Below, in pieces: positions 1 through 64,000 of a DNA stretch of 64,000 bases. The stretch comes from Candidatus Nitrososphaera evergladensis SR1 (GTDB lineage Archaea > Thermoproteota > Nitrososphaeria > Nitrososphaerales > Nitrososphaeraceae): the NCBI RefSeq assembly GCF_000730285.1, contig NZ_CP007174.1, forward strand, positions 930,001 to 994,000, in the 5' to 3' direction. Positions within the stretch are counted from its first letter, which is position 1. Each line of letters opens with the position of its first letter. Made by a program: the position numbers and the translations under genes. The notes below the pieces were generated by a model. The model saw only the letters and a list, made by a program, of their open reading frames with translations, was not told the DNA's origin and did not search any database.

Positions 1-234
1 GGCGTAAACGAGATGTGGCACTTCTGGTTCGTGGAGGAAATCTTCTCCGTTCCAAACCACTGGATGTTCAACATGGGTGTCGTAGTGGCATTCATGGGCG
101 CCCTTGCGTACGTGGTAAGGGTGTACGCCAGACTGGTGGAACTGGGTGCAGAAACACCGGCCAAGAACCCGTATGTAGCAGAGATGTACAAGCTAGCGCT
201 TGAAGGCAAGCTGTACAGCAGGTCCATCCCATAA
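1..234 (+). CDS. amoC: Ammonia monooxygenase subunit C, 3' end only
   Basis: The reading frame is open from base 1 (GVNEMWHFWF...) and ends with a TAA at 232-234, so the N-terminal part lies outside the window. The 77 visible residues match the C-terminus of archaeal AmoC as I know it: the WHFWFVEEIF segment, NHWMFNMGVVVAFMGALAYV as the last membrane helix, and the cytoplasmic tail ending LYSRSIP. AmoC is a membrane subunit of the copper-dependent ammonia monooxygenase that oxidises ammonia to hydroxylamine. Soil Nitrososphaera genomes carry several dispersed amoC copies, and no amoA or amoB follows here, so this may be an isolated copy. A hairpin terminator follows directly. Confidence 0.95.
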   Translation, partial: GVNEMWHFWFVEEIFSVPNHWMFNMGVVVAFMGALAYVVRVYARLVELGAETPAKNPYVAEMYKLALEGKLYSRSIP

Positions 235-252
235 AACGGGATTTTGACTCTA

Positions 253-290
253 TCTGGACCGCAAGGTCCGGATTCTGCCTTTTTTCTTTT
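253..290 (+). terminator. Terminator after amoC
   Basis: An 8-bp stem (TCTGGACC / GGTCCGGA, with one G-T pair) closed by a GCAA tetraloop at 253-272 is followed by a pyrimidine tract with a T run at 280-285. It lies 19 bases after the amoC stop. Confidence 0.7.
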
Positions 291-344
291 CTTTAACCTC
301 TTTTAAAAAACACAAGTATCCCTTCTGCGTATTATTATACCGAC

Positions 345-482
345 ATGGACATGTCTGCGACGTGCGGAGCCTGTGGGAAAAAGACGCAGGACTATCCTGT
401 GTTCTGCTACATGTGCAACGACTATTTCTGCTCGGAGGCCTGCCACATGACAAAGCACGCAAGGCCGTGGCAAAAATACTGA
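345..482 (+). CDS. 45-residue zinc-finger microprotein
   Basis: ATG at 345 gives a 45-residue protein with the metal-ligand pattern C7-x2-C10, C21-x2-C24, C29-x3-C33-H34-x3-H38, enough for two interleaved zinc sites. The spacing resembles a minimal MYND or treble-clef zinc finger. There is no membrane segment or signal peptide. A TATA-like CTTTTAAAAAAC at about 299-311 lies about 35 bases before the ATG, suiting a nearly leaderless transcript. It sits between amoC and a convergent ABC permease. Function unknown; a nucleic-acid or protein-binding role is only a guess. The dense, ordered cysteine pattern in a 45-codon frame argues that it is a real gene. Confidence 0.6.
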   Translation: MDMSATCGACGKKTQDYPVFCYMCNDYFCSEACHMTKHARPWQKY

Positions 483-511
483 CGATGGTATGCGTGTGTG
501 ACTCTGTGTGG

Positions 512-1762
512 CTATTCGCGCCTTAGCGCCACTATCGGGGCTGTCCTTGAAGCGCGCCATGCAGGATACATGCCGGCAAGCACCGACAATCCGACTGAAA
601 GTCCCCATACTGTACCCATGTCCTGCGGCAAAAACACTGGCGTCATGTTCTGCGAGCTTGGGTCCTGCGACGCAAAGCCTGCGATAAGCACGTATCCTCC
701 CATGATTCCAACGCCCATGCCGGCCGTAGCGCCAATGACCCCTATGGTCAGCGCCTCGACTAGAAACAGCACCAGGATAAAGCTGTTTTGCGCACCTATG
801 GCCTTCATCGTGCCTATCTCCCTGATACGCTCGGTGACTGACGTGTAGAGCGTGGTGATTATGCCGACGGCACCTACCAGAAGCGCCACAAGCGCGATGC
901 TGGTGGTAAACGAGCTAAAGCCTCCGATGAACTGCTGTATGGTCTCCAGTATCGCCTTTGGAGTGGTGATGCCAATGTCCTTGCCGTAGAGCCTGCGGAT
1001 CTCCTTCTCGACAGCGTCGACAAAGTCTCCCGAGTCTGCCGCCACCAAGAGCGCGTCATACTTGCCTGCCTTGTGGAGCATCTGGTTGCCGGCGATGCGG
1101 TTGAACACGACGGCGTTATCGATCGTGGGGTTGCCTGTGGCCTTCATGATGCCCGAGACGACAAAACTCCTCGTCTCTTTTTCCTGCTTGCCCGTGTCAG
1201 GGTCGACAAACGTGTACGTGGCCCGGAGCGTCTGGCCTACCACTGCAAACGGGGTAGAGTCGCCGGGCGGGTTTGCCACCCTTTCTGCGAGAATTATCGC
1301 AGAGGGGTCGTTTTGCCGGATGCTAGAGCCTTCAAAGAACGTCGTGGTAGGGGCTATCACGTACAGCTTTTGCGGATCGATTGAAAACACGGTCGTATCG
1401 TGCTTTCTGCCTCCAGCCTCAAGCGTTATGGCGCCCTGGTACGACGGGATTACGTCGCTTACAAACGGGAGCGAGCGTATCCTGCTCACCACGGCCTCAT
1501 TGAGAGTTATCTTTGGCACAGGCGGCGGCCCTCCTCCGAACGGGTCTCCTCCGCTCTGGGCCTGCGCGCTTGTCACAAACAGCACGTTTGGCGCAAGCTT
1601 GCTGAACTGGAAGCTGATAAAGTTGGAAAAACCGGCGGTCATGCCGTTTAGCGCAACCATGAGCGAGCTTCCAACTACCACCATCATTATAGTGAGGGCG
1701 GACCTTGTCTTGCGCTCCCTCAGCGCGTCAATGGATAGCGCAAAGATCTCCTTGATGTTCAT
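512..1762 (-). CDS. ABC transporter permease, MacB/FtsX type
   Basis: 416 residues. An N-terminal helix (about 18-40, after a basic ERKTRSALT segment) is followed by a large extracytoplasmic MacB-like domain (about 45-275) and three C-terminal FtsX helices (about 285-400). The loop segment with RIREIGTMKAIGAQ (about 313-326) is the typical FtsX coupling helix for the ATPase. It is the last gene of a three-gene operon; its ATG overlaps the stop of the preceding secreted protein by four bases (ATGA). Proteins of this type move substrates by mechanotransmission, for example lipoproteins, peptides or drugs, rather than by a classic transmembrane channel. The substrate cannot be read from sequence. 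Confidence 0.88.
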   Translation of the reverse strand: MNIKEIFALSIDALRERKTRSALTIMMVVVGSSLMVALNGMTAGFSNFISFQFSKLAPNVLFVTSAQAQSGGDPFGGGPPPVPKITLNEAVVSRIRSLPFVSDVIPSYQGAITLEAGGRKHDTTVFSIDPQKLYVIAPTTTFFEGSSIRQNDPSAIILAERVANPPGDSTPFAVVGQTLRATYTFVDPDTGKQEKETRSFVVSGIMKATGNPTIDNAVVFNRIAGNQMLHKAGKYDALLVAADSGDFVDAVEKEIRRLYGKDIGITTPKAILETIQQFIGGFSSFTTSIALVALLVGAVGIITTLYTSVTERIREIGTMKAIGAQNSFILVLFLVEALTIGVIGATAGMGVGIMGGYVLIAGFASQDPSSQNMTPVFLPQDMGTVWGLSVGLSVLAGMYPAWRASRTAPIVALRRE

Positions 1763-3576
1763 TTGCCTGCGCGCTCTTTTTCTTCTTTCTTGCTGCCGCT
1801 GCCAAGGTGGCTGTCCAGCACTGACTCGATGTCGTCATTGCTGCCGCTGCCGTCGCCGTTCTGCTGCTTGCTGAACTGGAGCGTGTGCTTTAGTTTCGAC
1901 TTTTTCCTCATGCGTATTACAACCACCGCGATTACAACCGCAGCGATTATGCCTGCAATGACTCCTATCATCATCGTGCTGCCTGCCTGGCTCTGCTGGG
2001 TGTTTTGCGCAGGTGCCTCTGGTTTAAAGTCGACGTTGGCCTTGATGTCCAGCGTGTGCTGTTCTCTCAGGCTGTCCTTGTACTGCACCTTTAATTCCAC
2101 GGGGTACGTCCCTGCGCCAGTGTTGTTGGCGACATCAATTGGTATGCTGAATGGAAGGGGCGAGTTTTCCTGCAGGTCGCCAAGGTACTGCTGCGGCGGA
2201 AGCGAGTTTGCAAGGCCATGTGCGCTTGTCACTTCCACTGTGGTAAAGAGCGCAAGCACATTTCCTTCGTTGAGGAGGTTGCCCGTTATGTTGGGCACGC
2301 CTCCGATGTAGGTCACGCCTATCTCGTACGCCTTGACGCTTATCTCGCCATCGACGTACGTGCCGATGTCAAACGTCTCTATCTCTGGCTGCCCCGCCGA
2401 TATGCGCTGGACAGTGAGCTTGAAGGTCGCCGCCTTGCCTATCATGTCGGTTGACGAATACACCTGAGTTGATATCTCCTGGCTTGCGCCGGGCGCAAGG
2501 TCGCCTACCGTCCAGCTGGTCTTGCCGAGGATCTTTATCTGCTCCGCAGTAGAGCTTATGGAAGCCACTATGTCTGACAGCTGCTGGTTGCCGTTGTTTG
2601 CAAGCGACACTCTCAGGTCCGTTATCTTGCCAGCTGTCATTATGGAGGAGTTGCCGACGGGCGTAGCGCTCAGTGGCGAGCTTGAAGACGTCGGCAGGAT
2701 GATGAGGCCCACCGGCACAGTCGAGTTCTTTTTCTCGCCGTACGTGTTGCCGTACTCTATCTGGAGGGGAACTGTCTGCAGCGTCTCCCCTGCAGAGTTG
2801 CTGGCGTACAGCACCGGCTCTATCGTGGTAGAGTTTCCCGGCGTAATTGTTCCAATCTCAAACGATTTTTGCCCAACTGCCACAAGCGACGCCTGCTGCG
2901 TGGTGGGGTTGACGCCGGACGAGCCTGGAACGGTCACAACGACCCCTGTGGCCGGCGCGCTTCCCGTGTTTGTTATCTTTATCGCCACCCTGCCCGAAGT
3001 TCCCGGTGCGACTCCGCCTTCTGACGAAGCGTCAAGGATGACCTTGCCTGTCAGCTTGAACGGGACGTTGATGTCTGCAGTTCTTGGCGCGCCTGACTCT
3101 AGCGTTCTAGAATACTCTACTTTGAGACCAGAGCTGTAACTTTGGATTGACGCATTGTCAGAAACGTTCACCTGGAAAAAGAGCGTGAACGTGTTGCCTG
3201 CAGTGACGATTCCGTTGTACGTCGCAACCGCTTCGCTGGATCTGGAAGAAGATGTGAACCCCGACGGTAACGAAAGGGTTCCTGACACGGAGGTAATGTC
3301 TGAAAATCCCCTGTTGACAAGCGTCACCGCAAGGATGGACGAGCCGTCTCCCGGCGCGACTTCGACCTTGGAAAGCGGGGTGCCTGCCGGAGGCATGGTG
3401 GTTCTGTCTGTCCAAAAGGCGTCAAGGAAGACCGGCCCGCTTATATTGGCGTTTATTATGTCTGCCTCGCTCAACTGCGCCAAGGCTCCAAGCGGGGTAC
3501 TGACAACAAGCGCTGCTGCTACTACTATTGCAGCCGCCATGACTGAAGGAGTAAAGGAGGAGTAGTAGTTTTTCAA
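1759..3576 (-). CDS. Secreted, membrane-anchored beta-domain protein of ABC operon
   Basis: 605 residues with an N-terminal signal peptide (hydrophobic core about 13-33, ending near ALAQL), several extracytoplasmic Ig-like repeats rich in Thr, Ser, Gly and Val (CARDB/NEW3-like, COG1361 style), a single C-terminal helix (about 547-567) and a basic, Gly/Ser-rich cytoplasmic tail. It overlaps both neighbours by four bases, the ATPase upstream and the permease downstream, so the three are translationally coupled. The likely role is an extracytoplasmic partner that contacts substrate or the S-layer and works with the MacB-like permease. Repeat boundaries are approximate. Confidence 0.8.
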   Translation of the reverse strand: MKNYYSSFTPSVMAAAIVVAAALVVSTPLGALAQLSEADIINANISGPVFLDAFWTDRTTMPPAGTPLSKVEVAPGDGSSILAVTLVNRGFSDITSVSGTLSLPSGFTSSSRSSEAVATYNGIVTAGNTFTLFFQVNVSDNASIQSYSSGLKVEYSRTLESGAPRTADINVPFKLTGKVILDASSEGGVAPGTSGRVAIKITNTGSAPATGVVVTVPGSSGVNPTTQQASLVAVGQKSFEIGTITPGNSTTIEPVLYASNSAGETLQTVPLQIEYGNTYGEKKNSTVPVGLIILPTSSSSPLSATPVGNSSIMTAGKITDLRVSLANNGNQQLSDIVASISSTAEQIKILGKTSWTVGDLAPGASQEISTQVYSSTDMIGKAATFKLTVQRISAGQPEIETFDIGTYVDGEISVKAYEIGVTYIGGVPNITGNLLNEGNVLALFTTVEVTSAHGLANSLPPQQYLGDLQENSPLPFSIPIDVANNTGAGTYPVELKVQYKDSLREQHTLDIKANVDFKPEAPAQNTQQSQAGSTMMIGVIAGIIAAVVIAVVVIRMRKKSKLKHTLQFSKQQNGDGSGSNDDIESVLDSHLGSGSKKEEKERAGK

Positions 3577-4250
3577 TTGTTCACTACCTCCTTTTCGACT
3601 TTGCCGTCGCGGATGTATATCGCCCTGTCGCAGGCCTCTGCAAGCTCTGGGTTGTGCGTGACCATCACTATGGTCCTGCGGAACTTGCTTGAAAGCATCT
3701 TTAGCAAGTCAAACACCTCGTTTCCAGTCTTGGTGTCAAGGTTTCCAGTCGGCTCGTCTGCGAGGATTATCGCCGGGTCGTTCATAAGCGATCTTGCAAT
3801 GGCGACTCGCTGCTGCTGGCCGCCAGAAAGGTTGACCGGCTTGAAGCCGGCCTTGTTGCCAATCCCAAGCACTTCAAGCAGCTTTTCTGCCCTCCTCTGG
3901 CGCTCGGCGCTTCCCATGCCTGAAAGCACTCCGGGGAGCTCGACGTTTTTCAGGACCGTCGTCCTGTTTATCAGGTTGTACGACTGGAAGATGAATCCGA
4001 TGAGGTGGTTTCTCATGGTGGCCATTTCCGAGTCTGCAAGCGCAAAGACGTCTATGCCGTTTATGTAGACCTTGCCCGACGTCGGCTTGTCAAGGGCGCC
4101 AATTATGTTAAGAAGCGTCGACTTGCCGCTTCCGGAGGGGCCGACTATTGCCACAAACTCGCCTTTTCTGATTGAAATGTTGACGCCGCGAAGGGCTGCA
4201 ACCCTTCCGGCTGCCGAATCAAAGACCTTGGTGATGTTGTCTACCTTCAT
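3573..4250 (-). CDS. ABC transporter ATP-binding protein, LolD/MacB type
   Basis: The ATPase carries Walker A GPSGSGKST, the Q-loop FIFQSYNLI, the signature LSGGQQQR, Walker B AIILADEPTGNLD and the H-loop histidine in MVTHN, all intact and spaced as in LolD/MacB ATPases. The frame is open up to a TTG at 4310, but a TATA element at 4311-4321 puts the predicted transcript start near 4290, so I use the ATG at 4250 (MKVDNITKVF), which also matches the family's usual N-terminus. It drives the FtsX-type permease encoded downstream. First gene of the operon. Confidence 0.9.
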   Translation of the reverse strand: MKVDNITKVFDSAAGRVAALRGVNISIRKGEFVAIVGPSGSGKSTLLNIIGALDKPTSGKVYINGIDVFALADSEMATMRNHLIGFIFQSYNLINRTTVLKNVELPGVLSGMGSAERQRRAEKLLEVLGIGNKAGFKPVNLSGGQQQRVAIARSLMNDPAIILADEPTGNLDTKTGNEVFDLLKMLSSKFRRTIVMVTHNPELAEACDRAIYIRDGKVEKEVVNN

Positions 4251-4310
4251 GACGACCGTCTGGCTGTCAGAACCTGCATTATTCAAAGCGGATTCTCTAG
4301 TGGTGTCCAA

Positions 4311-4321
4311 TTATATTTATA
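4311..4321 (-). promoter_or_regulatory. TATA box of ABC operon
   Basis: Reading the minus strand, TATAAATATAA occurs here. With an archaeal spacing of about 25 bases it predicts transcription from about 4290, leaving a leader of about 40 bases before the ATG at 4250. Confidence 0.5.
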
Positions 4322-4347
4322 GAAACAGATTAGTGGTAAATAAAGAT

Positions 4348-4367
4348 AACTGACTGGTCAGTCAGTT
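4348..4367. promoter_or_regulatory. Palindromic operator, TetR-like
   Basis: Perfect 9-bp arms AACTGACTG and CAGTCAGTT surround a 2-bp centre. It lies between the divergent ABC operon and the YHS microprotein gene, about 27 bases upstream of the ABC TATA box. The sequence style resembles operators of TetR-family repressors, but no TetR gene is in this window. Confidence 0.6.
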
Positions 4368-4436
4368 TTTTCCTACCTGCCGTGTAGTTCATTTTCCAAA
4401 ACAATAAATACACTTTTGCAGCGCAAAACGCCATAA

Positions 4437-4577
4437 ATGCCAGTCGATCCCGTATGCGGAATCGAGATGGACCAGGAGCTTGCGGTCTCCCACGAACACA
4501 ACGGCAAGACATACTTTTTCTGCTGTGAAGGATGCAAGCGCATATTCGTCAAAAAGCCTGGCAAGTACTCAAAGTGA
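4437..4577 (+). CDS. YHS-domain metal-binding microprotein
   Basis: 46 residues starting MPVDPVCGIEM and containing the YHS/TRASH signature: DPVCGIEM (C7), then an aromatic GKTYFFCCEGCKRIF stretch (C29, C30, C33) and FVKKPGKYSK. This covers a complete minimal YHS domain. Such domains bind heavy metals such as copper and occur alone or fused to P-type ATPases. It is divergent from the ABC export operon across the palindromic operator, so joint control with metal or envelope stress is possible. Its last 9 bases overlap the end of the convergent asparagine-synthetase-like gene. Confidence 0.8.
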   Translation: MPVDPVCGIEMDQELAVSHEHNGKTYFFCCEGCKRIFVKKPGKYSK

Positions 4578-5531
4578 CGCAACAGGCGTCACGGGAAACG
4601 CGCCGCACGTCCTGCAGAACTTGCCCGTCCACTCAAAACAGCCGCCGCATTCCGGGCAGCGCCTGCTGCATCCGCCTGCTTCCTCTTTTGGCGGCGGATT
4701 GTAGCTGCGAAACATTGCGTAATAGTGCAGGTGCTCCTTGCTTCGCAGTTTAACGCCTTCCAAAAGCGCGATTTTTGCCCTGTTTGCGTACGTAGAGTCG
4801 TCTATCATGTCCTCGACGTATTTGTGGAACTGGTCGGTGCCGGCGCCCTGCTCCTGCGCCATCTTTTTGCGCCACGCAAGCCCACCGAGGTCGCGCTCAA
4901 AGCATTTCCGCAGGACAAACTTGCCCCACTTTTCTCCGTCGCGCTCGCCTACCTTTTCGCCTGCAGGCATCGACTTGGCGTACTCTGCAAATTCCCTGTC
5001 AAGGAATGGCGCCCTGACCTCGACGCCCATCTTTTCGCCAAGCGCCCTTGAGGAAAAATGCATCACTTGCCACAGGCGCGCAAGCTCTTGCCCAAGCTTC
5101 TCATAATCGCCATAATAGCGCGACAAATAGTTGTACCCTGCAAACAGCTCGTCGCCCCCGTCGCCTGTCACCACGGCGCGGTAGCCATCCTCCTTGGCCC
5201 GCAAAAGGGCGGCAAGTGCAACGCACGAATTGCGCACCTCTATCGGGTCAAACGTCTTGAAAACCTGTACAACGATATCGACAAGCTCGACCATTTTTTC
5301 AGGGCCAAATACTGCCTCCGCATGTACCCTGCAGTACTTTTGCGCAACCTGCCGGGCGTAGGCAAGGTCCGGCGCGTCTTTGCCAAGGGCTGCAGTCACG
5401 CAATACCGCGGCTTTAGGATGCTTGCAATGATTGCGCTGTCGAGGCCTCCTGACAGCAGGAGCGCGTCGGCGCGGTTTTTCTCTACCGCCTTTGCAAGCC
5501 TTTGCACAAGATCATCGCAATAGTAGTCCAA
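4569..5531 (-). CDS. Asparagine-synthetase-like ATP-pyrophosphatase with zinc ribbon
   Basis: 320 residues. The PP-loop SGGLDSA (about 27-33) and the GDGGDELFAGYNYL segment (about 124-137) are hallmarks of the AsnB synthetase domain, which adenylates a carboxylate. The N-terminal glutaminase domain of AsnB is absent, so nitrogen must come from another source or the enzyme makes a different amide. A C-terminal four-cysteine ribbon (CPECGG...FCRTCG) is an addition not seen in classical AsnB. The start is a TTG at 5531. Its exact substrate is not clear from sequence. Confidence 0.75.
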   Translation of the reverse strand: MDYYCDDLVQRLAKAVEKNRADALLLSGGLDSAIIASILKPRYCVTAALGKDAPDLAYARQVAQKYCRVHAEAVFGPEKMVELVDIVVQVFKTFDPIEVRNSCVALAALLRAKEDGYRAVVTGDGGDELFAGYNYLSRYYGDYEKLGQELARLWQVMHFSSRALGEKMGVEVRAPFLDREFAEYAKSMPAGEKVGERDGEKWGKFVLRKCFERDLGGLAWRKKMAQEQGAGTDQFHKYVEDMIDDSTYANRAKIALLEGVKLRSKEHLHYYAMFRSYNPPPKEEAGGCSRRCPECGGCFEWTGKFCRTCGAFPVTPVASL

Positions 5532-5570
5532 TCTGCAAATATGGAAAAGGAGGGAGAGGGGTATTAGCCC

Positions 5571-6002
5571 TTACTCTGCGTTGTTGTTGTGATGGTGGCC
5601 GTCAGCAGCCGGCGGTGCCTCGCAGAACTCTGTCAGCACGCCGTTGAGCGATTTCGGATGGATGAACGTGATGCGCCTCCCGTACGAGCCGGTGCGCAGG
5701 TCGCCCAGCATCCTCATGCCCTGCGATTTTGCCCTGTCAACGTCCTTGACAATGTCGTCGGCGGTTATTGCGATGTGGTGTATGCCCTCGCCGCGCTCTT
5801 TAAGGAACTTGGATATCGGGCTGTCAGGGGACGTTGGCTCCATCAGCTCTATCCTTGTGTCTTCGAGCATGAGCATCGCAACCTTGACCTTTTCATTGGG
5901 CACGGTCTCGATCTCTAGGTGGTCGACGTTTAGGATCTTTTGGTAGTTCTTTAGGGCCTCGTCGACGTTGTTGACTGCGATGGCAATATGGTCTACGCGC
6001 AT
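5571..6002 (-). CDS. mce: Methylmalonyl-CoA epimerase
   Basis: 143 residues from the ATG at 6002 (MRVDHIAIAV), the usual family start. It is a vicinal-oxygen-chelate fold with paired modules; metal ligands are visible as H5 (VDHIAI), the E of the RIELMEP segment, the H of IHHIAI and the E of LTEFCEA. It interconverts (S)- and (R)-methylmalonyl-CoA, feeding the mutase. It is 46 bases downstream of mcmA on the same strand. A His/Asn-rich tail (GHHHNNNAE) is probably a disordered end. An upstream in-frame ATG at 6047 would add 15 residues and is less likely. Confidence 0.9.
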   Translation of the reverse strand: MRVDHIAIAVNNVDEALKNYQKILNVDHLEIETVPNEKVKVAMLMLEDTRIELMEPTSPDSPISKFLKERGEGIHHIAITADDIVKDVDRAKSQGMRMLGDLRTGSYGRRITFIHPKSLNGVLTEFCEAPPAADGHHHNNNAE

Positions 6003-6048
6003 ATATTCTTCTATTCCATGCCCCCATCTTATTAATTTCTCTTGCATT

Positions 6049-7656
6049 TTAGAACGAGATCTTGGGCTCGTACCTGCCAAAGATCCCGCGCAGGGTGTCG
6101 CTTATCTCGCCAAGCGTGGTGTAGCTCTTGACGCAGTTTATGATGTGAGGCATCAGGTTCTCGTCCTTTTCCGCGTTCTTTTGAAGGGTCGCAAGCGCCG
6201 CATTTACTTTTGCCATGTCCCTGCCTGCCTTGAACTCCTTCAGCCTTGCAAGCTGCTTTTTCTCAATCTCCGGGTCAATCCTGTTGAGCGCCGGTTCGAC
6301 GTCGTGTGCGTCCTGGTACTTGTTGACGCCGACAATGACCCTGCTGTTTTCGTCAATCTCTCTTTTCAACCGGTAGGCATTGTTGCGGATCTCCTCCTGG
6401 AAATAGCCCTTTTCGATCGCCGCCATTGCTCCTCCCATCTTGTCGATGCGCTTTAGGTACTTCCACACCTGCTCTTCAATTTCGCTTGTCAGCTGCTCGA
6501 CATAGTACGAGCCGGCCATCGGGTCGACCGTCTTTATCGCGCCCGTCTCGCTTGCGATTATCTGCTGCGTGCGAAGCGCTACCTTGGCAGACTGCTCCGT
6601 CGGAAGCGCAAGGGCTTCATCGCGCGAGTTTGTGTGAAGCGATTGGCAGCCGCCAAGCACCGCGGCCATCGCCTCTGTCGCAACCCGTACAATGTTGTTG
6701 TCCACCTGCTGCGCCGTCAGCGATTCGCCGGATGTCTGGACGTGGAAGCGCAAATGCTGGGATTTGGCGCTCCTTGCGTGGAACCTTTCCTTCATTATCT
6801 TGGCGTATATCCTGCGCGCCGCCCTGAACTTGGCGATTTCTTCAAAGAACTCCATGGTGCAGCAGAAAAAGAACGACAGCCTTGGCGCAAAGTCGTCGAC
6901 CTTGAGGCCCCTGGCCGTACACGTCTCGACGTACTCGATGGCGTCTGCAAACGTAAACGCCAGTTCCTGCACCGCGTTGGAGCCGGCTTCGCGTATGTGG
7001 TAGCCGGAGATGCTGACTGGGTACCACTGGGGCACCTTTTTTGAGCAATATTCTATCATGTCGCCAATGAGGCGCATCGAGGGCTTGGGCGGGTAGATGT
7101 AAGTGTTTCTTGCGATATACTCTTTCAGTATGTCGTTCTGGGTTGTGCCCCGGAGCTGGTCGGGCTTTACCCCCTGCGATTCGGCGACCGTGATGTACAG
7201 GGATAGCAGCGTCGACGCTGTCGAGTTGATTGTCATCGACGTGCTGACCTTGTCGAGCGGTATGCCCTCAAAGCAGGTCATCATGTCTTTTATGGAGCTG
7301 ATGGCAACGCCTGTCCTGCCTACTTCGCCCTCTGACATCGGGTGGTCAGAATCCCTGCCGGTCTGGGTGGGGAGGTCAAACGCCAGTGACAGTCCTGTTT
7401 GCCCCTTGTCAAGCAGGAACTTGAAGCGCTTGTTCGTCTCGTCGGCGCTTCCAAAGCCGCTGTACTGGCGCATGGTCCAGACGCGCTCGCGGTACATCTC
7501 CGGGTACAGGCCGCGCGTGAACGGGTACTTGCCGGGGTCCTCGTCCTTGAGGCCCTTGATGTCAGCCTTTTTGTACGCGCGCTTGACTGGGATGTTAGAG
7601 TCGGTTACTATCTTTTTTTTGCTCGTTGTTGCCGCGTTCTCTGCTGTTTTTGCCAT
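6049..7656 (-). CDS. mcmA: Methylmalonyl-CoA mutase large (catalytic) subunit
   Basis: 535 residues, matching the separate catalytic chain of archaeal split mutases. The TIM-barrel CoA channel is recognisable from RQYSGFG, GLSLAFDLPTQ and the GRTGVAISS segments; SLHTNSRDEALALPTE and the DPMAGSYYVE stretch are also typical. The B12-binding domain is absent from this chain and is encoded at 8974. The enzyme interconverts methylmalonyl-CoA and succinyl-CoA, a step of the 3-hydroxypropionate/4-hydroxybutyrate cycle of these archaea. A charged Lys/Ala-rich N-terminus precedes the fold. The gene lies 20 bases downstream of meaB. Confidence 0.95.
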   Translation of the reverse strand: MAKTAENAATTSKKKIVTDSNIPVKRAYKKADIKGLKDEDPGKYPFTRGLYPEMYRERVWTMRQYSGFGSADETNKRFKFLLDKGQTGLSLAFDLPTQTGRDSDHPMSEGEVGRTGVAISSIKDMMTCFEGIPLDKVSTSMTINSTASTLLSLYITVAESQGVKPDQLRGTTQNDILKEYIARNTYIYPPKPSMRLIGDMIEYCSKKVPQWYPVSISGYHIREAGSNAVQELAFTFADAIEYVETCTARGLKVDDFAPRLSFFFCCTMEFFEEIAKFRAARRIYAKIMKERFHARSAKSQHLRFHVQTSGESLTAQQVDNNIVRVATEAMAAVLGGCQSLHTNSRDEALALPTEQSAKVALRTQQIIASETGAIKTVDPMAGSYYVEQLTSEIEEQVWKYLKRIDKMGGAMAAIEKGYFQEEIRNNAYRLKREIDENSRVIVGVNKYQDAHDVEPALNRIDPEIEKKQLARLKEFKAGRDMAKVNAALATLQKNAEKDENLMPHIINCVKSYTTLGEISDTLRGIFGRYEPKISF

Positions 7657-7676
7657 CTCTTCTTTTCTCTCCTCGC

Positions 7677-8606
7677 CTACTTGAAGAGGCTTGCAGCAAC
7701 CTTGTCTGCAGCCATGTACGGGTCTATCTCCTTTCTTGCAAGCTTGTCTATAAAAGCCGAATACTTTTTGTTCTCCTTTAGCATGGAAGCGACCTTTTGC
7801 GAGACAATGTCTGAAACCATGTCTTTCAACTCGTCCTCTAGCATCTTCCTCTCGCGTACTTTATAATTAATGCTTCTTTCCTTTAGCAATTTGTCAATAT
7901 GCTGCGCTAGTTCCCTGACGCCCTTGCCCGTCTTGGCAGACGTCTTTAGTATGGGCGGCCTGCGCTCGGTGTCGCCTATCATGTCTACAAGGATGTTGTA
8001 CAGCGGTCCTGCGCCGTCGATGTCGGCCTTGTTGACGACGTAAATGTCTCCAACCTCTGTCAGCCCAGCCTTGACTGCCTGCACGTTATCGCCGGTGTTT
8101 GGCGTAAACAGAACCACTGTCAGGTCGACCACCTTGGTTATCTCTATTTCAAGCTGGCCTGCGCCCACGCTTTCCACCAGAATCAGGTCATAGCCGGCAG
8201 CGTCAAGCACCCTGATCGCGTTCCGGAGTGACTTTGACACTCCACCTACTGCGCCCCTTGACGCCATACTCCTCATGAACACTTTTTCGTCATCAAGGCT
8301 GCCAAGCATCCTTACCCTGTCGCCCAAGATGGCACCTCCCGTTATCGGGCTTGTCGGGTCCACTGCCAGGACGGCAACTTTGTGGCCAAGCGCCTGGCAC
8401 TCTGGTATCAGCCGTCCCACGAGCGAGCTCTTGCCTGCGCCGCCCGGCCCGGTAAAGCCGACGGTGCGCGCCTTACCCGTCTTTTCGAAAATCTCTTTTA
8501 TTATCTGCCTTGACTCGGGCTCTTGATTATCGACTATTGAAATTGCCCTTGCAAGGGAGCGCCTGTCGCCCTGCACGAGGCCCTTTACTATGGGAAGCAC
8601 GGGCAA
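7677..8606 (-). CDS. meaB: MeaB/ArgK-type GTPase, mutase chaperone
   Basis: 309 residues of the G3E family: Walker A GPGGAGKSS (about 54-62), a G2/switch region DPTSPITGGAILGDRVRM, the ESVGAGQLEIEI block (usually ETVGVGQ), and G4 VNKAD. The helical C-terminal dimerisation arm is present. MeaB loads and protects adenosylcobalamin in methylmalonyl-CoA mutase by GTP hydrolysis. Gene order meaB-mcmA-mce on one strand with mcmB divergent nearby supports a dedicated role. Confidence 0.93.
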   Translation of the reverse strand: MPVLPIVKGLVQGDRRSLARAISIVDNQEPESRQIIKEIFEKTGKARTVGFTGPGGAGKSSLVGRLIPECQALGHKVAVLAVDPTSPITGGAILGDRVRMLGSLDDEKVFMRSMASRGAVGGVSKSLRNAIRVLDAAGYDLILVESVGAGQLEIEITKVVDLTVVLFTPNTGDNVQAVKAGLTEVGDIYVVNKADIDGAGPLYNILVDMIGDTERRPPILKTSAKTGKGVRELAQHIDKLLKERSINYKVRERKMLEDELKDMVSDIVSQKVASMLKENKKYSAFIDKLARKEIDPYMAADKVAASLFK

Positions 8607-8644
8607 GCTGGGTGCTGGATATTATATATCCTTAACAAATATCG

Positions 8645-8863
8645 TCAGGCCGCAAGCGATTGCGAGATCATCCTGGCAAGGTCGCCTTTTCCTTCCTTGG
8701 AATAGCGCTTCATGTTGGCGTGCAACTGCTTGCGCATTTGCTTGTACATCTTGACCTTGTCGTACGAAGCAAGATCCTGGGCATCTAGGCACTTTGCTAG
8801 CTGCTTGTAGATGTCCACCTGCCTCTTTACGCTCTCAACCTCTACTTCTGACGAAGAAGCCAT
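8645..8863 (-). CDS. Small helical protein in mutase cluster
   Basis: 72 residues from the ATG at 8863 (MASSSEVEVE...), strongly charged and predicted fully helical (KRQVDIYKQLAKCLDAQ..., YKQMRKQLHANMKRYSK). The frame extends upstream to 8989, but that part overlaps the mcmB start region and contains the divergent promoter, so I use the internal ATG. No known family recognised. It is 38 bases upstream of meaB on the same strand, so it may be co-transcribed with meaB-mcmA-mce. Function unknown. Confidence 0.55.
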   Translation of the reverse strand: MASSSEVEVESVKRQVDIYKQLAKCLDAQDLASYDKVKMYKQMRKQLHANMKRYSKEGKGDLARMISQSLAA

Positions 8864-8973
8864 CTGCACTGTAATTATTGCATCTTTATTATATATGGCT
8901 TCTAAACGGCGGACTTTATTCATCGCATTTGCAGTGAATAAATATTTTAAGAGGAAAAACTGCATAGCAGGTG

Positions 8974-9426
8974 ATGTCGTCGTCAGCATCGTCTTCCACT
9001 GCCACTACTACCATGCAGCAGCAACAAAAGCCGATAAGGGTGCTAGTTTCCAAGCTTGGCCTTGACGGCCACGACAGGGGTGCGCTCGTGCTTTGCAGGG
9101 CGTTTCGCGACGCTGGCATGGAGGTAATCTATTCAGGTTTGTTCTGCACGCCAGAGCAGGTGGCAAGCATGGCAGTTGACGAGGATGTCGACGTGGTCGC
9201 AATGAGCCTGCTCAACGGTGCGCACCTGACGCTGTTCCCAAAGGTTGCCCGGCTCTTGAATGAAAAGGGCGCAGGGGACATACTGGTAGTTGGCGGAGGC
9301 ATCATACCTGAATCCGACAGGAAGGAGCTTGAAAGCAAGGGCGTCACTGGCAACTTTGGCCCCGGAACGCCGCTATCCGTAATAATCAAGCACATCAATG
9401 AAAACGTAAAGAAGGGCAAGAAGTAA
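8974..9426 (+). CDS. mcmB: Methylmalonyl-CoA mutase small (B12-binding) subunit
   Basis: About 150 residues: a Ser/Thr/Gln-rich N-terminus, then the cobalamin-binding Rossmann-like domain with GLDGHDRGA, whose histidine is the lower cobalt ligand, followed by SLLNGAH and VVGGGIIP which line the nucleotide tail groove. The length fits the stand-alone small subunit of archaeal mutases. The GTG at 8971 is directly followed by ATG at 8974; I use the ATG. It is transcribed divergently from the rest of the cluster, so the two chains come from separate transcripts. Confidence 0.93.
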   Translation: MSSSASSSTATTTMQQQQKPIRVLVSKLGLDGHDRGALVLCRAFRDAGMEVIYSGLFCTPEQVASMAVDEDVDVVAMSLLNGAHLTLFPKVARLLNEKGAGDILVVGGGIIPESDRKELESKGVTGNFGPGTPLSVIIKHINENVKKGKK

Positions 9427-9455
9427 CGCCTGCCTTTCTTGTTTTTGTAAAAAAT

Positions 9456-10457
9456 CTAGGTTTCCTGGTCCGGCCACATCATCTTGCGGAGGTCCTTGCC
9501 GACCTTTTCTATCTGGTGGTTCTCGATGTCCTTCATGTAGCGGGCAAACGAGTGCTTGCCTTCCTTCTTGTACTTGCTGACCCACTCCTCTGCAAACTCG
9601 CCTGACTGGATTTCATTGAGCACCTGCTTCATCTTGTTCTTGGCGTCCTTGTCCACCACGCGGGGTCCGCGGGTGAGGCCGCCGTAGCGGGCAGTCTCGC
9701 TCACGCGGTTGTACATGCCCGTCAGGCCGTACTTTTGTACAAGGTCCGTGATTAGTTTCAATTCGTGGAGGCACTCAAAATATGCCACCTCTGGCTGGTA
9801 CCCTGCCTCGACCAGCGTCTCAAAGGCGTTCATGACAAGCGCGTGCGTCCCGCCGCACAGGTCTACCTGCTCGCCAAACCAGTCAGTCTCCACCTCTTCC
9901 TTAAAATCAGTCTTTAGCACGCCCGGCCTTGTGCTCCCTATGCCCTTTGCCATTGCAAGGACACGATCCCACGCCTTGCCCGTGTGGTCCTGGTGCACGG
10001 CCACAAGCGACGGGATGCCAAAGCCGTCCTGGTAGAGTTCGCGGACGCGCTGGCCCGGACCCTTTGGCGCGACCATGATGACGTCGACGTCCTTTGGCGG
10101 GACTATCCACTTCCAGTGGATTGCAGCGCCGTGCGAAAATGACAGCGCCTTGCCTGCCGTCACGTGCTTGGCGATGTCGCGCTTGTAGGTCTCTTCCTGT
10201 TCCATGTCGGGGATGAGGATATGGATAATGTCTGCAGCCTTTGCGGCGTCGGCAACTTCCATGACCTTGTGGCCTTCTGCCTCTGCCTGCTTCCAAGTCT
10301 TGCCTCCCTTTCTCAGGCCGACTATTACGTTGAGGCCTGAGTCCTTCATGTTGGAGGCCTGGGCGCGGCCCTGGATACCGTAACCGATAACCGCTATTGT
10401 CTGCTTCTTTATTGGGTCAAGCGATACCTCTTTGTCAAGCCATTTTTTGGCGGGCAT
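9456..10457 (-). CDS. ilvC: Ketol-acid reductoisomerase
   Basis: 333 residues, class I length. The NADPH-binding motif GYGIQGRAQA (about 25-34) is followed by LRKGG for phosphate recognition, ADIIHILIPDMEQ, LSFSHGAAIHW and VAPKGPGQRVRELY. The knotted C-terminal domain carries the Mg-binding acidic residues in TDWFGEQVDLCGG and the FECLHELKLI segment. It catalyses the second step of valine, leucine and isoleucine synthesis. A TATA-like AATAATATACATG on the minus strand (about 10485-10497) suits transcription shortly before the ATG at 10457. Single-gene unit here; convergent with mcmB. Confidence 0.96.
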   Translation of the reverse strand: MPAKKWLDKEVSLDPIKKQTIAVIGYGIQGRAQASNMKDSGLNVIVGLRKGGKTWKQAEAEGHKVMEVADAAKAADIIHILIPDMEQEETYKRDIAKHVTAGKALSFSHGAAIHWKWIVPPKDVDVIMVAPKGPGQRVRELYQDGFGIPSLVAVHQDHTGKAWDRVLAMAKGIGSTRPGVLKTDFKEEVETDWFGEQVDLCGGTHALVMNAFETLVEAGYQPEVAYFECLHELKLITDLVQKYGLTGMYNRVSETARYGGLTRGPRVVDKDAKNKMKQVLNEIQSGEFAEEWVSKYKKEGKHSFARYMKDIENHQIEKVGKDLRKMMWPDQET

Positions 10458-10508
10458 GTATATGTCGGTAAAAAAGTCTCCGTCTCATGTATATTATTGT
10501 ATGGACAT

Positions 10509-10539
10509 GATGACGATAATGATCGTTATCATCGTCATC
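10509..10539. repeat. Hairpin at uspA end / ilvC upstream
   Basis: Nine-base perfect arms GATGACGAT (10509-10517) and ATCGTCATC (10531-10539) with a partly paired interior. The hairpin overlaps the stop codon of the universal stress gene and lies about 50 bases upstream of ilvC, so it could end the first transcript or tune the second. Confidence 0.45.
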
Positions 10540-10987
10540 ACTTTACTATCATGACTGAGCACTGGCAGTTCCTTGTCACCTTTTCTGACACGCTCCCGAT
10601 GAGCATCCCCTTGAGGAACCCTAGGCCCCTCCTGCCGACTATCACAATGTCTGCGTTGGTTTCTGCGCAGTATTTGCAGATTGCGTCAGAGATATCGTCT
10701 GCCCTGACAATTTCAGATCTTATCTTGTTCTTAAAAGTGAACATGTTGCTGCCCACCACCAAAGATTCGTGCAGTCTTCTTGTCTCCTCTTCTGCTTTTT
10801 GCAGCTTGTCGTGGTCAATTCTGCCCTCGGTGTCGGCGATGTCGCTGTTCTTTATCACAGTGAGCACTATGGTCTCGCAGCCCGTGGCGTTTGCCAGGCT
10901 GGCGGCAAAGCCAGCGCATTTTCTGGAATTTTCAGAGGAGTCGACTGCAACTATTATGCGCCTTATTTTTTCTCCGGGACCTTCCAT
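10538..10987 (-). CDS. Universal stress protein, UspA family
   Basis: 149 residues from the ATG at 10987 (MEGPGEKIRRIIVAVD). IIVAVDSSENS opens the Rossmann-like fold and a C-terminal GRRGLGFLKGMLIGSVSEKV matches the ATP-binding G-x2-G-x9-G(S/T) signature. Family members are small soluble nucleotide-binding proteins induced by stress. The frame is open to 11017, but the first ten residues (Cys/Pro/Gln-rich) do not look like family sequence. Divergent from the HPP membrane gene. Confidence 0.88.
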   Translation of the reverse strand: MEGPGEKIRRIIVAVDSSENSRKCAGFAASLANATGCETIVLTVIKNSDIADTEGRIDHDKLQKAEEETRRLHESLVVGSNMFTFKNKIRSEIVRADDISDAICKYCAETNADIVIVGRRGLGFLKGMLIGSVSEKVTRNCQCSVMIVK

Positions 10988-11111
10988 GCTTCTTTGTTGC
11001 TGTACTGCAGGACACATGTTCTACTACATTAGCGTTGATAAACTATTGATTGCACGCGCTTGCAGGCGATGGAAAGGCACAAAAATCGTCAGCGTCTTTT
11101 GCCGGGAGTTT

Positions 11112-11726
11112 ATGAGCGCAACCAGCAGCCCTTCAGGGCGCGGGCAGAAAAAAACTACAGGCGTTTTGCGCGCGTTGTTAAAAGCGTATGCCCTGAAAAT
11201 AGGAGGCAACGACCGCGCCCCTCCGATCAAAATTGCGGCCAAAAGCCAGCTTGTCCCTTCGATCGCGTCGCTTGCAGGTGCGCTTACTGGCATAGTGGCG
11301 GTCGGCTTTATTGCCTCTTATTTTTCTCTGCCTCTTCTTATTGCGCCTTTTGGGGCATCAGTTGTTCTGCTTTTTTCCGTCTACGACAGCCCGCTTGCGC
11401 AGCCGCGCAACACTGTCGTTGGGCATGTCCTGTCTGGGTTGATTGGGGCTGCTGTGGCCCTGCTGCATGCCGCGTATTTCGCAGGCGGCGAAAAATACGT
11501 CTTGATGGCCATCTCTGTTGCAGTCTCTATCTTTGCGATGCAGATCCTGAGGCTGACGCACCCGCCAGCCGGCGCGACTGCGTTTTTGGCGTCAACAGCG
11601 GTAACCGATGCTGGCTCTCTTGCCTGGTTCATGATCCCTGTGGCTGCCGGCGCCTTGATTCTTGTCGCAGTGGCAATTGTTTTTAACAATGCCATCCCAA
11701 AAAGAAGGTATCCCGTATACTGGTAG
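11112..11726 (+). CDS. HPP family membrane protein
   Basis: 204 residues from the ATG at 11112. The frame is open far upstream, but that part overlaps the uspA gene. A basic N-terminus is followed by four to five membrane helices (about 45-200), the LIAPFGASVVLLFS segment and the RLTHPPAGATAFLA motif, the defining HPP motif of this family. HPP proteins are integral membrane proteins, in some bacteria and plastids linked to nitrite transport. That link would be relevant in an ammonia oxidiser but is not shown here. Confidence 0.85.
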   Translation: MSATSSPSGRGQKKTTGVLRALLKAYALKIGGNDRAPPIKIAAKSQLVPSIASLAGALTGIVAVGFIASYFSLPLLIAPFGASVVLLFSVYDSPLAQPRNTVVGHVLSGLIGAAVALLHAAYFAGGEKYVLMAISVAVSIFAMQILRLTHPPAGATAFLASTAVTDAGSLAWFMIPVAAGALILVAVAIVFNNAIPKRRYPVYW

Positions 11727-11811
11727 TAATGGCCTTTTGAGCCCGTATAAGTACAGAATACATCTTGGAGGAAACTTTTTTACTTTTTTAGCGCGTACAA
11801 GAACAATATCC

Positions 11812-12035
11812 TGTGAAATGGCGGCCCGGGCTTCGGCTCCGTTCACCGCAGGTCGCTATTGCGGTAAAGGGGGCAGGCCAAACACGGAGCTGGCCCATAA
11901 TAGCCCCTTTACCAGCAGGCCTCACATTGCCCGCAAGCTTTTGAAATTCCATTGACGGGGCGTTGAAAAACCACGACGGCTCGGCTCCGCCTGCAGTCTT
12001 TGCCTCCCAGCCGCCGTCGTTGTTGCTGTCTATTT
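11812..12035 (+). ncRNA. Candidate structured RNA
   Basis: No convincing protein is encoded between 11727 and 12063. The stretch contains a GGGC-UUCG-GCUC hairpin with a stable UUCG tetraloop near 11828-11839, a perfect 10-bp stem GGTAAAGGGG/CCCCTTTACC (11863-11872 with 11904-11913) enclosing an inner GGCCA/TGGCC stem, and an 8-bp stem ACGACGGC/GCCGTCGT (around 11970-12020). On the plus strand a TATA-like ACTTTTTTAGCG lies near 11785 and a T-rich CTATTTTCC near the 3' end. I could not match it to SRP, RNase P, 5S or tRNA. The ends are estimates. The minus strand also has an open frame without a start, which I do not favour. Confidence 0.45.
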
Positions 12036-12063
12036 TCCTAGTGCACTGAGCATCTCCTCTGCC

Positions 12064-12396
12064 TTAAAGCGGCCCAGCCACAGTAGGGAGCAAAAGCCCT
12101 GCTATTGCGGCAAATACCCAGATTATTACTGCCACGGCCAGCGACTTGAGCCATCCCATGCCGTACAGCCCCCTGAGCGCAAGGAGCCAAACGAACCCGC
12201 CTATTATTGCGGCCAGCCAGCCCGTGCCGAACAGGAAATAACTCACAGAATAGACTATTGCGCCGATTATTGCGGCCAAAAAGGCGCGGCCTATCCCCTC
12301 TTTTTCTCCGAAAAGCTTTGTAACGATATAGATTATGACCGTCGAAACGATGAGGCTTATGACGAAGGAAATGGCATAAATGATTTCATTGGCCAC
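12064..12396 (-). CDS. Small membrane protein, four helices
   Basis: About 110 residues and very hydrophobic, with four predicted helices (around IIYAISFVISLIVSTVIIYI, AFLAAIIGAIVYSVSYFLF, WLAAIIGGFVWLLALRGL and SLAVAVIIWVFAAIAGLLL). No family recognised. I choose the GTG at 12396 (VANEIIY) because a TATA-like TTATTATTAAAA lies about 25 bases upstream; the frame itself is open to an ATG at 12480. Divergent from the helical protein gene at 12551. Confidence 0.6.
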   Translation of the reverse strand: MANEIIYAISFVISLIVSTVIIYIVTKLFGEKEGIGRAFLAAIIGAIVYSVSYFLFGTGWLAAIIGGFVWLLALRGLYGMGWLKSLAVAVIIWVFAAIAGLLLPTVAGPL

Positions 12397-12550
12397 GCAG
12401 GTTATTGTCACTTTTAATAATAAAGAGTTTGATTCAATACCACTTGATCTGTCCAAGCAGCAAAAACAACCAAAGGGCATGTTTAAAACGCTCTATTATT
12501 TTTCATTATAGCATCTAAACTCCTTAATAATTCAAAGTCGACATTTTAAC

Positions 12551-13045
12551 ATGGAGACCTCTTCAAAAAGAACAACCACGCTTGCGGGAAAGAGTCCCGA
12601 AGAGATAGCTGAAACGATAAAAAACATTGCCAAAAACCTGCGCGAATCGTCCATGCAGATAAGGGAGACTGTAAGGACGCTCAGGGAAAGCGGAGGGTTG
12701 CACGAGATAAGCGAGGCAGTGAGCTTTGCTGCAATTGCCGCCAGGGATACTGCTAGGGACATTAACGAAACAGCCAAAGAGCTGCAGGAAAAGGGCGTAA
12801 TTGACAACACCGTAAACGCCATAAACGAGACTGCCAGCGCCACGAGGGACACTGTAAAGCAGTTCAAAAGCCAAGCCAGCAAAGCGGCTGAAGACCTGAA
12901 ACCGGCCAAAAAGGACCTTCAAGAAACGGGCAAGGATCTTAAAGAGATAGGACAGAGCGTAAAAGAGTCAGTAAGCGATATGCCAAGCGGTAAGCAGGCG
13001 TCCGGCGCCGGTGGCAGGGCAAAGAGGGAAAAAGAGCCTGCATAG
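12551..13045 (+). CDS. Long helical (coiled-coil/LEA-like) protein
   Basis: 164 residues, highly charged with heptad-like runs and almost no aromatic residues. Repeated short motifs such as ETAKELQEKGVID, ETVRTLRESGG and KDLQETGKDLKEIG recall apolipoprotein, LEA or methyl-accepting coiled coils. A low-complexity, basic tail ends in KREKEPA. No signal peptide or membrane helix. It has the same length as the protein at 14424-14918 and shares the K-E-L-x-E-x-G-V-(I/L)-D element, so the two look like paralogues. Probably cytoplasmic and scaffold or desiccation-related, by analogy only. Confidence 0.65.
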   Translation: METSSKRTTTLAGKSPEEIAETIKNIAKNLRESSMQIRETVRTLRESGGLHEISEAVSFAAIAARDTARDINETAKELQEKGVIDNTVNAINETASATRDTVKQFKSQASKAAEDLKPAKKDLQETGKDLKEIGQSVKESVSDMPSGKQASGAGGRAKREKEPA

Positions 13046-13084
13046 AAAGAAGGAGACAGGGCACCCTGTGGTGAGAAAAGTATC

Positions 13085-13267
13085 TTGAGCAAAGAAACCA
13101 AGAATCCTACAAAGCGGGATCAGGCGCTTAACGATGCAACCGAGGGGCAGTTTGGCAAAGAGCCCCGTCCAGAACCTGAGCCAAACGTAGGAAAAAGAAA
13201 AGATCCAAGCAGAAACGCAAAAGATGCTAGAGAGAAGGCCAACCGCGAAAGATACTATGCCAAGTAA
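13085..13267 (+). CDS. Small charged disordered protein
   Basis: 60 residues from a TTG at 13085, almost entirely Lys, Glu, Asp, Arg, Pro and Asn (MSKETKNPTKRDQAL..., ending NRERYYAK). Predicted disordered, similar in style to hydrophilic stress proteins. It follows the helical protein gene by about 40 bases on the same strand and may share its transcript. Function unknown. Confidence 0.5.
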   Translation: MSKETKNPTKRDQALNDATEGQFGKEPRPEPEPNVGKRKDPSRNAKDAREKANRERYYAK

Positions 13268-13377
13268 TAATGATGATGACATGACCGGGCCTTCCTGCTA
13301 GCTGTGCCGATCGTCGGTCTGAGCGAGAGCCGGATTCGATGACGCGGCTGGCAAGGGCTTGCGCGTTTTTTAGTATT

Positions 13378-13749
13378 TCAGAGCCGCCCTGTTTTTTCAG
13401 GCAGGAAAATGATCCTTCTTGTGTCGTACGGAACACTGGCATATTCTGCTGTCGATCTCTTCTTGCGCATATCTAGTATCTTGTTAAAAATTCTCCGGCG
13501 GAGCTTTCCATACTTGTTGCTGTTTGAGTAAATCTTTACCTTTTCTTTGCAGTGCTCGCAAATGTTTTTCCTCTTCGAGACTACGAGGTTGGTAAGCGGG
13601 TATATCCTATTGCATGATGAGCACCAGTAATAGATCAATCCTCTTACTTGGCGCGCATCAAGCGAATCGAAATCTATCGCTTCCTCTGCGCACACGTCTT
13701 TTGCGATCTCGATCAATTCTTGATTGGGCTCGATAAAGATCTGATCCAT
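13378..13749 (-). CDS. Zinc-ribbon protein
   Basis: 123 residues. An N-terminal helical part (about 1-38) precedes a four-cysteine ribbon: WCSSCNRIYP (about 43-52) and NICEHCKEKV (about 62-71). A basic segment (KYGKLRRRIFNKILDMRKKR) follows. The pattern suggests binding to nucleic acid or to a protein partner. No family name can be given. A perfect 12-bp palindrome ATGACATGTCAT at 13804-13815 lies upstream of its start. Confidence 0.6.
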   Translation of the reverse strand: MDQIFIEPNQELIEIAKDVCAEEAIDFDSLDARQVRGLIYYWCSSCNRIYPLTNLVVSKRKNICEHCKEKVKIYSNSNKYGKLRRRIFNKILDMRKKRSTAEYASVPYDTRRIIFLPEKTGRL

Positions 13750-13832
13750 GGTTCGATATGTGATATCGGTTAGATAACTCTAATGGAGTCCCGCTCTATT
13801 CAAATGACATGTCATATTTGCCTGTACGAATA

Positions 13833-14375
13833 CTAGAATTCTATCAATTTCTCCTTCAGAAGCGCCTTTACTGCTTTCGTATAGATCTCGTATATGATGC
13901 CCTCGTCGCCGTAATCAATTTCCGTGTTGACATAAGGCCCTGCGGCCTCGATAAGGTAGGCCGACAGGTTTTTTGTGATGAAACTGGTCAATTTCTGGTC
14001 GCGCATGAGCGATTGGTTGTTCAACGCCAGCATCGAAATGATCCCCCTTTCTCTTTCCAGGCGCGCGGCATAAAAATAACTGACTACATCCCTTGGAAGG
14101 GAGTTAAAATCATAGAGCTGGAGGTAAGAGTTTGCAGCAAAGAATTTCTGAACTATGCCGTGCGATTCCACCTCTTTTTTCACTATGCTGACGAGGTTGT
14201 GCTGCTTTAGTATCTTCAGGTGGTGGTTGAGCGCAGCTTTGGAAAGTCCCAGCTCCTCTGCAAGCTGCGTCTGGGTCATAGGCCTGTCCCGCAGCATCAT
14301 GAGGATGGTCCGGCGCATTGTATCTGTCATAGCCCTTGCCACCACCTGATCACCTATTATCTGGACGGCCTTCAT
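13833..14375 (-). CDS. ArsR-type winged-helix transcription regulator
   Basis: 180 residues. The N-terminal winged helix (about 8-75) has the recognition segment MTQTQLAEELGLSKAALNHHLKILKQ... typical of ArsR/HTH_20 regulators. The C-terminal half (about 85-180) is an unassigned sensor or dimerisation domain. A near-perfect palindrome at 14393-14406, 18 bases upstream of the ATG, is a natural autoregulatory site. It lies between the two helical-protein genes and may control the gene at 14424, which points the same way upstream of it. Confidence 0.85.
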   Translation of the reverse strand: MKAVQIIGDQVVARAMTDTMRRTILMMLRDRPMTQTQLAEELGLSKAALNHHLKILKQHNLVSIVKKEVESHGIVQKFFAANSYLQLYDFNSLPRDVVSYFYAARLERERGIISMLALNNQSLMRDQKLTSFITKNLSAYLIEAAGPYVNTEIDYGDEGIIYEIYTKAVKALLKEKLIEF

Positions 14376-14392
14376 AACCTCACACGCAACAA

Positions 14393-14406
14393 TTAGAGCG
14401 TTCTAA
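14393..14406. promoter_or_regulatory. Putative operator of the ArsR-type regulator
   Basis: TTAGA and TCTAA arms flank a GCGT centre, 18 bases before the regulator's ATG and also just after the stop of the 14424-14918 gene. Likely target of the adjacent winged-helix protein. Confidence 0.45.
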
Positions 14407-14423
14407 ATGTTGTTTCAATCTGC

Positions 14424-14918
14424 CTATGTCACGGTATCCTTTAAAGAAGATATTTCTTTGACGGTCTCGTTCACGTTCTTTATGACCCCGGATTTTCGTG
14501 AATCTGATATGGCTAGCTTTAATTCCTGCACGAGTTCCTTTACTGCCTGCACCGTTTCCTTTGAAGCCTGCATCACTTCGCTGTTGTTGCCTCCTGCCGC
14601 ACTTCCAAAGGAATCCATGACGTTTCTTGCGGACTCGGACGTTTTCTTGACCTCGTCAAGCACGCCTGATTCCTTTAGTTCTTTGAACGTGTTTTCCATC
14701 CTAGACGCCGCATCCTGCATCGACTCGGCAGTGAGACGCATGTTCTCCATGTTCTTGACCATCTCGGGAGTAGAAAGAGCCTGTATGATCTCTCTGACCT
14801 CTTTTGTGGTGTCCTTGATCTTGTCAAGGGAGCTTCGCACTTCGGGAGTGCCTATTTCATGAATTATCTCAATAGCATCTGACGCCGTCTCCCTTATGTC
14901 CCTTAGTTTTCCGCTCAT
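14424..14918 (-). CDS. Long helical protein, paralogue of 12551 gene
   Basis: 164 residues, nearly all helical and charged (MSGKLRDIRETASDAIEIIHEIG..., KELKESGVLDEVKKTSESARN..., VKELVQELKLAISDSRKSGV). Same length and same KEL-x-E-x-GV element as the protein at 12551, on the opposite strand. The repeated ESGV(L/I) steps recall proteins of the apolipoprotein or DUF1641-like type. No membrane segment. Just upstream of the ArsR-type gene on the same strand. Confidence 0.65.
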   Translation of the reverse strand: MSGKLRDIRETASDAIEIIHEIGTPEVRSSLDKIKDTTKEVREIIQALSTPEMVKNMENMRLTAESMQDAASRMENTFKELKESGVLDEVKKTSESARNVMDSFGSAAGGNNSEVMQASKETVQAVKELVQELKLAISDSRKSGVIKNVNETVKEISSLKDTVT

Positions 14919-15136
14919 ACAGGTTATTGCCGGATCTAATAATAATGACTTTGGGACGAATTGCGCAGGTCATTATTCCGTAGAATAGAGAAAAAGGGCA
15001 GAGCTGGACTGCCGGCAGCAGATGCACATATGCGCATGTGTATTATTTTTTTGGATTTCCTGTAATGTATGCATGTTTTTTTGCAAAACAATTTTTCCCC
15101 TTAAACTCTTTTATATTTTTTAACTCTCTATTACAC

Positions 15137-15667
15137 ATGACCAAACAAAGTCTAGAAGTTTCAAGGCTCATACACGCGGACAAGGAGCCAAAGATTGGCA
15201 TTCCAGAAAAAGACCGCGAAGGTGTCATCAGGATTCTGACAGAGTTGCTATGTGACGAATATGTAATGTCTGCCAAGACCAAGAAGTACCACTGGAACGT
15301 AGTCGGGCCGGATTTTAGCGAATTGCACAAGTTCCTTGAGGAGCAGTACGAGGAAGTGGACGAGATCGTAGATTTGGTGGCCGAAAGGATCCGCTCGCTT
15401 GGTGGCCAGACGATCGGGACCTTGACCGAATTTATCCAGTACACGCGCCTGAAGGAGGACCCTGGCAGCTATCCTGACGCGCATACAATGCTTGCCAACC
15501 TCCTGGATTCACATGAAGCAACCATCCGCATCCTCCGGGGCAATGTCGATGAAACCGACGAAAAATTCCACGACATGGGCACCAACGACTTTCTCATAGG
15601 CCTGATGGAAAAGCACGAAAAGATGGCTTGGATGCTAAGGTCTTATATGGTTGAAAAGCCGCGCTGA
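15137..15667 (+). CDS. dps: Dps/ferritin-like protein
   Basis: 176 residues from the ATG at 15137. The Dps ferroxidase signature is clear: KKYHWNVVGPDFSELHKFLE, then EEVDEIVDLVAERIRSLGG, giving the His, Asp and Glu ligands. It forms a hollow dodecamer that oxidises Fe(II) with peroxide and protects DNA. A strong TATA (CTTTTATATTTTTT, about 15108-15121) lies about 25 bases upstream, implying a nearly leaderless mRNA. A second, divergent Dps is encoded at 42517. Confidence 0.92.
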   Translation: MTKQSLEVSRLIHADKEPKIGIPEKDREGVIRILTELLCDEYVMSAKTKKYHWNVVGPDFSELHKFLEEQYEEVDEIVDLVAERIRSLGGQTIGTLTEFIQYTRLKEDPGSYPDAHTMLANLLDSHEATIRILRGNVDETDEKFHDMGTNDFLIGLMEKHEKMAWMLRSYMVEKPR

Positions 15668-16054
15668 CCTTCCTTCTTCCTTCTTTTTTTCTGTAAACTG
15701 CAAAAATAACATCGAGCCGAGCTTGAAAAGTTGGTTGTGCATATGAGCCAGCCGGCGAAACCGTTTTGCGCAGGTTTTTTGTTACGCCCCGTAAAAAAAT
15801 ATACACGCACGCGCGCCGATGAGGGCTGGCCATTCAGGCACTACGCCCCCACCCGCGGAGGGAGATAACCTCTGCCAATACTAGAATAGGAGAAAATAAA
15901 AGGGTTTAACCCACACCCGATAAAAGGCTGCATAGCGCTGCTACTCTAAAAAAATTCTGCCGCTTTCCTATAGACTCGGACTTCGTTTGCTTAAACAATG
16001 ATTGCTGCATAGACTTTCAAAAAGAGAGAAAAGAAAAGGAGAGAAAGCGCGGAT
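15668..16054. other. Gene-free stretch between dps and 16055
   Basis: About 390 bases. Visible items are a T-rich tract after dps (15670-15692), a GGGTTTAACCC palindrome at 15902-15912, and a purine-rich leader (16020-16050) before the next gene. No ORF with coding character was seen. Confidence 0.4.
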
Positions 16055-18679
16055 TTGCTTGATTATAGTTTAAAGACGAATAGGAACATGCTGGCCTTTC
16101 TGATGGCTGTCCTGTTCTTTGCATCCCTCAGCACGGTGCTGTTTGAGCTTGCTCTGACCCGCGTATTTTCCATAATACTGTGGTACGACTATGCGTTCAT
16201 GGCCATCTCTGTCGCGTTCTTTGGGCTTGGGATAGGCTCGCTCCTTGTCCACATGCAAAAGGATTATGGTAACGGTACGCAGCATAGGGGCGGGATATGG
16301 CGCTGGCTGTCGACGCCGCAGACGATGATGACTCCTGCGGCGCTTGCAAAAAAGATAACCGAACACTCTATCGCGTATGCAATCTCGGTGCCCCTGTTCA
16401 TTCTTGCAATCGCGCTAATCCCGCCTGATACGTCGTACATCTATGTCTTTTACCTCATATCGTCGATCCCGTTCTTTTTCGCAGGGTCCATAATGGCGCT
16501 CGTCTTCTTTGCCATGCCCCGGCAGATAAGCAAGCTGTACTTTGCAGACTTGGTGGGCGCCTCCTCTGCGGCCCTGATGCTTGACCCGCTGATGCTTGGC
16601 CTGGGGGCAGAATCGGTACTCTTGCTGACGTCGCTTCTGGTCGCAGGGTCTGCAATCATCGGTGCGCTGCTGCTCCTGAGGAATGGCAACAGCCGCCAAA
16701 AAGCAGCAGGGCCGCCGGAAGCAATGGTGATGACGAAAAGGTCGAAAATAACTGCCGCCGTAGTCCTTGCAGGGATTGCCATCCTGCTCGTGGTCAGCAG
16801 CCCTGCCGCAATGGCCGCGATGCAGCCGCAGGTGGCCAAGGGCATCGACACCTTTGCCAAGGTTCACCCCGGGCCAAACAAAGGACTGTACTGGCAGCTG
16901 AAAAATCCGGCCTTTGAGCACCTGTCTGCAATGTGGAACTCGTTTTCAAGAGTCGATGTAACAACACAGCATTCCCTTGAAGGAGTCGACGTTGGCGCCG
17001 GCACGCCTGTCCGGAGCTCGCACGAGCTTGCGCACATCATAATAGACGCCGATGCTGGCACGCCGATATACGGATGGTCAGGCGACAGGGCCGACCTTGC
17101 ATGGATGCGCGATTATATGGACTATGTTCCGTACAACTTGACAAGGGCGGGCCACGTCCTTGTGATCGGGGGCGGGGGCGGCGAGGACATCATGATGGCC
17201 CTTGCAGGAGGCGCTGACAAGGTGACTGCTGTCGAGATAAACCCGTTGATAGTGTCTGCAGTAAAGCGCTTTGGAGGGCCGGCCAACGTGTACGACAACC
17301 CCAACGTCGACCTGTTCATAGATGACGGCAGGCGCTTCATCAGCTCAACGATTGACAAGTATGACGTGATAACGATAAAACTGGTCGACTCGTGGGCGGC
17401 GCAGCTTGCCGGGGGCTACGCCCTGTCAGAGAACTACCTTTACACGGTAGAGGCGTTCCAGCAGTACTATAGGCACCTGAGCAATGATGACGGGATGCTG
17501 GTGATGATCCGCTGGAACTTTGAGCTTCCCCGGCTCATGCCAATAGTGGCCGAGTCGGTGGCAAGGGAGACCGGCCAGAGCATGGAAGACGCAAGCAAGC
17601 AAATAATGGTAGTAGAAGACCGTCCCGGACTGTACTTTGGCCGCACGCAGGACTCTCAGCAGTACTATCCGGTGCTTGTCATGGTCAAGGCTTCGCCCTT
17701 TACCGACGAGCAAGTGAACCTGGTGAAGCAAAAGGCCGAGGCAGGCCGCGCAGACGTGACGATGCTTGCAGACTCGATGATAAACCCGCCGTACGACAAG
17801 CTGTTCTCAAGCGCCAGCACTTACGGCGACTATGTGGCGGCATCCTCGCTTGGAAACCCCAAGGTCCCAACTGACGATTCGCCGTTCTACTTTGCAAAAG
17901 AACCGGTGCCGCAGCAGATGGTGATACTGCTTGAAACCGTGCTTGTAATCTCGGCTGCACTGTCGGTTATCCTGGTGTACCATGCAAGAAAGACCGGGAC
18001 GAAATTCAGGCAGAGGGGAGAGCCGGGAATGACCGCGCGCACGGCCGGCTTTGTGATGTTTGCGGTGTTTATCGGCCTTGGATTCATGATACTTGAAATC
18101 ACGTTCATACAGAAATTCCTGCTGCTGCTTGGTACCCCGATAATGGCCCTGACTGTGATACTGTTCTCCATCTTGCTTTCAAGCGGCATCGGCGCGTACG
18201 TGAGTGGCAGGATGTTCCGGGACAGGCCGCACAGGGCAGTGTTTGTGTCAGTGCCGATACTTGTGAGCATCATACTGTCTTACTTTTTCTTCCTGCAGGG
18301 CATAATCGATTCAAGCATCACTATGGAACTTTCTTCAAGGGCCGCCCTTACCTTTGCACTGCTGTTTCCCTCCGGCCTGCTGATGGGGTTCCAGTTCCCT
18401 GCGCTCATAAGGATGGCGTCTACGCCTTTGCGCTTTGCCAACGGTGCGCGCGAGAACAAGAACAACAATAACACCACTCTCCTCTGGGGAATAAACGTGA
18501 TAGCGTCCATACTGGGGACCGTGCTTGCCGCAATGCTGGCCATGATAATAGGGTTCAACGGGAACCTGCTTGTCGGCCTTGCGATGTACGCAGGTGCAGG
18601 AGCGTCGGCGCTATTGTCGTTTGTAGCCGGAAAAAGGTACTATGCAAACCAAGCTCCTCCGCTGACAGAGCGCGAATAA
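16055..18679 (+). CDS. Membrane-embedded spermidine-synthase-like protein
   Basis: 874 residues. The N-terminal half has six to seven membrane helices (about 12-265). A central SpeE-like Rossmann methyltransferase/aminopropyltransferase domain (about 350-530) includes VLVIGGGGGEDIMMAL, the acidic VEINP, and IDDGRRFI with the following D-V-I-x-x-K. Another membrane block of about seven helices (about 625-865) follows. Such TM-fused polyamine-synthase-like proteins are common in archaea and bacteria, but their substrate is unknown. The start could be TTG at 16055, with an AGGAGAG 10 bases upstream, or ATG at 16088. Confidence 0.8.
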   Translation: MLDYSLKTNRNMLAFLMAVLFFASLSTVLFELALTRVFSIILWYDYAFMAISVAFFGLGIGSLLVHMQKDYGNGTQHRGGIWRWLSTPQTMMTPAALAKKITEHSIAYAISVPLFILAIALIPPDTSYIYVFYLISSIPFFFAGSIMALVFFAMPRQISKLYFADLVGASSAALMLDPLMLGLGAESVLLLTSLLVAGSAIIGALLLLRNGNSRQKAAGPPEAMVMTKRSKITAAVVLAGIAILLVVSSPAAMAAMQPQVAKGIDTFAKVHPGPNKGLYWQLKNPAFEHLSAMWNSFSRVDVTTQHSLEGVDVGAGTPVRSSHELAHIIIDADAGTPIYGWSGDRADLAWMRDYMDYVPYNLTRAGHVLVIGGGGGEDIMMALAGGADKVTAVEINPLIVSAVKRFGGPANVYDNPNVDLFIDDGRRFISSTIDKYDVITIKLVDSWAAQLAGGYALSENYLYTVEAFQQYYRHLSNDDGMLVMIRWNFELPRLMPIVAESVARETGQSMEDASKQIMVVEDRPGLYFGRTQDSQQYYPVLVMVKASPFTDEQVNLVKQKAEAGRADVTMLADSMINPPYDKLFSSASTYGDYVAASSLGNPKVPTDDSPFYFAKEPVPQQMVILLETVLVISAALSVILVYHARKTGTKFRQRGEPGMTARTAGFVMFAVFIGLGFMILEITFIQKFLLLLGTPIMALTVILFSILLSSGIGAYVSGRMFRDRPHRAVFVSVPILVSIILSYFFFLQGIIDSSITMELSSRAALTFALLFPSGLLMGFQFPALIRMASTPLRFANGARENKNNNNTTLLWGINVIASILGTVLAAMLAMIIGFNGNLLVGLAMYAGAGASALLSFVAGKRYYANQAPPLTERE

Positions 18680-18703
18680 AATTTTTCTTTTCTCCCTTTC
18701 TCG

Positions 18704-19792
18704 TTATTTGTTGTCCGCGTCTGTCTTCCAGTCGCGCCTGTAGATCTCGTCTCGAAGTTTCTGTCCTTTAAACATGTGAAAATACGCGTTTCTTACCTTG
18801 CTCTGCCTTTCAAGCTCTGCCTGTATCCACAGGTTCTCAAACATGGAGTAGTACGTAAAGACCGTTGACTCGCTGTTAGAATACGTCGCAAGACCCGTGG
18901 CGTCTGAAAACGTGCTCTTGGCATCGTCGCTTACCTCAATAGCAAGCGAATAGGTCTGGTCTATCACAAGCGTTGTTATCTTGCTCTTTACGGCTTTTTC
19001 AATGAATGCCACGTTGATGCGGTCATGTTTTTGCTTGATCTTTTGCTTGTAGGTGTCCTTCATCGTTTCGTCGTCGACCTTGACCAGCACCTTTACGGCC
19101 GCCCCTCGGCCACTTGCCTCTCCAAGCAGGTCCAGTATGCCGTCCTTTTCTGCCCTGTAAAAGGAATTGATGGTCGAAAAGAGGATGAGGACGTCAAACG
19201 TGGCAGAATCTATCAGTGCCTTTGCAAGATGCAGCGCCTTGGAAGGCTCTCTTATTGTATCGATGAATTCGCTCTGGATTCCTCGCTCTATTTCGCGCAG
19301 CTTGTCCTTTGCCGGAACCGTCCTGCCAAGCAGGCTGTCAAACAGGTATTGCTGCATCCTGACAAATTGTGGACGCCTGGTCAAAAGCGCCTGACTAGGG
19401 TGCCCTTCTTCGCCGCCATCTGCGTGACAGATATACATAGAGCCGTCAACAATGCAAAAACTGCTGGCAATTTGTCCTTCCGCATGGTAGACATCTGCAT
19501 ATTTTATCAGCTGCTTTAAAGCCGCGGAAGTATCTTTTGTGATGCTGGTGATGACGCGCAGCTGCAAGTTCTTTTTCTTGAGATCTGCAAAAAACACCGC
19601 TAGCTGTTTTGCATTTGCTGCCTGCCCAAACCTTGCAAGAGGGTCAAGGCAGAAATCAATCTTGTTTGATGCATCTGACAAGAGGCTGAAAATAATAGTA
19701 CCTGGCTCGTCGGCCAGTACGACAAATTCCTCGTTGTCAGCAACGGGATCGCTGTACGACGATGGTGGTAATGATGATGATCCTCGGCCCAA
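18704..19792 (-). CDS. Sensor-domain protein, kinase-less (PLD-like fold)
   Basis: 362 residues. The sequence resembles the N-terminal sensor of archaeal histidine kinases: an LQLRVITSITKDT-like beta-alpha unit (about 75-90), a basic/aromatic QFVRMQQYLFDSLLGRTVPA linker (about 142-161) and a second unit with FDVLILFSTINSFYRAEK (about 193-211). No kinase core (H-box, N or G motifs) follows; it ends after a helical segment. It might be a stand-alone sensor or a transcription-linked partner. No receiver gene is adjacent. Family assignment is from recall of thaumarchaeal kinases. Confidence 0.6.
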   Translation of the reverse strand: MGRGSSSLPPSSYSDPVADNEEFVVLADEPGTIIFSLLSDASNKIDFCLDPLARFGQAANAKQLAVFFADLKKKNLQLRVITSITKDTSAALKQLIKYADVYHAEGQIASSFCIVDGSMYICHADGGEEGHPSQALLTRRPQFVRMQQYLFDSLLGRTVPAKDKLREIERGIQSEFIDTIREPSKALHLAKALIDSATFDVLILFSTINSFYRAEKDGILDLLGEASGRGAAVKVLVKVDDETMKDTYKQKIKQKHDRINVAFIEKAVKSKITTLVIDQTYSLAIEVSDDAKSTFSDATGLATYSNSESTVFTYYSMFENLWIQAELERQSKVRNAYFHMFKGQKLRDEIYRRDWKTDADNK

Positions 19793-19935
19793 ACAAACTC
19801 TCTGCCTGTTCCTTGGAATGCTAAAGATATAAAGTAGCAGTGCATCTTACGTGAAATTTTCATAGCAAGGACGATACTAAAATTAACTAAATACATGATA
19901 GCAAGCCTTATATTCTAAATTTCTGATAACTCCCT

Positions 19936-20214
19936 GTGCCCACTTTTCTTGACGTCCACAAGGTGCCATTCAGCGAATCAAACCTAAAGGAACTGTGCAT
20001 GTCTCCAACCGACGAGTTTGGAGTCAGACACGTCAACCTTTTCTACAACAAGGATTCCGGCGTGTGTTTTTGCTTGCTGGAAGGACCCGACATGGATGCC
20101 ATTGAAAAGCATCATTCAAAGGTCAACATCAAGTGCGAATGGATAACAGAAGTCACGCTGGCTCGGCCGTCCCCGCCGCCTGATAGTTCCGACAAGCCGA
20201 CAACAACAGCCTAG
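19936..20214 (+). CDS. DUF4242-like small protein
   Basis: 92 residues from a GTG at 19936. A ferredoxin-like alpha/beta fold with the pattern MPTFLDVHKVPFSESNLKEL, then VNLFYNKDSGVCFCLLEGPD and AIEKHHSKVN, typical of DUF4242/SCO4226-like nickel-binding proteins. The tail is Pro/Ser/Thr-rich. Convergent with the zinc-finger gene, with one base between the stop codons. Confidence 0.7.
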   Translation: MPTFLDVHKVPFSESNLKELCMSPTDEFGVRHVNLFYNKDSGVCFCLLEGPDMDAIEKHHSKVNIKCEWITEVTLARPSPPPDSSDKPTTTA

Positions 20215-20215
20215 C

Positions 20216-20758
20216 TTAGTCGCCTTCAAACCGCTTGTGGTTTACGAGGTCGTGCTGATTCTGGAATTCCTTGCCGCACTTGTCACATATGTAATTTGAT
20301 TGCGTCGTGGGAGGAATCTCTGGATAGTCTTTTCTCTCCTCGCTCTTGTTTGCAACCTCTCTTTCCTTTATGCCCCCGCCGCGTATTTTCTGCCTTGCAA
20401 AGTTGGGACGCTTTCTTGTCTCGTCAGATATCTGGTACTGCTGCTTGTACTTTGTGCCGTTTTCTTCTATTATCTTGCGAATGTGGTACGCGTCCTTGAA
20501 TGCGATATAGCCGTCAAGGCCTTCAAACAATCCAATAATGTCTTGGTCTTGTGTTTTGTTTCTGACGTGCTCTAGGATCTTGTGCTTAAACGCCGGAAAT
20601 TGCAAGTCTTTTAACTTGCCAATCGCGTCGTCAATAAAATCGTCGTCTCCCCTTGCGACTCGCTCTATTGCGCGGTTGATTTTTTCAGTATCAACCATTG
20701 AACGGTGGACCGCAGAATCAATGGTATCCTTGCTGCGGTCCGGCACACGTCTCGTCAT
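20216..20758 (-). CDS. C2H2 zinc-finger protein
   Basis: 180 residues. The central part is helical and charged (DFIDDAIGKLKDLQFPAFKHKILEHV), resembling a DUF2795-type domain; the extreme C-terminus is one classic finger (YICDKCGKEFQNQHDLVNHKRFEGD). Single C-terminal fingers recur in thaumarchaeal proteins, including the one at 44703. Probably nucleic-acid binding; function unknown. Confidence 0.7.
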   Translation of the reverse strand: MTRRVPDRSKDTIDSAVHRSMVDTEKINRAIERVARGDDDFIDDAIGKLKDLQFPAFKHKILEHVRNKTQDQDIIGLFEGLDGYIAFKDAYHIRKIIEENGTKYKQQYQISDETRKRPNFARQKIRGGGIKEREVANKSEERKDYPEIPPTTQSNYICDKCGKEFQNQHDLVNHKRFEGD

Positions 20759-20848
20759 ATGCGTTTTATCCGCACCGATTTTTAAAAACAGTTTCCAGAC
20801 GGCCTGAGCAGGGCGCGGAGGTCGCAGCAGGCAAAAATAATAGCCTTC

Positions 20849-21568
20849 TTGCGCCTATCTACATTGGTGGTGGACAAGCTGTTTGTCGCAATCATTGCAG
20901 CAGCAAGCCTGATATCAATAGCGGTGGTTGCGGCTTTTGCATCTGAAGTACTGCAGTCATCGTCGTCATCATCTCCATTATTATCGTCGCCAGCTATGCA
21001 GCAGAATAATAAAGAACGGGTCGGGTTTTTCGCTAGTACAAACAACAACGATAACAACAACAGCAGCCTCATAGTTGACCAGAAAGGCGACGCGAGGCCA
21101 GACCAGCAATACAAAACCAGCATAGTGCCTGCCGTCATGGGGTATCATGATATCCTGTGGGCCGATGTCCGCAAGACTGCCAATGGCGATGATGATGGTA
21201 CATTTCTTTTGACAGCCGGCCTTGCCGGCGATCCCAACTTGAATGAAAAATACGAAACAACGTACGTATGGCACATCATGACTTCTTTCAATCATGTCTA
21301 CACGGTAATCTTGCCAAATTTTGCGCCAGACTCTGGTTTTGCCGCAAAGGGATGGTACTTTGCCGTCTACAACAATACTGGCCAGAAATACACGGTTCCA
21401 ATGACGCGCATATCTTTTGACATGCCCAGAGACCGGGTTGAATTTCCACTAGAAGCGTCGCTCGTAGGCAGCCCGCAGTCGTTCCACTACTGGGTGAGCG
21501 TGCACGTGAGGGTTGACAGCCAGAATCTTGACAAACCTCCTGACTATTTGATGGATTACGCCCCATGA
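20849..21568 (+). CDS. Exported protein with beta-rich domain
   Basis: About 239 residues. An N-terminal hydrophobic segment (about 10-30) is a signal peptide or anchor, followed by a Ser/Asn-rich linker (about 35-75) and a beta-rich domain (about 85-235) with many aromatic residues (YETTYVWHIMTSFNHVYTV, GWYFAVYNNTG). No family recognised. Start uncertain: TTG at 20849, TTG at 20864 or the following GTGs. Likely extracellular and anchored. Confidence 0.55.
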   Translation: MRLSTLVVDKLFVAIIAAASLISIAVVAAFASEVLQSSSSSSPLLSSPAMQQNNKERVGFFASTNNNDNNNSSLIVDQKGDARPDQQYKTSIVPAVMGYHDILWADVRKTANGDDDGTFLLTAGLAGDPNLNEKYETTYVWHIMTSFNHVYTVILPNFAPDSGFAAKGWYFAVYNNTGQKYTVPMTRISFDMPRDRVEFPLEASLVGSPQSFHYWVSVHVRVDSQNLDKPPDYLMDYAP

Positions 21569-21621
21569 TAGCTTCTCTCCAGTGCCTGCAAAACGTGGAA
21601 AGAGGATGCAGTAGTCTCTTT

Positions 21622-22095
21622 TTACATTGCCTTGCCAAAATCCCACGCAGAAAAGAATTTCGGCGTGATCTGGATCACAAGCTCTGTCCCGTTTCTGGTG
21701 TTGTCCATCAGCATCTTTGCCAGCGGGTGCTCGAGCGTGCCAAGGTACTTTAGGTTTATCTTTTCCACGATTGCCAAGTTCTTTTGCCTGTCTTCAGATA
21801 TGCTTGCTTCTCCCCTTCCCTTTACTCCCTTGTATGGAAAGTTCTCGTCGTCGATGGAAAAGTAGATCTTGCCCGGGTTTCTCCTTATGTTCTGAATCTT
21901 TTTTGTCGTCTTTTGTGTTCCTGTGTATATCTTGCCGGATTCCTTGTCATAGTAGAACCAGATAGGCTGGATGTTTGGATAGCCTTCTTCGTCAATGGTG
22001 GCTAGCTGAATGTTGAGCTTGCTTTCAAGAAATCTTTCAACTTCTGCTTCGGTGACAGGACTCGGCATGTCTGGCATAGCCTGTATGAGTTTCAT
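21622..22095 (-). CDS. Pyridoxamine 5'-phosphate oxidase-like (PPOX) flavoprotein
   Basis: 157 residues from the ATG at 22095; an ATG at 22134 is also possible. The split-barrel fold is indicated by NIQLATIDEEGYPNIQPIWF and YTGTQKTTKKIQNIRRNP, the two FMN/F420-contact blocks, and a closing ITPKFFSAWDF. Such proteins reduce substrates with F420 or FMN, or bind haem. Second PPOX-type gene at 41204. Confidence 0.8.
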   Translation of the reverse strand: MKLIQAMPDMPSPVTEAEVERFLESKLNIQLATIDEEGYPNIQPIWFYYDKESGKIYTGTQKTTKKIQNIRRNPGKIYFSIDDENFPYKGVKGRGEASISEDRQKNLAIVEKINLKYLGTLEHPLAKMLMDNTRNGTELVIQITPKFFSAWDFGKAM

Positions 22096-22244
22096 GTGTG
22101 TACGTACGTTAGGGTCAAGTTTTGATATAAACATTGAGATGCTACAAAAATATGTACGAAGACTTTAATTGCCAGTTAATGTTTTTCGCGCGATTTTGAT
22201 GATGACGTCAAACCCGTAAATAGAAAGGACGCATTATATTCTGC

Positions 22245-22604
22245 ATGGCAGGAGAAGCCAGAGGGTTTCAAAAAGTGGCAAACAAGGGCGACTTGAAGGA
22301 AGGTGGCCTTCTAGGAGTGGAGGTTGAAGGAAACAAGATTGTGCTGGCCCTGGTGGAAGGCAAGGTCTATGCGATGGACGCGGTCTGCTCACACGAGGGC
22401 GGGCCGTTGGAAGAAGGCGAGCTTATGGGGCACGACCTCAAATGTCCTTGGCACTATGCTCTTTTTGACGTGCGCAGTGGCAAAGTGTCTGACGCAACAG
22501 TGTGGGCAACTGACCAGAAATCCTATCCTGTGCAGGTTGACCAGTCGACAGGTGACATTCTGGTAAACCTTGGCGGCGGAGCGGCAACGACAAGCACCGC
22601 GTAG
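22245..22604 (+). CDS. Rieske-type ferredoxin
   Basis: 119 residues with both Rieske boxes: CSHEGGPLEEGEL (C-x-H) and CPWHYALFDVRSG (C-x2-H), binding a 2Fe-2S cluster. It is short with no membrane helix, so a soluble electron carrier rather than a cytochrome bc subunit. ATG at 22245 follows a TATTATATT-like region and a TGACGTCA palindrome at 22203-22210. A repetitive Ala/Thr-rich tail is present. Partner oxygenase not in view. Confidence 0.92.
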   Translation: MAGEARGFQKVANKGDLKEGGLLGVEVEGNKIVLALVEGKVYAMDAVCSHEGGPLEEGELMGHDLKCPWHYALFDVRSGKVSDATVWATDQKSYPVQVDQSTGDILVNLGGGAATTSTA

Positions 22605-22645
22605 CAGTAGTATAGTGTACAAGTCGTTGTTCTTGTAATGTTATA

Positions 22646-23263
22646 TCATCTTGGGGTTCTTGGTTTGCGGAGCATCGGAAAGATGGTCGGCGACTTGCCC
22701 GCATGGATGGTGCCAAGTAACTCAAACCCGTGCCGTTCGTAGAGGGGGATATTCTTTGGATTTGAAGATTCAAGATAGGCAAGCTTGTGGTCGCGGTCGC
22801 ACGTGACAAGTGCATGCTGCATTAAAGCAGAGCCGAATCCCTTGCCCTGTTGAGACGGGTCGACACCTATGAGCGGCAGATACCAGTGCGGCTCACTTGG
22901 GTGATAGCTACCCATCTGCTCAAATACTGCAAGGGCGTCCTTCTGAATCTCCTCCGGCACGGTGCGCTGCAATAGTGTGGTTAGCTCGTCTTCGTCGGGG
23001 TGGACATCCGGTGGAAGCCACAATGCTACGCCGGCGTACCCATCAACATAGTATGCACTCCCATGAGTAAACGCTCTTCCTCCGAACGCCTTGACAAAGC
23101 TGGGGAAATGCGTGAGGTACTGCAGCGGATCTGGCCATGCCCATCGCGCAGCAGGGTCTGCGCTAAACGCCAGTACCAAGACATCAATTGCCGCTGCAGC
23201 TTCATTGTCTGTTGTAGTAGTCTTGATTAGCGACGCTGTCATGGCCCTTGTAGAAGTAATCAT
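22646..23263 (-). CDS. GNAT-family N-acetyltransferase
   Basis: 205 residues. The acetyl-CoA motif A is VDPSQQGKGFGSALM, followed by LESSNPKNIPLYERHGFE, the usual motif B. The N-terminal part carries AFSADPAARWAWPD, seen in GNATs of this subfamily. An internal ATG at 23242 is an alternative start. Substrate unknown. It opens a run of four minus-strand genes of bacterial look (22.6-24.9 kb), with a lower-GC composition than the genes to the left, suggesting transfer. Confidence 0.85.
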   Translation of the reverse strand: MITSTRAMTASLIKTTTTDNEAAAAIDVLVLAFSADPAARWAWPDPLQYLTHFPSFVKAFGGRAFTHGSAYYVDGYAGVALWLPPDVHPDEDELTTLLQRTVPEEIQKDALAVFEQMGSYHPSEPHWYLPLIGVDPSQQGKGFGSALMQHALVTCDRDHKLAYLESSNPKNIPLYERHGFELLGTIHAGKSPTIFPMLRKPRTPR

Positions 23264-23415
23264 TGCATGGCAAAAAATATTGTTTTCCTTTCACAACAGT
23301 TGAGAGGATCTGTCGATTTAAACAAACATCTCTTGCTTGCAGTCTACTCTCCGAGAATCTTTTTTGTTGAGGAATGCTAACTTGGCGGGCTGGTCTTCTT
23401 TTCATTTTTTTGACT

Positions 23416-23793
23416 TCAGCTCTTGTATTTTCTAGCTTTTACTGATAATTCCTTTACCCTTGCACGCACAATTTTCTTGACAAGCGCCGCTGGCAACGGC
23501 TTCTCAGGTATGAAATGAATGGTTGCGCCTGACACTCTGTAATTTTGCAAGTCTTTTTTCATCGCTTTTACTAGCGGCGGGCTCATGGTGTAAAACGAGC
23601 AGAGTCTTTTCTGAGGGTTTCTCTGAGCAGAAAACCCGACTAGATCGCGTTCTAGTCTGAATATGGGAATCCTATAAGCAATCCTCTCTTCAGCTCCAGG
23701 AACTATGGATTTGATGGTGCGCCTGAGTTTTTCAAGGGCATCGCGCACATCGCCTGGTAATGTTGCCAGATATTCGTCTACGGTTGTAGGCAT
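23416..23793 (-). CDS. DUF1801-like (YdhG family) protein
   Basis: About 125 residues from the ATG at 23793 (MPTTVDEYLATLP), the usual family start; the frame is open to 23874. It carries VPGAEERIAYRIPIFRLERD and the closing MKKDLQNYRVSGATIHFIPEKPLP. This family includes the bacterial Fra-type frataxin-like iron chaperones and other uncharacterised proteins. Confidence 0.75.
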   Translation of the reverse strand: MPTTVDEYLATLPGDVRDALEKLRRTIKSIVPGAEERIAYRIPIFRLERDLVGFSAQRNPQKRLCSFYTMSPPLVKAMKKDLQNYRVSGATIHFIPEKPLPAALVKKIVRARVKELSVKARKYKS

Positions 23794-23954
23794 GCTTGTG
23801 GTTGGTTGGAAGAAATTTTCTTTACGCATGTTTATCTTTTTTGCAAACGTCAGGCTGTCGAGTTTTCCAACCAAATGCTTTGGTATTAAAGTCGGCCATG
23901 TACTTTCTGTCTTCTGCTGGAATTTTCAAAATAGACTACAGGGTTCATCTTCTA

Positions 23955-24434
23955 TTATTGCCCAGCGTATGCTTTTTGCAGAGTGGCAATATCGAACTTT
24001 TTCATTTTAAGAAACGCTTCGGTTACTCGCGCTATTTTCTTCTCGTCTTTATCCTTCATCATCTCGCCCATAACAGTAGGCACAACCTGCCATGAGAGAC
24101 CATACTTGTCTTTGAGCCAGCCGCACTGTTCAGCTTCGGGAACTGCAGAAAGCTTCTGCCAGTAATAGTCAATTTCTTCTTGGGTGTCACAGTGTACCAT
24201 GAATGAGATAGATTCATTGAACTTGAAGAAAGGTCCTGCACTTATGGCCATAAACGGCTGACCGGAGAGCTCAAATGAAACGATGTCACAATCGCTAGAT
24301 GGCGTGTTGTGAATTGTCGTCACATTCGTTATCCTTGAGTTCGGAAATATGGATACATAGAACTCGGTCGCCTCCTTTGCTTCCTTGTCGAACCATAAAT
24401 GTGGTGTGATTTTTTGGACAATAGCTTTGCTCAT
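23955..24434 (-). CDS. PhnB-like VOC-fold protein
   Basis: 159 residues from the ATG at 24434 (MSKAIVQKITPHLWF). The fold resembles 3-demethylubiquinone-9 3-methyltransferase-like VOC proteins: DKEAKEATEFYVSIFPNS, FMAISAGPFFKFNESISF and CGWLKDKYGLSWQVVP are family hallmarks. Despite the family name, catalytic function is usually unknown. It often occurs beside AHSA1-like genes in bacteria, as here, supporting joint transfer. Confidence 0.85.
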   Translation of the reverse strand: MSKAIVQKITPHLWFDKEAKEATEFYVSIFPNSRITNVTTIHNTPSSDCDIVSFELSGQPFMAISAGPFFKFNESISFMVHCDTQEEIDYYWQKLSAVPEAEQCGWLKDKYGLSWQVVPTVMGEMMKDKDEKKIARVTEAFLKMKKFDIATLQKAYAGQ

Positions 24435-24467
24435 AGGTGTCCTATAGCAAATGGCATAAAAGGCATT

Positions 24468-24483
24468 GCTCCCCAAGGGGAGC
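24468..24483. terminator. Perfect GC-rich hairpin
   Basis: GCTCCCC-AA-GGGGAGC, a 7-bp stem with a tight centre, lies downstream of the AHSA1-like gene on the minus strand and is followed by TTTTATG. A likely terminator for that gene. Confidence 0.5.
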
Positions 24484-24515
24484 CTTGCTAGAAAGGTTCA
24501 CCGATGATATTTTTT

Positions 24516-24941
24516 TCAATTGCTTGCTTCAACGTATTTCTTAAAGTTGTCCAAAATAGCCTGCCAGCCGCCACGCTGCATTTCAAGGGGATTGGTGCTT
24601 TCAGCTTCAAAAGTTTCCACCACTTTGGTTTCAACATCGTTATTCTTTGTGAAAGTAACCTTCACTTTTCTTTCATCGCCAAGAGTGTAAGCAATCAATT
24701 CATTCTTTTTTACTTCGTCATATACGCCGGCAAAGTCAAAGCCAACGCTGCCATCTTTTGCTTCCATTCGGCAAAGGAATTTTCCGCCTGCCCGCAAATC
24801 ATTTTCTGCCCGTGGCGTGTGCCAGTCGTCTGAAGCATTGTTCCATTTAGTGATGTGCTCGGGAGCAGTCCAAAGTTTCCAAACTTTTTCTACAGGAGCA
24901 TTGATTACTGCTTGAACTGCGATTGTTTTTTTCGTGTCCAT
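24516..24941 (-). CDS. AHSA1/SRPBCC-domain protein
   Basis: 141 residues from the ATG at 24941 (MDTKKTIAVQAVINAPVEKV). The SRPBCC ligand-binding fold is shown by APVEKVWKLWTAPEHITKWN at the start and WQAILDNFKKYVEAS at the end. The AHSA1 subfamily is named for the Hsp90 activator, but bacterial and archaeal members bind unknown hydrophobic ligands. Upstream frame to 24986 is judged a leader. Confidence 0.88.
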   Translation of the reverse strand: MDTKKTIAVQAVINAPVEKVWKLWTAPEHITKWNNASDDWHTPRAENDLRAGGKFLCRMEAKDGSVGFDFAGVYDEVKKNELIAYTLGDERKVKVTFTKNNDVETKVVETFEAESTNPLEMQRGGWQAILDNFKKYVEASN

Positions 24942-25183
24942 GAAACTGATTGTGTTCGTTAGTAAATAAAGTCTCTTTATCTCCATAGAAAGGCTACCAT
25001 TTCAAAATTCCAGACGTCTATTTTACAGCTCACAAGATCGTTAATTATTTAAAATTAAGAAAGCAGCAGCTTTCTAACGGTTGGAGATCGCAAGATCCCT
25101 GACGTTGATTGATGAAGAAATAGAATACCGGTGGTCTACAATTTCTATCCAAATGAGGCATTCCACGCAGTGAAATATTCCTT

Positions 25184-25442
25184 GACTTTGAATTACGCGA
25201 AGAAGATCCATTGCTGAAGCAGAAAGACCAGATGCAAAAAGCGATTGCAATGGCTAGTCCAGAGCAACTTGGGCAGATGCAAGAGATGTTCCAGAAACTG
25301 GGCATCGGCAATATCATCCAAACCAGCGCGTAGTTCAAGCGAAGAAGCAGAAAAACTGATAATAACAGAAGGCTGGAAGTTCATCGGGGTTCTTCCGACC
25401 GGAAAAGTTATCATAGAAAAAAGGTTTCCGAACCTAATGTAA
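25184..25442 (+). pseudogene. Integrase C-terminal remnant
   Basis: Two overlapping frames read as one broken protein: a helical part (DFELREEDPLLKQKDQMQKA, continuing to GIGNIIQ) in the first, then, one frameshift later, SSSEEAEKLIITEGWKFIGV and PTGKVIIEK. The second stretch resembles the C-terminal tail I recall from thaumarchaeal tyrosine recombinases. There is no start codon or catalytic core. It lies directly upstream of an integrase N-terminal piece, marking the left border of the accessory island. Identity as recombinase is inference. Confidence 0.4.
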
Positions 25443-25517
25443 GAGCAGGCCCGTCGGTAACTGACTCGCAAATAGTTCTCTAAAGTTGAGTTCGCACAAA
25501 AAGGTGAACTCGAAAAA

Positions 25518-25870
25518 ATGATGAAAACTCAAACAGACCCTTGGACGATGTTCTTGTACTCGCTAAAGTCGCCCGTGCCCAAGGTAAAGTATTCGCACAG
25601 GCTGGCCACGTTTTTGGCATTTGCAGGCCTGCCGTCGGATATTCCAGAGGAAGAGCAAGCGAGGCTGTTCGCTTCGAAAGTGGCTTCTGATATGAACTGG
25701 GTGTTCGACGTAATTCTGAAATTCGTAATGTATCACCTCGAGAGGATGAACAGGGGGAGGAATAGTAGCGGCCACGGTTTGGCCGGAATTTTTATCAGCG
25801 TCCTTTTTGCTGTGTGAGGAGACGAAATAAAAGTATCAAACAGATGCGGCATTTTCGCAATTCATGGGAA
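25518..25870 (+). pseudogene. Truncated tyrosine-recombinase (integrase), N-terminal part
   Basis: The first 85 or so codons from the ATG at 25518 read like the SAM-like core-binding domain of thaumarchaeal integrases (DPWTMFLYSLKSPVPKVKYS, LATFLAFAGLP, WVFDVILKFVMYHLERMNRG). The frame then loses similarity and stops at 25817; another frame continues briefly (FLLCEE) before stopping. The catalytic R-H-R-Y domain is absent, so the gene is dead. A GAGTTC...GAACTC hairpin precedes its start (25491-25514). Confidence 0.6.
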
Positions 25871-25883
25871 TAAGAGGCCAAGT

Positions 25884-26447
25884 CTAAGCGTATTCATTCT
25901 CTTTTTTTGAGTATAACCATTTGCGCAGCAGCCTGCTTAATGCAGGCATTGCAAGATAGGTCAATAATAGTACTAGTATTGCAGTGTAGACTACGTTTGA
26001 AATAAAGAGCGATGTTGACTCAAGGTAGTGATTAAGCAAATAGCGTGCTGAAGTACTTATAGCAAATGCGGCAGCAAAGACAATTACAGCCATTTTCCAT
26101 TTTGGCGGTGCGGCTACTGCGTGCAGGTCAGGTACTGTAAACCAGGTCTCAAGGCCAGTAGCTGTTTCGTAATGGCGGGTAGAGTAATTGTTAACTTCCT
26201 CTAGCATCTTTATGGCCTGTTCAGACCTTTCCCATTCATCTAGTGAGTCACTGTTGGCAAAATGGTGTATAATGTATCGCAGATTGGAGTTAGTTCCGCC
26301 TGGAACAATCACTGTTGTACCCAAATAGCCACGGGCCTGCCTTTCATATGTTAGATACCGCCTCAGCCAGTCATCGTATTGCTGTTCGTGACCGGGCTTT
26401 ATGTTCCTAGAGTAAATTCGCGTAACGCCCTTGGAAACATTGGCCAT
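25884..26447 (-). CDS. ABM-domain membrane protein
   Basis: 187 residues from the ATG at 26447. The N-terminal half is an antibiotic-biosynthesis-monooxygenase-like ferredoxin fold (VTRIYSRNIKPGHEQQYDDW, YIIHHFANSDSLDEWERSEQ), ending TGLETWFTVPD. The C-terminal half has two membrane helices (about 115-135 and 145-170) and a basic tail. This ABM plus two-helix layout is known in bacteria. Function unknown; possibly a membrane-bound detoxifying enzyme. Confidence 0.75.
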   Translation of the reverse strand: MANVSKGVTRIYSRNIKPGHEQQYDDWLRRYLTYERQARGYLGTTVIVPGGTNSNLRYIIHHFANSDSLDEWERSEQAIKMLEEVNNYSTRHYETATGLETWFTVPDLHAVAAPPKWKMAVIVFAAAFAISTSARYLLNHYLESTSLFISNVVYTAILVLLLTYLAMPALSRLLRKWLYSKKENEYA

Positions 26448-26522
26448 AAACATGCCTGCCTCTCTCAACTATTTATCAGATCAGTCGTCAACGGCTTTGT
26501 GTAAAAAGTCGGTAACTGTCGA

Positions 26523-26556
26523 TACTTTTTAAACAGCCAGCTTACTTTTTAAACAG
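26523..26556. repeat. Tandem direct repeat upstream of PLD gene
   Basis: TACTTTTTAAACAG occurs twice, at 26523-26536 and 26543-26556, with a 20-base period. Each copy contains a TATA-like TTTTTAAA. It lies 33 bases before the PLD gene, so it doubles as promoter and possible regulator site. A 15-base match (ACTTTTTAAACAGAT) recurs at 35374. Confidence 0.5.
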
Positions 26557-26588
26557 ATATTCTCCAGAATGAAATTGCCTGACGGAAC

Positions 26589-27464
26589 ATGGGTTCAAGA
26601 AAACAGTTCAGAATCCTTTATGATGGAATGTTAGATATTCCTACTAGCCTAAATGGAATATCTGTCCTTTCATATGATTTGGATCACTTGGGCAAGACTA
26701 ATCATAAAATCTCTGTATCTTTCACCGTCCTGCACATTAATCAGAGCAACACTGTTGACGATATACGGTTGTATGTGCTAAGTAGAGATCAGTTTGTCAC
26801 CTGGGCTCTAAACTGTCTAAGAAATAACAACGCTTATCTCTGCCCTGTACAATATTCCCATTATTCAGGACAGGTACCTTCAGGACAGGTTACTTTGCAA
26901 GTGCATTCAGGCGGATCACTTCATTTCCTATTGGATAACCGATATTCCACTTTCAGCTCAAAGAGAGTTGCGATTCGCATAGACGAAGAGTGGGAAGAAC
27001 AAACAGGACAACTAGACCTCGTGACAACAATTCCGCCGCATGACAGGTCGCTGGAGGATGAGGCAAAACGGATGATTTGTAATTGCAATCATACATTGAA
27101 GATTATCTCGCCATACGCGGACATGTCATTCGTTAAGGATATCCTTGAAAAAAGCAAGAGCGCCAACATTCAAATCATTACAAGAGCCAGAGATGAATTT
27201 ACAAGTGATAAAAGGCAGGCTTTTGGCTTCATCAAGGATAATCTAAAGGATAACCATAGAATCAACAACTTCGTTCATTCTAGAATAATAATAAGGGATA
27301 ATGAAGAGGCTCTTATTTCGTCAGCCGACCTAACCCAAGATGGTCTCATGAAGCAGTACAATACCGGCGCAATAATTTCAGATGCAAATGTTATGAGAAA
27401 GCTGCTGAAGTACTTCGATGAAGTTTGGCATCAATCTACAACAGTGCAAACTAAAGCAAAATGA
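26589..27464 (+). CDS. PLD-family protein with N-terminal beta-sandwich
   Basis: 291 residues. The N-terminal part (about 18-134) reads like a beta-sandwich (VDDIRLYVLSRDQFVTWALN, then GGSLHFLLDNRYSTFSSKRV), similar in style to GOLD/emp24-like domains. The C-terminal half (about 152-281) is one phospholipase-D-type unit: KIISPYADM, then H230-S-R232-x4-D237 and SSADLTQDGL. The classical HxKxxxxD has Arg in place of Lys. With one HKD-like motif it would act as a homodimer. PLD units in accessory islands are often defence nucleases. No signal peptide is present. Confidence 0.6.
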   Translation: MGSRKQFRILYDGMLDIPTSLNGISVLSYDLDHLGKTNHKISVSFTVLHINQSNTVDDIRLYVLSRDQFVTWALNCLRNNNAYLCPVQYSHYSGQVPSGQVTLQVHSGGSLHFLLDNRYSTFSSKRVAIRIDEEWEEQTGQLDLVTTIPPHDRSLEDEAKRMICNCNHTLKIISPYADMSFVKDILEKSKSANIQIITRARDEFTSDKRQAFGFIKDNLKDNHRINNFVHSRIIIRDNEEALISSADLTQDGLMKQYNTGAIISDANVMRKLLKYFDEVWHQSTTVQTKAK

Positions 27465-27784
27465 GTTCGAGACCCGCAGCGCTTAAATATTGATGTCTTA
27501 ACCCGCAGCGAGATTGCTTCGTCTCTTGCTATCCGAGATTCTAGTGGGACTTTTCAAACAATGGCGGATTTTGAGCACCCTTATATAGAAAAGTTTTATA
27601 GTCTATAGAATAACAACTACCGTATGACTATGCTGTTTTGGTTCAAACTGCGACGAAAGGACGGCACCAATTTCTGTTCAAAGGGCGTCGCAAATGGTTT
27701 GTCAATGCAATAAGAGTCAGATAACTAGCTCATGTGTAGATATACTTAACAGTAGTACGTATCCTGTAATAGGAGGTTTTGCCT
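27465..27784. other. Intergenic region before YwgA-like gene
   Basis: About 320 bases with no convincing gene. It holds a direct repeat ACCCGCAGCG at 27472-27481 and 27501-27510, a TATAG-T-CTATA palindrome at 27597-27607, and AGGAGGT at 27771-27777, the ribosome binding site of the next gene. A short frame (27625-27713) has some coding character but no support. Confidence 0.4.
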
Positions 27785-28639
27785 GTGAATACTGAAATCC
27801 CTGAAAGACTCTGGCTTCCTTTGCTCATACTCGATAAATCTGATGGTGTAATCCACGGCAAAACCAAATTCCAAAAGCTAACATTTCTTACTCAAGTCTT
27901 GGCACACATAGACGAATATGACTTCAGAAAATATCATTATGGGCCATTCTCAGACCTATTGGAGCTTGATTTATCTGCCTACTCAGGCTTAGTAACTATA
28001 GTCGAAAATGAATCAATGATGAATTATGGTCAACATTACTTTTCTTTCTATTTGACCAGCAATGGTAAGAAGGAGATCGAAAAAATGAAAAAAGAACTTC
28101 TGCCCCGTACATTAGAGAAAGTAGAAAATATTATTGAATCACGATTGGCAAGAACCAGATGCGAACTTCTCGATGAAGTCTACTCCAAGTTTGGCATTGA
28201 CCCTAAGGATTCACTAAAGTTGGCCGCCGAGGTAAAAAAAGAACTGGAGAACATCTTACCTCCCTTAATTGAATGCAGTAGGACGTATAATAATCGGCAA
28301 TCCGCGTTTGTTCTCTCTACGTTAGAAATAATCGGCAATATCTTGAAGGCACTCGAAAGCGTATCAGATACAGCCAAGAGAGGAGTGGCACTCTACCTTT
28401 CCAGAGAACTCATTCACAAGATTGCCGATACATCAAAGGATGTAAGGCCGCCTGCAAATTCGGAATTGCTACGTCCAAGATTCTTGGAGATTGCAGAGTT
28501 AGAGTCTTATCTTCTAGGATATTGTGATAAAAGAAAAATCTATAATAATCCTTTCGAACGTACTCTTGACGAGGCGTTCACGGAGGAAGAAGCGAAACGG
28601 CTAGCGCAGTCCCTTTCCAATTTAAATCTGACAGCATAG
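27785..28639 (+). CDS. YwgA/Panacea-like helical protein
   Basis: 284 residues. The strong AGGAGGT at 27771-27777 fits the GTG at 27785 (8-base spacing) and is too close to the upstream TTG, so I use GTG. The N-terminal 100 residues (LWLPLLILDKSDGVIHGKTK, FRKYHYGPFSDLLELDL, FYLTSNGKKEIEKM) match the YwgA/COG3432-like winged-helix family, related in style to the Panacea antitoxin domain. The remainder is a helical domain. The gene ends in a slippery heptamer and continues, in the -1 frame, into a PIN nuclease. Confidence 0.6.
   Translation: MNTEIPERLWLPLLILDKSDGVIHGKTKFQKLTFLTQVLAHIDEYDFRKYHYGPFSDLLELDLSAYSGLVTIVENESMMNYGQHYFSFYLTSNGKKEIEKMKKELLPRTLEKVENIIESRLARTRCELLDEVYSKFGIDPKDSLKLAAEVKKELENILPPLIECSRTYNNRQSAFVLSTLEIIGNILKALESVSDTAKRGVALYLSRELIHKIADTSKDVRPPANSELLRPRFLEIAELESYLLGYCDKRKIYNNPFERTLDEAFTEEEAKRLAQSLSNLNLTA
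28621..28627 (+). promoter_or_regulatory. Candidate -1 frameshift site T TTA AAT
   Basis: In the upstream frame the codons are AAT TTA AAT, giving a perfect X XXY YYZ heptamer. Slipping back by one base joins the YwgA-like frame to the PIN frame (TTT AAA TCT GAC AGC ...) ten bases before the zero-frame stop TAG at 28637. Confidence 0.4.
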
Positions 28640-29214
28640 TAGTTCCAGACACTAATGCCTGCCTCAGCTATTCAATAAACCATAAAATCCACGGCATACC
28701 TATTCAATTGCAGAATTACAAATCAATGAAGTATTATCTCGACTCAGAGATAAGTAAAGTTGCGATAATTAAGACAGTCGAATCCGAAACACATAAGAAA
28801 ATTTGGGATATTCTTGCCGAGAAGGGAGGAGATTTAAAATTAACTCCACTTCAAATCAGACTGCTAGTCCATAAATCCCTTGAGAATTTTAGTAGACTTC
28901 ACAAAAACTATGGCATACTTCCTGATGATGTTTCCTTGATGCCAAACGTCGAAAACATGTACGCAAACATTTGGTCGGGAGGAAATACCCTCCAAATTCA
29001 GGTGTGGGTATCAATAAAGAAAAAAAATAGTCCTGCAGATGGCCCGCCGCGCGGAAATGATTTACGGATTCTTTCTACTTCCGCCAAATTTGCCACATAT
29101 ATCAAGACGGAGTTATTGACTTTTGATCACGATTTTATTGCCTTTGAACAGGAGATCAGGAAGACATTTGGATTAGACATAATCAACGGCGGAACGATTC
29201 CGCATACATACTAA
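28621..29214 (+). CDS. PIN-domain nuclease, start unresolved
   Basis: The frame covers a full PIN domain: VVPDTN (first acidic residue), an IIKTVESETHKKI stretch with the second, then NDLRIL and TFDHDF supplying the last acidic residues, and a closing FGLDIING. The DTN motif lies at 28648-28656, before any ATG, GTG or TTG in this frame; the first is TTG at 28708, which would delete it. So translation must enter from upstream: by -1 frameshift at 28621-28627, by a rare start such as ATA at 28636, or the gene is broken. PIN domains are Mg-dependent RNases, often toxins. Confidence 0.6.
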   Translation, partial: FKSDSIVVPDTNACLSYSINHKIHGIPIQLQNYKSMKYYLDSEISKVAIIKTVESETHKKIWDILAEKGGDLKLTPLQIRLLVHKSLENFSRLHKNYGILPDDVSLMPNVENMYANIWSGGNTLQIQVWVSIKKKNSPADGPPRGNDLRILSTSAKFATYIKTELLTFDHDFIAFEQEIRKTFGLDIINGGTIPHTY

Positions 29215-29243
29215 TTCTAAAAGTTTTGATTATTCTCCAGGTT

Positions 29244-30281
29244 TCAGACTGAAAAATCTGCCCGTATTCCCAACTCGTGTATTTCCTGAATCACCACGCA
29301 AATATTATGACATAGAATCTTTAACAAAACTTCATTGAATTGCGCCGTTTCATCCTTACTTCTTACATATTCTCTGAACTTTGTCTTTATCATATGAAAT
29401 GCTGTTTCGACATTCGACCGCTTGTGATAATGCTTCATAAAATCATCTCTATGGAGGTTGAAATAGTGGTACATCCTATTCCAGGCAGGTGCTCCTATAG
29501 CCAAGCCTCGGCTATTCACCTTGAAGGGAATGAATGGTTTTCCACCGAGGTCTTCTACAAACTGGAGATTCGTTCTGCTGAGATATGCTTTGTCTGCAAC
29601 AGCTTCCTTCAGGTTAAATGACTGCGCTGTCTTTTCCAACAATGGTTGAAAGTACGGGTGGTCAGGACGGTCACCATCCGTAAGCTGGACTGCAGTTATT
29701 ACGTTTGTCTTTAGGCCACAACAAATGTGTGCCTTCACCCACTTTTTGTACTTCTTGTCTTTCCCATGCTTGAAGTCGAAATATCTAGCAAAACGAGAGG
29801 AAGTACCAAAGCCAGAACTATCCACTCCAAAGGTAGTTTCTACGGAAGCCAGTGGAAGGCTTGATAGCTTGATAAGTTCGTAAAGTATCGGTGTTAGCTC
29901 TTTCTTACGCATATAGTTTGAAACAGAAGAATAAGAACAGAAAGTGTCAACATGACCCTCTGCGACTGCTTTTTGCATCTGGCTCATGAAGCGACGCAAG
30001 GAGAAAGTTGAATACACTTTCAGCGCAGAAGCAAAAACCATATCCGAAAGAGGCAGCCTGGGCCTTCCGAAGTCATAGGCAGGTTGATCAACATTTCTAC
30101 ACAAATCTGACAGTAGCTTCAAGAAGGTATCTTGCTCACCACATTGTGCATCATCATAAGCCTTCCAGTTTTGAGCATACGTTTGGCGCTTGTCAGAAGG
30201 AAATTGCGTCATCCTAAGCTGTCTCCGGTCTTCCAAGTAGGTTGTGACCTTTCGCCGCTTGTGCTTGCTCCGCTTGGTCAT
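29244..30281 (-). CDS. DDE transposase, IS5/IS4-like
   Basis: 345 residues, seemingly intact. The catalytic triad is visible as FGVDSSGFG (D), EAVADKAYLS (D) and KRSNVETAFHMIK (E), in the spacing of IS5/IS4-type enzymes. The N-terminus is basic. The element's ends are uncertain: short matching CCAGGT-type ends at about 29237 and 30387 are only 6-8 bp and show no target duplication. It sits immediately after the PIN gene and before a toxin-antitoxin and restriction cluster. Confidence 0.8.
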   Translation of the reverse strand: MTKRSKHKRRKVTTYLEDRRQLRMTQFPSDKRQTYAQNWKAYDDAQCGEQDTFLKLLSDLCRNVDQPAYDFGRPRLPLSDMVFASALKVYSTFSLRRFMSQMQKAVAEGHVDTFCSYSSVSNYMRKKELTPILYELIKLSSLPLASVETTFGVDSSGFGTSSRFARYFDFKHGKDKKYKKWVKAHICCGLKTNVITAVQLTDGDRPDHPYFQPLLEKTAQSFNLKEAVADKAYLSRTNLQFVEDLGGKPFIPFKVNSRGLAIGAPAWNRMYHYFNLHRDDFMKHYHKRSNVETAFHMIKTKFREYVRSKDETAQFNEVLLKILCHNICVVIQEIHELGIRADFSV

Positions 30282-30314
30282 TTAGGCCATGATAAAGCAC
30301 TCCTCTTGGCTGCA

Positions 30315-30371
30315 TATTGGTATATACATTGGTCTATTATATATAATTGTTGGGCTATGTATATACCAATA
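30315..30371. repeat. 15-bp perfect inverted repeat
   Basis: TATTGGTATATACAT (30315-30329) and ATGTATATACCAATA (30357-30371) are perfect arms around a 27-base AT-rich centre. It lies between the transposase start and the AbrB-like gene, so it could be an operator, a promoter-linked hairpin or an insertion end. Confidence 0.7.
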
Positions 30372-30407
30372 AGATAAATAGACCTGGTAGGTATTGTAGT
30401 TTGAGCA

Positions 30408-30569
30408 TTGAAAAGCAAGGTACATTACGTTCGCAAGGGTTCGCCTAGCGTCAAAACTGTAATACCAGAAGGAGTCGCGGATGCTCTCAAGGTAAAACAT
30501 GAGGATGAGCTCGAATGGGAAATATTCTCTGAAGATGGAAAGATCAAAGCTAAAGTAAGCAAGAAATGA
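30408..30569 (+). CDS. AbrB/MazE-like antitoxin-type protein
   Basis: 53 residues from a TTG at 30408 (KSKVHYVRKGSPSVKTVIPE). The swapped-hairpin AbrB/SpoVT motif is clear: SPSVKTVIPEGVADALKVK, then EDELEWEIFSEDGKIKAKV. Such proteins are DNA-binding antitoxins or transition-state regulators. The adjacent 15-bp inverted repeat would be a natural binding site. A RelE/ParE-type toxin gene lies just beyond it in the opposite direction, so pairing is possible but not the usual co-directional order. Confidence 0.75.
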   Translation: MKSKVHYVRKGSPSVKTVIPEGVADALKVKHEDELEWEIFSEDGKIKAKVSKK

Positions 30570-30636
30570 CGACTGATTCATTATGGATTACTATATGAGA
30601 AATATATCAACAGAAATGATCGTCCAGTAAGATAAA

Positions 30637-30951
30637 CTAATCGTCTACGGCTTTTTTCGCACTCACTTGTATTTTTCCTACTTCCCTAATGTATCGCTTT
30701 ATCTCATCATATACGTCATCACGCGTATCCAATGCAACGATCATAATTTTCTCTTCATCATAAGAATAGACGGCTCTAAATTTTCCGAATTTATATTTGA
30801 AATATCCCGCGAGATCTCCAGTTAAAAGAATTCCAACCTGGGGGTTTTCCCTGATTTCTTCTATTGCCTTTGCTACCCTCTTTTGTGTATAAGAATCAAG
30901 TTTAGAAAATTCTTTTTCGACCTTTCGACGCCCAAAGAAGACTTCGCGCAT
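30637..30951 (-). CDS. RelE/ParE-type toxin
   Basis: 104 residues with the RelE/ParE fold: VEKEFSKLDSYTQKRVAKAI, then LAGYFKYKFGKFRAVYSYDE and IMIVALDTRDDVYDEI. The R-V-x-Y strand and the C-terminal Arg-rich helix are typical of mRNA-cleaving RelE enzymes, though ParE toxins look similar. It lies 6 bases downstream of the specificity-subunit gene and is probably on the same transcript. The usual same-strand antitoxin is missing. Confidence 0.8.
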   Translation of the reverse strand: MREVFFGRRKVEKEFSKLDSYTQKRVAKAIEEIRENPQVGILLTGDLAGYFKYKFGKFRAVYSYDEEKIMIVALDTRDDVYDEIKRYIREVGKIQVSAKKAVDD

Positions 30952-30957
30952 CCAGTA

Positions 30958-32556
30958 TCATAACCCATATTTTGACTTGATATCATCAAATGATACCACA
31001 TATCCTTCATCCACCTCGTTGATTCCTTCATAGATTTTGTTTACCGAATCCACTTTTGCTTTTAGTTCTATGGTCTCTTCGAGTGCTTTTCTCAAGTTGT
31101 CAACGCTACTAAACTTGATGGATCCTTCGAGTAAGTTTTCCAGCAGGCTTACCGTTTCGTGTTCCACTAGAGCAGCCAAATCTTTGAATGCATATGCCTC
31201 CCTCGTAAGCTGAGAAATCGCATTATGTACTGACTGGTCATGGATTACTGCTATCAGAACCTGGCCAATGTCTTTCTCGCCAATTTCATCTACTACACCC
31301 CCATAGGTCTTTGCAACAACCTGATTGTATCCATATGGTGTTGATAGGAATGTAGCGATGTAGGCTGCATCTACAGGATACTCTAATTCGGAGGGCTTGT
31401 CCTTATGCGGAATAATTCTGAGAATATGCTGTGAAGCAGCCCACCCATCCGTAATCGGGGTCGTCAGCCCAATTCTTCCGATTGTTCCCGAACATGTCAC
31501 CAGTGTCCAACCCGGCTTAATTATCCAATTATTAAGACTGGCAGTCATTTTTCTTGATAGGTACTTGAGATTGAATGGCCTGTTCATGGGCAAGTCGCTT
31601 CCCTGTAAGAATGGGATGCCGTATTCCTTTTCAACGTAGATTCGCTTGAAACGTGGAGCGACGATAACTTTACCCAAGTCTTTTGTCTTTACAAGTTTTG
31701 TCGAGGATTTTCTCAGCATCCGCAAAGTCTCTATTAGCACAGGGTTGTGAAATGAGGCATCTAATCTCGTGTCCAGCGAGGATGATTTGAGTGAAAACGA
31801 TTTTCTGTTCTTTAGTGGGTTATCAATTTCCCGGGTGAGACCTGCAGAATCGTAAAAGAGTGCTTCAGCCTCGTCTAGCTTCTTATTTGCTTGCTGGCGT
31901 AACGAATAAGCATATTTTATTTGATGATCGAATAATCCCATTATTTTCTTATCCAAGATGGGAACTGCCAAATCCTCAATCTGGTGAGGCTCAACATGAT
32001 TTATTGCCAGGCCATACTGATCCCGGGTTACAACAGACTGTGCAATCCATGTTGAGAGAAATGCATAGAGATAACCTGAAGGAATTTCTTCTTCGTTGGG
32101 TATAATTCGAATAAGATCGTGCGTGAGTACAAACTGGGAAAGATTTTTGTCAACGATGGTAAGCCGTCCGATAACTCCAGAGCATGTCATCAGAATCCAA
32201 CCTTCTTTTACGAGGAGATCGTCCAAATTCTCCGTCTTTGATTTTGAAAGATACCTTTCACTTTTCGGCCTGAACATCAAGGTCTCAGTTGCACTGAGAT
32301 AAGGGATCCCCTTTTCCTTGTCACCTGCATAAATTCTCTTGAAGCGGTAACCACTAAACATTTTTCTTTGAACCAGTGTTTTGAGGGGACGTGTTGAAAA
32401 GCGTTTGTCATTTAGTATCCGCAATGCCAGATCTTTTTCTTTAGCGTAGTAATCAGCATCAAGCCTCAAATCGCCAGAGAAAATCCAGCTAGACTTTAAG
32501 GAGAGACTTCGAAGTGTCGCCGCATTTTGATGCTCTTCTCTTGAAACTAGCGCCAT
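30958..32556 (-). CDS. hsdS: Type I/IIG restriction specificity subunit (HsdS)
   Basis: 532 residues from the ATG at 32556, directly after the upstream TAA, indicating coupling. Two target-recognition domains in tandem (about 30-200 and 260-440) each contain the LVKEGWILMTCSGVIGR-type segment, with conserved helical spacers between and after. It recognises a bipartite DNA site and guides the methylase and nuclease. Full-length with two domains, so functional by appearance. Confidence 0.88.
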   Translation of the reverse strand: MALVSREEHQNAATLRSLSLKSSWIFSGDLRLDADYYAKEKDLALRILNDKRFSTRPLKTLVQRKMFSGYRFKRIYAGDKEKGIPYLSATETLMFRPKSERYLSKSKTENLDDLLVKEGWILMTCSGVIGRLTIVDKNLSQFVLTHDLIRIIPNEEEIPSGYLYAFLSTWIAQSVVTRDQYGLAINHVEPHQIEDLAVPILDKKIMGLFDHQIKYAYSLRQQANKKLDEAEALFYDSAGLTREIDNPLKNRKSFSLKSSSLDTRLDASFHNPVLIETLRMLRKSSTKLVKTKDLGKVIVAPRFKRIYVEKEYGIPFLQGSDLPMNRPFNLKYLSRKMTASLNNWIIKPGWTLVTCSGTIGRIGLTTPITDGWAASQHILRIIPHKDKPSELEYPVDAAYIATFLSTPYGYNQVVAKTYGGVVDEIGEKDIGQVLIAVIHDQSVHNAISQLTREAYAFKDLAALVEHETVSLLENLLEGSIKFSSVDNLRKALEETIELKAKVDSVNKIYEGINEVDEGYVVSFDDIKSKYGL

Positions 32557-32557
32557 C

Positions 32558-34528
32558 TTATTTCCTGCCTTTCCTATTCCACCATTCCACAAATTCATCG
32601 CCAATATGTGGTAAATCATCATCCAAGATGGGTTCCTTCGTGACTAGCTTTTCTCTTACTTTGCTCCTGTCAACAATTTTTACTATGTATGTCTCCTTCT
32701 CAATTTCTATCATTTCGCCCTCGGGAGTCCTCTTGAAGATGCTGTCGCCTCTACTGTTTTTTCCCACTTTGCCAGCTATGGCCATGAATACGTCATAGTC
32801 AGGAAGCTTCCCACCTTTCTTCTCTAGGGCCATCTCTGTCTCGTTCTTTCGTTCAAGTATCAGAAGGCTGGTTTTCGTCCCGGTTGAAGGTTCAAACGCT
32901 TCTTTTGCCAGGTCAATGCTGGCTATAACTTTGGTATGCGTAAGAATCCAATGGCGAACGTACTTTAGCCCTGGATTACTGAGGACAGAGTCGGGCAGAA
33001 CGATTGCCAGTTTGCCATTCGGTTTTAACAGTTGAACAGATCTTTCGATGAACAAGAGTTGTGGAGGCATTCGTGATTTAATGTCATCAGTCCTTTCGAG
33101 TATTCCATCATCATTTTCTTTCCAGACGTGTGCCAGATCATACTGCGATAGGAGATGTCGGTCATCAATGATAATATTCTCTCCGAATGGTGGATTTGTC
33201 ATTAACATATCAAAGGAGCCAAGCTTGACTTTTTCCGCAACATCAATTGGCCATTCACCAGGAGCTTTCAGGGAGTCCACCGAGAAAAGATTGCTAGAGC
33301 CATTACCATGGATGACCTCATTCATCTGCGCTGCTTGAACCAGAACTTCATTAAAGTCAATTCCATATAGACACCTAGCACAATACATTCTAATTTCATC
33401 ATCTACGATTTGCATTGCCCTCTCATGCGAAGGGTCCTTGGCAATCTCTCTATCATAATAATACTGCCTCATTGTGTCTATGACAGATATCAGGAATCCA
33501 CCTGTCCCGCAGGCAGGGTCTATTATCTTTGCATCTTGAATCTGTTGCTTCGTATGCATCGCAAGGAGTATTCTTACTGCCAATCGGCAAATGTTCCTTG
33601 GAGTGAAATATTCTCCAAGACTGCCGCGCAAATTCTTACCGACAAGTTCTTCGTATGCATCGCCTTTTACATCAGCGTCGGTTCGGAGCAGATAATAATT
33701 CTGTAATTGACCTACAACATAAGCAAGGACTCTCGGATTTAGTAGAATCTTTGGGTCATTTTTGAATATGTATTGATACTGTTTTCTAACCGAGTCGAAT
33801 AATTCGTCTATGCGTTTTTTTACACTCATCGCCCCCATGTCTGAGCCAATTTCTTTGTTCGTTACATAGAAGTGGATTTCGTCCGACCTCTCATCATAGA
33901 CTTTGCAGAATATTAGCTTGAGCAGTTCGTGAAATGCTTGGTCTTCTCTCATTCCTTGTCGGCCATATATGTAATCATTAATACGTTTGAAAACAGACTT
34001 TAGCTCTGTAGCTGGACGAAGCTGGGTAAAATCAGGTTTTTCATACTCTTCGATTGTCTTCCCATGAATGGGTATGTCAATGACAGGCTTGGGCTCATAC
34101 TTCTGTCCCTTTGTCTTTGATTCTATCTTCTGAAAGCATAGCTTTTCAAGACCGTTTGTCCACAGGGCAAATTCGCAATTCATTGCACTGGAAACATAAC
34201 TTCCCAGTTGGTCTATGCCACTCTCTTTATCAGTACTCTTGATCTCTGGCCGTTTTGTTTCAACTATGATGTAGATGTTTTCTTGTAGTGGTGGTTTTCC
34301 GTCGTGAAAAACTGCTATATCGACGGGAAGGCGCTTTCCACCTACCGCCAGTTTAAAGTTAACCCTTATCTGCGACAGGTCGTAGCCATACTCCTCGACC
34401 AAGCTTCGTATGACTCTTTGCCTGACATGCTCTTCAGGAGTCTCCTTTATCAACTCTTGAGTAAGATATGATTGTAGTTTCCCAGGAGGGACGTAACTCA
34501 CTGAATTGCCGTCTACAAATCTGTCCAT
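32558..34528 (-). CDS. Fused restriction nuclease-methylase, BcgI-like
   Basis: 656 residues. The N-terminal part is an HsdR_N-like PD-(D/E)xK nuclease: D70 in PVDIAVF and E90-T-K92 in VETKRP. A helical linker is followed by an N6-adenine methylase with motif I DPACGTGGF (337-345) and motif IV NPPF (445-448). No translocating helicase is encoded nearby. A single chain holding both nuclease and methylase, with a separate HsdS, matches the BcgI (type IIB/IIG) layout rather than classical type I. Operon order: this gene, hsdS, RelE-like toxin. Confidence 0.85.
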   Translation of the reverse strand: MDRFVDGNSVSYVPPGKLQSYLTQELIKETPEEHVRQRVIRSLVEEYGYDLSQIRVNFKLAVGGKRLPVDIAVFHDGKPPLQENIYIIVETKRPEIKSTDKESGIDQLGSYVSSAMNCEFALWTNGLEKLCFQKIESKTKGQKYEPKPVIDIPIHGKTIEEYEKPDFTQLRPATELKSVFKRINDYIYGRQGMREDQAFHELLKLIFCKVYDERSDEIHFYVTNKEIGSDMGAMSVKKRIDELFDSVRKQYQYIFKNDPKILLNPRVLAYVVGQLQNYYLLRTDADVKGDAYEELVGKNLRGSLGEYFTPRNICRLAVRILLAMHTKQQIQDAKIIDPACGTGGFLISVIDTMRQYYYDREIAKDPSHERAMQIVDDEIRMYCARCLYGIDFNEVLVQAAQMNEVIHGNGSSNLFSVDSLKAPGEWPIDVAEKVKLGSFDMLMTNPPFGENIIIDDRHLLSQYDLAHVWKENDDGILERTDDIKSRMPPQLLFIERSVQLLKPNGKLAIVLPDSVLSNPGLKYVRHWILTHTKVIASIDLAKEAFEPSTGTKTSLLILERKNETEMALEKKGGKLPDYDVFMAIAGKVGKNSRGDSIFKRTPEGEMIEIEKETYIVKIVDRSKVREKLVTKEPILDDDLPHIGDEFVEWWNRKGRK

Positions 34529-34737
34529 GTCTTGCGCCCCACCCCTATCCCTATGTGCCGCCAGTATTTCGACTTTTTGGTTTTGAATAAATGGTTTTCG
34601 CGAAAAATCGCTGAAAAAAGACGAAATCCGACGATGGTCGATTCATGAATGTGCCTCGGACTAACGATCATTTGAAAACCTTCTTGCAAAATGATTACTA
34701 TGATTTTTCTGCTTTACTCAGTTACACTGTAACACAT

Positions 34738-35298
34738 CTAGGATTGGACGGTTATTACCCTCGGTAGTTCCTTCTTCAATATGCAATAACCCTTCACAAA
34801 ATCCTCTGCTTCCTTCTTCACATAATTTAGTATGTTGTCATAATTGCCATCAAAGTACCACGATTCCATATTCTTTGCCAGCCCTGATTTTCCCAGGAAG
34901 CGCGAGTAGCCGTCGAACCTGCCGCCATTCGCTATAACCAAGACATGCTTGAGGTCGATCATTGGTCTGTGGCCGAGCCTAAGACCCTCTAAATTGCAAT
35001 ATTGCTTTAGCTTGCTCTTCATAAACTGAGACTCGAAAGCCAGATTGTTGCCTACTGGAATGAAGTTCCAAACACCCTTGTCAAGATAGATTTTCTTGAA
35101 CTGCTCCACCATCTCTTGTTCTCCAATTTCCCACTCCTTCAGTATCTGCAGGTCGCCGACCGGCTTGCCCGTGACGCTGTGAAGTTGCTGATACTGGATT
35201 GTTACTATCTTGGCCTTAGAAGGGACAGTGCCCGCCTTTTCCTCGCCACGGAATGACTCTAAGGGAACAGTCTCGATGTCGAAGTAGTACTCGGGCAA
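34738..35298 (-). CDS. DEDD-type 3'-5' exonuclease-like protein
   Basis: 186 residues. YYFDIETVP (D7, E9) is the ExoI motif of the ribonuclease-H-like DEDD superfamily. The ExoII region is VGNNLAFESQFM, with Glu where Asp is usual, and a final Tyr/Asp-containing helix (YDNILNYVKKEAEDF) fits ExoIII. It most resembles the YprB-like subgroup. It lies upstream of the restriction operon with the same orientation and a 209-base gap containing a GTTACACTGTAAC palindrome, so may belong to the defence cluster. Confidence 0.65.
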   Translation of the reverse strand: MPEYYFDIETVPLESFRGEEKAGTVPSKAKIVTIQYQQLHSVTGKPVGDLQILKEWEIGEQEMVEQFKKIYLDKGVWNFIPVGNNLAFESQFMKSKLKQYCNLEGLRLGHRPMIDLKHVLVIANGGRFDGYSRFLGKSGLAKNMESWYFDGNYDNILNYVKKEAEDFVKGYCILKKELPRVITVQS

Positions 35299-35389
35299 AC
35301 AGCAAAGTAAAATGCTACCAGTTATTTAAGAATAGAAGATTTCTATATATTTAGTCGCACTGTTCTCAAAATGACTTTTTAAACAGATT

Positions 35390-35551
35390 ATGGACTTTTT
35401 TAACAAGAGCGACTTATTACACAAAGCCGTCGTCAACAGAAAAATTCTTAACAGTTTCACATCATGGGACTTTCAATTGAAAGTGTCGTCAAACAATCCT
35501 TCTGCAATCAGATACAATTCTGCACCTGGTAAAAAGCCCATGCCGCTGTAA
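35390..35551 (+). CDS. Possible 53-residue small protein
   Basis: ATG at 35390 opens MDFFNKSDLLHKAVVNRKIL and ends at a TAA at 35549-35551. A good TATA (TCTATATATTTAG, 35342-35354) lies about 40 bases upstream. The composition is ordinary protein-like, but no family is recognised. The rest of the 300-base gap (35299-35606) has no other gene. The start overlaps the second, degenerate ACTTTTTTAACA repeat. Confidence 0.3.
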   Translation: MDFFNKSDLLHKAVVNRKILNSFTSWDFQLKVSSNNPSAIRYNSAPGKKPMPL

Positions 35552-35606
35552 CAGATGGTTGTTGAATTTATTCCGCATCGATACCATATAGGATGAGAAA
35601 TGCAAT

Positions 35607-36248
35607 TCACTTTCTGTAATGAGTTCTTTTTGGAGTTTGCGCGTTTCTCCCAGCTATTTTCTTGCTACCTTTGGTGATGGGATGTCGTCGTTGCTGATCT
35701 GCAATTGTTTGCTTGATAGTTTCTACTAATGTTTCTTCATTCCATGAATCGTCATGACGTATATCGTTAATGTAGAAGGTAGGTGTACCGTTTACTCCAC
35801 TACGGATGCCGCTCATAAAGTCATTATGTACGCGACCAGCGTGAATATGCTTGGCCATTTCGTCGTCGAACCTTGCAATATCCAGTCCTACCGCTGATGC
35901 ATATTGTCTCAAATGGTTTTCATCAAGCTCTCTCTGGCGCTCATACAAATAATCGTGCATTTCCCAGAATTTCCCCTGGACCCCGGCGGCTTCTGCCGCC
36001 TCTGCTGCATGCTGGGCATGAGGATGCGCTTGGGTGATAGGAAAGTTGCGAAATATAAAACGCAGTTTGTCTCCAAAATTCTTCTGGACGCTTTTGACTA
36101 TAGGATATGCCTGTCCACAATAGGGACATTCGTAATCGCCATATTCGACCAAGATCACCGGCGCTGACTCCTGCCCTTGGGCGTGATCGCGCTCGTTAAC
36201 AGGTTGGTTTAGTCTTGCGATTTCCGCTTCATCTATCTTGGATGACAT
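35607..36248 (-). CDS. DsbA-like thioredoxin-fold protein
   Basis: 213 residues from the ATG at 36248, which has a GGAGGAG about 15 bases before it. The active-site motif is ECPYCGQAYP, a C-P-Y-C redox centre, and VNGTPTFYIND gives the cis-proline loop. HPHAQHAAEAAEAAGVQGKF is the helical insertion of DsbA/FrnE-like proteins. No signal peptide, so probably cytoplasmic. It directly follows the peroxiredoxin gene (7-base gap), forming a redox operon. Basic, disordered tail. Confidence 0.88.
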   Translation of the reverse strand: MSSKIDEAEIARLNQPVNERDHAQGQESAPVILVEYGDYECPYCGQAYPIVKSVQKNFGDKLRFIFRNFPITQAHPHAQHAAEAAEAAGVQGKFWEMHDYLYERQRELDENHLRQYASAVGLDIARFDDEMAKHIHAGRVHNDFMSGIRSGVNGTPTFYINDIRHDDSWNEETLVETIKQTIADQQRRHPITKGSKKIAGRNAQTPKRTHYRK

Positions 36249-36255
36249 TTGTTTG

Positions 36256-36813
36256 CTATTTCTCCTCCTTCGCATCTAATGATTCAAGGGCTGCAAGAAT
36301 GCCATTAGCGCCGGGATTTACGCCAATCGGGGAAACATAGCTCCAGCGAATCACCCCGTCACCATCGATGACAAAGAGTGCTCGCTCAGCCGTACCGTCT
36401 CCTTGACGATATACGCCATACTGTTGGGCTACCGATCCTTTTGGATTAAAATCCGACAGCAAAGGAAACCCCAAATTTCTGGCTTTAGAAAACGCTAGAT
36501 GGGACCAGATATTGTCTACCGAAATTCCTAAAAGCTGGGCATTAAAGCGATTGAATTCTGGCAGTATTTCATTAAACAGAGCCATTTCGTCTCCGCAGAC
36601 CGGGCTAAAATCTGCAGGATAGAAGGCAAGGATCACAGGCCTACTGCGAAATTCGCCAAGCGATACTGTCTTATCTGGTGTACTCCTAAGTGTAAAATCT
36701 GGGGCACGCGTTCCAGGTTGGAGCGGCGTCGAAGATGGTATCGTTGCGGATTTCTGCCGCGGCTTATTGAGCTTCTTTTTATTTTTGCTCGTATCGCCAT
36801 ACACCTTTCTCAA
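36256..36813 (-). CDS. Peroxiredoxin, AhpC/TSA-Bcp type
   Basis: 185 residues. A basic N-terminal tail (about 1-30) precedes the thioredoxin-like fold APDFTLRSTPDKTVSLGEF. The peroxidatic cysteine lies in YPADFSPVCGDEM. The F-P-L-L-S-D-F block is typical of archaeal Prx enzymes. It reduces peroxides with a thiol partner, plausibly the DsbA-like protein encoded next. Confidence 0.88.
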   Translation of the reverse strand: MRKVYGDTSKNKKKLNKPRQKSATIPSSTPLQPGTRAPDFTLRSTPDKTVSLGEFRSRPVILAFYPADFSPVCGDEMALFNEILPEFNRFNAQLLGISVDNIWSHLAFSKARNLGFPLLSDFNPKGSVAQQYGVYRQGDGTAERALFVIDGDGVIRWSYVSPIGVNPGANGILAALESLDAKEEK

Positions 36814-36960
36814 GATATGTACTTAATACAACCTTCTTTAAACGAGTTACATTTTACAGATGGGAGTAGTATCTTGCATTGTCATCAGCTGGCATCGCAT
36901 TATGGAACTATAAACTGACAAAAACTATCCGACATCATATTTTTGCCCTGTTAATCAATG

Positions 36961-37728
36961 CTAGCGTATAGTCTCTCCGCCGTCTATGACTATTGTCTGG
37001 CCATTGACAAACGATGAATAGTCGCTTGCAAGCAGCAGGACAACTCCTGCAATTTCGCCAGGTCTTCCAGCCCTTCCAAGAGGAATAGAAGATACCAGCT
37101 CGTTTCTCTCTGCGTCTGATAGTCTCTCCCAGTTTCTCTGCGTCGCAATGGTTCCTGGTGCTATTGCATTGCACCTTATGTTGTATTTTCCATATTCTGC
37201 GGCGATATGCTTTGTTATTCCAAGATTGGCTGCCTTGGCCACAGTGTAAGGCGCGCCCTTTGTGTATCCGCTTATGGCGGGCGTTGAGGAGATATTGATG
37301 ATGACTCCATACCTTTGCTTTTGCATGACTGGAAGAACTTCGCGGCAGCAACGGTAGGTGCCCTTTGTATCGACATCCAAAACTCTATCCAGATCCTGAT
37401 CAGAAATCTTTTCAAAGGAAACGTCCCATAATTCATCTCTGATTGGAAAACCTGCATTGTTTATCAGGACATCGATCTGATTGTATTTTTGCAGCACTCT
37501 GGTAACCATTTCCCTTACTTCTTGATTAGAAGTTACATCCACTTTCAAACCAAGGGGCTCAGTTTGGTGTTCTTTCAAAATCTCGTTCACAGCATTTTGA
37601 ATTTCCTTCTCATCTCTTCCTGTGATGACCACGTTTGCCCCATGTTCAGAGAATAGATTTGCCATGGCCAGCCCGTTTCCCTTGGTTGAACCTGTGATAA
37701 TGGCAACCCTACCGTCTAGTAGTCTCAT
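36961..37728 (-). CDS. Short-chain dehydrogenase/reductase
   Basis: 255 residues from the ATG at 37728 (MRLLDGRVAIITGST). Classical SDR: cofactor motif TGSTKGNGLA (TGxxxGxG), NNAG in VLINNAGFP, a serine in INISSTPAIS and a Y-x3-K in YTVAKAANLG, with the C-terminal PGEIAGVVLLLASDYSSFVN. A 3-oxoacyl-ACP-reductase-like NAD(P)-dependent oxidoreductase; the substrate is unknown. Confidence 0.92.
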   Translation of the reverse strand: MRLLDGRVAIITGSTKGNGLAMANLFSEHGANVVITGRDEKEIQNAVNEILKEHQTEPLGLKVDVTSNQEVREMVTRVLQKYNQIDVLINNAGFPIRDELWDVSFEKISDQDLDRVLDVDTKGTYRCCREVLPVMQKQRYGVIINISSTPAISGYTKGAPYTVAKAANLGITKHIAAEYGKYNIRCNAIAPGTIATQRNWERLSDAERNELVSSIPLGRAGRPGEIAGVVLLLASDYSSFVNGQTIVIDGGETIR

Positions 37729-37904
37729 TCGATGAATGCACAATGGTCTTACATAGATTGAATATTTAACAACTCTGAGACTATCAATTCAACAGATCTA
37801 ATAGAGAACTTTTACTCTTCCCAGAAATCATAAGCATACATCAGGATATTCAGCCAAAAATGAGATAGATAAATATCATTGCAAGGCGTAGTTCAAGTTC
37901 TGCT

Positions 37905-38135
37905 TTGGAAACATCAGATCATGAGTCAAAACCAAAGATAGTGCCTCTGCCAAATGGACCCCTTTATCTCGTTAATGATTCTCGACCCAAGTCCATAGAT
38001 AATCTAGTGAACTACAAAGGCGAACCCTTGTCCACGGTCGTTGGAATCGCGCTTTGCAGATGCGGTCAATCAAAGAATAAGCCATTCTGCGATGGAACTC
38101 ATCTGAAAATAAAGTTTAGAGATGATAAGAGTTAA
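37905..38135 (+). CDS. CDGSH iron-sulfur domain protein
   Basis: 76 residues from a TTG at 37905. The CDGSH motif is ALCRCGQSKNKPFCDGTH, i.e. C-x-C-x8-C-x3-H, binding a redox-active 2Fe-2S cluster. The N-terminal part, with PNGPLYLVND, is the usual extension of prokaryotic members. Such proteins transfer electrons or clusters under oxidative stress, fitting the region. Confidence 0.9.
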   Translation: METSDHESKPKIVPLPNGPLYLVNDSRPKSIDNLVNYKGEPLSTVVGIALCRCGQSKNKPFCDGTHLKIKFRDDKS

Positions 38136-38286
38136 GAAAGGTCGTTATTATTCATCATATGGTAATAACAAGCTCAGTAAACAGCCATACAAAGTGGTGC
38201 GTCTGGGTGAATTAGTTTCTTTGTAGAATTTTTTGATGGAAGGTTCGTTTGAAGGGATAATAACAAGAGAGACGTAGAAAATCTAC

Positions 38287-39270
38287 GTGAATGAAATGAA
38301 GGATATTTTAGGTATTCACCATGTCACTGCAATAGCAAGTAATCCGCAAAAAAATATCGATTTCTATTCTTCACTACTAGGGTTAAGGTTAGTGAAACTT
38401 ACGGTAAACTTTGACGACCCTACGACGTATCATCTCTATTATGGCGATGAGATTGGACATCCTGGGACCATCCTTACGTTTTTCCCTTGGCAGGATGCAC
38501 CTAAAGGAGTTCATGGAACTAGTCAGGTTATAGCAACATCATTCCTAATTCCTGAAAACGCAACTGGTTATTGGACTGAACGTCTGAAGAAACATCACGT
38601 AGCCTTCCAAGGACCCATTGCACGATTTGACGAGCAAGTTATAGCATTTCATGATCCGGATGGACTTGCTCTGGAGCTTGTTGCCCATAAATCGGCGCGA
38701 GAGCGAGAAGACCGCGTGTGGAAACAAGGGCCCGTTCCGGCAGAGCAGACCATAAGGGGCTTTTATTCTGTAACTCTCTCAGAAGAAGGCTACGAAAGGA
38801 CCGCTTCAGTCCTCACCGATAAATTGGGATTTTCTCTTCTCCGGGAGGAGAATGGACGTTTCCGATATACAATTTCTGGTGAAGGCGCCAGCTCTATTGT
38901 TGATCTATTGTGCTTGCCATATTCAAAACGTGGAAGGATCGGCATTGGCACAGTCCATCATGTAGCTTGGCGAACGCCAACTGACCCGCAGCAGGAGGAA
39001 TTACGTAAGAGTATAGTGAAAGCCGGTTTGAATGCTACTCCCGTAATAGACCGCAAGTATTTTCATTCGGTTTATTTCCGTGAGCCTGGTGGCATCCTCT
39101 TTGAAATTGCTACTGAACCCCCGGGCTTTATGATAGACGAGAAAAAAGAGGAGCTTGGAACGCATCTTGTACTACCTACATGGCTTGAAACAGAAAGAAA
39201 CAATCTCGAAAGAGTATTGCCACCAGTTAAGGTTGGCGAGAAGCTGGTAGTAGGAAGATTAGGAGTATAG
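38287..39270 (+). CDS. Ring-cleaving dioxygenase, MhqO-like
   Basis: 327 residues, two VOC modules. Module 1 begins LGIHHVTAIASNPQKNIDFY, module 2 at about 150 (RGFYSVTLSEE...), with metal ligands from H10 (IHHVTA), H224 (TVHHVAW) and the E of GGILFEIATEPPG. It resembles Bacillus MhqO, a ring-opening dioxygenase for hydroquinones and catechols. GTG at 38287 or ATG at 38296 may be the start. The next gene, an MhqD-like esterase, is 30 bases downstream, repeating the mhq detoxification pairing of Bacillus. Confidence 0.85.
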   Translation: MNEMKDILGIHHVTAIASNPQKNIDFYSSLLGLRLVKLTVNFDDPTTYHLYYGDEIGHPGTILTFFPWQDAPKGVHGTSQVIATSFLIPENATGYWTERLKKHHVAFQGPIARFDEQVIAFHDPDGLALELVAHKSAREREDRVWKQGPVPAEQTIRGFYSVTLSEEGYERTASVLTDKLGFSLLREENGRFRYTISGEGASSIVDLLCLPYSKRGRIGIGTVHHVAWRTPTDPQQEELRKSIVKAGLNATPVIDRKYFHSVYFREPGGILFEIATEPPGFMIDEKKEELGTHLVLPTWLETERNNLERVLPPVKVGEKLVVGRLGV

Positions 39271-39300
39271 CGTAGAAAACAGCAAGAGCAGAAAGAAAAA

Positions 39301-39969
39301 ATGTCCAGACCAGATCTAGGCTTTATCCATCGCTTCGTACCGCCATCAGCAACTCGCAAGGAAGTAAAAGACAAGCGACAGATAATAACTCTACTTTTAC
39401 TTCATGGTACAGGGGGAAACGAGGATGATATGATACCCCTTGGCCAGGCACTTGCTCCTACATCAGCTACCGCTATACTCAGTCCTCGCGGCAAAGTACT
39501 AGAAAATGGTGTTGCGCCGCGCTTTTTCAAAAGGCTAGAGGAAGGTGTATTTGATATGCAAGATCTAAAATTTCGTACGCATGAACTCGCGGATTTTGTA
39601 GAGGCTGCGTCCAAAGCATATGGCTTTGACCTAAAGCATATTGTTGCAGTTGGATATTCCAACGGTGCGAATATAGCCACAAGCATCATGCTTCTTCGAC
39701 CTAAAACGCTTTCAGCGGCCATCCTCTTCAGACCCATGGTGCCTCTTGTGCCTGATATGACGCCGGATCTATCTGATGTAAACGTATTCATTTCTGCCGG
39801 ATTGCATGATCGAATAGTGGCAAGAAAAGAGACCGAACAACTGGTCAATTTGTTAAGCAAAGCCGGTGCCAAGGTCGTTTTGCATTGGCATGAAGGCGGT
39901 CATGAACTGGGACGCGAGGAGATTGTAGCGGCCAAAGACTGGCTGGCAACAAACATTACGCCGCAATGA
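39301..39969 (+). CDS. Phospholipase/carboxylesterase, MhqD-like
   Basis: 222 residues of the alpha/beta-hydrolase fold. LLLLHGTGGNEDDMIPLGQ holds the oxyanion region, VGYSNGANIA the nucleophilic serine (G-x-S-x-G), and GLHDRIV and GGHELGREE supply the acid and histidine. It is the usual partner of MhqO-type dioxygenases. Acts in quinone or aromatic electrophile detoxification by analogy. Confidence 0.87.
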   Translation: MSRPDLGFIHRFVPPSATRKEVKDKRQIITLLLLHGTGGNEDDMIPLGQALAPTSATAILSPRGKVLENGVAPRFFKRLEEGVFDMQDLKFRTHELADFVEAASKAYGFDLKHIVAVGYSNGANIATSIMLLRPKTLSAAILFRPMVPLVPDMTPDLSDVNVFISAGLHDRIVARKETEQLVNLLSKAGAKVVLHWHEGGHELGREEIVAAKDWLATNITPQ

Positions 39970-40052
39970 GCCAGCAACTATTCCGCCTAGCCTTGCTTCC
40001 TAGTCAAAATTTACGAAATTCCTAGCTTTCTGTCTTGCAAATTTCTCCATGT

Positions 40053-40388
40053 TTAAACCTTGAATTCAATCATAGAATAGCTCTCTCTTCTTGGCATCTG
40101 TTCAAACAATGGCTTTAACCTTTCAACAAGGTCTGTGAGAAGCTTGTTATCTGGTTTATAAAAAGTATCCATGTCTTCTTTGTTTTCCCAAAAAGTCAGA
40201 ATAATGGATTCGTATTCCTGATCTTCTATGCCATCCATAATTGCGTATCCTCTCATTCCCTTGACTTTCCCTTCGATTCTGCTAAAGAATTCTAATAGCA
40301 GTTTTACAGCTTCTGCTCTTTTTGCCTGCTTTTGGTAATAGACCCTGTTATGCTTGACGAATCGTATATGTGTCAAATTTTTCTTCAT
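40053..40388 (-). CDS. ABM-domain (haem-oxygenase-like) protein
   Basis: 111 residues. The ABM ferredoxin-like fold is indicated by HIRFVKHNRVYYQKQAKRAE, GMRGYAIMDGIEDQEYESII and LTFWENKEDMDTFYKP. Related folds act as haem-degrading or quinol monooxygenases. It sits close to the quinone-detoxification pair, so a quinol role is possible. Soluble. Confidence 0.75.
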   Translation of the reverse strand: MKKNLTHIRFVKHNRVYYQKQAKRAEAVKLLLEFFSRIEGKVKGMRGYAIMDGIEDQEYESIILTFWENKEDMDTFYKPDNKLLTDLVERLKPLFEQMPRRESYSMIEFKV

Positions 40389-40508
40389 CGGTTACCAGAT
40401 GACTCGCAGAATTCTTAAAGTATATGACACTGTTCAACCCCCACGTGCCCACGAGCGATGACTTTTTATCAGATAGTCTTAAGACAGAGCTAGAATTAAT
40501 CTAGTCAT

Positions 40509-40853
40509 ATGGATGCCGGTAGAAGACCAGCGGGTCCGCTGAGTTCTCTATTTGCAGGTAGCGAAGCGGCCAAGGTAATAGACTTTCTTTTATCTAAAAA
40601 AGACCAACACCAGACAATATCCGAAATTCATGCAGGTACTCGGGCATCATTGGATATGATAAACAAAATAATTGGAAATCTCTTGGATATAGATGCAGTT
40701 GGCATTGGCGCAAGAAGAGTAGACGGTCTAGGTAATGAAGATAAGAGCAAAGACGAGAATACATACTATATAAGAGACGATACTGATACAGGTAAGTCAA
40801 TAAAGGACTTGTGGTATCATTTGATGCAAGTGCAAACAAAGAATTTCATCTGA
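40509..40853 (+). CDS. Winged-helix DNA-binding protein
   Basis: 114 residues. A helix-turn-helix is visible in KVIDFLLSKKDQHQTISEIH followed by ASLDMINKIIGNLLDIDAVG (about 20-66). The C-terminal half is charged. Small size and compact fold suggest a regulator of the adjacent genes. Target unknown. Confidence 0.65.
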   Translation: MDAGRRPAGPLSSLFAGSEAAKVIDFLLSKKDQHQTISEIHAGTRASLDMINKIIGNLLDIDAVGIGARRVDGLGNEDKSKDENTYYIRDDTDTGKSIKDLWYHLMQVQTKNFI

Positions 40854-40910
40854 TTAAGAAAATAATCCACTACAATAATTTAGCTGTCATTTCTTTTGTG
40901 CTGATTCTTG

Positions 40911-41090
40911 TTAAGCGCAGTGATCATCAATCAATGGAAACGTCTTGCAACATACCATAGTCGTTGCCATCTCCGAGAAATCGTATGGTAATCCCAATTG
41001 GATTTTGTTTTTCACCCAGCCTTTTATTTGGTCTGCATTTAGTTCAAAATCAGAGTAAGTAGTTAATGTTACAGAGATTGTCCCTGCGTT
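40911..41090 (-). pseudogene. Gene remnant, C-terminal part
   Basis: Within a 350-base gap the minus strand has 59 codons with clear coding character (SVTLTTYSDFELNADQIKGW, then NKIQLGLPYDFSEMATTMV) ending in a TAA. There is no usable start; a stop (TAG) precedes it at 41091-41093. It looks like the tail of a lost gene. Family not recognised. Confidence 0.4.
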
Positions 41091-41203
41091 CTATCGACTA
41101 GGCACCACAATAATGGTTATCCACCCGCCGAATCGAGGGTCTCTGTGAGACAGAGTATTCTATTGCTTATATGCATCATTAGCTCATATTCTCTCGAGCT
41201 GAA

Positions 41204-41740
41204 ATGAAAGATAAGGAAAGTGACTTTTCAGTCGACATAGTCAACGATCTTCCTAACAGCGCAATCCTAGAGCCCAGGCAAGAGAATGTAGGCGCAAGTC
41301 GCAGCGTTACATACATCTCAAAGGAAGACATTACAAAACTTTTTGTGGGAAGGAACCTCGCGTTCATATCTACATTGTCTAGGGACGGATCACCAACTGT
41401 TACGCCTGTCTGGGCAGATATTGAAGATGACATTATTTTGATAAATTCGTTCGAAGGTTCTGCTAAAGTTAGGAACGCAAGAAGGGACCCAAGAGTTGCG
41501 CTTGCGATAGTAGAAACGTACAATACCTATAACATGGCATCAATTAAGGGAAGAGTCATAGAAGTAACTGCTGAAGGCGCGGACGCTCATCTCCATAAAC
41601 TTGCAAAGAAGTACCTGGGAATCGGAAGGTATTACTATAGAACGCCCAAAAACAAGCGAGTGATCATAAAAATAAAGCCTGAAAAAATGATCGGAATATC
41701 CATTCATCCTGCTTCCCTCTTTCTAGCATATACTCCCTGA
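41204..41740 (+). CDS. PPOX-class F420-dependent-like oxidoreductase
   Basis: 178 residues. The split-barrel segments NLAFISTLSRDGSPTVTPVW and SAKVRNARRDPRVALAIVE match F420/FMN-dependent PPOX proteins, ending with VIIKIKPEKMIGISIHP. A polar N-terminal extension (about 1-40) precedes the fold. Thaumarchaea make F420, so this could be a real F420 enzyme. Compare the paralogue at 21622. Confidence 0.82.
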   Translation: MKDKESDFSVDIVNDLPNSAILEPRQENVGASRSVTYISKEDITKLFVGRNLAFISTLSRDGSPTVTPVWADIEDDIILINSFEGSAKVRNARRDPRVALAIVETYNTYNMASIKGRVIEVTAEGADAHLHKLAKKYLGIGRYYYRTPKNKRVIIKIKPEKMIGISIHPASLFLAYTP

Positions 41741-42074
41741 AGAATAACGAGCGTCTCTTCGAAGTGGTGGTCCTATCATCTCTAACAAAAACAATAGGAC
41801 TTTGATGACATCGTGGTATTATGCGCAACTTGTCAAGGGAATAATAGTCAATATCAAAAAATACTTTGTTTGATGATCCAAATGACTTCCTTAGAGAGGA
41901 GCACAGGACTAAAGCCAAGTATTTTCGTGACATCCACATCTCTGAGCAAAAGTGTGCAAATTCATTCACATGGACTCATTGAGCCCCTTGCAAACAACTC
42001 TTTAATTTTCTGATAACCACTATGTCCATTGATGCGATTGAATTCGTTCGAGATGGAGAAGGTCAGAGAAGAAA
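41741..42074. other. Intergenic region, no firm gene
   Basis: About 330 bases. A 37-codon frame (41863-41973) and a TTG-led frame with CATCQGNN exist but have no support. No clear repeat or hairpin. Confidence 0.35.
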
Positions 42075-42347
42075 ATGACGGAAGAAAAAGAAGACAATAA
42101 TACGAGTACAAACTCCTCTATGATGAAAAGGGTCACATGGCAGTCAGAGAATTGCTTGTCATGTAAATGGTTCTCTCCATCAGATCCATTGAATGCCGAC
42201 ATATTGTCAACTGGCAAGTGCGTTCACCCATCACTTCAGAAATTCAAGCTGACAGTATCGGGAAGAGATTGGTGCAACTTGTTTGTAGAAATATCGCAGG
42301 AACAGATCGACCAGATGCAGGAAAAAGCAGCAGGGGCAGAACAATAA
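42075..42347 (+). CDS. Four-cysteine small protein, HiPIP-like spacing
   Basis: 90 residues. A polar N-terminus precedes the segment CLSCKWFSPSD, then GKCVHPSL and GRDWCNLF: four cysteines as C-x2-C-x~17-C-x~17-C. The W-C before the last residue and the C-x-x-C start recall high-potential iron-sulfur proteins, which is a suggestion rather than an assignment; a zinc site is also possible. Lies before a Dps gene in an oxidative-stress region. Confidence 0.55.
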   Translation: MTEEKEDNNTSTNSSMMKRVTWQSENCLSCKWFSPSDPLNADILSTGKCVHPSLQKFKLTVSGRDWCNLFVEISQEQIDQMQEKAAGAEQ

Positions 42348-42516
42348 AAGAACAAGATTCTGTATCATTACCTCCCTACAGTCATCAACTTAAAAATGCG
42401 TTATTTTCAGCACTTTTGTCCAAGCTCTTGTCTTCTGAACAACATTATGCAATTTTGTAAGATAAAGATTGCGAGAAAGGCATATCTTTTACGTTCAAGA
42501 AACGGTACAAAGAAAT

Positions 42517-43053
42517 ATGCAATCAACGAAACCCAAAATAGAATCGCATCCTGTACCGACCCAGCTTGCTACAAGGACTGATCTTTCTCCACAGGAGGTT
42601 AAAGCTATAACGGAGGCAGTCAATCCACTTATTGCAGATGCTTTTGCGCTTTACGTCAAGACAAAAAACTTTCACTGGCATCTGTATGGCTCTCATTTCA
42701 GAGACTATCACGAGCTGTTCGATGAACATGCGGATTCAATATTCGAGTCAATCGACATAATGGCCGAACGCGTAAGAAAAGTAGGCGGCACTACAATACG
42801 GAGTATAAGCCACATAGGCCAGCTCCAGACCATAAAAGACGACAACAGTTCCATGGTGCCGGCTGGAGACATGGTTCAAATCTTGATGGAGGACAACGGC
42901 CACATAGCGAAGATGATACGCGATGCAATCACGGTTTGCGATAAGAACCGAGATTCTGCCACCAGCAACCAGCTACAAGACATTCTGGACAAGACAGAGC
43001 GTCGCAAGTGGTTCCTTTACGAAGTGGCGCAGGGAGCAAAGAATACCGAATAA
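42517..43053 (+). CDS. dps: Dps/ferritin-like protein, second copy
   Basis: 178 residues from the ATG at 42517. The ferroxidase motif is KNFHWHLYGSHFRDYHELFD, followed by ADSIFESIDIMAERVRKVGG. It differs clearly from the Dps at 15137 (HWNVVGP type) and has a longer N-terminal tail, so the two copies are not recent duplicates. Roles as in other Dps: iron storage and peroxide protection. Confidence 0.92.
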   Translation: MQSTKPKIESHPVPTQLATRTDLSPQEVKAITEAVNPLIADAFALYVKTKNFHWHLYGSHFRDYHELFDEHADSIFESIDIMAERVRKVGGTTIRSISHIGQLQTIKDDNSSMVPAGDMVQILMEDNGHIAKMIRDAITVCDKNRDSATSNQLQDILDKTERRKWFLYEVAQGAKNTE

Positions 43054-43222
43054 TTCAATTGGCGGTAATGGTCGGCTCTCTCTTCTGCTATCGAGGAGTG
43101 GCCGCGCACCATTTTTTTCCTTTGCGTAACACTTGCATGAATTCCATCTAGAAGAAAAGAAGTAATAAACTGCTTTGAAATGTTACTTACCGAGTTATAT
43201 ACAAGATTCTTGAAAGTGTCTC

Positions 43223-44389
43223 ATGACGCGACGACTAAATGATGAGGATGAATTGGACAAAGTTCCACAGCCAATTCGAGGCAATGAAGGCTATGTTGAC
43301 AAGGGTCCTCGAAACGTTATGCTTGATCGGCAGAACCCGGACATCTTGAGTCCGCCAGCTACGGATCACGGTACTTTGCCGAACATGAAATTTTCATTCT
43401 CTATGGCACACCAAAGGCTCCAAGAAGGCGGATGGACTCGTCAGGTCACCCAGCGTGAACTTCCAGTGGCGACTACAATCGCAGGAGTCGACATGTGCCT
43501 AAAACCAGGAGGTATCAGGGAACTGCATTGGCATAAGGAAGCCGAGTGGGCGTACTTGCTATGGGGAACGGCTCGTATCAGCGGAGTTGACCAAAACGGA
43601 CAAAATTTTCTAGATGATGTCGGTCCAGGGGATATGTGGAACTTTCCATCAGGGATTCCGCATTCAATTCATGGGTTGCAAGGAGGTTGCGAGTTTCTCC
43701 TGTTATTTGACGATGGGAGGTTTTCGGAGGACTCTACTTTTCTAATCACTGATTGGTTCAACTGCACTCCAAAAGAAGTTCTGGCAAGGAATTTTGGAGT
43801 ATCCGAAAGTGATTTCGCGGATCTTCCAATCAATGTTGATCATACTCGATATATCTTCCAAGGCGAAGTGCCGGGTCCACTATCTTCTGACAAGGTAAAG
43901 AATCATCTTGGGGAGAGAAAGTTTAGCTATCGCATATCCGATCTCAAGCCAGTCAAAACCAGTGGCGGTACCGTCCGAATTATAGATTCAACAATTTTCC
44001 CGGCTGCGTCGACCATCGCTGTCGGGATAGTTGAAGTTGAGCCTGGAGGGATGAGGGAATTACACTGGCATCCAAATACGGATGAGTGGCAGTACCATCT
44101 CGAAGGGACCGCGCGGATGACAGTTTTTGCCGCAGAACACAATGCACGTACTTTTGATTACGGTCCAGGAGACGTGGGTGCAGTGCCCTTTGCCTATGGA
44201 CATTATGTTGAAAATACCTCAGATGATACACTCCGTTTTCTTGAAGTCTTTAAAAGTCCTCAGTTTCAAGATGTATCACTGAATCAATGGATGGCCTTGA
44301 CTCCTCCTGAGCTTGTGAAACAACATTTAGAAGTGAACGACAATTTTATGAGAGCGCTTCGCAAGGAAAAGCGGCCAATTGTAAAGTAA
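43223..44389 (+). CDS. Bicupin, oxalate-decarboxylase-like
   Basis: 388 residues with two cupin domains. Each has a metal-binding set: first HWHKEAEWAYLL...SGIPHSIHG, second HWHPNTDEWQYHLEG...FAYGHYVE, i.e. H-x-H-x5/6-E...H. This two-site layout and the length match oxalate decarboxylase/OxdC-like bicupins (Mn-dependent, oxalate to formate and CO2). No signal peptide. ATG at 43223. Confidence 0.88.
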   Translation: MTRRLNDEDELDKVPQPIRGNEGYVDKGPRNVMLDRQNPDILSPPATDHGTLPNMKFSFSMAHQRLQEGGWTRQVTQRELPVATTIAGVDMCLKPGGIRELHWHKEAEWAYLLWGTARISGVDQNGQNFLDDVGPGDMWNFPSGIPHSIHGLQGGCEFLLLFDDGRFSEDSTFLITDWFNCTPKEVLARNFGVSESDFADLPINVDHTRYIFQGEVPGPLSSDKVKNHLGERKFSYRISDLKPVKTSGGTVRIIDSTIFPAASTIAVGIVEVEPGGMRELHWHPNTDEWQYHLEGTARMTVFAAEHNARTFDYGPGDVGAVPFAYGHYVENTSDDTLRFLEVFKSPQFQDVSLNQWMALTPPELVKQHLEVNDNFMRALRKEKRPIVK

Positions 44390-44458
44390 GAGGGAGAAAA
44401 GAATTTTCAGTGAGGCTTTTTGCCCTGAATGTGACTGGGTCTAGTTTTATGCCAATGG

Positions 44459-44593
44459 TCAATTATGCAATATAATAATAACCACTGTGCCTTCTCCCAC
44501 AGCAGGATTGTAGATCGCACCTAAGACAGTAGTATTGAATCCTCCGGTGTTGCCGGCTATTGTCCATTTTCCGTTGTTAAGCAGGACAGACTG
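44459..44593 (-). pseudogene. Gene remnant, C-terminal fragment
   Basis: The minus strand shows 45 codons of coding character (NNGKWTIAGNTGGFNTTVLG, then AIYNPAVGEGTVVIIILHN) ending in a TGA. A stop lies directly upstream and no start is usable. Probably the end of a lost secreted beta-rich protein. Confidence 0.4.
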
Positions 44594-44683
44594 TCACTTC
44601 AGCTTTTCTTCAAAAAGCTCGTAATCTGTGCGCTTTTTCTTTGGCCAGCTTTTTCTGCTTTATCATACATCCTTTTTCGTTTT

Positions 44684-44704
44684 TCTCTCTCTCTCTCTCT
44701 CTCT
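44684..44704. repeat. Dinucleotide repeat (TC)n
   Basis: About ten uninterrupted CT units run up to and touch the stop codon of the zinc-finger gene. Such tracts can change length by slippage; here it would affect only the region after the stop. Confidence 0.9.
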
Positions 44705-44939
44705 AGTGTGCTGCTGCAATCATTTCTTTTCTCTTCTTGTCCCAGTCAGCCTTATCGATAACGCCTTTTTCTTCAAGCACGTGGGATAGGCTTTCTAGCA
44801 TCTTTGCCATCTCTTTTGGATGTTCCTGCTCGTTATGCTTCCAACGCTCTTCAACTGTGTTAAAAGTAGCGCCGCACAACTCGCATATCACAGTTCCACC
44901 TTTAGTTTCTGACACAACATTTACTCCAATCCCAAACAT
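44703..44939 (-). CDS. Small C2H2 zinc-finger protein
   Basis: 78 residues. One finger: VICELCGATFNTVEERWKHNEQEHPK, a C-x2-C-x12-H-x4-H. The following helix (AKMLESLSHVLEEKGVIDKADW) may mediate dimerisation and resembles a SHOCT-like tail. The gene ends within the (TC)n tract. Function unknown. Confidence 0.7.
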   Translation of the reverse strand: MFGIGVNVVSETKGGTVICELCGATFNTVEERWKHNEQEHPKEMAKMLESLSHVLEEKGVIDKADWDKKRKEMIAAAH

Positions 44940-45067
44940 TTACGAGTTTTGTACGAAAAGAGAATGGCTTTGTTCAATCTTCGGGCGATGGCACCGCAAA
45001 ATCGGTACTCGCTATTGGTGGCAATCAGCTGATGCTTTGGCAGTGTTTATTGTTATCGCTTTCTTCC

Positions 45068-45337
45068 TCACCCATGCCCTCCTTTTCCTCCTCTTTTTCT
45101 TCTTGACGTCGTTTCAGTCCTAGCAGAGTCCGATTCCTCCTCCGCAGCCTCTGTCTTTTCTTCTGAACGCCCTTCACTATACTCATGTTCTGGGTTATCG
45201 TCCAAGGTAGTACCGTATTCAAACCCCTGATCCTCGAACTCTTCGTCCTTTTCAAATTGCTCTTCGTCTTGCAATTCATCATTTTCTTCCTGGATTTCCT
45301 GATGCTCTGTTGCATCGACGTCATTGTCGGAGCTCAT
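45068..45337 (-). CDS. Acidic disordered protein
   Basis: 89 residues, dominated by Glu, Asp, Gln and Ser with no hydrophobic core, then a basic Gly-rich tail (RRKRGGKGGHG). Likely disordered. No family. A real gene is plausible as the frame has consistent composition and a sensible ATG, but proof is lacking. Confidence 0.4.
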   Translation of the reverse strand: MSSDNDVDATEHQEIQEENDELQDEEQFEKDEEFEDQGFEYGTTLDDNPEHEYSEGRSEEKTEAAEEESDSARTETTSRRKRGGKGGHG

Positions 45338-45574
45338 TTATCCTACCTACAAGTATATGCACCATGCAAGTACTTACGCGATTGGATGCAAGCTTGCAGC
45401 AAAATTTTCTATGTCAGACCACTTGCGCGTCCTTACCCCATGTGTCACGAAAGCTTGATACAGTAAGAAGAAACAAAACTTTAACATTATTGATTTTTCT
45501 AGAGCCGCCTTATGTGGCAGGACCTTCTTCTTGTGTGGGGCTGCATGCCAGAGCTTACCAGAGATTGTCAGGAC

Positions 45575-45883
45575 ATGACCAATGCCTCAAGTACCTACCT
45601 TCGTATAGTAATAGGGGCCATAATTGGCGGCATTGTCGGCTGGTGGATTTACAATAGACAAAAGAAGACTGCGGATGAACAGGACGCTACTTTGGAGCGC
45701 ATAAAAAGGCTAGATGAGCGCCACGACAACATCTTGAAAAGGTTAGAAGAGCATGAGAAAGATCGCGACGCAACCTTGAATAGATTACTGGAACTGGACA
45801 AAAAGATACAGCGTATTGTTGAAAAGCAGGATAAGATAGAGAAATCGATTCAGTCTGCCCTCAAAGAAAAAGGGAGCACATAG
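45575..45883 (+). CDS. Membrane-anchored coiled-coil protein
   Basis: About 102 residues from the ATG at 45575; the frame is open from an ATG at 45512. One membrane helix (IVIGAIIGGIVGWWIY) is followed by a continuous charged coiled coil (ATLERIKRLDERHDNILKRL..., LLELDKKIQRIVEKQDKIEK). Likely anchored to the membrane with a cytoplasmic coil. Function unknown. Confidence 0.6.
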   Translation: MTNASSTYLRIVIGAIIGGIVGWWIYNRQKKTADEQDATLERIKRLDERHDNILKRLEEHEKDRDATLNRLLELDKKIQRIVEKQDKIEKSIQSALKEKGST

Positions 45884-45923
45884 TTGAATCAGTTAGGCGA
45901 GAAATCAAGGAGCTTTTGATCTC

Positions 45924-46265
45924 TCAGATTGCTTCTTCATCTCTCTTTTGTGTTACAAAATCAACGGCTCCACTTACATCCGAGATGAAGGCCTTTCCAC
46001 CCAAGTTAGGGTCTCCTCCAAATTTATCAAGAACCTTTTTTATCACTTCTGCTAGATTTTCCCTAACAACCACTTCGATCTTGGTTCTTGGAATGAACTC
46101 CGGCGTAGCCAAACCTGTTCCCCTAGAAATTGCGACGCGTGCAGGTTTCACTCTACCCCTTCCCTCTATTCGAGTTACACTCATACCTCCGATTTGCACC
46201 TCCTTCAACGCATTGTCTATCTCGCCTACCCATCTATTTGGAACTATTAGCTCGATCTTTTTCAT
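45924..46265 (-). CDS. PII-family signal protein
   Basis: 113 residues from the ATG at 46265 (MKKIELIVPNRWVGEIDNAL). The PII fold is clear: the N-terminal beta strand and helix, GGMSVTRIEGRGRV before the T-loop, and KIEVVVRENLAEVIKKVLDKF. The T-loop (about VKPARVAISRGTGLATPEFI) lacks the tyrosine used for uridylylation in bacteria. PII senses ATP/ADP and 2-oxoglutarate. No amt gene is adjacent. Confidence 0.88.
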   Translation of the reverse strand: MKKIELIVPNRWVGEIDNALKEVQIGGMSVTRIEGRGRVKPARVAISRGTGLATPEFIPRTKIEVVVRENLAEVIKKVLDKFGGDPNLGGKAFISDVSGAVDFVTQKRDEEAI

Positions 46266-46487
46266 TCCGGGCATACTACTACATCAAGTTCAATAGTATC
46301 TATAACGGTAAAAGAGTTACTACTATTAGCAGGTGCATGCAGTTTTGCAAGGAAGAGATATGAAAAGCCAATCTTCTTTCAAAAATGGAGATATGAAGTC
46401 ATGTACATAAGATAAGAGAAAAAGATCTTTCGACAGAATATCTATACTTATAATAGCTGGTAGCGAGGGTCGAGAGGCTTACCGCCA

Positions 46488-47528
46488 CTAATGCTCTGTT
46501 GTAAGTACGGCTCGAAACCGAGCCTTTCCACTTATCATTTGCTGATAGGCCTCTGCTGCACGCTCAAGTGGATAGACTTCAGTCATTGGTCGGACGCCAG
46601 AGAGAACACTAAATGATAGCGTGTCCTGCGAATCAGTTGCTGTTCCAGAAGCCCAGCCTACCAAAGACCGGCGTCCTAATAGTAATAAATCCGTCGGCAC
46701 TTCAATCGGCTCATCAGAATGGCCGATGACTACGAGTTTTCCATTGACAGCCAACCCTCCAAGAACTGAATTCATTGCCTTTGCACTTGGCACTGTTGCA
46801 AGTATCACCTTGGCCCCACTGCCACCGTCACCACTGCCTCCATATTTTTGAAGCTCCTCGGCGGCATTTACCGAGTTGGTGTCAATGTAATGAATTGCTC
46901 CAAGCTTTCTTACCCTCTCTGCCTTGTCCTTTCCCCTTCCGATGGCTATTGTCTTAAAACCCATCTTGTTCGAGAATTGGATAGCCAGATGACCCAGTCC
47001 GCCTATGCCAAGTATCGCCACAACATCACCCGGTCGCGCACCACTGTTTCTGAGTGCATTGTAGGTTGTTATTCCCGCACACATTAGCGGGGCCGCCTCT
47101 GTTGGTGAAAGCTCGTCAGGGATGGACGCAACCGCTTCTTTTGGTGCAATCATGTAGTCAGCATAGCCGCCATCATAGGAAATACCTGGTATCTGCAGGT
47201 AGGAACAAGTGGTAAAGTCTCCCCGTCGACAGGAGTCACAGTGGCCGCAATGACCGCCGTGCCAGCCTACACCTACCCGCTGTCCAGACTTCCATTCATT
47301 GACATCTTTACCGACTGCGTCAATGATTCCTGCAATTTCATGACCAGGAACCCTTGGGTACTGGATGCCAGGATACAATCCATCTTTAGTGAGGTAATCG
47401 CTGTGGCATATGCCGCATGCCTGTACTTTGATACGTACCTGCGCTGAACCCGGTTCCGGGATATTATTACGTTCTACGACTTCCAAAGCTCCTTGGGGCT
47501 TGGAAACTTGTACTGAACGCATATGCAT
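46488..47528 (-). CDS. Zinc-dependent alcohol dehydrogenase
   Basis: 346 residues. Catalytic zinc residues are seen in CGICHSDYLTK and PGHEIAGII, structural zinc in CGHCDSCRRGDFTTC, and the cofactor motif GIGGLGHLAIQ. Similar to the AdhA/CAD-like MDR family. Start at the ATG at 47528 or 47522. Divergent from the second ADH gene across a 340-base gap that contains a dyad. Confidence 0.92.
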   Translation of the reverse strand: MHMRSVQVSKPQGALEVVERNNIPEPGSAQVRIKVQACGICHSDYLTKDGLYPGIQYPRVPGHEIAGIIDAVGKDVNEWKSGQRVGVGWHGGHCGHCDSCRRGDFTTCSYLQIPGISYDGGYADYMIAPKEAVASIPDELSPTEAAPLMCAGITTYNALRNSGARPGDVVAILGIGGLGHLAIQFSNKMGFKTIAIGRGKDKAERVRKLGAIHYIDTNSVNAAEELQKYGGSGDGGSGAKVILATVPSAKAMNSVLGGLAVNGKLVVIGHSDEPIEVPTDLLLLGRRSLVGWASGTATDSQDTLSFSVLSGVRPMTEVYPLERAAEAYQQMISGKARFRAVLTTEH

Positions 47529-47820
47529 ATTTTTTCTCTCGGCAGAATATGCCTTAAGGCTTTGGTGTATGCTTATCGGAAAATATACACGTAGCGACTG
47601 GTGTTATGGTTCTTTAATGCAAAGCTCTATGGGTTAAAAGAGAGAAGGCCGTTGTAGAAGAAAATTGAAAATGCCAAGTGCTACAGGGATCAAAGGATAA
47701 CGTATAATAATAATTCAGTTGGTGGTTGTTGGCTGGCTCTATTGTCACAGGCCATCATTTGTTGGGAGGCACTTGTCTTAATGTTGAACTTTTGTTCAGA
47801 TTTCTAAAGATGACAATGTC

Positions 47821-47850
47821 GTGACTTAAACTGTTTAAAGAAATAGTCAC
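47821..47850. promoter_or_regulatory. Nested dyad in ADH promoter
   Basis: GTGACT (47821-47826) and AGTCAC (47845-47850) flank an inner TTAAA-CTG-TTTAA palindrome (47826-47838). The inner TTTAAAG is a TATA-like box about 35 bases before the ATG at 47873, so a bound regulator would control the second ADH. The rest of the gap (47529-47820) shows nothing else. Confidence 0.55.
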
Positions 47851-47872
47851 ATCATTTACAATGTGTGTGCCA

Positions 47873-48928
47873 ATGAAAGCAGCAAGAATCGTCAATGTAA
47901 ATGAACCGTTGCAGATTCAACAACTTGAGGTGCCTAAACCTAAAGGCACTGAAATATTGGTTAGAATTGCATCATCAGGAGTTTGTCACAGCGACATACA
48001 CCTGTGGGAAGGTGGATATGAAGGCATTGAAGGCCAGTTCCTAAAGGCCACTGATAGAGGAGTAAGATATCCGTTGACTCCTGGACACGAGATCGCAGGT
48101 GTTGTTGAGACCATGGGCGAAACAGCCGAAGGCTTTAGCAAGGGAGATAGAGTAATTGTATATCCCTGGATCGGCGACGGCATTTGCCCCGCATGCAGAG
48201 CAGGAGAAGAGAATTTATGCGATAAGCCAAGGTCTCTCGGAATCTATACGGAGGGTGGCTACGCAGAGTACGTGCTTGTTCCCAGCCACCGGTATCTGAT
48301 AAAGATACGTGATGGGCTAGATATTGATTTGGCAGCAGTTTTGTCATGCTCTGTGCTAACGGCGTACACGGCAGTAAGGAATGCAGCACTAGAACCGGAT
48401 TCCAATGTAGTCATAGTTGGCGCTGGCGGACTTGGGCTAATGGCCATTCAAGTGGCTAAAGCCCTTACGGGCGCTCGCATAATCGCGTTGGACATAGATG
48501 ACGACAAACTGCAGATTGCAAGAAAGAACGGCGCAGACATGATCATCAATTCCAAAAAGGACGATCCAATGCAAAGGGTGATGGAGTTGACCGACAAATT
48601 GGGTGCGGATGCAGTAATCGACTTTGTTAATGCATCAAAGACGGTGGAAACAGACATGCAGATGCTAAGAAGAAGGGCCAAGGTGGTTCTAGTGGGACTT
48701 TTCGGAGGCGAACTGAAGCTGAACCTAGTTTCAATGCCTACCCGGGCGCACAAGCTGATTGGCTCATATACAGGGAATCTAAGAGACTTGAGCGAGCTGG
48801 TGTCACTGGCCGAAAGAGGGATCATAAAACCCATAGTTTCGCACAAATTCAAACTCGAGCAGGCAACCGAAGCGCTGCAAATGATGAAGGATGGAAAAAT
48901 AATCGGAAGAGGCGTCCTAAACCCATGA
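47873..48928 (+). CDS. Zinc-dependent alcohol dehydrogenase, second
   Basis: 351 residues from the ATG at 47873 (MKAARIVNVNEP). Catalytic site SGVCHSDIHLWEGG with PGHEIAGVV; structural zinc ligands CPACRAGEENLC; cofactor loop GAGGLGLMAIQVAKAL. It resembles archaeal NAD-dependent ADHs of the MDR family. Together with the aldehyde dehydrogenase at 53082 it could oxidise alcohols to acids. Confidence 0.92.
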   Translation: MKAARIVNVNEPLQIQQLEVPKPKGTEILVRIASSGVCHSDIHLWEGGYEGIEGQFLKATDRGVRYPLTPGHEIAGVVETMGETAEGFSKGDRVIVYPWIGDGICPACRAGEENLCDKPRSLGIYTEGGYAEYVLVPSHRYLIKIRDGLDIDLAAVLSCSVLTAYTAVRNAALEPDSNVVIVGAGGLGLMAIQVAKALTGARIIALDIDDDKLQIARKNGADMIINSKKDDPMQRVMELTDKLGADAVIDFVNASKTVETDMQMLRRRAKVVLVGLFGGELKLNLVSMPTRAHKLIGSYTGNLRDLSELVSLAERGIIKPIVSHKFKLEQATEALQMMKDGKIIGRGVLNP

Positions 48929-49029
48929 CGATGATGTTATTATATCATATCGGCGTCACCGGTAGCGATAGCATCTCGTTTCATCAATGTCTCTCTCAGG
49001 TGAGACGCGCAAATGGTATGCAATATATC

Positions 49030-51240
49030 TTAATTTCCTGCCTTTGTTAGCCTGTCATACTGCAGCCTGAAGAGAGATATCACTTGAGGCACATCTTTTT
49101 TGTCTTTTATCCAGTAGTTGATCCACTTGGACTCGGGGTATACGTCATGTAGTGGCAATAACGATGGTGATAATGACGACGATTTTTCTTCCTCTCTCTT
49201 GTTACTTTCCAGTTCTCTAGGTGGCTCGACGAGTTTATTGCCGTAGCTGTTGTTGTTGTTGCCGCCGCTGGCAGCCTGAGCCGCTGCTGCCGCGCTAGGG
49301 GATAACGGAAGATCCACCATATTCTGTCCATGCAAGTGACCCATTTCTTTGGTTCCTACACGAAATTCAACGCCACCAAAGCCGTGCGGCCGTGATGTCA
49401 CACCGGGCCAGCTCAGTATTTCACACTTGATCGCCTCTGCAATAGCTCCTTGCATCTCGCCCCGTTCTTTTGGCAAGTGGTTTTGGCACTTTGGACTTTT
49501 TCGTGCCAGCATAATGGCAAAGCCTAGAGAAAATAGAGCTAATAATGTACATGTAAGGTATATCAGGTTGTACGATTCTGCTGACGGATAATTCGCTTGG
49601 ATAGCTGCTGTTGTTGCTGATGCTTCTGGTGTTGCTGCACTAATGGCAGCTGAATAGCTGTACAAATCCATAAACATTGCAGCGACGACTGGCCCTATGG
49701 CACTTCCTATAATTCTCAAGAGCATTGCCATTCCCAAGGATATGCCGCTGTTCTGTCTTGGAGTGGATAGTATGACTACGTTTACAGCTCCCACGTTTGT
49801 TAGTGATATTCCTACGGCTAGGATTGCAAGGGCTGCAGATACCAAAAGTTCCGTTGAATGCAGCAAATAGAGCAAGAAAAATCCCAGCGTGCTAATAGAA
49901 GTGCCTGCAATAATTGGTATCCTCGAGCCAATCTTTGATATGATAAATCCAGACGTCGGTCCAAAAACAAGCAGTATTATGGCAAAAGGGAGCTGGACCA
50001 TCGCAGCACTTATTGCATTCCCTCCAAACCCCACTGGCTTTGGGTTTTCTACAAGTACTGGGATAGTTTGAAACACCGTGAACATCGAGAACCCGAGGGT
50101 GAAGATCAGGATGTTCGCCTGAAGCATGGTCTTGTTCAAAAAGAGGCTTAAGTCCAAAAGTGGTGATCTTACCCTTTTTTCAAAGATTACAAAAAGCACG
50201 AGCGAAGTAGTCCCTAATGCAAGGAAGACCGCGATTAGGATTAGCGCGTAAGCCGCCGGAACCGACCCGGGCTCCGTAAACGTGATTGCCAGAAGAAAAG
50301 AGGTAATTGTCAACGCCAACGTTATTGCGCCTTTTACATCCAGACGAACATTTTTTTCCGTCGCAATTTCAACGGCGTTGTTCGTCTTTCTTTTGTTTTT
50401 ATCATCATCATCGCCGTCGCCACCGTACCGTTGCTGCCGCCGTCTTCTGCCTCTATTGCTGCCACTGCTATAATCATCATTATCTGCCAAGCCGGTATTT
50501 TCCGCACTTGACGTTGTTGTTCCAATTTGTTTCCTCTGGAGCTCTTGTAGAGGTATTAGATTATACTCATCTTCTGTACGAATAAATCTCCATATTACAA
50601 TAGTCAGGATTGCCGCAACAGGTATTAGCGAATGATAGGTGGCCTGCCAGCCGTACTGCTGAATTATGCTACTACCTACTGCCAGGCCTATTACCGCGCC
50701 TGACGCATACATGGATGAAATGATTCCTTGGCCTATGGCAACTTTCTGCCGCGGGAATTGGTCCCTTGCCATGCTAAACGCGATAGGAAACATCGACAGG
50801 CCTATCCCCTGAAGCGCCCTTACTGCAAGCAAGAACGATATGCTGTTTGCAAAACCCCCTAGCGAAGCGCTGGCAGTATAAATTATCATTATTGCTAACA
50901 GTACCTTCTTCTTGCCATAGATGTCTGACAGTTTCCCGCTGATTGGAGTCATGACTGCCGCTGACACCAGATATGTTGCAAGAATCCAAGAAGAAGTGCT
51001 GTAGGAAATGTCGAAATCCTTGATCAAGCCCGGAATAGCCGGTATCAACATCGTTTCTGCATACATGGTCATTGTAGCAACCGAGCTTAAAATTGCAGTT
51101 ACCTCCCAGGCGCGGCGAGGAATCTTTGTTGCAGGTGGCGGCCTGGTAGAAGAAGAGTTGGAGGGGGCGTTGTTGTTATTATTATTTTTGTGATCGTTGT
51201 TATCATCATCGTTTTTGTTGCCATTTTGTGACGGCGGCAA
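49030..51240 (-). CDS. MFS transporter fused to DUF5519-like domain
   Basis: 736 residues, far longer than a usual MFS (about 400-500). A disordered Asn/Asp-rich N-terminus (1-42) precedes the MFS core of up to 14 helices (about 46-580; ISGKLSDIYGKKKVLL is the loop 2-3 motif A), with a long low-complexity loop (about 250-300, Gly/Arg/Asp-rich). The C-terminal 140 residues (from about 596) carry PHGFGGVEFRVGTKEMGHLH and PESKWINYWI...DVPQVISLFRLQYDRL, matching the DUF5519 family. Drug-efflux-like; fusion unusual. Confidence 0.82.
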   Translation of the reverse strand: MPPSQNGNKNDDDNNDHKNNNNNNAPSNSSSTRPPPATKIPRRAWEVTAILSSVATMTMYAETMLIPAIPGLIKDFDISYSTSSWILATYLVSAAVMTPISGKLSDIYGKKKVLLAIMIIYTASASLGGFANSISFLLAVRALQGIGLSMFPIAFSMARDQFPRQKVAIGQGIISSMYASGAVIGLAVGSSIIQQYGWQATYHSLIPVAAILTIVIWRFIRTEDEYNLIPLQELQRKQIGTTTSSAENTGLADNDDYSSGSNRGRRRRQQRYGGDGDDDDKNKRKTNNAVEIATEKNVRLDVKGAITLALTITSFLLAITFTEPGSVPAAYALILIAVFLALGTTSLVLFVIFEKRVRSPLLDLSLFLNKTMLQANILIFTLGFSMFTVFQTIPVLVENPKPVGFGGNAISAAMVQLPFAIILLVFGPTSGFIISKIGSRIPIIAGTSISTLGFFLLYLLHSTELLVSAALAILAVGISLTNVGAVNVVILSTPRQNSGISLGMAMLLRIIGSAIGPVVAAMFMDLYSYSAAISAATPEASATTAAIQANYPSAESYNLIYLTCTLLALFSLGFAIMLARKSPKCQNHLPKERGEMQGAIAEAIKCEILSWPGVTSRPHGFGGVEFRVGTKEMGHLHGQNMVDLPLSPSAAAAAQAASGGNNNNSYGNKLVEPPRELESNKREEEKSSSLSPSLLPLHDVYPESKWINYWIKDKKDVPQVISLFRLQYDRLTKAGN

Positions 51241-51270
51241 TGCTGAAGAGCCACCTTTTTTTTACTACTG

Positions 51271-52446
51271 CTATTTCTTCAACATGACCGGCTGCGCGTT
51301 GACGTGGATACGAAATAGCACATATGGCTTCCGGCGCAAGTCGCGTCCTTGGTGAAAGCGTGCTTGTCTGTGCAACTGGTTTGCTGTGACGTAAAGGTAG
51401 CCATCGGTTGCAAGCGAGAGCGTATCCGGCCAGCGCAGGCGAGCGTCATGGACCACGGTCTCCCATTGTCCTTCTGGGAAACGCCTCCGCAGGATCGCAT
51501 TATGCTCGTAGTTAGTGGAGTATATGTATCCGGCCGCATCGGACTCTAGCCCATCCGCAGCGCCTCCCTTGTCTCCCTCATCAGTCACGCTGTCGTCAAC
51601 TTCCCTGTCAGCGAGTGCTTCCGTCATCACGCTGTAGAGCTTGCGGCTGCCAAGTGGACAGTAGTACAGACGCGTTCCGTCTGCACTGATTGCGATACCG
51701 TCTGCTCCCATACCCGCACCCGGCTTTACTGAGCCGTCCTGTTGATGTTCTAAAAAGGGTCGCCCTTCGACAATCGGAAGAAAGCCTTGTAACCCCTCTG
51801 CCTTGGTAGAAGGGTGGTCGTGAAGCCTGCGCCAGCTCTCGCCATCCTCAAGGTCAACCACAATAATCCCGTTTGGGCCCGTATCTGCAGAATCTGTGAT
51901 GAATGCCATCCCTTCATTTCCGCGCCGAAGGTCAAAGCGCACATCGTTGAGGTAGGTAGTTGGTAGAGCTACTTCCTGTGGAAAGAGAATTTTCTTGATG
52001 ATCCTGTTTGTTGCCAAATCGACGCATACTAGCTTTGGTCCGCCATATTTTGTCGGCTGAAACATCGGGCTGCCCGTGTCTAGAATCCACAAGCGATCCG
52101 CCGGGTCGATGACGACCGATTGCACTGAGATAAACGCCGCTGCCTGATCATCTAAGCGGCTTTGATTTACTGCCTCGTCGGGGTAGGCGACCGGCTTGCC
52201 GCCGCGTATTTCTGCGACCGTGAACGGGACATCGTAGCCCCACCTTGGAAAGTTGACAAAGATGCGCCCTTTCTGCGATACCGTAACGCCGGTTGGCATT
52301 GCGCCATCAAAGTAAGCGACAGGCTCCAACGCGCCAAATGATTCATCTGTTGGCAGCTCTTGTTTAGAAATGATGCCCGCCGGCCTCTCGACTTGATGAT
52401 TGGTCGTCGTCGCAGATTGTCCTCCCGTCCCAAAATTTTCGGACAT
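51271..52446 (-). CDS. SMP-30/MRJP-like beta-propeller protein
   Basis: 391 residues, beginning with a polar N-terminus. The segments KGRIFVNFPRWG, ADRLWILDTGSPMF, YLNDVRFDLRRG, ADGIAISADGTRLYYCPL and LSLATDGYLYVTANQLH are those of the major-royal-jelly/gluconolactonase-like propeller family, whose members include lactonases. No signal peptide seen. It lies 30 bases upstream of the MFS-DUF5519 gene on the same strand and may share its transcript. Confidence 0.85.
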   Translation of the reverse strand: MSENFGTGGQSATTTNHQVERPAGIISKQELPTDESFGALEPVAYFDGAMPTGVTVSQKGRIFVNFPRWGYDVPFTVAEIRGGKPVAYPDEAVNQSRLDDQAAAFISVQSVVIDPADRLWILDTGSPMFQPTKYGGPKLVCVDLATNRIIKKILFPQEVALPTTYLNDVRFDLRRGNEGMAFITDSADTGPNGIIVVDLEDGESWRRLHDHPSTKAEGLQGFLPIVEGRPFLEHQQDGSVKPGAGMGADGIAISADGTRLYYCPLGSRKLYSVMTEALADREVDDSVTDEGDKGGAADGLESDAAGYIYSTNYEHNAILRRRFPEGQWETVVHDARLRWPDTLSLATDGYLYVTANQLHRQARFHQGRDLRRKPYVLFRIHVNAQPVMLKK

Positions 52447-53081
52447 AGATCCGGTTATTCAAGACTAGACGCTAAAAGTGTATATCTTGAGACAGCACGA
52501 TAGAGGAGATATGTATATCATGTGTTGAGACGTGGAGAGCGGCCCGTTTGTGTCCTGCGGTGGCCACACCCGTGGTGCTTTGCAGGAGGAATAGAGACTC
52601 ATTCTTGAAGAAGAGGCACGAATTGCCTCGATTAATAGCGCCTTGCATGATGGAGGTAAGGTCTTATTGCATCACTTGAAGAAATAGTCAGGATGTTTCC
52701 AATGACTTTGGGCAATCGCGCCTCTTTTTCATAAAAACAAGGAATATTTTGCCGCATTACAAATCATGGTTCGACAAGCCATTTCTGACAAAGAACGGCT
52801 TTCTTGGCAAAGCCTGAAATGCTGGTGAGCTTGATCACTTGTGTTCGTTAAAAACATCAAGAGATATCTTTAGTCAAATGTTGCAAGACTGAAGAAGATT
52901 CACTGACCTTGGAGGTGGCCGAGACGGCAGAGTGCTTCTGCGTACTGAAAAACATTAGAGCAAAGGCGACTATTTCATGGAAAGGAAATGCGATCAAACC
53001 TGCGCCGCCGATACAGATCTCACTAATTACAGACTTATTGCAGCGCTGCAAAAATAATTGACTCACGTAAGAGAATATAAT
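52447..53081. other. Intergenic region, mostly gene-free
   Basis: About 630 bases. It contains a GAGGCA...TGCCTC hairpin at 52613-52629 and a 29-codon coding-like piece (LILEEEARIASINSALHDGG) near 52597-52686 without start, perhaps another decayed gene. Nothing firm otherwise. Confidence 0.4.
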
Positions 53082-54506
53082 ATGGGCATGACCGCCGAGG
53101 CAAATAAACCTGTGGCAGCGGTAGTAAAAACAATCAATCCTTCCAACGGAGAAGTTCTTGCTGAATATGAGCGCATGAGCAAAGAAACAATATCTAAAAT
53201 TACCAAGAAATCTAAAGACGCATTTTTGGAATGGAGAAAAGATGTACACAAGAGAAGTGAAGTACTGCACCAATTTGCCGCAGACTTTCGTAAAAACAAA
53301 GAAAAACTTGCAAGAACCGCGACAGGGGAAATGGGCAAGCCGATAAAAGAATCACGATCTGAAGTCGAGAAATGTGCATGGGTAATGGATTTTTACGGCT
53401 ATAATGGAGGGATTTTTATAAATCCCGAGTCTGTCAACACCGACGCCAACAAGAGCGCCATAAAGTTTGAACCTCTTGGCGTGATAGGCAGCATCATGCC
53501 ATTTAACTTTCCATATTGGCAAGCATTAAGGTTCGCATCTGCTTGTCTTATGGCTGGAAATACTGTTGTCCTAAAGCCTGCAAGCGCGACACTTCAATGC
53601 GGTATTGAAATAGAGAAAACCTTTCAAAGAATCGGCGCGCCAGAAGGCGTCTTTCAAACGCTAACTGGAGACTCTGGTGTAGCTGAAGAACTAATTGATT
53701 CAGACGTTAACGGGGTGACATTTACCGGCAGTGTAGAGGTTGGCGCCAAGGTGGGTCAGAGGGCCGTGTCACAGCTAAAAAAATCTGTGCTAGAGTTAGG
53801 TGGAAGTGATCCTTTCATAGTTTGCGAAGATGCTGACATTGAAAAAGCATCCACCGGTGCGGTTAAAGGACGGTTCATAAATTGTGGGCAAAGCTGCATT
53901 GCAACAAAGCGATTCTTTGTGACAAGGAAGGTCGCCGATGAGTTTGTTGAAAAATTTGTCCAAAAGACAGAGAAGCTCAAGGTGGGAGATCCTCTATCCG
54001 ATGGGACTGACATAGGTCCATTGGCAAGCAGTAAAGGGCTTCAAAATATCGACGGCGTGATTAAGGAGGCAGTAAGGGACGGCGCCGAAGTTCTTACAGG
54101 CGGAGAGCAAATAGGTGAAAAGGGTTACTTTTATCGGCCAACTCTGCTCAAGAATGTGACTTCTAGTATGCGAGTGTCCCGCGAGGAAACATTTGGCCCC
54201 GTTGCTCCCATAACAATCGTTGAGGATGAAATGGAGGCGGTAAGACTTGCAAATGATTCAGAATTTGGGCTTGGAGCCAGCATTTGGACCCAAGATCTCG
54301 CCAAGGCAGAAAGACTATCAAATCTTGTTGAAGCAGGAATGGTAACTGTTAACAATGTAGTAGTTTCTGATCCTAGGGTACCATTTGGCGGAATTAAGAA
54401 AAGCGGTTTTGGCAGAGAATTGTCCAGGTATGGGATGCTAGAATTTGTCAATGTCAAGTCCGTAAGGTTCTACGATCAGCTCTTAGTTAACCATCATGTG
54501 GAATAA
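53082..54506 (+). CDS. Aldehyde dehydrogenase, succinate-semialdehyde type
   Basis: 474 residues from the ATG at 53082 (MGMTAEANKPVAAVV). ALDH landmarks: MPFNFPYWQ for the cofactor, GVTFTGSVEVG, LELGGSDPFIV with the general base glutamate, and the catalytic cysteine in NCGQSCIATKRF. The closest style is NAD(P)-dependent succinate-semialdehyde dehydrogenase, which would touch the carbon fixation cycle intermediates, but the substrate is inferred. Confidence 0.9.
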   Translation: MGMTAEANKPVAAVVKTINPSNGEVLAEYERMSKETISKITKKSKDAFLEWRKDVHKRSEVLHQFAADFRKNKEKLARTATGEMGKPIKESRSEVEKCAWVMDFYGYNGGIFINPESVNTDANKSAIKFEPLGVIGSIMPFNFPYWQALRFASACLMAGNTVVLKPASATLQCGIEIEKTFQRIGAPEGVFQTLTGDSGVAEELIDSDVNGVTFTGSVEVGAKVGQRAVSQLKKSVLELGGSDPFIVCEDADIEKASTGAVKGRFINCGQSCIATKRFFVTRKVADEFVEKFVQKTEKLKVGDPLSDGTDIGPLASSKGLQNIDGVIKEAVRDGAEVLTGGEQIGEKGYFYRPTLLKNVTSSMRVSREETFGPVAPITIVEDEMEAVRLANDSEFGLGASIWTQDLAKAERLSNLVEAGMVTVNNVVVSDPRVPFGGIKKSGFGRELSRYGMLEFVNVKSVRFYDQLLVNHHVE

Positions 54507-55338
54507 GAGCGATAATGACACATGACTGAATCTGTGGATAATGTCCTAATGCTTTAAGGAGAGGGCTTTGTCATTTAAACTCCGTTACCACATCTGGAAG
54601 ACTACATACGTCATCTCCCAAGAAAAAATCTGCATATCTGCGACCCTTTGACATGTTCGTACAAGGGAAAAAGAGGATGCTAGATAGTCTGCCTGATCTC
54701 GGCTATTGACGATTTTTATTACTATTCATCGTACAGGCGATTGTGTTCTCAATTAATCATGGAGCACAAGGTGGAACACTTTACTACCTCTAACTCGTTA
54801 TAGTCTCTGAAGCCGCTTTAAAGAACTATTATTATGGCGGGCCCGTCGGGATTGCATCATGCGAGTTGGCATGATTTTGGGTAGAACCCCTTGACGGACT
54901 GGCAAGAAATAGTTTCTTGTCTGGCTCCACAGTGCATCGTATTCTTTTTCGGCATTGTGGAACATCATTATTTGAAAACTGGCGGAATGATATAAGGTTA
55001 TAGAATAATTATTCTTTTTTAATGGAGAGTAGACACGTTCCAATGGGTGGACATGGTGGACAAGTTAGAACTAAAGAATGACTCAGCTCACGCAAATTAT
55101 TCGGAGTATCACAACAAAATGGACGTATAAGCTATCGTGAACGTCTTTGTCAGCGTGTACAGTCGAATAACTTAGTTTTATACACTGTTGAATATGCGGG
55201 TGATTTTCCTCCCGCGTTGAATCAGGGTCATGGCTTGTTGAATTAGGGAGATAAAGTTAAAGCTAGAAAAGTTTTCTGCATAAAAAGATAATAACCTGAT
55301 CCTTTTTTCTACGAGACGGAACGGCGGTATAGTGAATA
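54507..55338. other. 830-base region without protein genes
   Basis: Apart from the candidate RNA at 54838-54921, no supported gene is seen. A 19-codon frame near 55021 is too short to call. A TTTAAAG box at 54819-54825 suits transcription of the RNA. Confidence 0.4.
54838..54921 (+). ncRNA. Candidate small structured RNA
   Basis: The sequence folds into a closing 5-bp stem CCGTC/GACGG (54843-54847 with 54893-54897) holding two hairpins: ATCATGC-gagttg-GCATGAT (54856-54875) and GGGT-AGA-ACCC (54879-54889). A third hairpin GGCAAGAAA-TAG-TTTCTTGTC (54901-54921) follows. A TTTAAAG box lies about 20-25 bases upstream. No match to tRNA, C/D or H/ACA patterns was found. It marks the edge of the right-hand element. 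Confidence 0.45.
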
Positions 55339-55971
55339 GTGCTTCCTAAGACAGTCCAGGAATTTTACCCCTTTGCAGTTCATACGATATATGCCGTTAT
55401 AATTACACTTAGCTTTGAAGTTGCTAGTCATCTACTTATTCCCATTGAAAACGTCTTTTCCTCATGGGATAACATTCTAAGAAGTGCAGGGCTGATGCTG
55501 GCGTACATCATCATAATTTCTGGATGGATTGGATATACCAAGTCCATTAGTAAACGTCCTCACAGTGAAAATCATCTAGGTAACGCGCGATTTGTAATGG
55601 ATTTGGTTATTCTCTTTCTTGTATTCTATCTGATGAGTTTTGCAAACGAGGAGGATGTACCTGGTGTGATAACTGACAAATTACCCGCGAACGTGATTAT
55701 GAAAATTAACAGCATAGTCACGATACAGGAGTTCGTTTACTTCTTTGCCAGTTTCAGATACGCGCTCGCTACTACTTATTTCGCACTGAAAGATGCTCAA
55801 AAGATTGCACCGCCGCCCTATATTGTTGGAAGTTATCTATATGATATAGTAGCAGCATGGAATCTAACGCATCATCGCGAGCCGTTGACCCTTGGATATA
55901 TGATGGCAGCAACAGAACAAATTGCAAATAATGCAGCAGATGTTCACGCTGATGCCGCGTGTTATAGATAG
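55339..55971 (+). CDS. Four-helix membrane protein
   Basis: 210 residues from a GTG at 55339. Four membrane helices (about 13-33, 47-67, 83-103 and 125-150), then a soluble C-terminal part with IAPPPYIVGSYLYDIVAAWN. No family recognised. It may belong to the integrated element. Convergent with the next gene. Confidence 0.6.
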   Translation: MLPKTVQEFYPFAVHTIYAVIITLSFEVASHLLIPIENVFSSWDNILRSAGLMLAYIIIISGWIGYTKSISKRPHSENHLGNARFVMDLVILFLVFYLMSFANEEDVPGVITDKLPANVIMKINSIVTIQEFVYFFASFRYALATTYFALKDAQKIAPPPYIVGSYLYDIVAAWNLTHHREPLTLGYMMAATEQIANNAADVHADAACYR

Positions 55972-55980
55972 ACGGCAGTC

Positions 55981-56412
55981 CTAAGCCTTCTTTGACCTGC
56001 CCTGACCTCGAGTCTTGCGTGCTTTAGTTCTCTCATATGTCGCAAAGAGCTCAGGAGCATATTTCTTTGCAAATCTCACATATTCATCCAGCGCCTGCAC
56101 TCTCGTACAGGAGAGGTTGCCCTTTTTGTCTAAAGAGATCGCTATAGGAACCTGCGCCCGCGTATCGTACATTACCACCCGTCCCGGGCCTTTGCTGACG
56201 AGCATGAGGCGGGGCAGGTTGTGCCTATTTATGTACAGTTTTACAAGCAGGTCAAGATAATCGGAAATCAGCGGGTTTCCATAGACTTCTCCTATCTCCT
56301 TCTGAAAAGCTTGAAACTCTGCCTTTAGCGTGTCCACCGTTGACGCCAGCAGGTTGATTGTCTTGTACCCGTAGTTTGTAAGGTAGGACTGCGCCTCCTT
56401 CTTCTCCGCCAA
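55981..56412 (-). CDS. Hypothetical protein of the element
   Basis: 143 residues. A helical start (AEKKEAQSYLTNYGYKTINL) with SDYLDLLVKLYINRHNLPRL, then a beta-rich centre (RVVMYDTRAQVPIAISLDKK) and a basic tail (KARKTRGQGRSKKA). Not recognised. It is divergent from the replication-like operon, with the 11-bp inverted repeat in between, so it could be a regulator. Confidence 0.55.
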   Translation of the reverse strand: MAEKKEAQSYLTNYGYKTINLLASTVDTLKAEFQAFQKEIGEVYGNPLISDYLDLLVKLYINRHNLPRLMLVSKGPGRVVMYDTRAQVPIAISLDKKGNLSCTRVQALDEYVRFAKKYAPELFATYERTKARKTRGQGRSKKA

Positions 56413-56424
56413 TTGGCCGGGAGT

Positions 56425-56554
56425 GCTCTACCCCAATATTTCAAACTTGTGACAAGTGAGCCGTACACATCCTACATATAGAAATCTTCTACAAAAAATG
56501 CAAATACTAATTCACCAAAGTAGAGAATTTGCGCTTATTGTACTGGGGTAGAGC
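56425..56554. promoter_or_regulatory. Inverted repeat GCTCTACCCCA in divergent control region
   Basis: GCTCTACCCCA at 56425-56435 and TGGGGTAGAGC at 56544-56554 are perfect 11-bp inverted copies about 108 bases apart. Each lies near one of the two divergent genes, so a dimeric regulator could bind both. The region between is AT-rich. Confidence 0.6.
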
Positions 56555-56629
56555 ATAAACTGCATAAACAAACAAACAATATTGTAATTTACGCAAAGTA
56601 TTAAAGCACTTGGCTTATTATTATTAGTA

Positions 56630-56845
56630 ATGGCACAAACGACCGTAACTCGAAATCAAGGCGTGCTATTGCATTGCGGCCACTGTGGAAAAAAGTGGGT
56701 TTATTCCGGCGGCAATAGTGAATACGCCACCTGTCCCGACTGCCGTCGCCTCGTAAAAATACAAAAAAACTTGAAGGGCACTAAGCTACCAACTGAGGCC
56801 CTTCAAGTTCACTCTCCTACTGAGGTAGAGCGCTATGATAGATAA
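56630..56845 (+). CDS. Zinc-ribbon small protein
   Basis: 71 residues. LLHCGHCGKKWVYSGG and YATCPDCRRLVKIQKN give a C-x2-C...C-x2-C ribbon. First gene of an overlapping operon with 56835. Probably binds nucleic acid. Such tiny ribbons are common in archaeal plasmids and viruses. Confidence 0.65.
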   Translation: MAQTTVTRNQGVLLHCGHCGKKWVYSGGNSEYATCPDCRRLVKIQKNLKGTKLPTEALQVHSPTEVERYDR

Positions 56846-57221
56846 CGAAAAAGACGTTGTTAAATCTTCCCCTGTAATATGGCGGGCTTTCAGGGACTAC
56901 GAGAGCGTGCTATCGGATGATTTCGCAAACGCATATCCTGAATTGGCAAGCAAGATTCAAGACGCTAAAGGCGCGTTTCAAACTGGCAGGACGATGACTG
57001 ACGGCCCTTACATCTACTGGTATAGAATCGTGTATGCAAAAGACGGCCGCATTTTGACTTTCGTAAATCGTAAGCAAAAAGCAGACAGAAAGCAGGATTT
57101 CAAAAATGAAACCCTGACCTGCTTGCACGCAATAGTCAAAAACACGACACTACAGACAGAGCTCCTTAAGCGCATTGATGAAAAACTTGCACCGGTCCGC
57201 GACCACTATGAAAGAGGATGA
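56835..57221 (+). CDS. Hypothetical element protein
   Basis: 128 residues from the ATG at 56835, overlapping the previous gene by 11 bases. Mixed alpha/beta, with a beta hairpin YIYWYRIVYAKDGRILTFVN and helical ends. Its stop overlaps the start of the next gene (ATGA). No family recognised. Confidence 0.6.
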   Translation: MIDNEKDVVKSSPVIWRAFRDYESVLSDDFANAYPELASKIQDAKGAFQTGRTMTDGPYIYWYRIVYAKDGRILTFVNRKQKADRKQDFKNETLTCLHAIVKNTTLQTELLKRIDEKLAPVRDHYERG

Positions 57222-59068
57222 TCATCGTGGCAACACTTGAAGTAACAATTCACCGAGAGGGCAATATTGTTTGCATCGATGGCACAAAAGCAAGTGTCAC
57301 GTTCAAGCCGCGCGACAAGGATAAGACATTCAAGGCGCTGATAGAAAAATGCGCCCTACTTGACAAGGGTTTTGAAGATAAAACTGAGCTTGAATATCTG
57401 AAAAACAGTATCGAGATACAACTGACGCAAATCTATCAAGATTACGAACGAGAACGAGCAAGAAAAGAAAAGCCCAAGAAAAAGGATCTGGTTGTAACTC
57501 GTGAGATAAAGAAGCTTGATATTTCATTTGAGGATTGGCAAAAACAACTCTTTGAAAAATACAACAAGGTCAAAGAAAAGGCGGATGCCCTATCTCCCCA
57601 TATCTGGCCGGGCCTTGACTTTGCGCTATCTGTCAAGATGATCCTGCACATCAAAAACTGCACATTGCCATTTTTTGGTGTCATACTTGGTAGGCCTAGC
57701 TCATGGAAGACGTTCATCATCGAACTTTTCAGGGATGCAGCATTTACAAAGTACAGCGACGCATTCACACCGAAGGCTTTCGTCTCTCATTATTCTGGGT
57801 TCACAGAAGAGGAGCTGAAGGAGATCGACTTGCTACCAAAAATCAAAGATAGCACATTCTTGACGCCAGAACTTTCACCAATATTTACCAAAAGAGAAGA
57901 GGAATTAACGGAGCTATTCGGCATAATCACGCGCATACTTGACGGTCATGGTTATACGAGCGACAGCGGCGCACAAGGGTCAAGAGGCTACCACGGCGAG
58001 TACATGTTTACGTGGATAGGTGCAGGCGTCGAGGTTCCGAGACGGGTGCACAAGCTGCTTGGCACACTTGGGCCGAAACTGTACTTTTTCAGACTCAAAG
58101 CAGACGATAAGAGTGAAGAGGATTACGTCAAGGCACTAATCCTTGATGATTATCCAGTTAAACGTAATGCCCTTGTGGATGCAATGTCAGACTATCTTTC
58201 ATTTTTTGAGAGAGGTCCGGCAATGGAACTTGTTGCAGGTGTGCCAAAAATGAAGATGGAAAATGCAGGACAGGATGATCTAAAACTGATAGTGCGACTT
58301 GCCAAACTGTTAGGGCGGCTGCGTGGCGTCATTCCGACATGGGAAACTTCAGGCACTGAAGGCGCAAACTACGCTTATTCATTGCCGACTATCGAAGAGC
58401 CAAGTAGAGCCATCACCTTATTGTACAACCTATCAAAGGGCCATGCGCTTGCACAAGGCCGGACATGCATCAACCTTTCAGATATTGCTTCCCTGATCAA
58501 TGTTGTGCTATCGACTGCACCGGTTGAAAGAGTCGCAATTTTTGACCTGCTACTGGCCCATGATGGAGTACTAACAACTACTGACATAACAGAGGGATTG
58601 AACACAACAAATCCGACAGCAAGACGGACCATGACTGAGCTCAAGGCGCTAGGCTTAGTCCATGAGGAGCAGGACGGTTCAAATCATGAGTGGAAGATAA
58701 CACTGAAAGAAGAGTTCGCATGGTTCAAGTCTGATCAATTTATTGCCTTAAGAGGGGGCCATTTTTCTTTCAGCGACAGCGACAATGAAAGAAATAAGCC
58801 TATACATGGATCACAATTTTCTTTCAGTGACGGTTCTGAAAGTATGGCTGAAAGAAATTTGGCCTACATGGAAGGGCAATTTATCTGCCCTCTTTGCAAC
58901 TATGACTGTAAGACATATGACGAACTAGAGCGTCACGCGGTGCAAAAACATCCCGGCAAGGCAGTCATAGCTGAATGGTCAATGAAACACAAGCAGGTCG
59001 AACTTGGCGGAGGGCTTGGAAAGCCTGTTGGCGAGACGGCAGCGAAGGAGGGCGGCAACAAAGTTTGA
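57218..59068 (+). CDS. P-loop/winged-helix/C2H2 protein, helicase-like
   Basis: 616 residues. An N-terminal charged region leads to a P-loop GRPSSWKT (about 158-165), a GAGVEVPRR sensor-like segment (about 267-275) and an RVHKLLG stretch, resembling an AAA+ or MCM-type ATPase; Walker B is not clear. A winged-helix part (about 443-505; LAHDGVLTTTDITEGLNTTN) and a C-terminal finger (CPLCNYDCKTYDELERHAVQ) follow. It probably acts on DNA of the element, as a helicase or initiator. Overlaps its neighbours at both ends. Confidence 0.6.
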   Translation: MIIVATLEVTIHREGNIVCIDGTKASVTFKPRDKDKTFKALIEKCALLDKGFEDKTELEYLKNSIEIQLTQIYQDYERERARKEKPKKKDLVVTREIKKLDISFEDWQKQLFEKYNKVKEKADALSPHIWPGLDFALSVKMILHIKNCTLPFFGVILGRPSSWKTFIIELFRDAAFTKYSDAFTPKAFVSHYSGFTEEELKEIDLLPKIKDSTFLTPELSPIFTKREEELTELFGIITRILDGHGYTSDSGAQGSRGYHGEYMFTWIGAGVEVPRRVHKLLGTLGPKLYFFRLKADDKSEEDYVKALILDDYPVKRNALVDAMSDYLSFFERGPAMELVAGVPKMKMENAGQDDLKLIVRLAKLLGRLRGVIPTWETSGTEGANYAYSLPTIEEPSRAITLLYNLSKGHALAQGRTCINLSDIASLINVVLSTAPVERVAIFDLLLAHDGVLTTTDITEGLNTTNPTARRTMTELKALGLVHEEQDGSNHEWKITLKEEFAWFKSDQFIALRGGHFSFSDSDNERNKPIHGSQFSFSDGSESMAERNLAYMEGQFICPLCNYDCKTYDELERHAVQKHPGKAVIAEWSMKHKQVELGGGLGKPVGETAAKEGGNKV

Positions 59069-59208
59069 GGGTCGATTATCGCCTTCATAATTTTTGCAAG
59101 ACGTGCGAGCTGCTATGTGCAAAGTCTGTCTTGTACTGTCCTGTCTGCAGAAGACGGGTAAGGACCCGGCCGCGCGTGGGGTTGACGCTCAAAATCATGG
59201 CAATATGA
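59065..59208 (+). CDS. 47-residue zinc-ribbon microprotein
   Basis: From the TTG at 59065, overlapping the previous stop by four bases (TTGA). It has a four-cysteine pattern NFCKTCELLCAKSVLYCPVC (C-x2-C...C-x2-C), followed by a basic tail (RRRVRTRPRV). No function assigned; co-translated with the AAA+-like protein. Confidence 0.6.
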   Translation: MRVDYRLHNFCKTCELLCAKSVLYCPVCRRRVRTRPRVGLTLKIMAI

Positions 59209-59276
59209 GGTCGTCACCTCTACTATAGCAGTGGGCGACAAGCTTTTAACATACTTTCTATAAGATTCATACATAT

Positions 59277-59576
59277 ATGCGCCTCTTCGGAGGAGAAAAG
59301 AAAAAGTTTGAATTGGGAAACGGCACAGTTGTTGAAAAATTCGACCCCGAGAAGCAATGCGCGTGGTGCGGTCGGCGACTGAATAAAGATTATCGGTATA
59401 GTGAAGGCAGGGAATTTGATGGTACCATAGAAGAGCTCGTGAAGAATTACAAAATAAATGATTATGATATAGTCACGATCGGTGGTCGTAAAATTATCGG
59501 AATCATGCAAAATTACCACGGACGCTGCGCGAACGTCATGCGTGGAAAAATAGTTGCGCCAATAGACGATTACTAA
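59277..59576 (+). CDS. Small cysteine-containing element protein
   Basis: 99 residues. CAWCGRRLNKDYRYS supplies a C-x2-C pair, with H and C near the end (NYHGRCANVMRG) as possible further ligands for one metal. The middle is charged. Not recognised. Confidence 0.5.
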   Translation: MRLFGGEKKKFELGNGTVVEKFDPEKQCAWCGRRLNKDYRYSEGREFDGTIEELVKNYKINDYDIVTIGGRKIIGIMQNYHGRCANVMRGKIVAPIDDY

Positions 59577-59598
59577 GAATCGTCTCTAGCCCGCGCTT

Positions 59599-60273
59599 TT
59601 AGTAAAACCACCGGCCGATTAGATCATCGCTCTTTTTACTCTTTTTTCCGCTGCTCCGGCGTGCAGTGAAATCGAAATTGATGAGATAACCTGCAGCCGG
59701 GTTGCTACTGAAAAGATGATCACTATGTGCAGGTTCATCAGAGCGCCACACACTTTCGTACGAGACATCGGACTCAAAGCGCCTGCCGGTCGGTCGGCCT
59801 TGCCAGTCAAGTCGAAAAGCAGGAGGGCTAAAGGCCGCAGCGTAATTTGCAATATTTTGCTGTACATAATAATCATCGACACTCTGAGTTTCAGCATCCT
59901 GATAACTGTGCCTTGCCCTTCTTCCTTTTCTTGATCTCCTGCCGCCTCTGCCTCTTCCTCCACCTCCGCCGCGGCCGGCATAATAATCGCCGGCCTCTTG
60001 AAGCTCTTCTCTGATAGTGCTAGCTACCTCGACTGCGGCCTCTTTTGCGCGTTCGACTCGTTCAGATGGCTGATAAGTCGCGGCCTTTTGAATTGCTCCT
60101 CGTACGCGCTCGCCGGCTATGCGAACGCGCTCTCCTGCTTCATCTAGTTTTTCACGGGTCAGACTGCCTTTGATTTTATCGACCGGTATGTGTGGAAAGC
60201 GCTCTTTGAACATCTTGCTTCGTCGTTTTTCATCGCCTTCGCGTTCTCTTCTGATAAATTCATCCTTGTCCAC
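59599..60273 (-). CDS. Basic, partly disordered element protein
   Basis: 224 residues from a GTG at 60273, one base after the stop of the large gene. A helical, charged first part (RREREGDEKRRSKMFKERF, then repeated ERVR), a Gly/Arg-rich linker (about 100-118), and a Tyr/Ser-rich C-terminus ending DDLIGRWFY. It resembles a nucleic-acid-binding or structural protein. Co-transcribed with the giant protein. Confidence 0.55.
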   Translation of the reverse strand: MDKDEFIRREREGDEKRRSKMFKERFPHIPVDKIKGSLTREKLDEAGERVRIAGERVRGAIQKAATYQPSERVERAKEAAVEVASTIREELQEAGDYYAGRGGGGGRGRGGRRSRKGRRARHSYQDAETQSVDDYYVQQNIANYAAAFSPPAFRLDWQGRPTGRRFESDVSYESVWRSDEPAHSDHLFSSNPAAGYLINFDFTARRSSGKKSKKSDDLIGRWFY

Positions 60274-63200
60274 CTATCGCCGCCTCCTACTCCTGCTTTT
60301 CTTGCTACCGGGCAGAAATTCTCTTAGATAATCTCCATAATCGTCCATTCTATAGCCGGGCAGCCGCTTTGCTTGTTTCGTACCGAACACCGCGACGAGT
60401 GGGTCTGGTACTGCAAATAGCCTCTCAAAGTAATTGCTTTGCTCTCTTCTTGACGCCCTCGCATACTTGCCTGTTGTCTCAGGCAAAAAGAACGGGGGAA
60501 AGTCAGGCGGCCGCCTCTCAGGTGGTACTCGAGGCAGGCCGTGAAAGTCAAAGCGAGTAGCAAGCTGTTGTTGAAGCTTGAAAAGTTCCGCCGGCGTCTG
60601 CACTGGTATTTGCGTCTGTTGAGAGCGGATGAGACTGCCAGTATCGCGACTTTCACCAAAATTTGTGATTTGCTTCAAAAATCGCTGGCTATTCTCTACC
60701 GGTGTCTGCAACTGCTGCAAACCCCGCTTTTCGATCGCCGTCTCGCGTATATTTTTGCGAAGTGCTCTATCGAGGTCGCTTTCCCCTTCAAGTTTCAAGT
60801 TGCCAAGCAGTTGTTGAGTTGCGATCTGCTTTTCAGTGCCCTTTGAGTTTTGCATCTTCGCTAGCGCATTAATCATATTTTCAGATGCTTTACGCGCTTG
60901 TTCTACTGCTTGACCGGGCTTGTTGTCTACAAATTTTGCAAGGTTCATCTGAACGCGATTAGTGAAAATCTCACCCATGGAGGGCGGGCCCCGGCCTGAA
61001 GAAGAAGGCGCTGGAAAAGCGACCACCTGCGCGAGATCTGTGATTGTCTCTTGCTGCTGCGGACCTGTTTCAGCAGCGGCGGCAGCATAGCCAAAACCGC
61101 CAGCTGCACTAGACGCTGCCAAAGCAGCAGCGGCTGACGCTCCTAGCGCATTACTTAGCGATTTTTCAGCCGCTTTGCTTGCTTCTTCTTGCAAGCTCGC
61201 GTCGAAGGTGAAAGCATCAGCACGTTCTAGCGGGGTCAGAGACGTTTTGCCGATCTTCGTTACCTCCGCGGCCGGTGTAAAGTCGAATGGCCTCATAGTT
61301 TTATTTGCGCTCGTACCTGGAAGGTCCTTTAGCGCTTCTTCTGCTCCTCGTACTTGCGACGCACGCTTTGCAAGTGCACTAGCAGCCGCTTTCACCTCTT
61401 TGAGGTCGAAAGTGACCCGGCTCCATAACGGAACATCGCTTGATACCGGGATCAACGGGCTTGCTCGCACTGTGCGCTGTGGCAGCTGCTCTGCAAGATC
61501 AAGGCCAAACTCGCCAAGCTTGGGTGTTTTGCCCGTGATAGAGACCGCCGCTTTTTGAAGTGAAATGTCTGCTGCTTCAGTTGCTACTCTCGCGTCCGTA
61601 CCCAGAATCTTGCCAGCGACAGCGCCGGTAAAGCCTCTACCATAATAGTCCTTAATGTCCTTCGCGGCCAGCTCTCCAGGTTGCAAAGTACGCGGAGCAG
61701 GCGGACCTTGCCCGACTTTGGGCTGTTCAAATCCACGCAAAGCGATCTTCTGCTCTTCTGAAAGTGGAGCAGTAGCTATTCTAACCTCTCCAGCGCGAGG
61801 CAATATTCTTCCAATTGTAGGCGCTGTTACATCAGCACCGGCCCTTATCGCAAAGGCCTCTGGCATTGTTGGCACCTTCAGCTGAACCTTGCCCGCAGCT
61901 AGGGTTGCAGCCTCGCCTGTTATTTCCATCTTCGGATAGATGACGCGTCCCGACTCCCAGAGTGGCCGCCAAAACGTGCCAAATGGGCCTCTTGTGAGAG
62001 GAGTTTCTGCTTTTCCTAGCGCTTGTACGGTAGTTTCTTGGTATCCTACTCGTTTTGCAGCCATCGCGGCTATTTCCTCAGCTTTGCTAACAGTAGTGCC
62101 AACTTGTGCAACTCTCGCGCCTTTTGTCACAAGGCCGGGACCTATGAAGCTCAGAGCTTCAAGGGCAAGATTGCCCGCAGCGTACGGGATGTTCTTTATG
62201 ATGTTCTCGCCGATTTTTTGAAGATCTGCAGCCTTTACGTCTGTTTTTCCTGTCGTTGCAAGCTGATAGGCGCTTTGAATAGCCAAGCTACTAAGATCTG
62301 TACCGACTCCCGACTTTAGCTCCGGCGGTTTAGGGATGTTTCTAGAAATTTCGTTTCCTTCTAGGTCGAGTGTACGGCGTGGTATCTGACGAGGCGCGAG
62401 TAATGCGGCCACGCCCTGCGCGCCATACGCCAAGTTCGCCACTAGATTTTCTGCCTCCACCTTAGTTCCCTTGGCCGCATCGATTACCGGCCCAAAAAAG
62501 CCGGGCGTCGGTGCCGGAGCATCTTTTACGAGCGGTTCTTTGCCTTCTGCACTGTGCGGCCTGTACTGACCGACAATCTGCATAGAGCCATAAAATCCCG
62601 CAGCATTGCGCATTTCCAGAGCAAACGGGTTCGTGGGTCTCATTCCTGCGCGCTGAGCAGTATATGCAGCCGACCAGTCGGCATTTTGCACTTGGTTCGC
62701 CCATCGCTCGTTCGCGGCCTGTTGCTGCGCGTAAGAATGAAAAGGATCCACCGGCTGGCCTGTCGCGGGGTCGATGTAATATCTCTGAAAATTGCGCGCA
62801 TTGTGTCCGGCAAACTTCTCTCTTGCCTCTTGTACAGTGAGCGTCCCGAATGTTTTTAGTTCATTTGGTGGATTCCGGCCAGATTTAACCACGTCGTAGG
62901 CCCAGCGCTGATAATCACCCTGATCCTGTTGTATTGGTATGCCGGATTCGTACTTGCCTCCGGGTTTTACCATGGCTAGCGCCTGCTCATTGATTTTATC
63001 AGCGGTCAAAGTGACGGGTTTTCCGGTTGCGAGAGCTTGCTCCTGTGCGGCCCTGTTCGCAGCCTGAAAGCCTCCGTAAAGTAAAGTCTGCATTGCTCCA
63101 ACCGGCAGCGTCAGACTTTCACTGTAACCGTAAAAGCGCTTTGTTTCTGCCTCTGTAGGCTGATAAACCGCGTACTGCTGCCCGTCTTTCTCTTCAAGTT

Positions 63201-63810
63201 TGACAATGCCCTTTGCGTCAAAGCCAATATCGCTTTGAGCGCCAATTGTGACGTTTTTCACCTTGCCGGATTCATCATATTCAAAACGGGCATTTTTGAA
63301 AGGATCAAAGCCCATCGGTCCCGGTGAAGTGCGCGAGTACGGTCCTATGTATTCGGGTGGATGCTGGACAGTTATCGTCGTCTGTTGTGCCATCCGTCTT
63401 TGTTCGGCTGCAACCTGCGATTGTTCAATCTGTTGACGGTAGTAATCAACCATTCCCGGCTTCGATCCTTGTGACCTGTTTTGCGCCGCTCCTGCTGCGG
63501 CTTGTCGTGCGGCCTGCTCCTGTTCTTGTCTGACCTGTAATTCGTTTCCGACATCGATTATAGTCTTACTTGCACGGCTACCACCAGAACCACCGCCACC
63601 TGCGCCCCTGTCTATGCGCCCTATGGGCGATGGTGTAGAGCCGGTAGGAGGAGAAGCCGGTGCTCCTGTCGGAGAATAACCAAAAGAGACGTTGCCTGAC
63701 GCGTCCCTGCTTGAGGTGATCTGTTGCTGCTGGCCTGTCTGTATCGCTTGCTGTTGCGCTGCAAGGTTTGCTTGCTGAAAGGCTGCATAACGTTCAGCTA
63801 GGGTTGACAT
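60274..63810 (-). CDS. Giant low-complexity protein of the element
   Basis: 1178 residues, rich in Ala, Gln, Pro, Gly and Thr. A disordered Gln/Gly/Ser-rich N-terminus (1-150), a helical middle with moderately hydrophobic stretches (about 430-620), a further Ala-rich segment (about 900-930) and a basic C-terminus (LPGSKKSRSRRRR). No catalytic motif or known domain recognised. Size and composition suit a virion or conjugation structural protein, for example a tape-measure or surface component, which remains a guess. Confidence 0.6.
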   Translation of the reverse strand: MSTLAERYAAFQQANLAAQQQAIQTGQQQQITSSRDASGNVSFGYSPTGAPASPPTGSTPSPIGRIDRGAGGGGSGGSRASKTIIDVGNELQVRQEQEQAARQAAAGAAQNRSQGSKPGMVDYYRQQIEQSQVAAEQRRMAQQTTITVQHPPEYIGPYSRTSPGPMGFDPFKNARFEYDESGKVKNVTIGAQSDIGFDAKGIVKLEEKDGQQYAVYQPTEAETKRFYGYSESLTLPVGAMQTLLYGGFQAANRAAQEQALATGKPVTLTADKINEQALAMVKPGGKYESGIPIQQDQGDYQRWAYDVVKSGRNPPNELKTFGTLTVQEAREKFAGHNARNFQRYYIDPATGQPVDPFHSYAQQQAANERWANQVQNADWSAAYTAQRAGMRPTNPFALEMRNAAGFYGSMQIVGQYRPHSAEGKEPLVKDAPAPTPGFFGPVIDAAKGTKVEAENLVANLAYGAQGVAALLAPRQIPRRTLDLEGNEISRNIPKPPELKSGVGTDLSSLAIQSAYQLATTGKTDVKAADLQKIGENIIKNIPYAAGNLALEALSFIGPGLVTKGARVAQVGTTVSKAEEIAAMAAKRVGYQETTVQALGKAETPLTRGPFGTFWRPLWESGRVIYPKMEITGEAATLAAGKVQLKVPTMPEAFAIRAGADVTAPTIGRILPRAGEVRIATAPLSEEQKIALRGFEQPKVGQGPPAPRTLQPGELAAKDIKDYYGRGFTGAVAGKILGTDARVATEAADISLQKAAVSITGKTPKLGEFGLDLAEQLPQRTVRASPLIPVSSDVPLWSRVTFDLKEVKAAASALAKRASQVRGAEEALKDLPGTSANKTMRPFDFTPAAEVTKIGKTSLTPLERADAFTFDASLQEEASKAAEKSLSNALGASAAAALAASSAAGGFGYAAAAAETGPQQQETITDLAQVVAFPAPSSSGRGPPSMGEIFTNRVQMNLAKFVDNKPGQAVEQARKASENMINALAKMQNSKGTEKQIATQQLLGNLKLEGESDLDRALRKNIRETAIEKRGLQQLQTPVENSQRFLKQITNFGESRDTGSLIRSQQTQIPVQTPAELFKLQQQLATRFDFHGLPRVPPERRPPDFPPFFLPETTGKYARASRREQSNYFERLFAVPDPLVAVFGTKQAKRLPGYRMDDYGDYLREFLPGSKKSRSRRRR

Positions 63811-63864
63811 ACTTCACTTGTCATAAGTGGACGTACGATATAGACTTGATGCCAGACATTAATC

Positions 63865-63883
63865 TGCGGGAATGAATCCCGCA
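63865..63883. terminator. Hairpin between partial gene and giant gene
   Basis: TGCGGGA-ATGAA-TCCCGCA, a 7-bp stem at 63865-63883, lies directly after the stop of the partial minus-strand gene. Likely terminator or attenuator. Confidence 0.5.
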
Positions 63884-64000
63884 TCAAAAACTGAATATGA
63901 CCTTTGGGCGGGTTAGCAGCTGCTTCTTTTCCATGCTGAGACCTTGCTTCTCTGCGTGGTTTAGCACTTCTTCAGGGATGTCGCGTACGAGTTGCAGGTA
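63884..64000 (-). CDS. C-terminal end of a gene cut by the window edge
   Basis: 38 codons before a TGA at 63884-63886 (YLQLVRDIPEEVLNHAEKQG, ending LLTRPKVIFSF). The helical style recalls the linker/HTH part of ParB-like or replication proteins, but the fragment is too short to assign. The gene continues beyond base 64000. Confidence 0.4.
   Translation of the reverse strand, partial: YLQLVRDIPEEVLNHAEKQGLSMEKKQLLTRPKVIFSF

Follow-up and report, generated by a model that had tools for sequence, protein, structure and literature searches.

Among the closest described systems are SaPI Rep and the SCCmec proteins Cch and Cch2, in which origin binding and unwinding are both performed by a single AAA+ protein that carries a C-terminal DNA-binding domain; Cch2 is hexameric and unwinds DNA from iterons of its own (PMC7581432). 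A second group comprises the VirE, DUF927, and DUF3987 domains of the PrimPol-PV1 supergroup, which were predicted to be helicases because they replace known helicases in primase fusions (Kazlauskas et al., PMC5862659). Primase fusions are also known for MCM proteins of mobile elements, among them the AEP-MCM fusions that Bacillus phages and prophages encode (PMC5862659). A 2019 survey of thaumarchaeal elements lists 74 elements, many of them with no obvious replication protein, and proposes a reliance on host priming for elements that carry only MCM (PMC6563490).

Here we describe a 616-aa protein encoded on the plus strand at positions 57218..59068 of the window, the whole 64,000-nucleotide stretch analyzed, which corresponds to bases 930001-994000 of the single-contig genome (2,954,373 bases) of Candidatus Nitrososphaera evergladensis SR1. 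The protein, an MCM-like AAA+ ATPase with a winged helix and a C2H2-like finger, is predicted with a probability of about 0.78 to be the replication initiator/helicase of a tRNA-integrated element and to represent an uncatalogued MCM-like AAA+ family carrying a winged helix. The earlier note on this DNA had suggested that the protein may be a new helicase or initiator belonging to an archaeal plasmid or virus. This suggestion fits the MCM-like fold, the primase fusions and the adjacency of PriX and PolB genes in relatives, and the placement of the gene within a tRNA-integrated element that also encodes integrases.

The gene and its neighbors are part of an integrated mobile element of ~16.2 kb, located in a tRNA gene of this soil ammonia-oxidizing archaeon. 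The element spans positions 54837 to 71030 and extends outside the window; positions beyond 64000 are window-equivalent, i.e., the numbering is continued past the window end. Its borders are a 17-bp exact repeat of the tRNA 3' end: the left attachment repeat, GCGGGCCCGTCGGGATT, lies at 54837..54853, and the right one, at 71014-71030, is the 3' end of an intron-containing tRNA gene on the minus strand (71014-71107). By simple arithmetic, the chance of a 17-base match between stretches of 2.5 kb and 0.7 kb is ~1e-4. ARAGORN calls this gene tRNA-Stop with the anticodon 'tta', presumably because of the intron; read by eye, it is tRNA-Lys(UUU) with the loop CTTTTAA and an intron of ~19 nt. Two genes of the tyrosine-recombinase type are present, one at 66616-67554 (PF00589, 2.5e-12) and one at 69512-70915 encoding a zinc-ribbon recombinase, which itself gives no PF00589 match and is assigned through its homolog at locus L024, which does match this model (4.4e-8). 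The latter belongs to a cluster of nine members, eight of which come from other loci that carry the ATPase family. The element also encodes a ParB_N protein (5.9e-20) and a short ParB-like protein, and its integrase and ParB reading frames are intact.

Related genomes present the same site in different states. A sister element at the same tRNA gene (genome G132, locus L147, G132:C1:2420001-2440000) encodes an integrase 89% identical and a ParB protein 63% identical to those of the window element; in genome G256, too, an integrase of the same type lies beside this tRNA gene, and in genome G121 (L149) no integrase adjoins it. Occupied and unoccupied variants of one site, the tRNA 3'-end repeat, and the integrase together identify a tRNA-integrated mobile element. 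The sister element retains relatives of three backbone proteins, namely a 143-aa protein divergent to the operon (55981..56412, minus; 77% identity, same position), a 224-aa protein (59599..60273, minus; 57% identity), and a 1178-aa Gln/Ala-rich protein (60274..63810, minus), which also has relatives in genomes G137 and G072 and shows no Pfam or PHROG match. A 210-aa membrane protein (55339..55971, plus) shares 67% identity with a sister-element protein across 97 aa. In place of the block containing the ATPase operon, the sister element has an integrase-like gene, a gene for an N6/N4 DNA methylase, one for a 406-aa protein (possibly the restriction partner of this methylase), and HEPN-type genes; therefore, the operon is a block that can be exchanged or lost. 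No capsid or packaging genes were identified by PHROG or Pfam among the element proteins scanned; no assignment was obtained for the 1178-aa protein or for two membrane proteins of small size. Elsewhere in the window (30637-34528), a RelE-like 104-aa ORF was seen by eye beside two large type I restriction-modification-like genes.

The operon comprises four plus-strand genes. The first encodes a 71-aa zinc-ribbon protein (56630..56845), homologs of which lie 5' of family members at three other loci (L031, L053, and L055; best E 1.4e-8). The second encodes a 128-aa protein (56835..57221) that overlaps the gene upstream by 11 bases and the ATPase gene by 4 bases (ATGA); it has no homolog in Pfam, PHROG, or the compared loci, and the homology search gave no support to its kinship with proteins in equivalent positions at other loci. 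The ATPase gene is followed by a small zinc protein with CxxC pairs recognized by eye, which has 77 aa and a 94-base overlap if read from the ATG at 58975, or 47 aa (59065..59208) and a 4-base overlap (TTGA) if read from the in-frame TTG at 59065; from the sequence, the TTG is the likelier start. The overlaps of 4-11 bases originally claimed for all four genes hold with this TTG and fail with the ATG. Of the tiny zinc proteins at both ends, proposed in the earlier note as possible partners, the upstream zinc ribbon does recur beside other members, and the 47-aa protein has no relative among the compared loci. Directly 3' of the operon lies a 99-aa protein with one CxxC (59277..59576, plus), for which neither Pfam nor the homology search of the compared loci gave a homolog. 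Upstream of the operon, a 15-nt inverted repeat without strand assignment (56424..56555; arms 56424-56438 and 56541-56555) flanks an AT-rich space and is a candidate operator or origin/binding site. Its 12-bp core occurs twice in the window versus 0.19 occurrences expected with one mismatch allowed, and one arm is retained in the sister element. The repeat search revealed no clear iterons in the window element.

In the 616-aa protein, the P-loop GRPSSWKT occupies residues 158-165, the winged helix residues 439-483 (Pfam HTH_IclR, 2.9e-5), and the C-terminal C2H2-like finger residues 552-592 (zf_C2H2_ZHX, 6e-4, below the cut-off of the model), which confirms the three-part architecture first noticed in the sequence. 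Thirteen positions, G158, K164, D204, D242, G243, G245, G251, G285, R369, E393, R397, R415, and D422, are identical in 29/29 aligned homologs from archaea and bacteria; because of these residues, and because the upstream zinc ribbon has homologs, the protein is more than a chance ORF. The remark that Walker B is not obvious proved true of the whole family: in the 29 homologs the motif reads hh(T)PEL, with E or D always at position 218 and mostly P at 217. The usual first acid is missing and the sensor-1 Asn is not conserved, so that catalysis may be atypical. Position 287, the arginine-finger position (GxK/R), is K or R in all 29 homologs, and in several bacterial members it is surrounded by LGSR, recalling by eye the MCM arginine-finger motif SRFD. 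The Pfam model AAA_lid_2 is matched by 11 of 16 members (best 4.8e-7). The C2H2-like finger is encoded by a separate small ORF 3' of the ATPase gene at L030 and L047 and fused in the window protein, and hence looks like a detachable part. Members either begin with a module of ~100 residues that is modeled with low confidence or have almost no N-terminal part; the window protein shares this module with a different P-loop ATPase, L017 of genome G276 (phmmer 2e-12). A weakly similar zinc ribbon lies upstream of L017, an observation suggestive of part exchange between two helicase-like types. A suspected copy of the module in the second element of the genome (96193-96579) was not upheld by the homology test.

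AlphaFold2 modeling of the full-length protein with 16 sequences yielded a mean pLDDT of 78, a value lowered by the termini, and the core alone, modeled with 29 sequences, reached a pLDDT of 91.2 and a pTM of 0.91. The earlier note would have been contradicted by the lack of an ATPase fold near residue 158; a confident AAA+ core was obtained there. The predicted core contains the P-loop, a pre-sensor-1 beta-hairpin, K/R at the arginine-finger position, and an MCM/MoxR-type lid, and is followed by the C-terminal winged helix. Foldseek comparison of the core with the PDB returned MCM/CMG subunits in all 50 matches listed (E 7.5e-8 to 4.9e-6), and the listed matches of the full-length model were likewise all MCM or CMG subunits, including archaeal MCM 8q67. 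For the core, TM-scores by query were modest at 0.40-0.49, with large rmsd values. The best viral fold matches were an uncharacterized Caudovirales protein, A0A6J5M704 (E 9.2e-15, TMt 0.68, 15% identity), and ORF A460 of Sulfolobus virus Kamchatka 1 (E 7.4e-10, 12% identity), also uncharacterized; both resemble the 616-aa protein by fold only.

Of MCM, Rep, and HerA, named for comparison in the earlier note, the protein resembles MCM by fold but is not joined to it by sequence profiles, and neither HerA nor a rolling-circle Rep is supported by the fold or motifs of the protein. MCM shares with the model the AAA+ core, pre-sensor-1 hairpin, lid, and C-terminal winged helix, but it differs in having PF00493 and an N-terminal domain. 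None of the 16 members scanned with Pfam matched PF00493, none of the scanned members matched the MCM N-terminal OB/zinc domain model, and hhalign of the family against 27 host MCMs aligned 31 columns at 13.5%. The MCM-type Walker B DE and SRF arginine finger are absent from the family, in which Walker B is degenerate. On these grounds, we rejected a true MCM. A PF00493 scan of the own genome of the element detected two other loci and not the 616-aa gene. One is a second divergent MCM gene (L042, G000:C1:2085873-2086490; PF00493 6e-42), possibly borne on a mobile element, and the MCM named for NitEve-E3 in the survey is more likely this locus at 2085873 (PMC6563490).

SaPI Rep and SCCmec Cch and Cch2 resemble the present case as AAA+ helicases of mobile elements that are encoded beside a site-specific recombinase and carry a C-terminal DNA-binding domain, although they are of the DUF927 or D5 type, and Cch2 has iterons of its own, whereas none were detected in the window element. 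Among the matches listed at E<=1, the 16 scanned members showed no Pfam match to VirE, DUF927, DUF3987, or D5 (SF3), nor did bacterial members; membership of DUF927/DUF3987/VirE was therefore rejected, the separation being one by Pfam models only. These families are almost lacking in the archaeal class searched. VirE, DUF927, and DUF3987 are nevertheless comparable as uncharacterized AAA+ domains that replace helicases in primase fusions, although the primases involved in the present family, whether fused or linked, belong to the Prim-Pol, PriS-like, and PriX types.

The best reading of the function comes from context, that is, from primase fusions and from adjacency to primase and polymerase genes. 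In three members, the ATPase is joined in one chain to an archaeo-eukaryotic primase: a Prim-Pol domain (2.1e-29) in L065, and a PriS-like primase with PriCT_1 (6.4e-9; PHROG primase 8.6e-41) in L060, a layout repeated in L113. That such members stand in for a known helicase next to a primase domain, as MCM does in other mobile-element fusions (PMC5862659), is the same argument as that of Kazlauskas et al. for VirE/DUF927/DUF3987 (PMC5862659). A PriX-domain protein of ~370 aa occurs in 12 of the 24 loci compared and lies directly downstream of the ATPase in 11, the PriX-type primase of L053 being ~9 kb away. The C-terminal PriX domain (PF18689) scored 2.8e-13 and 3.1e-11 in two scanned proteins, and AEP-like DhD and GxGxH motifs were recognized by eye. 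Four of these loci (L036, L037, L056, and L057) encode a family B polymerase between the ATPase and the primase (PF00136 9.2e-42 in L056); they are elements of Nitrosocosmicus-type archaea, and the compact ATPase-PolB-PriX-primase run is possibly a near-complete replisome. Fusion to, or a conserved operon with, a primase or polymerase is a property of the family and not of the window element, in which no primase or polymerase gene was found; its own genome has no PriX-type primase either (the PriX control matches in Sulfolobus). A second likely integrated element was seen by eye at window-equivalent 89180-101122 (L021-L023), with a P-loop ATPase (93774-95318), a primase-polymerase-like gene (95276-96202), and a tyrosine integrase-like gene (99791-101122).

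The simplest interpretation, by analogy with SaPI Rep, Cch, and Cch2, is that the protein probably acts as both initiator and helicase. It is unlikely, though not negligibly so, that it instead melts the origin or loads the helicase in an Orc1/Cdc6- or DnaA-like role, recruiting host MCM without translocating. The degenerate Walker B would suit such a role, the lack of a primase in the element would make recruitment of the host replisome necessary, and several members from the order, at 390-440 aa, are short and lack any further gene for DNA replication beside them. However, the fold matches are MCM subunits rather than Orc1 or DnaA, the model contains the pre-sensor-1 hairpin, and members fused to primases or located beside PolB take the place of a helicase. 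Very improbable is a regulator or defense ATPase, a winged-helix switch of the AAA+ or STAND-like type, which would be cargo and not a replication protein: the winged helix does score best against transcription regulators and CARF/Csa3-type models, and the sister element has a restriction-modification-like cassette at the same place, but the PADLOC matches are confined to the winged helix, for which reason a defense system was rejected, and the primase fusions and the linkage to PriX-primase and PolB would be hard to explain. Least probable of all is an inactive relic in a decaying element, since the non-canonical Walker B, the missing primase and polymerase, and the absence of the whole block from the sister element are opposed by an intact 616-codon frame with overlapping neighbors, the same Walker B variant in archaea and bacteria, catalytic-type residues invariant in 29/29 homologs, and intact integrase and ParB frames.

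At E<=0.001, the family was detected in 17 of the 300 genomes searched from this class, a count that includes a few matches to the N-terminal module only, e.g., in G276, and several copies are present in some genomes. GTDB representatives contributed 28 loci, including Bathyarchaeota, Micrarchaeota, Nitrospira, Wirthbacteria, a deltaproteobacterium, and Rokubacteria; most derive from metagenome bins, so mis-binning is possible. In a tree based on a small sequence set with some long branches, the AEP-fused members form one group (support 95/93), which joins the bacterial, Micrarchaeota, and L014 members in a set split from the other archaeal members (100/98). A profile scan of IMG/VR viral contigs gave one match (L071), accompanied by integrase-like and terminase-like ORFs recognized by eye, and a single-sequence scan of viral contigs gave none; no member was found in named phages or plasmids among 50,697 phage and 72,556 plasmid records. 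As the ATPase domain is covered by no Pfam, NCBIfam, PHROG, or PADLOC model, the family is, by sequence, new to these catalogs, while its putative functional kind, a mobile-element initiator/helicase, is already known. The window element may be one of the 74 surveyed, but the accessible text of the survey holds no description of it or of the 616-aa family (PMC6563490).

If the protein is an initiator/helicase, the element would be excised by its own tyrosine recombinase, and the winged helix and zinc finger would bind its origin, for which the inverted repeat at 56424-56555 is the candidate. We infer that the AAA+ core would then assemble as a ring, open the DNA, and translocate by ATP-driven helicase activity, followed by a primase and a polymerase. 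In relatives, their own PriX-type primase and PolB, or the primase domain fused to the ATPase, would serve; because the window element encodes neither enzyme, the host primase and polymerase would be recruited, as the survey proposes for MCM-only elements (PMC6563490).

With slightly less than even odds, we tentatively suggest a replicative helicase family confined to mobile elements of archaea and bacteria, sister to MCM in the AAA+ hairpin clade, with a rewired Walker B and varied primase partners. If so, the partners would be a Prim-Pol fusion, a PriS-like fusion, a stand-alone PriX-primase with PolB, or only the host primase; together these would make up a natural series of minimal replisomes around one helicase. 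The family would add an MCM-like helicase outside MCM that is comparable with it, and its non-canonical Walker B would make possible a direct test of ATP hydrolysis by the motor. It would also supply a replication protein for a set of 'cryptic' archaeal elements (cf. PMC6563490) and, as an archaeal initiator, a candidate replicon for shuttle vectors in ammonia-oxidizing archaea.
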